A stretch of 20,447 bases of DNA from a virus: positions 1 to 20,447 of the IMG/VR virus record IMGVR_UViG_3300025759_000911, one strand, 5' to 3'. A program made the position numbers and the translations under genes. Below, piece by piece: positions 1 to 20,447 of this stretch. The notes below the pieces were generated by a model, which saw only the letters and a program-made list of their open reading frames with translations, had not been told where the DNA came from and did not search any database. Positions within the stretch are counted from its first letter, which is position 1, and each line of letters opens with the position of its first letter.

Positions 1-314
1 TACATTGTATCAAATTGACCTTCAGCAAAATGCTGGTAAAATACCCAACCTATACCCCCTAACCAATAGTCTAATAAAACTAATAATGAAAGCAAACCAC
101 CTGTAACAACATTTTCAACTTTACCTTCAAGGGTTCTAATAGGATAACTTATAATAAAAAATAGTGGGAATAGTGGTCCGAAAAGACAGGCAAATGCCGC
201 AAAAAAAATCAATTTAGCACCACCTCTATATAATACTTCAGTACCTATATTCCAATTAGATAATAAGTCAAAACCGCCCTTACCATCTGGTGTTAATTTA
301 CTCCATATACTCAT
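1..314 (-). CDS. Membrane protein, 3' part cut off by window edge
   Basis: The reading frame opens at an ATG at 314-312 and stays open to base 1, so 104 residues are visible and the C-terminus lies outside the window. The protein starts MSIWSKLTPDGKGGF. It has two hydrophobic stretches, at about residues 34-58 (rich in F, L and A, ending FFIISYP) and 72-94 (GGLLSLLVLLDYWLGGIGW), joined by a short charged loop, which suggests an integral inner-membrane protein. I do not recognise the family. A TATATTTG box lies about 30 bases upstream of the start, so the gene may have its own promoter. The reading frame and membrane segments are seen directly. The function is unknown. Confidence 0.75.
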   Translation of the reverse strand, partial: MSIWSKLTPDGKGGFDLLSNWNIGTEVLYRGGAKLIFFAAFACLFGPLFPLFFIISYPIRTLEGKVENVVTGGLLSLLVLLDYWLGGIGWVFYQHFAEGQFDTM

Positions 315-343
315 AATACTTTATTTTTAGTTTGTTAATAAAA

Positions 344-351
344 CAAATATA
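344..351 (-). promoter_or_regulatory. Bacteroidota-type -7 box upstream of the membrane gene
   Basis: TATATTTG on the minus strand matches the TAnnTTTG -7 element. The expected -33 position, 19-20 bases upstream, reads TTT rather than TTG, so this is a weaker match than the other sites in the window. It sits in the 62-base gap before the gene starting at 314. Confidence 0.4.
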
Positions 352-376
352 ATAAATTTATTTTAATAAAAAAAAT

Positions 377-736
377 TTATTTAGTATTAAGTTTAAAATA
401 TTTTTGATAGATTGAATTGAATATGTATTCATTTAGCCATGCAAATGATTCATGAGAGTCAATATTAAACTCTTCACCTATTTCTTCCATTACATAATGT
501 GTAGCATGAAATGATTCGTGCGCAATAATTTTAGGTTGTAGATGTTCTATATTAAATAATATCTTTTTTTCTTCATCTTTATCATAAAAAAATACTGCAT
601 ATGAACCATCAGCGTCTCTATCTGAACTATAATCTTTTAAAACTTTATTAAATGTTTCTACATCTTTAACAAAACAAAAATCAATATGTGTTTCGTATAT
701 GTCTATAGGTATTTTATACCATTTAATATCACTCAT
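377..736 (-). CDS. Small HExxH zincin-like metallopeptidase
   Basis: This 119-residue protein has the zinc-metalloprotease signature HESFH at residues 73-77, preceded by hydrophobic PKIIA. A second conserved-looking block, DSHESFAWLNEYIF, starts near residue 93, and its Glu96 could be the third zinc ligand. This layout (AHExFHA, about 20 residues, then E-x-F/Y-A-x-L) is what I expect of the minimal metallopeptidase-like proteins found in phages and their hosts. No signal peptide or membrane segment is visible, so it probably acts in the cytoplasm. The substrate is unknown. It follows a 31-residue membrane microprotein after 7 bases and is probably co-transcribed with the dCMP deaminase. The motif is seen; the zinc dependence and protease activity are inferred. 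Confidence 0.7.
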   Translation of the reverse strand: MSDIKWYKIPIDIYETHIDFCFVKDVETFNKVLKDYSSDRDADGSYAVFFYDKDEEKKILFNIEHLQPKIIAHESFHATHYVMEEIGEEFNIDSHESFAWLNEYIFNSIYQKYFKLNTK

Positions 737-743
737 ACAATTA

Positions 744-839
744 TTATGTGATTAAACTTATTATTAAAGTTAATACAATTCCAGTTAAAAACCCCCACAT
801 AAAAGATTTATCACAAATTTCCTCAACATTTTTACCCAT
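744..839 (-). CDS. 31-residue single-pass membrane microprotein
   Basis: A short frame runs from ATG at 839-837 to TAA at 746-744. The first 12 residues are polar (MGKNVEEICDKS) and are followed by one hydrophobic helix at about residues 13-30 (FMWGFLTGIVLTLIISLI), with a final Thr. It starts 19 bases after the dCMP deaminase stop and ends 7 bases before the zincin start. This spacing and the clean amphipathic-then-hydrophobic layout argue that it is a real gene. The function is unknown. Phage single-pass proteins of this size can be superinfection-exclusion or lysis modulators, but nothing here decides that. Confidence 0.5.
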   Translation of the reverse strand: MGKNVEEICDKSFMWGFLTGIVLTLIISLIT

Positions 840-858
840 ATTATTTTATAATAAACAC

Positions 859-1353
859 TTAATACCAAATAACTTCAACACCACACTCTTTAAACATTAT
901 AAGAGATTCGGTCCAAGACTTACCCCACTTTTCATGATTTAAATCTGGTTTTGGTGAGTAAACTTTACTTAATCCAGATTGGATAATTGCCCTGGCACAA
1001 TCAACACATGGAAAATAAGTACAATACATTCTAGCACCATTTATATTTATACCCAACCTGGCAGCTTTATATATAGCATTACGTTCAGCATGTTCAGTCC
1101 ACATATATTTCATCGGTTTTTCATACCTTCTTTGGTCTGTGACATCATCAGCACCTCTAGGAAATCCGTTATAACCAACGGTTAATTCTGTATTTTCTTT
1201 ATCATGAACAATAACAGCACCAGTTTTGGTGTTTTTATCTTTAGACCAATCAGCCACAGTTTTAGCTAACTCTATAAACCTGTAATCCCATTTTTCTAAA
1301 TTTTCTTTCTTACCACATTTACATTCGGTACATTTACAATTATCATTACTCAT
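859..1353 (-). CDS. dCMP deaminase with Cys-rich N-terminal extension
   Basis: This 164-residue member of the zinc cytidine/deoxycytidylate deaminase family probably converts dCMP to dUMP, feeding thymidylate synthesis during phage DNA replication. The zinc and catalytic motifs are intact: HAE at residues 88-90 (in TEHAERNAI) and PCVDC at 115-119. The substrate-side GYNGFPRG block (60-67), typical of the ComEB/phage dCMP deaminase branch, is present too. The first 16 residues contain an unusual CxCxxCxC cluster (Cys6, 8, 11, 13) ahead of the normal domain, which begins near residue 20. DHFR is also encoded in this window, so part of a dTMP route is here, but no thymidylate synthase was found. 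The gene is one base from the upstream 67-residue gene. Confidence 0.93.
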   Translation of the reverse strand: MSNDNCKCTECKCGKKENLEKWDYRFIELAKTVADWSKDKNTKTGAVIVHDKENTELTVGYNGFPRGADDVTDQRRYEKPMKYMWTEHAERNAIYKAARLGININGARMYCTYFPCVDCARAIIQSGLSKVYSPKPDLNHEKWGKSWTESLIMFKECGVEVIWY

Positions 1354-1354
1354 A

Positions 1355-1558
1355 TTAATATGTTTTATTTTTACCCCTTAATTTAACTAGATATTGATTA
1401 TACTTTAAATATAAGGTTCTTTTCATTTCATCAACTTCACCTATTAAACACGCATCCATACATATTTGACTCCTTAACTCAAGTGTTGTTTTCTCAACAT
1501 ATAGTATATGGTTTTTAAATCTTAAATATTGTTTTAATAATTGTTTTCTTCTTCGCAT
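1355..1558 (-). CDS. Small basic hypothetical protein
   Basis: This 67-residue, Arg/Lys-rich protein starts MRRRKQLLKQYLRFKNH and looks mostly helical, with two Cys residues in the middle (SQICMDACLIG). I do not recognise a family. It is the first gene after a strong promoter (TTG-N20-TATATTTG at 1594-1624) and its stop lies one base from the dCMP deaminase start, so the two are probably translated from one message. The basic character would allow nucleic-acid binding, but there is no motif to support it. Confidence 0.7.
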   Translation of the reverse strand: MRRRKQLLKQYLRFKNHILYVEKTTLELRSQICMDACLIGEVDEMKRTLYLKYNQYLVKLRGKNKTY

Positions 1559-1593
1559 TTTATTATGTTATAATATTATACACACTTTGTTAA

Positions 1594-1624
1594 CAAATAT
1601 ACTATTAATTTTAATAATACGCAA
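1594..1624 (-). promoter_or_regulatory. Promoter TTG-N20-TATATTTG
   Basis: On the minus strand TTG (1624-1622) is followed by 20 bases and then TATATTTG (1601-1594). This matches the Bacteroidota -33/-7 promoter pattern described for Flavobacterium and Bacteroides sigma-A type factors. It lies in the 71-base gap upstream of the gene starting at 1558 and probably drives the 1558-to-377 gene group including dCMP deaminase. Confidence 0.75.
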
Positions 1625-1629
1625 CTTAA

Positions 1630-2205
1630 TTACTTATTACCTTTGTCTAATTTATCTTTTAGTTGTTGTAGGACATTTAAATCTCCTAATGTGTACGTTG
1701 CTGAATTAGAAGCATAACTACTATCGTTCTTACCATTATCATCTGCTTTATCAACCTTAATAAAAGTATTTTTATCAATACCTTTTAATAACCAACCAAT
1801 ATGTTTATCACCACTTTTAAATTTATTTATTACCCATTCATAAAAAAATACATACGTTTTTGAAGACATATATGACGTTGTTTTAGTTCCTTGTATTGCC
1901 AAATGATTGTCACCTATCAAATCTTTTACTTTTGATTCTTCTATAGCGTTGGGTTTAAACATGTTATGCATGTAATCAAATAAATCATTCCTAACAGTCT
2001 CTTCTTTTACACCAGATAAAATTTTATTAACACAAGTTAATTTTTCTTTAGTGATAACACACTTAAAACTACCTTTAGGTTTTACAAAAATTTTCTCGAC
2101 TTTGTTATCTGGGAAATATGCTCTAACAAGGTGATTGAAAAAACCTCTGGCTTTTTCTGTTTTATAAATCTCATCTAATTTTTTAAAGATATCCTCTTTT
2201 TTCAT
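1630..2205 (-). CDS. Hypothetical protein, 191 aa
   Basis: This is a soluble, Lys-rich protein beginning MKKEDIFKKLDEIYKTEKAR. It has a predicted helical N-terminus, a central block with CVITKEKLTC (two Cys), and a C-terminal Ser/Asn-rich stretch (SSYASNSATYT) followed by a short helix (LNVLQQLKDKL). No membrane segment, signal peptide or known catalytic motif is visible, and I do not recognise the family. It follows the Lys/Thr-rich gene after 13 bases and precedes the promoter at 1594-1624, so it probably ends a transcription unit. Confidence 0.7.
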   Translation of the reverse strand: MKKEDIFKKLDEIYKTEKARGFFNHLVRAYFPDNKVEKIFVKPKGSFKCVITKEKLTCVNKILSGVKEETVRNDLFDYMHNMFKPNAIEESKVKDLIGDNHLAIQGTKTTSYMSSKTYVFFYEWVINKFKSGDKHIGWLLKGIDKNTFIKVDKADDNGKNDSSYASNSATYTLGDLNVLQQLKDKLDKGNK

Positions 2206-2218
2206 ATTGTTAATTAAT

Positions 2219-2554
2219 TTATTTTAATTTCTTATAGTAATGGTATCCAATATTTCCATCAATCGCATAATAAGCCCATCTTAATTCACCTTTCTTAACT
2301 TTTTCACCCATATCAAAGAATTTACTACTCTTAGAGTTTTCACTTACCCTAACATACTCATACTTTATCCCTATGGACTTTTTAGTTTTATTAGTTTTCT
2401 TTGTTGTGGTGGTTTTTTTAGTTGTGGGTTTTCTTGTTACTTTAGTTTTTGCTGTTGTACCTTTTTTAGTTGGCGCTTTCTTTGTACCAGCTTTAGAATT
2501 AGCATTAGTTTTTTTACTAGTAACTGTAGATTTTTTTTTAACTTTTCTTGCCAT
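2219..2554 (-). CDS. Lys/Thr-rich basic protein with small C-terminal domain
   Basis: This 111-residue protein has two parts. Residues 2-60 are low-complexity and very basic, built from Lys, Thr, Ala and Ser in TKKTTT/KTKK-type runs, like histone-H1 or AlgP-type tails. Residues 61-111 (from IGIKYEYVRV) look like a compact domain with aromatic residues (FFDMGEKV, RWAYYAIDG, YHYYKK). The tail should bind DNA or RNA electrostatically. The C-terminal domain is unrecognised. The tail has few hydrophobics, so it is probably disordered. A histone-like nucleoid or DNA-condensing role is an inference from composition only. A structural or packaging role is equally possible. Confidence 0.75.
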   Translation of the reverse strand: MARKVKKKSTVTSKKTNANSKAGTKKAPTKKGTTAKTKVTRKPTTKKTTTTKKTNKTKKSIGIKYEYVRVSENSKSSKFFDMGEKVKKGELRWAYYAIDGNIGYHYYKKLK

Positions 2555-2633
2555 TAACTATAAATACTAATATTATGTGTCATTATACATAATATAAATA
2601 TTTAGATAAAAAAATAAAGTCTTAATATCCACA

Positions 2634-2864
2634 TTATCCCCATCTAATTATACCAATAATATCAATAGTAATCCAAACTATGTTCATAGAAAATAAACTC
2701 CAGTCTTTACTCTTATACATAACGAATGTCATTACAGTATGTCCAACTAAAAATATATAGTAACTTATAATAACCTCAGTGAAGTTAAGTGATATCGTAA
2801 GTGCTGCCAGTATAGTTATTATAACACTAAACCATTTAACGTATTTAAGTAAGGTTAAATTCAT
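2634..2864 (-). CDS. Three-helix small membrane protein
   Basis: This 76-residue protein has three hydrophobic segments at about residues 8-27 (VKWFSVIITILAALTISL), 30-50 and 56-75 (LFSMNIVWITIDIIGIIRW), leaving almost no soluble part. The arrangement recalls small half-transporters such as SemiSWEET or PnuC-like repeats, but I cannot assign it to either. Its start lies inside the end of the upstream 64-residue gene (20-base overlap), so translation is probably coupled. It is followed by a 79-base gap containing no recognised promoter. Confidence 0.7.
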   Translation of the reverse strand: MNLTLLKYVKWFSVIITILAALTISLNFTEVIISYYIFLVGHTVMTFVMYKSKDWSLFSMNIVWITIDIIGIIRWG

Positions 2865-3039
2865 TACTATTAAATATCTTAATATTACTTATATGCTTTT
2901 CATTTGATATTTGGTTTAAAAACATTTCAACATTCAATTTACCAGAAACTTTCTCAGATTGAGGTTTATTATAGTCTGGTAAACCATCACCAAGTCTATG
3001 AATCGGTAAATCTCTCATATATTCAAATTCGATAATCAT
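2845..3039 (-). CDS. Hypothetical protein, 64 aa
   Basis: This small soluble protein starts MIIEFEYMRDLPIHRLGDGLP and contains no recognised motif or membrane segment. Its ATG shares one base with the TAA of the RpiB gene (TAATG), so it is almost certainly translationally coupled to rpiB. Its own 3' end overlaps the start of the three-helix membrane protein by 20 bases. This packing supports it as a real gene, but the role is unknown. Confidence 0.65.
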   Translation of the reverse strand: MIIEFEYMRDLPIHRLGDGLPDYNKPQSEKVSGKLNVEMFLNQISNEKHISNIKIFNSNEFNLT

Positions 3040-3488
3040 TATAACCCCTCTTTAATTTTATTAACCCTTTGTTCGTGCCTACCACCTTCATATTCTTTAG
3101 TTATAAAGTTTATAACGCATTCTATCGCAGTATCAACATCAATAAATCTTCCTGGTAATGCCATAATGTTAGCATTGTTATGTTGTCTAGCCAAACTAGC
3201 AATCTCTGGTTTCCAACATAATGCTGACCTTATACCACTATGTGAGTTGGCTGCCATGTTAATTCCGTTTCCAGAACCACAAATTAATATACCTAAATCA
3301 GATAGGTTATCTTCAATGTTAGAACATGTCTTATGTGCGTAATCTGGATAATCTACTGATTCGTCTGAGTAACAACCAAAATCAGTTACTTCTGAAACTT
3401 TTGTTTCTAAATAATCTTTAATATACTCTTTTAATTCATAACCACCATGGTCACAACCAATCGATATTCTTAATTTACTTTTTATCAT
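3039..3488 (-). CDS. rpiB: Ribose-5-phosphate isomerase B (RpiB/LacAB family)
   Basis: This 149-residue enzyme should interconvert ribulose-5-phosphate and ribose-5-phosphate, supplying ribose-5-P for nucleotide synthesis. Family landmarks are all present: GCDHGG near residue 11 (Asp13, His14), DYPDYA at 46-51, the catalytic cysteine loop ILICGSGNGI (Cys70) with AANSHSGIRSAL after it, RQHNNAN (His103) and the C-terminal EGGRHEQRVNKI. The length is normal for the family. I chose the ATG at 3488 because the RpiB domain begins at once there; an in-frame ATG at 3530 would add 14 residues unlike the family. The start overlaps the upstream membrane microprotein by 14 bases. RpiB is uncommon in phages, and here it sits with DHFR, dCMP deaminase and a PLP enzyme. 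Confidence 0.92.
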   Translation of the reverse strand: MIKSKLRISIGCDHGGYELKEYIKDYLETKVSEVTDFGCYSDESVDYPDYAHKTCSNIEDNLSDLGILICGSGNGINMAANSHSGIRSALCWKPEIASLARQHNNANIMALPGRFIDVDTAIECVINFITKEYEGGRHEQRVNKIKEGL

Positions 3489-3618
3489 AATCACTTCTTT
3501 TATCGTTAAAGGGTAAACCTTTTTTAGCATCCATATAACCTTGTATGAATCCTATTAATATTGGTAATATTATATAATGAAAAGCTGCCAATATTATTAG
3601 TAAAAAAACTATATTCAT
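3475..3618 (-). CDS. 47-residue membrane microprotein upstream of rpiB
   Basis: The frame runs from ATG 3618-3616 to TAA 3477-3475. A single long hydrophobic helix at about residues 2-26 (MNIVFLLIILAAFHYIILPI onward) is followed by a polar tail (DAKKGLPFNDKRSDYDKK). It lies between the 42-residue gene and rpiB and overlaps the rpiB start by 14 bases. The clean membrane-plus-tail layout and tight fit between neighbours support it. The function is unknown. Confidence 0.6.
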   Translation of the reverse strand: MNIVFLLIILAAFHYIILPILIGFIQGYMDAKKGLPFNDKRSDYDKK

Positions 3619-3628
3619 TTTACTACAT

Positions 3629-3757
3629 TTATTTACAAGATTCTTTTATCATATTTGTTAATAATTCTTTAAGCCATTCGTAATCAGCATGTTTTTTTGT
3701 TGCTAATAATCTAAAAGAAATTTCTTCCACGTATTTTTTTATTTTTTCCTCTTCCAT
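3629..3757 (-). CDS. 42-residue charged helical microprotein
   Basis: The frame runs from ATG 3757-3755 to TAA 3631-3629. The peptide is highly charged and helical, starting MEEEKIKKYVEEISF, with KKHADYEWLKELL in the second half. It begins 11 bases after the coiled-coil membrane protein and ends 10 bases before the next microgene, so it fills its slot exactly. No family is recognised. Its acidic start and amphipathic helix would suit a protein-protein adaptor, but that is speculation. Confidence 0.55.
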   Translation of the reverse strand: MEEEKIKKYVEEISFRLLATKKHADYEWLKELLTNMIKESCK

Positions 3758-3768
3758 TTTTTTATTAT

Positions 3769-3999
3769 TTAATATTTAACTGTATCTTTTTTACAACACT
3801 CGTTGTAATCTTCTATTAGTAATAAATATTTATCAAATTGTCTATCCATATCATACTTCATATAACTAACTTTTAGTTCCATTTCTGATACTTCACTAGC
3901 TAACTCTTTTATTTTTTCAATTTTAGCTAAGTTTGAATGTATACAAATTATTATTATAACTAATAAAATTGCTATTATTTTTCCTTTTAAGTCTTTCAT
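3769..3999 (-). CDS. Membrane-anchored coiled-coil protein (possible inner-spanin-like)
   Basis: This 76-residue protein has a short basic N-terminus (MKDLKGK), one transmembrane helix at about residues 8-24 (IIAILLVIIIICIHSN), then a charged heptad-like region (LAKIEKIKELASEVSEMELK) and a Cys-Cys near the C-terminus (NECCKKD). One membrane anchor plus a periplasmic coiled coil is the layout of inner spanins (Rz type) of phages infecting Gram-negative hosts, but many other small phage proteins share it. No paired lipoprotein outer spanin was seen next to it. It starts 9 bases after the PLP enzyme gene. Confidence 0.65.
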   Translation of the reverse strand: MKDLKGKIIAILLVIIIICIHSNLAKIEKIKELASEVSEMELKVSYMKYDMDRQFDKYLLLIEDYNECCKKDTVKY

Positions 4000-4008
4000 T
4001 TACTATTA

Positions 4009-5268
4009 TTACTTTATACTTGATAAGGCTTGTTCGATATCCCTAATCAAATCTTCATTATTTTCAACACCTATTGATAGTCTTACCAACTGTTCGGTAA
4101 TACCTAACACTTGTTTCATCTCCATATCAACACCAACATGTGTCATTGTAGCTGGGTGTTGTACTAAGCTCTCTGTACTACCTAAACTTACCGCCAGTTT
4201 AACTAACTTTAGATTATTAAGGAATGTGAAAGCTTCTTTCTCCCCTCCAACAATATCAAATGAAATCATAGCACCGCTACCACTACACTGTTCCTTCCAT
4301 ATCTCTACATTTCTCTCATCACCATAATCACCTAAATAATGAACTTTATCTACCTTTGGGTGATATCTTAAATATTGAGCAACCTTAATCGCATTTTCTT
4401 GTTGTTTATCCATTCTTAGTTTAAGCGTCTCTAAGGACCTTAACATTAACCAAGCAGTGTTTGGACTAACCATGTTACCTAAGAACGTTCTGAGCGTCTT
4501 AACCCTAATCATATCCTCTTCTTTACCCATGACAACACCAGCAATTAAATCACTATGACCACCAATGTATTTGGTCGCTGAATAAACTGTTAAATCAGCA
4601 CCCAACCTTAATGGGTGTTGCCATATTGGTCCCATATATGTATTGTCAACAACTAGTTTACAATTGTTATTATACATTTCATTAAATGATTCTTTTAATC
4701 TAGAAAATCCTTTAATATCAAATAAATCATTAGTTGGGTTTGATGGAGTTTCAATATAAAACATCTTAACTGACTCATTGTCATATTCAGATTCATTAAT
4801 ATATATTAAAATGTCTTCCATTGAATCTGTTGGTAGTACTGGGATACTATTAACCCCAACTGATGGTAGATAATGATTTATGAAATGGTCTGTCCCCCCA
4901 TAAGTTGGATTACTATATACTATAGTGTCACCTGGTTTAAGGTATTCTAATAAGACTGTTGAAATGGCAGCCATACCACTCTCAAATACCGCTGAATCGT
5001 CAGCAGCATCCCATAATTTCAATCTATCTTCTAATATCTCTAGGTTAGGATTATTAATTCTACTATAAATTAAACCTAATTCTTCACCTTCATTCTTATC
5101 TCTTAAACCATAGGCAATTTCAAAGAAGTCTTTACCTTCTTCTGCTGATTTAAACGCAAAGGTTGATGTTTGAAAGATTGGTGGTTTAACAGCACCTTCA
5201 CTTAATTCTGGTTTATATCCATAAGTCATCATATGACTTTCTGGGTTTATTATATTTTTTTCGCTCAT
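4009..5268 (-). CDS. Cystathionine gamma-synthase family PLP enzyme (Cys/Met metabolism)
   Basis: This full-length (419 aa) fold-type I PLP enzyme belongs to the Cys/Met metabolism family. Conserved features are intact: the phosphate-side YSRINNP (68-74), ESGMAAIS (96-103), YGGTDHF (123-129), ETPSNPT (173-179), the cofactor-binding VVDNTY (206-211), the Schiff-base lysine Lys233 in SATKYIGGHSD, and the C-terminal SLGSTESLVQHPATMTH block. The N-terminus (NPESHMMTYGYKPELSEG) matches the branch annotated in marine bacteria as cystathionine gamma-synthase family protein. The exact reaction (gamma-synthase, gamma-lyase or methionine gamma-lyase) cannot be settled from sequence alone. It should act in the cytoplasm on sulfur amino acids. 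Together with APS kinase (14735-15334) it suggests phage influence on sulfur metabolism. Such an enzyme is rare in phages. Confidence 0.92.
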   Translation of the reverse strand: MSEKNIINPESHMMTYGYKPELSEGAVKPPIFQTSTFAFKSAEEGKDFFEIAYGLRDKNEGEELGLIYSRINNPNLEILEDRLKLWDAADDSAVFESGMAAISTVLLEYLKPGDTIVYSNPTYGGTDHFINHYLPSVGVNSIPVLPTDSMEDILIYINESEYDNESVKMFYIETPSNPTNDLFDIKGFSRLKESFNEMYNNNCKLVVDNTYMGPIWQHPLRLGADLTVYSATKYIGGHSDLIAGVVMGKEEDMIRVKTLRTFLGNMVSPNTAWLMLRSLETLKLRMDKQQENAIKVAQYLRYHPKVDKVHYLGDYGDERNVEIWKEQCSGSGAMISFDIVGGEKEAFTFLNNLKLVKLAVSLGSTESLVQHPATMTHVGVDMEMKQVLGITEQLVRLSIGVENNEDLIRDIEQALSSIK

Positions 5269-5286
5269 CCTTATTTTACTTTTTTA

Positions 5287-5472
5287 TCATCTTTGTTTAT
5301 TTGCAACAGATTTGATAATCTTTGTAAAATCTATCATTTCATCTACACGATTAAATTCTTCATGCCTAGTCTTTTCTCTACTTTTCAATTTACTATATAC
5401 TTCTGAGACAGCACGACCTAATTCTTGATGATTAGGATATCTTTTAATTAATATTTCAAGTAACTCTTCCAT
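5287..5472 (-). CDS. Small helical hypothetical protein, 61 aa
   Basis: This soluble charged peptide starts MEELLEILIKRYPNHQELGR. The helical N-terminus, the YPNHQELG turn and a second helix (SEVYSKLKSREKTRHEEF) suggest a small all-alpha fold, possibly an adaptor. No family is recognised. It lies between the 62-residue gene downstream of DHFR and the PLP enzyme, with gaps of 11 and 18 bases, in what looks like a continuous transcription unit. Confidence 0.65.
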   Translation of the reverse strand: MEELLEILIKRYPNHQELGRAVSEVYSKLKSREKTRHEEFNRVDEMIDFTKIIKSVANKQR

Positions 5473-5483
5473 TATTAATAATT

Positions 5484-5672
5484 TTATTTTAAACTTTTTA
5501 TTTTTTTATTCTTAAGATATCTATTCAATTCAGCTTTTCCAGAAAAATCATTAAACATATTATAATATAATTCTATATATTTTTCAGCGTTGGCAAATTG
5601 CTTCCAATTTTCGCAGCTATCAATAACATCAAAAGCTTTATTTTTGGCTAGTATTTGTTTAAGTATTTCCAT
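5484..5672 (-). CDS. Small hypothetical protein, 62 aa
   Basis: This soluble peptide starts MEILKQILAKNKAFDVIDSC and contains aromatic and charged residues typical of a small alpha-helical protein (WKQFANAEKYIELYYNMF), ending in a Lys-rich tail (KNKKIKSLK). The start overlaps the DHFR 3' end by 14 bases, which suggests coupled translation. No family is recognised. Confidence 0.65.
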   Translation of the reverse strand: MEILKQILAKNKAFDVIDSCENWKQFANAEKYIELYYNMFNDFSGKAELNRYLKNKKIKSLK

Positions 5673-6201
5673 TTGCTATTTCATAAGTTGTGAACACTAA
5701 ATTAAATTCACCACTTGTTGGGGAATAAGGAGTACCGATATCATGTGTATCAATTACTTTATATTGATTAGTGTTTATTTCTGGGAATGTAGTATCACCT
5801 TTAATTGGTTGCCCATCAAATCTATCAACCCAAGTAACATAAATTCTATGTGGTCTCATTTCCATTACTTGTTTATAAATTTGACCACCGCCAATAACAA
5901 TAGTCTCTTTATCCTTAAAAGTGTTAGCTGATTTAAATGCATCTTCTATCGATTCATATACTAAAACACCTATAGGTGCTTTTGATTTAAACTTTTTATC
6001 TCTAGTGATTACTATATTAACTCTGTTTGGTAGTGGTTTACCTATTGATTCATAAGTTTTTCTACCCATAATAAGAACTTGTCCAGTTGTCCTACCTTTA
6101 AAGTACTTTAAGTCAAGTGGTAAATGCCATGGCATTTTACCATTTTTACCAATAACTCTTGTATCTTTTGCACAAGCTACTATAACACTAAAATTGTTCA
6201 T
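5659..6201 (-). CDS. folA: Dihydrofolate reductase
   Basis: This 180-residue enzyme reduces dihydrofolate to tetrahydrofolate with NADPH and so supports thymidylate and purine synthesis. The fold landmarks follow in order: SVIVACAKDTRVIGKNG, the MPWHLPLDLKYFK block with the catalytic acid Asp30, VLIMGRKTYESIGKPLPNR for NADPH binding, and the VIGGGQIYKQ motif. The C-terminal strand region (TFPEIN and FTTYE) is normal. I start it at the ATG at 6201, which follows the HAD gene stop by one base and lets the DHFR domain begin at once; an in-frame ATG at 6237 would add 12 non-family residues overlapping the HAD gene. Neighbours dCMP deaminase and RpiB fit a nucleotide-supply role. No thymidylate synthase is in the window. 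Confidence 0.95.
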   Translation of the reverse strand: MNNFSVIVACAKDTRVIGKNGKMPWHLPLDLKYFKGRTTGQVLIMGRKTYESIGKPLPNRVNIVITRDKKFKSKAPIGVLVYESIEDAFKSANTFKDKETIVIGGGQIYKQVMEMRPHRIYVTWVDRFDGQPIKGDTTFPEINTNQYKVIDTHDIGTPYSPTSGEFNLVFTTYEIANGNT

Positions 6202-6202
6202 A

Positions 6203-6583
6203 TCACTTTGACGTTTCGAATATTTGAATTTTTGCATCTACTTCAGTTAGTTCACTCCACGTACCTAAATAGGTTATAGCTCTAACTTTTCTGTTATCTA
6301 TCCAACAATACTCTTCACCATCGTTAATTCTAGGTTTATCAGTTACTAACCCATGATAGTTAAATCCATTATCATCAAGCCATTTCTCAGTTACCACTTT
6401 ATCTTTTGATAATCTCGCTGTAAAGAATGTTATATGATGCCCCTCATCAAACCATTTGTTAATTATATCTTTTGCACCTTCTATAGGTGCAGCATCAGCA
6501 TAAAGATGGGAGTCTTCATTTTTAATATCGTCACAGACTGTACCATCTATGTCAATTAGAAATATTTTTTTAGACATTTGCAT
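6203..6583 (-). CDS. HAD-superfamily phosphatase
   Basis: This 126-residue protein carries the HAD nucleophile motif DIDGTVCDD (nucleophile Asp11, general acid Asp13), motif II FFTARLS with its Thr/Ser, and an acidic metal-binding region WIDNRKVRA near residue 95. It has only a small insert between motifs, so it is a capless HAD that would act on an exposed or macromolecular phosphate. Phages commonly carry such proteins as nucleotide or polynucleotide phosphatases, but the substrate here is unknown. A second ATG two codons in (6577) is an equally good start. The stop is one base before the DHFR start. Confidence 0.82.
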   Translation of the reverse strand: MQMSKKIFLIDIDGTVCDDIKNEDSHLYADAAPIEGAKDIINKWFDEGHHITFFTARLSKDKVVTEKWLDDNGFNYHGLVTDKPRINDGEEYCWIDNRKVRAITYLGTWSELTEVDAKIQIFETSK

Positions 6584-6594
6584 ATATTTTATAT

Positions 6595-6972
6595 TTAAAT
6601 TTTATTTAAAACTTCTGGTTTAATCCATGATTCTAATTCTACTTCGTTAGAAGATAGTTTGAATAATTTCATAAGTAATTCAAAACGGTATTCACCATCT
6701 AAAGTATTAACACCATGTTGGTCTTTAATATCCTTTGCTTCTACTACATTTAAAGCTTCTATTATAGATTCTCTCTCACCATGATTTAATCTCCATGTCA
6801 CATAATCTAAAACATCATCTACATTGATTGTAGGTTTTTCCCTTTCGTAATTATAATTGTTCTTTACTGAGGATTCTATTCTATTAAAATCACTTATACT
6901 TATTTTATTTTGATTTATAAGTTGTATAACTTCGTTAATACATACTTCATTGTATTCTTCTTGTTTTGACAT
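6595..6972 (-). CDS. Hypothetical protein, 125 aa
   Basis: This soluble acidic protein starts MSKQEEYNEVCINEVIQLIN. The alternation of helices and the segment DVLDYVTWRLNHGERESIIEAL suggest an all-alpha protein. No membrane segment or known motif is visible, and I do not recognise the family. It is encoded 23 bases after the acidic 24-residue frame and 11 bases before the HAD phosphatase, apparently in the same transcription unit. Confidence 0.7.
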   Translation of the reverse strand: MSKQEEYNEVCINEVIQLINQNKISISDFNRIESSVKNNYNYEREKPTINVDDVLDYVTWRLNHGERESIIEALNVVEAKDIKDQHGVNTLDGEYRFELLMKLFKLSSNEVELESWIKPEVLNKI

Positions 6973-6995
6973 AACTTTATTTTATAATTATTTGT

Positions 6996-7070
6996 TTAAT
7001 ATTCAAATACATCACCATATTTGTTGTATTCATCATCATCTTCATCTGGCTTTATATAATAGTTTAACAT
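6996..7070 (-). CDS. Possible 24-residue acidic microprotein
   Basis: A short frame from ATG 7070-7068 to TAA 6998-6996 encodes MLNYYIKPDEDDDEYNKYGD followed by VFEY. It is very acidic with four tyrosines. It starts 9 bases after the thioesterase stop and fills most of the otherwise empty 107-base gap. The length is near the limit of what can be called, so it may be spurious. Its acidic composition is unlike random translation of this AT-rich DNA, which favours Lys, Asn, Ile and Phe. Confidence 0.35.
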   Translation of the reverse strand: MLNYYIKPDEDDDEYNKYGDVFEY

Positions 7071-7079
7071 ACAATCATT

Positions 7080-7511
7080 TTAATTTTTCATTATATCTTC
7101 TTTTAGGTCATTATCCAATGGAATTACCTTTGAATACTTTTTTTTTACTCTGTCACTAATTGGGATTGCATTTCCATCCTCATCAACGCTAACAAATTTT
7201 ATATCAGTAGCCAAAATTCTTTGTTGTTTACCATTGTAAACATTATGTCTTCTAGCTTCAACGTTAAGTGTTACTGAACTAGTACCAAACTTAACAACAC
7301 CAGCGTAAATTTTTATTACATGGCTTGGTCCAGCTGGTTTTTCCCAAACACATTTATCCATAGTTACTGTTACCATTCTAGGTGTATCACAAACTTCCAT
7401 CGCAAAGGCTACGGCATCACCATCAATCCAATACAATAACTTTCCTCCGAAAAGTGTGTTATTAAAACCTAAATCTGAATGTTTCACAGGGTGGACTCCA
7501 ATTAAGTTCAT
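7080..7511 (-). CDS. Hotdog-fold acyl-CoA thioesterase-like protein
   Basis: This 143-residue protein of the YciA/BFIT acyl-CoA thioesterase type shows the hotdog signature NNTLFGGKLLYWIDGDA (17-33), with the usual central-helix LFGG and Asp near its end, then a beta-rich region (VTVTMDKCVWEKPA, IKIYAGVVKFGTSSVTLNVEARR). These enzymes hydrolyse acyl-CoA thioesters in the cytoplasm. The substrate is not predictable from sequence. The C-terminal extension (IPISDRVKKKYSK onward) is charged. The promoter TTG-N20-TATATTTG ends only two bases before the ATG, so its message may be nearly leaderless. A thioesterase is an unusual phage gene and may alter host lipid or CoA metabolism. Confidence 0.85.
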   Translation of the reverse strand: MNLIGVHPVKHSDLGFNNTLFGGKLLYWIDGDAVAFAMEVCDTPRMVTVTMDKCVWEKPAGPSHVIKIYAGVVKFGTSSVTLNVEARRHNVYNGKQQRILATDIKFVSVDEDGNAIPISDRVKKKYSKVIPLDNDLKEDIMKN

Positions 7512-7513
7512 TA

Positions 7514-7544
7514 CAAATATAATATTTTATTCTTTATTATGCAA
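7514..7544 (-). promoter_or_regulatory. Promoter TTG-N20-TATATTTG abutting a start codon
   Basis: TTG (7544-7542), 20 bases, then TATATTTG (7521-7514) match the Bacteroidota promoter pattern. The TTG lies inside the end of the upstream nuclease gene. The thioesterase ATG begins two bases after the -7 box, so transcription from here would start at or very near the AUG. This would give a leaderless message, or the promoter would serve mainly the downstream genes. Confidence 0.7.
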
Positions 7545-8018
7545 GTCTAAATCAGTTATTTTTAGACAGTAGCAGTCTCCTTTAAATTTCCACTCACAAC
7601 CTTTGATGGTGTCGTCAACTTCACCTTCTCTTCTAAAAGTGGCTTCTTTAAAAAATTCTTCTTTATTTTTCCAACCAACAATCCAACCAGTCCTAAGTGA
7701 TTTATGTATTACAACAAAGCAATACCAATCACATTTTTGTTTGGTGTTGTATGAGAATATGTTATAAGTATGGTGCAATTGAGGTGGAACGTTTTGTTTC
7801 TTTGTTTTTACATCAACTTTTTTATTTTTTATGATTAAATCATAATCATAATCACCGACATATTCTGCTTTATCACCATAATAATCCATAACTATTATCT
7901 CACCTAAAGCACCAACTTCATTACCTTCACCCTTAGTAACTGAACCCTTTAAAACATTGAATTCATATAGTTCTTTACCCCTAGCTCTTTGTTCATCACT
8001 TATCTTTATTTTTATCAT
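7527..8018 (-). CDS. PD-(D/E)XK nuclease-like protein
   Basis: This 163-residue protein fits a restriction-endonuclease-like core. Helix one contains GALGEIIVMDYYG with Glu40. The acidic strand DYDYDLIIK provides Asp60, and KVDVKTK provides Asp69 and Lys71, giving the E...D...D-x-K arrangement. Later strands (CDWYCFVVIHK, GWIVGWKNKEEFF) and CEWKFKGDCYCLKI resemble a phage nuclease family I recall from marine phages, including the GWxxGxxxxEEFxxxAxFxxxGDxD-like region. The motif is seen; nuclease activity and DNA substrate are inferred. Possible roles are host DNA breakdown, recombination or repair. It has its own promoter four bases before the ATG. Confidence 0.72.
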   Translation of the reverse strand: MIKIKISDEQRARGKELYEFNVLKGSVTKGEGNEVGALGEIIVMDYYGDKAEYVGDYDYDLIIKNKKVDVKTKKQNVPPQLHHTYNIFSYNTKQKCDWYCFVVIHKSLRTGWIVGWKNKEEFFKEATFRREGEVDDTIKGCEWKFKGDCYCLKITDLDLHNKE

Positions 8019-8022
8019 ATAA

Positions 8023-8053
8023 CAAATATAGTAAAATTAATTAAATTTTTCAA
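8023..8053 (-). promoter_or_regulatory. Promoter TTG-N20-TATATTTG before the nuclease gene
   Basis: TTG (8053-8051), 20 bases, then TATATTTG (8030-8023) match the Bacteroidota pattern. The TTG overlaps the last codons of the PrsW-like gene. The nuclease ATG (8018) lies four bases after the box, so the 5' leader must be extremely short. Confidence 0.75.
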
Positions 8054-8828
8054 GTTTATTCTTATAACTTTTATTAAGGTTTTTAAAACACCATGATGCA
8101 GCGAGTAACGACATAATCAATAACATATATAATGTTGATATACCTCTATCTCCATTTATAAAAACATGTAAATCGTATATACCATGAAGTGTTATTGCAC
8201 TTAATAAACCGATTAAAATAAAAATCCTACGTCTGAGTTTATCTGACTTTAAAACAACTATATCAAATAGAGACCTATTCTTCAACCTGGTCCCAACTCT
8301 ACCCAAAGCAATCCAATAACCCATAAATAAACCAAAAACCATGTGACCTATAACAGCTGTCACAGAGCGCCATAATATAACGTCTAATGGGTCAAATGCT
8401 TTCATAGCATATGAAACATTCTCAACAACAGCGAAACCTAAACTAATCATAGCAACATTAAACATCGTACTTAAAGGATGGTATTTACGTTTATCATTAT
8501 TAAGTAACTTTTCTATAATAATAAAAGTGATTAATTTAACTAGTTCCTCTATCAACCCAACTTGGATGAATGTTTTAGCATGTAAAAAATGTAAGGGGTA
8601 AATCTTGTGATTAGTAATCACAGATGCTATATTATTCCAACCTGGAAACAAATAGAAAAAATAAAGTAATAGTATAACCGACATGAATCCACCAACTAGG
8701 TAAACCATCCCGTTTTTAATGTTAATAGTTTTATAAGGTATCGTTATGTATATTATAAAACTATATATTAAAGCTGGTAGTAAAGATAACACCATTATAC
8801 TAATAATCCCCATGATAATAAATATCAT
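8037..8828 (-). CDS. prsW: PrsW-family intramembrane protease
   Basis: This 263-residue polytopic membrane protein has all the motifs I expect for PrsW (a relative of CAAX/ABI membrane proteases): IEELVK at 93-98 (Glu94, Glu95), FAVVEN at 132-137 (Glu136, Asn137), RSVTAVIGH at 154-162 and HGIYD at 215-219. Hydrophobic segments at about 7-30, 43-61, 87-106, 122-140, 155-175, 202-220 and 231-247 fit a multi-pass protease with its active site in the membrane. In Bacillus subtilis PrsW makes the first cut in the anti-sigma factor RsiW. Here the target is unknown. The start codon lies in a perfect 15-bp hairpin, and a second in-frame ATG five codons on (8813) is in the other arm. Why a phage encodes it is an open question; control of a host sigma/anti-sigma system is one possibility. 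Confidence 0.87.
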   Translation of the reverse strand: MIFIIMGIISIMVLSLLPALIYSFIIYITIPYKTINIKNGMVYLVGGFMSVILLLYFFYLFPGWNNIASVITNHKIYPLHFLHAKTFIQVGLIEELVKLITFIIIEKLLNNDKRKYHPLSTMFNVAMISLGFAVVENVSYAMKAFDPLDVILWRSVTAVIGHMVFGLFMGYWIALGRVGTRLKNRSLFDIVVLKSDKLRRRIFILIGLLSAITLHGIYDLHVFINGDRGISTLYMLLIMSLLAASWCFKNLNKSYKNKLEKFN

Positions 8829-8837
8829 GGGGATTAT
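8803..8837 (-). promoter_or_regulatory. Perfect 15-bp inverted repeat covering the PrsW start codon
   Basis: ATAATCCCCATGATA (8803-8817) and its exact reverse complement (8823-8837) flank a five-base loop. In the minus-strand transcript each arm contains an AUG in the PrsW frame (8828 and 8813), so the structure would hide both possible start codons. It lacks a following U-run, which argues against an intrinsic terminator. It may be a translational switch, a protein-binding operator or an RNA-processing site. Confidence 0.7.
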
Positions 8838-8855
8838 AATTAGTACTGTTTAATT

Positions 8856-9116
8856 TTATATTTTATCTTCTTTGATAAAATTGTCATTCAAATAGTCGAT
8901 ACACATTTTAACAGCTTTTTCACTATCAAAATAATTATTGTCTTCAGCAATTGTAATAAGTGTACCTAACGCATTACAAACAGTTGTTAAGTCATCCATA
9001 ACCATTTTTCTGGCACTGTCCTCATCCTTAACTGTTTCTACAACATTTTCTGGTTTTGTAATTCTTATAGGGTCTTCCCTCTCAGAATCTAAATCTATCA
9101 TTAAAGTATTTTTCAT
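8856..9116 (-). CDS. Hypothetical acidic protein, 86 aa
   Basis: This soluble acidic protein starts MKNTLMIDLDSEREDPIRIT. The second half looks alpha-helical (ARKMVMDDLTTVCNALGTLI and KAVKMCIDYLNDNF). No known motif is visible and no family is recognised. It is first behind a strong promoter (9121-9151) only four bases from its ATG and is followed by the hairpin and the PrsW gene, with which it probably shares a message. Confidence 0.7.
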   Translation of the reverse strand: MKNTLMIDLDSEREDPIRITKPENVVETVKDEDSARKMVMDDLTTVCNALGTLITIAEDNNYFDSEKAVKMCIDYLNDNFIKEDKI

Positions 9117-9120
9117 AATA

Positions 9121-9151
9121 CAAATATATATTTAATTGTTTGAAATGTCAA
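9121..9151 (-). promoter_or_regulatory. Promoter TTG-N20-TATATTTG
   Basis: TTG (9151-9149), 20 bases, then TATATTTG (9128-9121) match the Bacteroidota -33/-7 pattern. The box ends four bases before the ATG at 9116. It lies in the 40-base gap after the GP88-like gene and would drive the 86-residue gene and the PrsW gene. Confidence 0.75.
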
Positions 9152-9156
9152 GTATA

Positions 9157-10428
9157 TTACCTATACTTCTCTGGAACTATGTTAATTAATTCCTCAGAAA
9201 AATCGTATTTATCATTATACTTAACAACGTATCTAAGTAGTTTAGCTTTAAACTCTAAATCAGATTTACTTGTTTTAAATTTCTTAGGGTTTTCTTTTGC
9301 TTTCTCAATAACACTTAAACCAGCGTTAGCTTCTTTAGTAGTCCAAAAATGGTTTTCATCCATCTTGAAGAATCTGTTAAGTGGTTTCCTATATTTCCAA
9401 TAAGCCATAAACGTTTCATTTCTCATCTTATTTTGGCTCATTTCACCTTTCTCTTGTGTACCATGAACTAATAAAGCAAAGTTAGATTCCTTACCACCCT
9501 TTTGTTTAGCTAAATCATCATCTAAGTCAACAACAAGACCAGCTTCTAAAACTTCTTCTGGTGTATTAAACACATGTGACTCTTTAACATCAACATTTGG
9601 TAAATCTCTATCTCTCTTACCACCCTTAGAAAGAGTTATTGACAAGTTAGGTATTTCATCTAAAGCATCTTTATATTTTTTAATGAACGGTACTGATTTA
9701 GTATACGCATAAAAATAAACCTTTGGGAATTTTTTAGCTGCTTCCATCCAAGCTTCCAAATATTTAGTGCTAAAGAAATCTCCAGATTCGTGAATTCTAA
9801 TACCTTCTTTAACACCATCTGTATCAAAGAAATGTTTAATAGACCTAACTATCAAGTCAGTCATTGCTTTTACACCACCTTCTTTGGCAGCTTCATCAAT
9901 TAAATCTTTATTATGCCACCTATTAGCTCTAATTGCATCGTATTGCATTTCTTGGTTAGCAGCATAGCAATCGAATTCAGCATCATCACCCTTAGTTACT
10001 TGTACATCACCCTTATAAGGAATCTTTTCACCAGTTTTATTACTAATCTTATATGTACCCTCTTTATCTGGGTCCATTTTTCTATACCTATCAACTTTTT
10101 TAAGACAAAGATTAGCAAATGGACATGTCCAGCCAGCTGGAAGTGAGAATGTAGCAACTGAACCACCAAGTTTTGTGTTTTCAGCACTAAATGTAAGTAC
10201 ACAAATATCTAATAAGGCATCCATCATATCATCTTCCATACCTTCATAAAGTTTGGTTACAAACTTGTTAGGTGTAGATGTTAATAAATTGTCTACAATC
10301 TCATTAATTAATTTATCATTATTGTGAATTTTTGTCCCTTCAAAAACATTATTAATTTCAGTTACGAAGTTTTTTCTATTCTCTTCGTGTTTTAAAATAT
10401 TTTCTTTTAGTAGTTTTTTAATACTCAT
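9157..10428 (-). CDS. GP88-like phage protein with N-terminal helical leader
   Basis: This 423-residue protein has cysteine motifs CPFANLC (Cys102, Cys108) and DCYA (Cys154) after the SLPAGWT block, then RANRWHN, the conserved IRIHESGDFFS (212-220) and a YFYAYTKS strand. This order (C-x5-C, CYA, RWH, H-x-SGDF, YTKS) matches what I recall of the Gene product 88 (GP88) family of actinophages. The cysteines could bind a metal or iron-sulfur cluster, but the biochemical role is unknown. The first 10 residues, MSIKKLLKEN, form a helical leader with LKE at 7-9, like leaders on four or five other proteins here. The family call rests on memory of the motif order and needs a profile search. Confidence 0.6.
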   Translation of the reverse strand: MSIKKLLKENILKHEENRKNFVTEINNVFEGTKIHNNDKLINEIVDNLLTSTPNKFVTKLYEGMEDDMMDALLDICVLTFSAENTKLGGSVATFSLPAGWTCPFANLCLKKVDRYRKMDPDKEGTYKISNKTGEKIPYKGDVQVTKGDDAEFDCYAANQEMQYDAIRANRWHNKDLIDEAAKEGGVKAMTDLIVRSIKHFFDTDGVKEGIRIHESGDFFSTKYLEAWMEAAKKFPKVYFYAYTKSVPFIKKYKDALDEIPNLSITLSKGGKRDRDLPNVDVKESHVFNTPEEVLEAGLVVDLDDDLAKQKGGKESNFALLVHGTQEKGEMSQNKMRNETFMAYWKYRKPLNRFFKMDENHFWTTKEANAGLSVIEKAKENPKKFKTSKSDLEFKAKLLRYVVKYNDKYDFSEELINIVPEKYR

Positions 10429-10468
10429 ACCAATTCTTTATAATAAATATGTAAACTATTAATAAAGT

Positions 10469-10843
10469 TTACTTATTATTATCATTTAATCCCTTAATCT
10501 CATCTCTAAGAATTATAGCATCTTCGTACCTTTCTTCTTCGATTGCTAAAATTAGTTTTTCTTCTAAAGATAATTCACGTTCTTTATAAGCACCTACTAT
10601 CTCTTCTTTAACAATTAGACCTTCTTCAGTCTCCCAAATACTTCGCTTAATTGTTTGACCATCTTCCTCAAAATGAGAGATATCGTCTGGTTCACCCAAT
10701 TCATTTTCATGTGGGTTCCTAGTATTTTCATTTAACTCACTAAAATTGTTTAATCTTTTAATTAAGTTTTTAATTCTTTTTAACCTGTTTTCAGACCCTT
10801 TATCAAAAGCGTCATTAAATAAATCATCAAACTCTTCGAACAT
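10469..10843 (-). CDS. UVR-motif protein
   Basis: This 124-residue soluble acidic protein has a C-terminal UVR motif at about 93-119: LEEKLILAIEEERYEDAIIL followed by RDEI. This helical hairpin mediates protein contacts in UvrB, UvrC, McsA and ClpC-type proteins. The N-terminal half is rich in Asp, Glu and Asn and may be disordered (NENTRNPHENELGEPDD). No zinc motif is present, so it is not a full McsA. It probably binds a partner protein, perhaps a repair or Clp component, but the partner is unknown. It is followed after 40 bases by the GP88-like gene. Confidence 0.72.
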   Translation of the reverse strand: MFEEFDDLFNDAFDKGSENRLKRIKNLIKRLNNFSELNENTRNPHENELGEPDDISHFEEDGQTIKRSIWETEEGLIVKEEIVGAYKERELSLEEKLILAIEEERYEDAIILRDEIKGLNDNNK

Positions 10844-10896
10844 AACTTTTTTTTTTACTGTTTTTATTATAAAGGATATATCAAAATAAAAGCCAA

Positions 10897-11157
10897 TTAC
10901 TTTTTTCTGACAAATTTTCTACGCTTATACTTTAGAACTGTCAAAATATACCTAAATGGATTTATTTTAATTAAATAAAAATATAATCCAAATAAAAAAA
11001 CTGATAATAGGTAGAAAATAAAGGTAGTAATTGCGTAAGAATCGTTTGTCATTTTTAAAACCATGTAAAAAAGTGCATCGTAACCCATTGGGTTCAGAAA
11101 CATTGCTGTCATTAGAACTAATGTTGCTTTTTTGTTTCTGTTTACTGCCTTCATCAT
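10897..11157 (-). CDS. Two-helix small membrane protein
   Basis: This 86-residue protein has a short basic N-terminus (MMKAVNRNKKA), one hydrophobic segment at about 12-34 (with NPMGYDALFYMVL), a second at about 43-64 (TTFIFYLLSVFLFGLYFYLI) and a strongly basic tail (KYKRRKFVRKK). Two membrane helices with a basic C-terminus is a layout shared by many phage holins and small membrane effectors, but there is no specific evidence for holin function. Its start could be the first or second ATG (11157 or 11154). Confidence 0.68.
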   Translation of the reverse strand: MMKAVNRNKKATLVLMTAMFLNPMGYDALFYMVLKMTNDSYAITTFIFYLLSVFLFGLYFYLIKINPFRYILTVLKYKRRKFVRKK

Positions 11158-11190
11158 CCATATTTTTTTGTAATTTTTCCAACATAAACA

Positions 11191-11400
11191 TCAAAATAAG
11201 CTAGTCTGGTTTGGTAACATATTTTCCCAATAGACTATTTGCTCATTAAGTTTCTTTAGTTTATTATTAATTGAAGCTCTTTCTTTCATTAACTGTTTTT
11301 TATCGTCATAAAGAAATTTTAGAGCTTCATCAATATCATATTGAGTAACCGTTTTACTCTCTACTAAAATATTTAACTTATCTTTAATTTTATCCTTCAT
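11191..11400 (-). CDS. Small coiled-coil protein, 69 aa
   Basis: This soluble, charged protein starts MKDKIKDKLNILVESKTVTQ. Heptad-like residues in LKFLYDDKKQLMKERASINN and LKKLNEQIVYWEN suggest a helical hairpin or coiled coil. No family is recognised. The gene follows the lysozyme after 27 bases and precedes the two-helix membrane protein, so it may belong to a lysis-related group, but this is context only. Confidence 0.65.
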   Translation of the reverse strand: MKDKIKDKLNILVESKTVTQYDIDEALKFLYDDKKQLMKERASINNKLKKLNEQIVYWENMLPNQTSLF

Positions 11401-11427
11401 ATTATATAAATATGAAGAATATTATAT

Positions 11428-12345
11428 TTAAGACATTATAACTTCAATCTCATTTAATTTATTTAAGCCACTTGCGAAAAAATTAGCTTCCTTTTCTCTT
11501 CTATCTTTCAATCCAGGGAATTTTCTAAAAGACCTACGACTAGTCTTCATTATTTCGTCTTTAGCCTTTTCATATTTACCTCTTTTAACCAACTGTATAA
11601 AATGAGAGTTTCTGAACCCACTTCTACCCATATTAAATGCCATAGATACCATAGCATCATACATATCCTGGTTAATATTGTATTCAATACCCTTATCATC
11701 CCAACTAGATAAAACATCGTTAATTGCGTCTTCAGCTTTTTTTATGTCGGACCTAAGTAGTTTTTCAGCTTCTGCTCTAGTTATTGTTTGGCCATCCTCG
11801 AATTGAGATGTTCTAATTTTTTCCGCATGACCCCAACCAACGGTCACCATTTTATCACCAAGTTTATAAGCAGTAAGTACAGGTTCACCCTTTTGTTTTT
11901 CATCACCCTCTTCGTTCTTTATGAAATTAATTAAACTATCTGATGCAGATGTGGGTGTATTAATTTTTGTAGGTGGTGTCTCTACCTTATCACTTATAGT
12001 TGACATAACTTCATCTTTTATTTCTGGAGCATGAACAGTCAATATATTATTCATAGAAGACATTGATAATAAACCTATTAAACTAATAACACCGTACTTT
12101 ACTAATTTCATTTTTATTTTTTTAGGTAGTTTTTTGAATTTATCTATTAAAGTTTTTAAAAATAATTCAGCTTTCTTTGGGGTGTTTATATCTTTTTTAG
12201 CTTTATCAATTCTTTCTTTAGCGATATCCCATTCAAATGTTATTGGTCCTTCGTTTTCAAAAAGCATTAAGATTTCGTTTAAATCATTTTCATATGATTT
12301 AATTAATAAAGCTTCGTTTAATAATGTTTTTACTATAGTACTCAA
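11428..12345 (-). CDS. GH24 (T4-type) lysozyme with leader and membrane helix
   Basis: Residues about 136-295 form a GH24 muramidase that cleaves peptidoglycan. The catalytic Glu lies in FIKNEEGDE (Glu145/146), followed by LTAYKLGDK and TVGWGHAE (Thr168, His173). Further family blocks are QDMYDAMVSMAFNMG and GLKDRREKEANFF. The first 135 residues are extra: a helical leader MSTIVKTLLNEALL with LNE at 9-11, a charged linker, one hydrophobic helix at about 83-104 (YGVISLIGLLSM) and a Pro/Thr linker. The start codon is TTG, two bases after the upstream stop; the next in-frame ATG would delete the leader. The helix suggests membrane tethering or a signal-anchor-release endolysin. The leader suggests capsid packaging and an entry role instead. 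Confidence 0.87.
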   Translation of the reverse strand: MSTIVKTLLNEALLIKSYENDLNEILMLFENEGPITFEWDIAKERIDKAKKDINTPKKAELFLKTLIDKFKKLPKKIKMKLVKYGVISLIGLLSMSSMNNILTVHAPEIKDEVMSTISDKVETPPTKINTPTSASDSLINFIKNEEGDEKQKGEPVLTAYKLGDKMVTVGWGHAEKIRTSQFEDGQTITRAEAEKLLRSDIKKAEDAINDVLSSWDDKGIEYNINQDMYDAMVSMAFNMGRSGFRNSHFIQLVKRGKYEKAKDEIMKTSRRSFRKFPGLKDRREKEANFFASGLNKLNEIEVIMS

Positions 12346-12347
12346 AT

Positions 12348-13082
12348 CTATTTACTTGTTGTTGGGTTGAATCTCATTCTTATTACTCTAGATAGTATTT
12401 TAAACAAATCTTCTTTAGTTCTATTTTCACGTTTATCTATATAATTATTAATAATTTTCGCAATTCTAATTTCTTTTTTTCTACCCAACTGAAATTTGTA
12501 ATTAATAACATCGAACATACTCATAAAATAATAACCGTTAAATTTACTCGCTCTACTAAATATTTTTTTTTGTGGGTCAACTTCAGTACTCGCATATTCA
12601 CCACCAGCTTTACTTGGGTCCCACTCTTTGAATACTTCAATATCCATTTGTGTTAATCCTAGTTCTTGTGGTCTGAATATACCCTTTTTTAAATTATCAT
12701 TAAAAGAATCCTCATCAACTTTATCAGAAACATTATTTTTTAGTGTTCCCCAAAGCTTTGGGTTTAAAGGTATTACAATATCTAAATCACCAGGTTCGCT
12801 AGGTATTTTAACCATTTTTTCTTCTGAAATTTCACTACTTAAATCATTTATTAATTCAACTAATCCTGGATACAAATATAATCTAGCTGACCCAGCTATG
12901 AAATATTTTTTATCTCCTGTGTCTATACCAAAATTTTCGAATACTACATCCTTTGATTCTTCTAGTAATGCGTCTAGCTTTGCATTACCTTCTTCTAATA
13001 ATACAGTTTCATTAAATGCCTCTTCTAGTTTATTCCAGGCATCTAAAATTACCATTTCTTCATATATACTATATAACTTCAT
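12348..13082 (-). CDS. Nucleotidyltransferase-like protein with short leader
   Basis: This 244-residue protein shows a possible polymerase-beta type nucleotidyltransferase core. GSAR at 64-67 starts a helix, and GDLDIVIP (98-105) gives the paired acidic residues on a strand after a spacer. A second acidic strand could be MDIEVF. The later SKFNGYYFMSMFDVINYKFQ and RIAKIINNYID blocks look helical. Substrate and activity are unknown. I start it at the ATG at 13082, which overlaps the previous gene by 14 bases and gives the leader MKLYSIYEEM, strikingly like the T4 internal-protein leader MKTYQEFIAEA, with IYE at 6-8. An in-frame ATG at 13100 is possible. It ends two bases before the lysozyme start. 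Confidence 0.5.
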   Translation of the reverse strand: MKLYSIYEEMVILDAWNKLEEAFNETVLLEEGNAKLDALLEESKDVVFENFGIDTGDKKYFIAGSARLYLYPGLVELINDLSSEISEEKMVKIPSEPGDLDIVIPLNPKLWGTLKNNVSDKVDEDSFNDNLKKGIFRPQELGLTQMDIEVFKEWDPSKAGGEYASTEVDPQKKIFSRASKFNGYYFMSMFDVINYKFQLGRKKEIRIAKIINNYIDKRENRTKEDLFKILSRVIRMRFNPTTSK

Positions 13083-13389
13083 ATGTTTTAAGTTTCTCAA
13101 TAGCTTTATTATTATATTGAGATTTAATACTCAATGGTTTTAAGTTAAAAATCATATTGGCTGGACTTGGTCCTTTCATAAATAAGAAGTTGTAAGCAGA
13201 CCATTCAGATTTTAAATAGTAATGCTCATCTTTTAAAACCTCAATTAAAGGATAACCATGTTCGTCAATATATTTCCAATCATAAGTATTACAAATCTTA
13301 CTCACTTTTTTAATAAATATTAAGTATTCGATAATTCTTATACTTAATAATACTAACACAACGATACTTGAACTCATAATAAATGTCAT
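13069..13389 (-). CDS. Membrane-anchored hypothetical protein, 106 aa
   Basis: One hydrophobic helix at about residues 4-27 (IMSSSIVVLVLLSIRIIEYL) is followed by a mostly soluble domain with aromatic residues (YDWKYIDEHGYPLIEVLKDE, EWSAYNFLFMKG). No family is recognised. It is the first gene after the promoter at 13413-13442, with a 23-base leader, and its stop overlaps the nucleotidyltransferase-like gene start by 14 bases, which implies coupled translation. An alternative ATG four codons in (MSSSIVV) is possible. Confidence 0.68.
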   Translation of the reverse strand: MTFIMSSSIVVLVLLSIRIIEYLIFIKKVSKICNTYDWKYIDEHGYPLIEVLKDEHYYLKSEWSAYNFLFMKGPSPANMIFNLKPLSIKSQYNNKAIEKLKTYEVI

Positions 13390-13412
13390 AACTATAAATA
13401 TTAATGTTTAAT

Positions 13413-13442
13413 CAAATATAGTAATTAATTTTCAATTATCAA
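13413..13442 (-). promoter_or_regulatory. Promoter TTG-N19-TATATTTG
   Basis: TTG (13442-13440, in the context TTTTG), 19 bases, then TATATTTG (13420-13413) match the Bacteroidota pattern. It sits between the gene ending at 13451 and the one starting at 13389 and probably drives the membrane protein, nucleotidyltransferase-like and lysozyme genes. Confidence 0.72.
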
Positions 13443-13450
13443 AATTTAAT

Positions 13451-13675
13451 TCAAATTAAATTAAAAACTATCATTTTATCATATTTAATCACTTTGACAT
13501 TTAATGGTAATATATACTCTTTAAATTCTTGGAAATTGAAGTCCGAATCTTTTATTAACAGACATAGATTAGTATCGTCTGTTAATTGTAAATCTTCATC
13601 TTTGAAGACCTCGATATCATACCTAGAATTAACTAAATCTAATATATCTTTTTTTAAGTTTAATGTACTTAACAT
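13451..13675 (-). CDS. Hypothetical protein, 74 aa
   Basis: This small soluble acidic protein starts MLSTLNLKKDILDLVNSRYD. The second half looks like alternating strands and helices (CLLIKDSDFNFQEFKEYILP, VKVIKYDKMIVFNLI), suggesting a compact alpha/beta fold. No family is recognised. Its start is four bases from a TATATTTG box and it is divergent from the plus-strand GIY-YIG gene. It ends just before the next promoter, so it may be a single-gene unit. Confidence 0.65.
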   Translation of the reverse strand: MLSTLNLKKDILDLVNSRYDIEVFKDEDLQLTDDTNLCLLIKDSDFNFQEFKEYILPLNVKVIKYDKMIVFNLI

Positions 13676-13679
13676 GCTT

Positions 13680-13687
13680 CAAATATA
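13680..13687 (-). promoter_or_regulatory. Bacteroidota-type -7 box in the divergent intergenic region
   Basis: TATATTTG (13687-13680) ends four bases before the ATG at 13675. No TTG is found 17-23 bases upstream, so only the -7 element is supported. No TAnnTTTG box was seen on the plus strand for the divergent GIY-YIG gene; the nearest is TAAATTTT at 13734-13741, one base off. Confidence 0.5.
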
Positions 13688-13758
13688 GTAATAAATATTT
13701 AAATATAATTATAAAACCTTAATCATTTACAAATAAATTTTAAACCTTATAATTAAGT

Positions 13759-14088
13759 ATGGTTAAGGGTGTAGTATATTTAATAACTGATTGGAGTTCT
13801 GTCCCAGAAAAGTACAAAATAGGTATAACTAAAAACTCACCTAATGATAGGTTAAAGTCTTTACAAACTGGTTCATCTGGTGAATTAGTTTTACTTAAAA
13901 CATATGAATCTTACAATTATCGCAAAATAGAAAGTGCATTACATAGAGGTTATAAGCCTTATTCCACAGATGGTGGTAAGGAATGGTTTGAATTACCAAA
14001 TGAAGTGGCTCTTAATTTTATTAATGAATGTAAACAGATAGATGATAATATAAAATTTTTAATGGAAAGTGATAATCCATTTATTTAA
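13759..14088 (+). CDS. GIY-YIG nuclease-like protein (T5orf172/Mug113 type)
   Basis: This 109-residue protein shows the GIY-YIG domain of the T5orf172/Mug113 kind: VVYLIT (5-10) in place of GIY, YKIGIT (19-24) for YIG, the catalytic Arg31 in DRLKSLQTGSSG, Glu58 in KIESALH, and the typical GKEWFELP block at 73-80. The length fits a single stand-alone domain with no DNA-binding module, so it is not a classical homing endonuclease. It is the only plus-strand gene in the window, placed between a divergent small gene and a convergent one (8-base gap), which suggests separate acquisition. It could cut DNA in recombination, exclusion of other phages or selfish spread. The activity is inferred. Confidence 0.82.
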   Translation: MVKGVVYLITDWSSVPEKYKIGITKNSPNDRLKSLQTGSSGELVLLKTYESYNYRKIESALHRGYKPYSTDGGKEWFELPNEVALNFINECKQIDDNIKFLMESDNPFI

Positions 14089-14096
14089 TTTACATA

Positions 14097-14522
14097 TTAA
14101 CAAACATCAGCTTCAAAACCACAAGAACCGTTTTTCTCAATACATTCTTTAATCTCATACCCTAATTTTAAATCAGCATAATCTTGTAAGATATCCCTTA
14201 CAACATATTCATCAACTTCAACACCTTCATTGATGAAATATTCCACTAAAATTTCGTAATTATATGAATCTCTTTCGTCAAAAAATTTATCTAATATAGT
14301 TTTTTTATCACTCATAAATTTTTCAATCTCCTCAATCTTTTCAATAACTTTTGGTAAATGCTCTTCTTTAAAATAATAACATAAAGGTGCGCATTCTTCA
14401 CCAAAATCTTCCGCTAATTCTTTGTCAATCTGACCTTTAACACCAAATCTATCTGCGGCATCACTTGATTGTACTCCAAACCAAAATTTACCGCTTATAT
14501 CACCATCATAATATCTTCCCAT
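14097..14522 (-). CDS. Hypothetical acidic protein with conserved phage-like N-terminus
   Basis: This 141-residue soluble acidic protein opens MGRYYDGDISGKFWFGVQSS, which I recall as typical of a conserved but uncharacterised phage/bacterial protein; the memory is not backed by a search. Several Glu/Asp-rich helices follow, and Cys residues appear near residues 44 and 48 (CAPLC) and at the C-terminus (GSCGFEADVC). These could bind metal, but the pairing is loose. It is transcribed toward the convergent GIY-YIG gene. The function is unknown. Confidence 0.68.
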   Translation of the reverse strand: MGRYYDGDISGKFWFGVQSSDAADRFGVKGQIDKELAEDFGEECAPLCYYFKEEHLPKVIEKIEEIEKFMSDKKTILDKFFDERDSYNYEILVEYFINEGVEVDEYVVRDILQDYADLKLGYEIKECIEKNGSCGFEADVC

Positions 14523-14544
14523 GACTTTTTTTTATTTAAATTAA

Positions 14545-14757
14545 TTATCTTTTAATACCGTAATTTGATTTATACCAAACTCTTTCATGAATATAGTAAA
14601 GAGTCATCTTACTTATGACTTCAACACCACCTATGGATAACCCTATTTTCCAGTCACCAGTTATTAATCCACCAATAACTATTGTATCTATTGTACCTAA
14701 TACCCTCCAAGTTATTGTTTTTAAAATATGTCTTTTATGACTTATTTCTGGTTTCAT
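14545..14757 (-). CDS. DUF2061 membrane protein
   Basis: This 70-residue protein matches the DUF2061 pattern: KRHILKTITWRVLGTIDTIV, then a glycine-rich hydrophobic stretch (GGLITGDWKIGLSIGGVEV) and the conserved YYIHERVW near the end. It has two probable membrane helices at about 19-37 and 40-56. DUF2061 genes are often found beside cysC or fused to sulfate-activation genes, and here the start overlaps the APS kinase 3' end by 23 bases, so the pair is co-translated. A role in sulfate or sulfonucleotide transport or membrane location of the kinase has been suggested by such context but is not proved. Confidence 0.85.
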   Translation of the reverse strand: MKPEISHKRHILKTITWRVLGTIDTIVIGGLITGDWKIGLSIGGVEVISKMTLYYIHERVWYKSNYGIKR

Positions 14758-15334
14758 ACATAGTTAAGTTATAGTAAATAAAATCTACACTATCCTCTAT
14801 ACTCATCTTGTCTGTTTTAATAAACATATTAGGGTTTTTAGGTTCTTCATAAGGTGAGTCAATACCTGTAAACATAGGTATTTCACCAGCTCTAGCTTTC
14901 TTATATAAACCCTTTGGGTCACGTTCTTCACAAACATCTAATGGTGCCTTAATATAAACTTCAATAAAGTTATCTTTACCTATTATATCTTTAGCTATTC
15001 GCCTTTCATTTTCAAATGGTGAAATAAAAGCTGTGATAACTATAACACCTAAATCAGTCATTAGATTTGCAACTTCAGCTATTCTCCTAATATTTTCTTT
15101 TCTATCATTATCAGAAAACCCTAAATCTTTATTAAGACCCATCCTAATATTATCACCATCCAAAACATAAACTAATTTACCTTGATTATGTAGCTTAGAC
15201 GCTAATTCATTTGCTATAGTTGATTTACCAGAGCCAGATAAACCTGTTAACCAAATTGTTTTACCTTTTTGTTTAAGCAAATCTTCTCTTTCTTCTCTAG
15301 TTACCCTTTGTGTAACTTTAAATAAATTATTCAT
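14735..15334 (-). CDS. cysC: Adenylyl-sulfate (APS) kinase
   Basis: This 199-residue enzyme phosphorylates adenosine-5'-phosphosulfate to PAPS in sulfate activation. The sequence has the P-loop GLSGSGKST (31-39), VLDGDNIRMGLNKDLGF with the family's DGDN motif (59-62), RRIAEVANLMTDLGVIV, the FISPF catalytic-loop block (near 103-107) and the C-terminal RDPKGLYKKARAGEIPMFTG lid motif, then SPYE-EP. The length and order are normal for a single-domain CysC. It begins two bases after the zinc-ribbon microgene and overlaps the DUF2061 gene. PAPS made by a phage could feed sulfation (of sugars or tRNA-like targets) or sulfate assimilation. The PLP enzyme at 4009-5268 suggests the latter. Confidence 0.95.
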   Translation of the reverse strand: MNNLFKVTQRVTREEREDLLKQKGKTIWLTGLSGSGKSTIANELASKLHNQGKLVYVLDGDNIRMGLNKDLGFSDNDRKENIRRIAEVANLMTDLGVIVITAFISPFENERRIAKDIIGKDNFIEVYIKAPLDVCEERDPKGLYKKARAGEIPMFTGIDSPYEEPKNPNMFIKTDKMSIEDSVDFIYYNLTMYETRNKS

Positions 15335-15336
15335 AA

Positions 15337-15474
15337 TTATGATTTTTCAATTTTAAAACACTTCTTACATTGTTTAAACCCACTATCAAAAGGTGGTTTC
15401 CAGTCGTGGTCACACCTTTTGATTTTGCGTTTTGTTTTAAAATTACTAATAAAACTCTTAATTTTTTTAAACAA
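15337..15474 (-). CDS. Zinc-ribbon microprotein, TTG start
   Basis: A frame from TTG (15474-15472) to TAA (15339-15337) encodes 45 residues starting MFKKIKSFISNFKTKRKIKR, then CDHDWKPPFDSGFKQCKKCF. The C-terminal half has a C-x-H...C-x2-C set (Cys21, His23, Cys36, Cys39) that should bind one zinc ion. The N-terminus is a basic helix. The zinc-ribbon frame has no ATG; the TTG gives a sensible start and the upstream stop codon is only two bases away from it. It ends two bases before the cysC start. The CxH-x12-CxxC spacing is typical of small phage zinc proteins that bind nucleic acid or partners. Confidence 0.7.
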   Translation of the reverse strand: MFKKIKSFISNFKTKRKIKRCDHDWKPPFDSGFKQCKKCFKIEKS

Positions 15475-15478
15475 AATA

Positions 15479-15709
15479 TTAAAAATTTCTAGTATCCTCA
15501 ACAAATTTTGTTGGGTTATTTAATATCCATTCCATAAGTGGTCTTTGGAATCCTCCTGGAAGTGGAAAACCTTTCATATATAAGACACCAGCTACTATAT
15601 GAAATTCTTCACCATTTTTAAACTCCATTACTTGTGGAATTTCTTTTAATTTTAAATTTTCAGCATGTTTAAGTCTAAACACTCTGTTACCTATTAATCT
15701 TTCTCCCAT
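15479..15709 (-). CDS. Hypothetical protein, 76 aa
   Basis: This soluble protein starts MGERLIGNRVFRLKHAENLK and has a short central strand region (PQVMEFKNGEEFHIVAGVLY), a PLPGGFQRPLM loop and ends FVEDTRNF. The sequence gives the impression of a conserved small phage protein, but I cannot name the family or function. It follows the DUF3127-like gene after 11 bases and is four bases before the zinc-ribbon TTG, so it lies within one transcription unit running to the DUF2061 gene. Confidence 0.68.
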   Translation of the reverse strand: MGERLIGNRVFRLKHAENLKLKEIPQVMEFKNGEEFHIVAGVLYMKGFPLPGGFQRPLMEWILNNPTKFVEDTRNF

Positions 15710-15720
15710 AATTTATTTTT

Positions 15721-16062
15721 TTAAAACGGTATATCGTCATCACTGCTATGGTCTGGTATTACAGTTTCAATTTTTTTTGTTTTTGTTGTTGCTGCCGCAC
15801 CTTTAACATCTATAGTCTGACCATTCAGATTAACGTAATACTTTCCCTTATATTCATTACCTCTTATAGAAAAATTAATAATAACTTCATCACCTACGTT
15901 GACATTATCTAATGTTAGTGTTGAGTCTTTCAAAAACTCAAACTTAACGTCCTGTGGAAATTTATCATCAGATGTGATAACTATTTCTCTCTTTTTAAAT
16001 CCAGAATCCCATGTTTGGGTTTCCATAACTTCTTTAACTGTTCCTTCAAATGTGTATAACAT
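15721..16062 (-). CDS. DUF3127-like single-strand-binding-type OB-fold protein
   Basis: This 113-residue protein resembles DUF3127, an OB-fold relative of single-strand-binding proteins known mostly from Bacteroidota. The family-like pieces are the N-terminal FEGTVKEVMETQTW, KKREIVITSDDKFPQDVKFE and VNVGDEVIINFSIRGNEY with YYVNLNGQTIDV. A flexible Ala/Thr/Lys linker leads to an acidic tip SSDDDIPF, the classic SSB C-terminal tail that recruits replication and repair proteins. It probably binds ssDNA or RNA during phage replication. It lies directly behind a strong promoter at 16078-16108, as first gene of a unit. Confidence 0.82.
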   Translation of the reverse strand: MLYTFEGTVKEVMETQTWDSGFKKREIVITSDDKFPQDVKFEFLKDSTLTLDNVNVGDEVIINFSIRGNEYKGKYYVNLNGQTIDVKGAAATTKTKKIETVIPDHSSDDDIPF

Positions 16063-16077
16063 AATTTAATTTTTTTA

Positions 16078-16108
16078 CAAATATAGTTAATTAAAACTTA
16101 ATAATCAA
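16078..16108 (-). promoter_or_regulatory. Promoter TTG-N20-TATATTTG before the DUF3127-like gene
   Basis: TTG (16108-16106), 20 bases, then TATATTTG (16085-16078) match the Bacteroidota pattern. It is followed by a 15-base leader to the ATG at 16062. It probably drives the run from the DUF3127-like gene to the DUF2061 gene, including cysC. Confidence 0.78.
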
Positions 16109-16132
16109 GTTAATAATTATTATTTATTTTTT

Positions 16133-16411
16133 TTATTTAAGACCAATAGATACAGAGGTCATATGTAAATGTAACCCAGTTAGCTCAACCTCATTTTTTG
16201 TACTTATAGCACTGGTTAATATAATTTCTTTATTATCATAAAAATCAAATGTGTATCTGAAATCTTTATTTAATAGACAATCATTGAAACTATAGTTATT
16301 AGTTAATGTAAACCAAAATAACTCATTATTAATATCTAGTTTATCTTCTGTTGAAGTGGCGAACCAAACATCTTTAACATCATCCCAATAAACTTTAATC
16401 AACGTCTTCAT
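16133..16411 (-). CDS. Hypothetical protein, 92 aa
   Basis: Soluble, with many aromatic residues in strand-like alternation (IKVYWDDVKDVWFATS, ELFWFTLTNNYSF, FRYTFDFYDNKEIILTS), so probably a beta-rich fold. No family is recognised. Four ATG codons cluster at the start; I chose the last (MKTLIKVYW, 16411), which overlaps the previous gene by 17 bases. An earlier in-frame ATG at 16432 would extend the overlap to 38 bases. The ending HLHMTSVSIGLK has no known motif. Confidence 0.62.
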   Translation of the reverse strand: MKTLIKVYWDDVKDVWFATSTEDKLDINNELFWFTLTNNYSFNDCLLNKDFRYTFDFYDNKEIILTSAISTKNEVELTGLHLHMTSVSIGLK

Positions 16412-16751
16412 CATCATCATCTTCAGTATCATCTAAATTAGTCAAATCATTTCTCATATCTTTGTAAGCATCATATATATCATCAGTCATTTGATTATTT
16501 AAATCATTTAATGATTCTGTTGAGGCATCTCCATACTGCGAGTCAATAACTTTCTTTGCTGAAAACATAGCACATAAATCACTGAATAGTTGTACATCCC
16601 TCTCTTCGAATATTATACCACTGACCAATATCATAAAATTACCAACACTAGTTATAGTGTAATCTTCTTTATTAGTACCTTCTTTTATTAAAGTGTTTCC
16701 TATATTAAAAAGTTTTTCACTTAATTCGTCATGTCTTTTATTGATTTCCAT
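16395..16751 (-). CDS. Hypothetical protein with acidic tail, 118 aa
   Basis: The N-terminal 90 residues look helical (EINKRHDELSEKLFNIGNTL, IFEERDVQLFSDLCAMFSAK), and the last 15 residues form an Asp/Glu run (DDTEDDDDEDVD). No membrane segment or known catalytic motif is seen and no family is recognised. The acidic tail resembles those that mimic nucleic acid or recruit partners, but that is weak evidence. It begins 28 bases after the kinase-phosphodiesterase gene ends. Confidence 0.65.
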   Translation of the reverse strand: MEINKRHDELSEKLFNIGNTLIKEGTNKEDYTITSVGNFMILVSGIIFEERDVQLFSDLCAMFSAKKVIDSQYGDASTESLNDLNNQMTDDIYDAYKDMRNDLTNLDDTEDDDDEDVD

Positions 16752-16779
16752 TTTTGTTTTTTTTTATTTAATAAATGAA

Positions 16780-17736
16780 TTATGGTGTAATTTCTGTAAC
16801 AATACCTTTAACTGCAAAGTCTTTGACACTCTTCCAATGTTCTATATTGTTACTGTCGTATGGCTTACCTTTATTTGAAGTATTAACAGCCAACGTTATA
16901 TGTGGTTTATCATTATTTGAATAATAACCCTCGACACCAACAGCAATAGCTTTATCTGATACCCCTAATGATTTAACTGTTAATGTAACCTCTTTACCTA
17001 AGTCACCTTCTAAATCTTCTGGTAAGCCTTTACCAAAAACAATTGTCATGTGATGGGCGAATGTTTTCCAACCTTCGGGTATTGAATCTTTAAACTCATT
17101 CAATAATCTTTTGCTCTCGAAATCATCTAAAACAACTGCGGAATACAGAATCTTTTTTGGTTTATCGGGTTGACTATCGAATCTAGATTTAGAATTAATA
17201 ACCTTTTCAAGTGAAAGTGGTCCAACGCTCTTATGTGCTTGAATCATTTGTGATATTTTTCCTAGTGGAACCCCATGCGTATTTCTTTCTGCCAATTCCT
17301 CAGCTGAAAGTCCTCCAGTACCAACATCAACAAATTTAATATTTTCATTAGCATATCCCATATTAAGTGCTGACTCAATATAATTTTTTGGTTCATCTGG
17401 TCTAATATTGGTGTTATCTACTATAACTGGTGACACACCGCTTTTCATTGCTTTTTCAGCCATTTTGAAGTTAGTGGCATGCATTTTACCAATTGGTGCG
17501 TAGTTACCGTTTTTAAACATATTTGAAAAGAACTCATTATAATCACCTTGTGCTTCAATCCTGTCGTCCGTTGAGAATATCTCACCACTACCCTTCAACT
17601 CTCTTGCTTTAGTTGATTTACCAGCACCTGGGATACCTCTCATTATGATTAATACTTGGTCTGGTCTACTTACTGTAGAACCTAGTGCGTTTTTTTCTAC
17701 TTCTTCCCTTAATATCTTTTTTATAGTATCTTTCAT
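16780..17736 (-). CDS. Polynucleotide kinase / 2H phosphodiesterase fusion with leader
   Basis: Two catalytic domains are visible in 318 residues. Residues about 26-185 form a P-loop kinase of the PNK/AAA_33 type: RGIPGAGKST (33-42), FSTDDR (54-59) and VIVDNTNIRPDE (104-115). Residues about 195-316 form a 2H phosphoesterase: HMT (229-231) and HIT (279-281), each within beta strands. Kinase plus 2H domain is the healing half of fungal-type tRNA ligase (5'-OH kinase and 2',3'-cyclic phosphodiesterase), here without the ligase. It probably repairs RNA ends, for example tRNAs cut by host anticodon nucleases. The first 12 residues, MKDTIKKILREE, are a leader with LRE at 9-11. Its ATGA start overlaps the upstream gene by four bases. 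Confidence 0.85.
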   Translation of the reverse strand: MKDTIKKILREEVEKNALGSTVSRPDQVLIIMRGIPGAGKSTKARELKGSGEIFSTDDRIEAQGDYNEFFSNMFKNGNYAPIGKMHATNFKMAEKAMKSGVSPVIVDNTNIRPDEPKNYIESALNMGYANENIKFVDVGTGGLSAEELAERNTHGVPLGKISQMIQAHKSVGPLSLEKVINSKSRFDSQPDKPKKILYSAVVLDDFESKRLLNEFKDSIPEGWKTFAHHMTIVFGKGLPEDLEGDLGKEVTLTVKSLGVSDKAIAVGVEGYYSNNDKPHITLAVNTSNKGKPYDSNNIEHWKSVKDFAVKGIVTEITP

Positions 17737-18278
17737 AGTAAATAATCTTTAAATTTTTTGTTTATTTCTTCTTTAGTTAAATATGTTTCTAATAATATTT
17801 CAGTTTCTGAGAAGTCTCTATTAATGGCCAGTGTTTTATAAGAGTAGAAGTCTTCAGAAAAGTCATTGACTAAATCATCAAAATGTTTTACTTTTAAGTT
17901 ATACTCATTAATGTTTTTACCATCTTGGTGTGTTTTATAATATATCATGGTTTCTAGATAATGAAACCTAACATCTTCATGGTCAATAGAATTCATAGTA
18001 TCTAATATTTCATCAACACTAATATTGTAACCAATATAATTAAGAACTTCACTTTTTATTTCATAATCAATAGCTGATTGTTCAAATGAAGGTACATCGA
18101 ATATCTTGAATGGTCTGCAATCCTCTAAATCCATTCTCATACTTTTATTATCCATTGAGACACCGATAAATCTATGACCCTCAAAGAAAACATAGAAATC
18201 AAACATATTTAAAGATGGCATGAACCCACCGTCATTTAAATCAATATATACTATAACAATTCTATTAATATTAGTCAT
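17733..18278 (-). CDS. Hypothetical protein coupled to the RNA-healing enzyme
   Basis: This 181-residue soluble acidic protein starts MTNINRIVIVYIDLNDGGFM. The first half looks alpha/beta (FYVFFEGHRFIGVSMDNK), and the second half is more helical (EVLNYIGYNISVDEILDTMN and TLAINRDFSETEILLETYLT). No motif is recognised. It is first after a strong promoter (18283-18313) and its TGA overlaps the kinase-phosphodiesterase ATG (ATGA), so equal production of the two is likely and a functional partnership is plausible. Confidence 0.7.
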   Translation of the reverse strand: MTNINRIVIVYIDLNDGGFMPSLNMFDFYVFFEGHRFIGVSMDNKSMRMDLEDCRPFKIFDVPSFEQSAIDYEIKSEVLNYIGYNISVDEILDTMNSIDHEDVRFHYLETMIYYKTHQDGKNINEYNLKVKHFDDLVNDFSEDFYSYKTLAINRDFSETEILLETYLTKEEINKKFKDYLL

Positions 18279-18282
18279 GGAA

Positions 18283-18313
18283 CAAATATATAGTTAATAT
18301 TTTGATTATACAA
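18283..18313 (-). promoter_or_regulatory. Promoter TTG-N20-TATATTTG before the RNA-healing pair
   Basis: TTTG (TTG at 18313-18311), 20 bases, then TATATTTG (18290-18283) match the Bacteroidota pattern. Four bases separate the box from the ATG at 18278. It lies in the 37-base gap after the 213-residue gene. Confidence 0.78.
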
Positions 18314-18315
18314 AT

Positions 18316-18957
18316 TTATTTTGGATTATTTCTATTTTGCTCTAACAGTTCCATTACCTTATCCTGTAATTCAGCTGGTAATTCATCAAAGATATCATCA
18401 ATCTTAATTGGTTGTCCATCGAGTGTTTCAAATTTATTAGAATTTTTGTAGTATTTAATAATATTACCATTTGGGAGTTTCAATTTTTTAAATGACTCTT
18501 TAGTTTTCTTAGGTTCTTCTAATGACCTTTTCCATGCATTTATATTTTTTATGGTAACTGGTTTTTTTACTGGGTCATAAAAATTTGATTTACTAAATTC
18601 AATTAACGTATCTAGTTCTATAGACATATCATATTCACCCTCTTTTCTATGTTTCCAATATAGAGTTGTCATATCGTTATCATTAACAATCGCAAGTAAA
18701 AAACTACCTTTATCTCTTTCTTTAAACGGTGGGTGCTTAATTTGCATTGGAGACTTGTATAACCAAACTCCTATCTTATCTTTGTCATAACCAAACTCAA
18801 GGGATTCAAGTTTTTTAATATTTAAATCTATGATTTCTTTATGTTTATCATCTAAACCTTTTAGTGTGCTATTTTCAATTCTATTTGGATAAGAATCTTT
18901 TTTCCAATGTTTTGATTTTATAGCTTCAATTAATTTTTCCCTAATAAACTGTTTCAT
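18316..18957 (-). CDS. Hypothetical protein with capsid-targeting-like leader, 213 aa
   Basis: This is a soluble Lys-rich protein. Its first 14 residues, MKQFIREKLIEAIK, form a helical leader with LIE at 9-11, resembling those of the lysozyme, the kinase-phosphodiesterase and the GP88-like protein. The rest contains WLYKSPMQIKHPPFKERDKG, FLLAIVNDNDMTTLYWKHRK and a C-terminal segment (KLPNGNIIKYYKNSNKFETL). No known domain was recognised. A TATATTTA box, one base off the -7 consensus, lies 7 bases upstream of the ATG. If the leader directs packaging, this protein would be delivered with the DNA. The function is unknown. Confidence 0.72.
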   Translation of the reverse strand: MKQFIREKLIEAIKSKHWKKDSYPNRIENSTLKGLDDKHKEIIDLNIKKLESLEFGYDKDKIGVWLYKSPMQIKHPPFKERDKGSFLLAIVNDNDMTTLYWKHRKEGEYDMSIELDTLIEFSKSNFYDPVKKPVTIKNINAWKRSLEEPKKTKESFKKLKLPNGNIIKYYKNSNKFETLDGQPIKIDDIFDELPAELQDKVMELLEQNRNNPK

Positions 18958-18980
18958 ACAATATAAATATATTTAAAAAC

Positions 18981-19148
18981 TTAAATAACCACAAAGAATA
19001 TAATTTTACCTTTCTCCTTTGTCATTTTTATTTGACCTTCATAACCTTCGTCTAATGCTTGTTTTTTATACTTGTCGTATATTGTGTCAAAATCTTCTTT
19101 TAGTGATTTTTCTTTTTCCGAACCAAGTCTCCTAACTCTCTCTTCCAT
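18981..19148 (-). CDS. 55-residue charged hypothetical protein
   Basis: The frame runs from ATG 19148-19146 to TAA 18983-18981. The peptide starts MEERVRRLGSEKEKSLKEDF, is strongly charged and helical, and ends with a hydrophobic strand (KGKIIFFVVI). No family is recognised. It lies between an intrinsic terminator and the 213-residue gene, with a 23-base gap to the latter. Composition rich in Glu and Lys and a clean start support it as a real gene. Confidence 0.6.
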   Translation of the reverse strand: MEERVRRLGSEKEKSLKEDFDTIYDKYKKQALDEGYEGQIKMTKEKGKIIFFVVI

Positions 19149-19161
19149 ACCCCTTAGAATT

Positions 19162-19193
19162 AAAAAAGCTCGAACATTTTAAAATTCGAGCTT
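19162..19193 (-). terminator. Intrinsic terminator
   Basis: AAGCTCGAA (19166-19174) pairs exactly with TTCGAGCTT (19185-19193) around a 10-base loop. Read on the minus strand, the stem is followed by a run of T (TTTTTT across 19167-19162), the standard Rho-independent layout. It lies 84 bases after the stop of the coiled-coil membrane protein gene (19278) and would end the transcript of the structural-looking genes to the right. Confidence 0.85.
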
Positions 19194-19277
19194 AATATTA
19201 ATTATTTATATTTTATATTATAATTTATATACTATCTCGCAAACTTTTACATATTTAATCATGACAAAAATTAGACC

Positions 19278-19562
19278 TTAATCCTCTGTTCTTTTTCTTT
19301 TAACTTTATTTTTAGCATTTCTAATAAGTCTTTCTTCCATTCTCGCTACTTTAATCTTTAAATCTGTATTTTCTTCTATCAACTTATTTATTTTTTCTTC
19401 TAAACCACCTATTTTATCTTTAAGTTCTTCAATAACTGCTAATGATATATTATCATCCCTTTCAGATTTTTTTTCGTTTTGGTCCATCTTTTTCTTTATG
19501 ATGTTCCAAATTTCTTTAATCCCAAGTGCTGAAATAAGAGCTATTAATAAAGTTTCGTCCAT
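19278..19562 (-). CDS. Membrane-anchored coiled-coil protein, 94 aa
   Basis: A short hydrophobic N-terminal segment at about residues 4-20 (TLLIALISALGIKEIWN) is followed by a basic stretch (IIKKKMDQNEKK) and a long heptad-like region (LAVIEELKDKIGGLEEKINK, LKIKVARMEERL), ending in a basic tail (KNKVKRKRTED). This layout recurs in small phage membrane proteins near lysis or tail genes, including some holin-like and tail-anchoring proteins. There is no direct evidence for either. The transcript is followed by the terminator at 19162-19193. Confidence 0.72.
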   Translation of the reverse strand: MDETLLIALISALGIKEIWNIIKKKMDQNEKKSERDDNISLAVIEELKDKIGGLEEKINKLIEENTDLKIKVARMEERLIRNAKNKVKRKRTED

Positions 19563-19575
19563 TTTTCTAGCGTAA

Positions 19576-20310
19576 TTACTTCTCTATTTTAAATACTAAA
19601 TGAATATTCCCCTTACCATCATTAATAACTTTTCCAGAAGAAATTGTTGGAATTTTAGAATTATCTAATCTATTTTGAGCCAATCCTTCATCGGTATCAT
19701 TTACTTTAAAAACCATTTGACCTTTATCTGACTTAATAAATTCAATCTTATCAATATCGAACCCCAAGTCTTCTAAATCTTCTATAAACTGTACTCTAGC
19801 TTTACCTAGTACTGGACTAGTATCTCTACCGACCTCGTTTAAGTTATTTTCTTCTTTTACAAATGTTTTTCCGCTAATCCCTCTCCTATCTAAATATTTA
19901 GCCATGGTTGTTGGGTTGTTAGTTCTTATTTCCCTACTGTTCCTACCCATATGTAAATTTTCTGGTGACCACATCATTTCTAGCCAATTATAAAACGCTA
20001 CTTTATTATCATTAGCCATAGCAGCACTACCAACTCTTTGTTGACTGAAAAAGTTCATTATTTCGTCTTGAAGCTTTGCTGGAATTTCTATCTCCTCAAC
20101 TTCTTCAGATTCAGTAACCTTTTTATCATCCATAGCCAACGCTGACATGACGTTTGACATTTCTTCATCAGACACGTCTGGCCCTAATTGAGCTTTAATA
20201 GAATCAATATTATATTCCTCTTCTTTTATTAACCCCTTAGATTCAAGGTGTCTCTGCTCAGCTAATAGATTAGCTTTTTTAATATTTTTACTTTTATCAA
20301 ATTTTCTCAT
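19576..20310 (-). CDS. Hypothetical phage protein with charged helical N-terminus, 244 aa
   Basis: The N-terminus, MRKFDKSKNIKKANLLAEQR followed by HLESKGLIKEEE, is a long charged helix, with LAE at 16-18 and IKE at 28-30. A low-complexity acidic linker follows (VTESEEVEEIEIP), then a folded part with MNFFSQQRVGSAAMANDNKV and YNWLEMMWSPENLHMGRNSR and a C-terminal alpha/beta region (ARVQFIEDLEDLGFDIDKIE). I do not recognise the fold. The leader-like start and acidic linker resemble scaffold- or prohead-associated proteins, so a virion-assembly role is possible but not shown. It precedes the coiled-coil membrane gene by 13 bases. Confidence 0.68.
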   Translation of the reverse strand: MRKFDKSKNIKKANLLAEQRHLESKGLIKEEEYNIDSIKAQLGPDVSDEEMSNVMSALAMDDKKVTESEEVEEIEIPAKLQDEIMNFFSQQRVGSAAMANDNKVAFYNWLEMMWSPENLHMGRNSREIRTNNPTTMAKYLDRRGISGKTFVKEENNLNEVGRDTSPVLGKARVQFIEDLEDLGFDIDKIEFIKSDKGQMVFKVNDTDEGLAQNRLDNSKIPTISSGKVINDGKGNIHLVFKIEK

Positions 20311-20321
20311 AATATTATTTC

Positions 20322-20447
20322 TTAACTTATATATATTTTATTACCTGTAGTGTAAAGATTACCGTATGTTTCACCATCAACACCAACAAATACTTCACCC
20401 TTTGTTTTATAATCATCAACTCCTGGACCATCTTTAACTTCTTTTAT
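20322..20447 (-). CDS. C-terminal end of a truncated gene at window edge
   Basis: A frame open from base 20447 ends at TAA 20324-20322, giving 41 residues with no start in the window. The fragment contains GPGVDDYKTKGEVFVGVDGE and TYGNLYTTGNKIYIS. The Gly/Asp/Thr-rich strand-like character resembles the end of a beta-rich structural protein, but the fragment is too short to assign. Its stop is 11 bases before the next gene starts, so both belong to one transcript. Confidence 0.6.
   Translation of the reverse strand: MKEVKDGPGVDDYKTKGEVFVGVDGETYGNLYTTGNKIYIS

Follow-up and report, generated by a model that had tools for sequence, protein, structure and literature searches.

The window analyzed here, a 20.4-kb viral record, encodes a 318-aa protein (hereinafter, the healer) that combines a P-loop kinase with a 2H phosphoesterase and, judging from sequence comparison and structure modeling, is very probably an RNA end-healing enzyme, most likely for cut tRNA, that would ready the ends for an RNA ligase. 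The most valuable result lies outside the window coordinates, in the relatives, for which a natural 'stop hop' in the healer gene is predicted repeatedly: at least 12 lineages probably express the healer by ribosomal hopping over a stop codon inside the Walker A motif, and the stop-hairpin element appears to be a mobile cassette, with a NUMOD3 homing endonuclease, that may protect the P-loop site. The healer gene of the window is an uninvaded allele.

Domain architecture of the healer

The healer gene and its parts are as follows.

16780-17736, minus strand: healer ORF (kinase + 2H), 318 aa, with the motifs RGIPGAGKST, VDNTN, HHMTI and PHITL
17701..17736, minus strand: leader MKDTIKKILREE (residues 1-12), capsid-targeting-like, with candidate cleavage after LRE
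17209..17664, minus strand: T4-Pnk-like P-loop kinase domain (residues ~25-176), from AAA_33, 1ly1 and fold
16783..17157, minus strand: 2H phosphoesterase domain (residues 194-318) with HMT and HIT motifs, from fold and invariant residues

In the healer translation, RGIPGAGKST occupies residues 33-42, VDNTN 106-110, HHMTI 228-232 and PHITL 278-282. Profile searches identify the kinase part as AAA_33 of Pfam (3.2e-10), as polynucleotide kinase phrog_505 (5.7e-10) and, in the PDB, as a relative of 1ly1 (5e-5). Sequence support for the 2H part is weak, with matches to phrog_36523 (3e-4) and tRNA_lig_CPD (0.039). In the predicted structure, modeled from a 33-row homologue alignment (mean pLDDT 91.8), residues 26-173 superpose on T4 Pnk (VIA Z 13.8, rmsd 2.4, 138 residues aligned) and residues 194-318 on the catalytic domain of mouse CNPase (VIA Z 13.3, rmsd 2.1, 123 aligned). 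The Foldseek matches of the model include polynucleotide kinases, the Pnkp1/Rnl/Hen1 RNA-repair complex, a Lichtheimia (fungal) kinase and CNPase. Both HxT pairs, H229/T231 and H279/T281, are invariant in the 33 alignment rows and in all 30 covering rows of a second alignment.

Given the superpositions on T4 Pnk and CNPase, both halves of the domain assignment made in the first-pass annotation of this DNA, a P-loop kinase fused to a 2H phosphoesterase, hold, as does its claim that the polypeptide lacks a ligase domain (none was detected by profile or by fold). Of the outcomes named there as evidence against the assignment, a second domain outside the 2H superfamily or loss of catalytic residues in homologues, neither was seen for the 2H part: its HxT pairs are invariant and the 2H fold is clear. 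The proposed match with the healing half of fungal-type tRNA ligases is accurate with respect to the domain content, the healing half of the fungal and plant ligase Trl1 having the same order of kinase and 2H cyclic phosphodiesterase (CPD) and the same inferred chemistry. Fungal kinship, however, is not demonstrable: the nearest relatives are T4 Pnk and clostridial Pnk for the kinase and CNPase for the 2H domain, and the comparison with the Trl1 CPD profile that the annotation suggested gives a marginal match, at 13.9 bits below the curated cut-off of 23. The healer further differs from Trl1 in its lack of a ligase domain, its provenance from a prokaryotic virus and the presence of a leader.

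The kinase domain contains the Walker A signature GxxxxGK[ST], with G37, G39, K40 and S41 present in 31/31 family members; D57 is equally conserved, and R151 is found in 29 of the 31. K40, S41, D57 and R151 align with K15, S16, D35 and R126 of T4 Pnk, whereas the position of T4 Pnk Arg38, in the DxxR motif, aligns with residue 60, which is Ile or Trp in all 31 members. The five T4 Pnk residues have functional roles in that enzyme. Because the Arg38 position is Ile or Trp family-wide, the exact kinase chemistry is a prediction, and the healer kinase may differ in its mechanism or its substrate. The likeness to the T4 Pnkp-Rnl1 system thus consists in the kinase fold and in the Rnl1-type ligase partner in the relatives of the healer, whereas the 3'-end domain of T4 Pnkp is a HAD phosphatase rather than 2H and its Arg38 is unconserved in the healer family. 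CNPase shares the 2H fold but differs in the organism group and context. Iyer et al. (2021, PMC7824862) previously proposed RNA repair by jumbo phages with a set of Rnl1, a polynucleotide kinase and 2H, which the loci described here have in common; in the passages on these sets, PNK is fused to HAD, and no mention of a kinase-2H fusion was found there.

RNA ligase synteny and the predicted role in RNA repair

The healer protein was found again in dozens of IMG/VR contigs (the L- and G-numbers denote related contigs), whereas no isolate phage in the collection searched encodes it in full length and cultured phages give weak matches only. In most of the kinase-2H loci, an RNA ligase of the T4 Rnl1 type (PF09511, 2.8e-16; T4 Rnl1 2c5u, 2.3e-8) is encoded 0.4-5.6 kb downstream; four loci with enough sequence have no downstream ligase (L009, L046, L040, L053). 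Genes for tRNAs adjoin the healer or the ligase in L027, L107, L108, L116, L007/L025 and L104, with a tRNA-Arg gene located between a conserved 118-aa ORF and the ligase in L107; no tRNA genes were found in the window. The ligase synteny and the tRNA neighborhood fit tRNA repair as proposed for jumbo phages (PMC7824862).

In the proposed pathway, cleavage of tRNA (or other RNA) by host ribonucleases would leave 2',3'-cyclic phosphate and 5'-OH ends. The 2H domain would open the cyclic phosphate to yield, like CNPase and the Trl1 CPD, a 3'-OH/2'-phosphate end; the kinase would phosphorylate the 5'-OH; and the break would then be sealed by the ATP-dependent Rnl1-type ligase, whose gene follows a few genes later in most relatives. 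What the sequences and the model show is the domain content, the fold, the conservation of the 2H residues, the ligase synteny in relatives and the tRNA neighborhood in several of them; the enzymatic activities, the tRNA substrate and the counter-defense (anti-anticodon-nuclease) role we infer. RNA end healing is the best reading because, in most relatives, the Rnl1-type ligase is found near the fusion, often beside tRNA genes. Counted against it are the Ile or Trp at the Arg38 position, the reduction of the ligase to a remnant in the window and the loss of the kinase in a close relative (see below), the absence of an RtcB or Rnl2-type ligase from a 38.8-kb sister contig, and the lack of a match to Tpt1/KptA in the contigs searched.

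The linkage with the ligase follows the fused form of the protein, the 24 standalone-2H loci all lacking an Rnl1 ligase. The frequent occurrence of such standalone homologues, always away from the ligase, would fit a different activity, namely, that the 2H domain does the work on small cyclic nucleotides or ADP-ribose cyclic phosphates, in Acb1-like counter-signaling, with the kinase accessory or decaying. The retention of the leader and 2H without the kinase in the close relative, the NUDIX and ADP-ribosyltransferase genes beside the healer in L004/L005/L007 and the signal-degrading roles proposed for phage 2H enzymes (PMC7824862) point in the same direction. We nevertheless consider counter-signaling quite unlikely, given that the best fold match, CNPase, is a 2',3'-cyclic nucleotide phosphodiesterase and that the fused kinase is under constraint, with the K, S, D and R residues retained, in addition to the ligase linkage of the fused form. 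Acb1, the anti-CBASS 2H enzyme, is not among the fold matches listed for the healer, an absence that does not amount to exclusion. On the side of RNA repair, a tRNA CCA-adding enzyme gene lies directly upstream of a standalone 2H gene in L012:3780-4988.

The end-healing reading meets a complication in the neighborhood of the healer in the window, which includes the following features.

17733-18278, minus strand: upstream ORF, 181 aa, lineage-specific, with an ATGA overlap with the healer start
18283..18314, minus strand: Bacteroidota-type promoter TTTG-N20-TATATTTG, ending 4 nt before the ATG of the upstream ORF
16395-16751, minus strand: conserved helical ORF, 118 aa, located between healer and ligase in relatives
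16133-16432, minus strand: Rnl1-type ligase remnant, 99 aa, matching the ligase from residue 96 on, just past KxDG

The search for an RNA ligase recommended in the first-pass annotation succeeded in most relatives, but in the phage of the window yielded only the remnant, which shows 41% identity over ligase residues 96-166 (E about 4e-6) and matches the ligase region of L051 with E 1e-16. Neither RtcB nor the 2'-phosphotransferase KptA/Tpt1 was detected in the window, in a 38.8-kb sister contig or in the larger related contigs; the sister contig also lacks an Rnl2-type ligase, whereas the large related contigs encode a further ligase, from family PF09414 (Rnl2 type). In L010:4959-5387, from a phage with ~99% DNA identity, the whole kinase domain is deleted in frame, with the leader and 2H left. 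The ligase remnant and this deletion indicate that the repair module is partly dismantled in the lineage of the window. With the local ligase reduced to 99 aa, sealing would depend on another ligase, encoded elsewhere by the phage or by the host, unless the module is decaying. Taken further, the remnant and the deletion would make the locus a relic, with the ligase lost, the kinase going and no present repair function; this is improbable in view of the intact frame of the window healer, which keeps nearly all conserved catalytic residues and recurs as the same protein, at 100% identity, in two more contigs, L002 and L003.

A homologue of the 118-aa ORF was found downstream of the healer in the 28 loci examined. 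Its product is all-helical, with a four-helix predicted model (pLDDT 79); searches of PDB and PHROG profiles returned nothing useful. This protein is likely the true partner of the repair module, a role that had been assigned to the product of the upstream ORF. The overlap of the healer ATG with the stop of that ORF, as ATGA, is indeed there; its tblastn homologues, however, are confined to near-identical contigs, with none in other lineages, and the functional partnership was dropped. Apart from the repair module, the window encodes an adenylylsulfate (APS) kinase (14735-15334, Pfam 1.3e-70) and, from inspection of the sequence alone, a PLP enzyme of the cystathionine/methionine gamma-lyase-like kind (4009-5268), possibly genes of sulfur metabolism.

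Promoters and the N-terminal leader

In 17/19 intact homologues, a TANNTTTG box ends no more than 15 nt, and usually 4-5 nt, before the healer ATG, with a TTTG mostly 18-20 nt upstream of the box (e.g., L004, L005, L030, L051); among the other ORFs of two large contigs, about 4% have this box at the start. The healer promoters, as predicted, imply Bacteroidota hosts and near-leaderless mRNAs, and the location of the box at the healer ATG suggests early, near-leaderless transcription by the host RNA polymerase. The 'strong promoter' noted previously in the window is valid for the Bacteroidota consensus only, as a generic sigma-70 scan gave no excess over shuffled sequences.

The leader of the healer reads MKDTIKKILRE|E, which resembles a prohead cleavage site and ends in an [LI]xE pattern (ILRE); in the predicted model, it is a low-confidence helix (residues 2-11). 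The motif MKxxIKxLLRE occurs at N-termini 13 times against 2.0 expected in a 362-kb contig, 4 against 0.7 in a 161-kb contig and 5 against 0.2 in the 38.8-kb sister of the window, where the expectation comes from internal positions and the enrichment is somewhat optimistic because the motif was fitted after viewing a broader scan. Besides the healer, the leader is carried by ART-PolyVal proteins and a gp88-like protein (window 9157-10428), and these leader-bearing proteins make up a candidate capsid-targeted set. Further carriers were noticed in L005:2811-3374, G015:208451-208897, G001:11136-11741 and L027:5241-5816; the types of proteins with this leader are gp88-like, ADP-ribosyltransferase and, by reading, HAD-like and CCA-adding-enzyme-like.

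The leader could send the healer into the capsid via T4-like prohead proteolysis, so that the enzyme would enter the host with the DNA, a route compatible with healing, to which we give somewhat less than an even chance. It is suggested by the recurrence of the [LI]xE leader, above expectation, on unrelated proteins including ADP-ribosyltransferases, for which the injected T4 protein Alt is a parallel (PMC3014915), and by the S77 (T4-type) prohead protease encoded in the two largest related contigs, G015 and G016; a putative capsid ORF near the protease in G015 reads SLLTE|STT. That protease, however, is present in only 2/13 contigs overall, with the genome of the window phage itself incomplete, and the leader is missing in 3/19 intact homologues (L008, L053, L055) and in five bypass lineages, although it is kept in L010 despite the loss of the kinase. 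The host-type promoter at the start codon also suggests early synthesis. Of the earlier claim that the leader lets the enzyme arrive with the DNA, what stands is that the leader is real and recurrent; the packaging is plausible at most. Overall, the first-pass annotation read the locus mostly well, with the partner and packaging claims being weak.

Split relatives with a stop codon in the Walker A motif

The first sign of the split genes was two homologues with frames broken at one P-loop spot. A search with the shared hairpin as the pattern, without requiring a stop, found 18 contigs, and in 18/18 the hairpin lies in the healer gene and is followed by CCG, a stop codon and G(A/S)GKST. These contigs represent 12 distinct lineages.

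L007, 3973-5200: split healer
L027, 10458-10760: split healer
L009, 4890-5030: split healer
L103, 3649-3780: split healer
L104, 2406-2495: split healer
L105, 1555-1634, minus strand: split healer
L106, 4226-5382: split healer
L107, 5596-6576: split healer
L108, 3743-3874: split healer
L109, 6041-6126, minus strand: split healer
L115, 621-740: split healer
L116, 6630-5485, minus strand: split healer

All three stop codons are used, and the gap is 5, 6 or 9 nt long: TAACCA (2 lineages), TAACTA (3), TAACCT, TAGCTA, TAGCTT (2), TGACA (2) and TAAATATCA. The take-off codon is CCG in 12/12 lineages, compared to 2-6% of the proline codons in the same phages, and skipping the gap restores RGVPG(A/S)GKST in every lineage. 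The predicted landing triplet is a Pro codon in L103 (CCA), L116 (CCA) and L109 (CCT) and near-cognate in the others (CTA, CTT, ACA, TCA). The hairpin consists of 14 bp, with 99.2% of the cells paired against 39-68% in slid controls, the covariation being thin because only one pair shows two-sided change. Its folding energies in bypass genes (-28.8 and -23.1 kcal/mol; z-scores -4.9 and -3.2) contrast with -7.4 and -12.5 kcal/mol in intact homologues, which encode a nearly identical peptide without a comparable hairpin.

Under the predicted mechanism, the ribosome would translate the mini-ORF to CCG, with CCG in the P site and the stop in the A site; the hairpin would re-form behind the ribosome, helping it forward over the stop and 2-6 nt; and tRNA-Pro would re-pair with the CCA-like triplet, with decoding resumed at GGN-(A/S)-G-K-S-T.

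Several other explanations of the broken frames were rejected or disfavored. Sequencing error is countered by identical states from 3 and 5 separate samples and by the stop being present in all the hairpin contigs. Stop reassignment or readthrough does not accommodate the frame change in L009 and L106 or the 9-nt gap of L105, and readthrough breaks Walker A; moreover, genes in the L103 contig end in TAA more often than in either other stop. Against a group I or II intron, Rfam searches gave no match over the cassette, and a separate 5' exon is lacking from the available DNA of eight lineages. Re-initiation is clearly possible only in L009 and L106, where GTG overlaps the stop, so that the 5-nt-gap lineages could re-initiate at GUG instead of hopping. 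A pseudogene is disfavored by the intact distal frames, the pairwise dN/dS of 0.08-0.57 over the joined frames (rough ratios because dS is near saturation) and the retention of catalytic residues before and after the stop; the L106 lineage, with its truncated distal ORF, may be degenerate.

The layout of the loci is that of the mobile bypass cassette at T4 gene 39-mobA-gene 60 (PMC3014915, PMC2988022, PMC5009743). In L007, the order is a 5' exon cut in the P-loop, a NUMOD3/TnsA-like endonuclease, a new mini-ORF with the hairpin and stop, and the remainder of the gene. L116 and L106 have the same layout, L027 retains the cut exon and an endonuclease tail, and L107 the endonuclease; thus, a homing endonuclease lies beside the split healer in four lineages (L007, L116, L106, L107), and a truncated ancestral 5' exon is likewise present in four (L007, L116, L106, L027). 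Among the loci compared, relatives of the endonuclease (>50% identity) occur only at bypass loci. Bypass and intact genes are interspersed in the tree built from the distal part, with 9 changes against a shuffled mean of 9.1 and no clustering, and there are close bypass/intact pairs (L007/L005, L108/L034, L009/L046). The features in common with T4 are the homing endonuclease beside a split gene, the truncated 5' part, the new N-terminal mini-ORF, the stop right after the take-off codon, the 5' stem-loop and the maintained distal frame. In T4 gene 60, however, the gap is 50 nt and the take-off codon is GGA, as opposed to 5, 6 or 9 nt and CCG in the split healers, for which, unlike gene 60, the site is the Walker A motif of an RNA-repair kinase and the lineages number 12. 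By analogy with the proposal for T4 mobA/gene 60, the stop-hairpin cassette may shield the P-loop site from cleavage. The open-access literature on bypassing with homing endonucleases yielded T4 reviews only.

The ligase has also been hit. A split intein (TIGR01445, TIGR01443) breaks the Rnl1-type ligase immediately after KxDG in L032, in L108 and in the L061/L106 group.

L032:10874-12924: fractured ligase, N part ...CHEDTVLIT..., C part ...FFANGILVHN|S
L108:6704-9224: fractured ligase, same parts
L061:9205-11152: fractured ligase, same parts

An endonuclease-like ORF lies between the ligase halves in L032 (Vsr-like) and L108, an arrangement that resembles the 'fractured genes' of environmental phages. 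With the ligase KxDG and the healer P-loop both affected, both nucleotide-binding motifs of the RNA-repair module are insertion sites of mobile elements. Two contigs with a predicted bypass in the healer, L144 (10033-10394) and L027 (516-872), also carry phage-encoded tmRNA genes.

As of 2016, in-frame stop hopping was known from synthetic constructs only, with no known natural occurrences (recoding review, PMC5009743), and the question whether further genes of T4-related phages are bypassed is raised in a T4 review (PMC3014915). If the prediction is true, the 12 lineages, with three stops and three gap lengths, would allow ribosome bypassing to be studied comparatively and would add an independent example of a homing-endonuclease/bypass cassette. 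To the known phage RNA repair, the healer itself, as an enzyme, adds a kinase-2H fusion of Trl1/CNPase-like type beside T4-type Rnl1 ligases.
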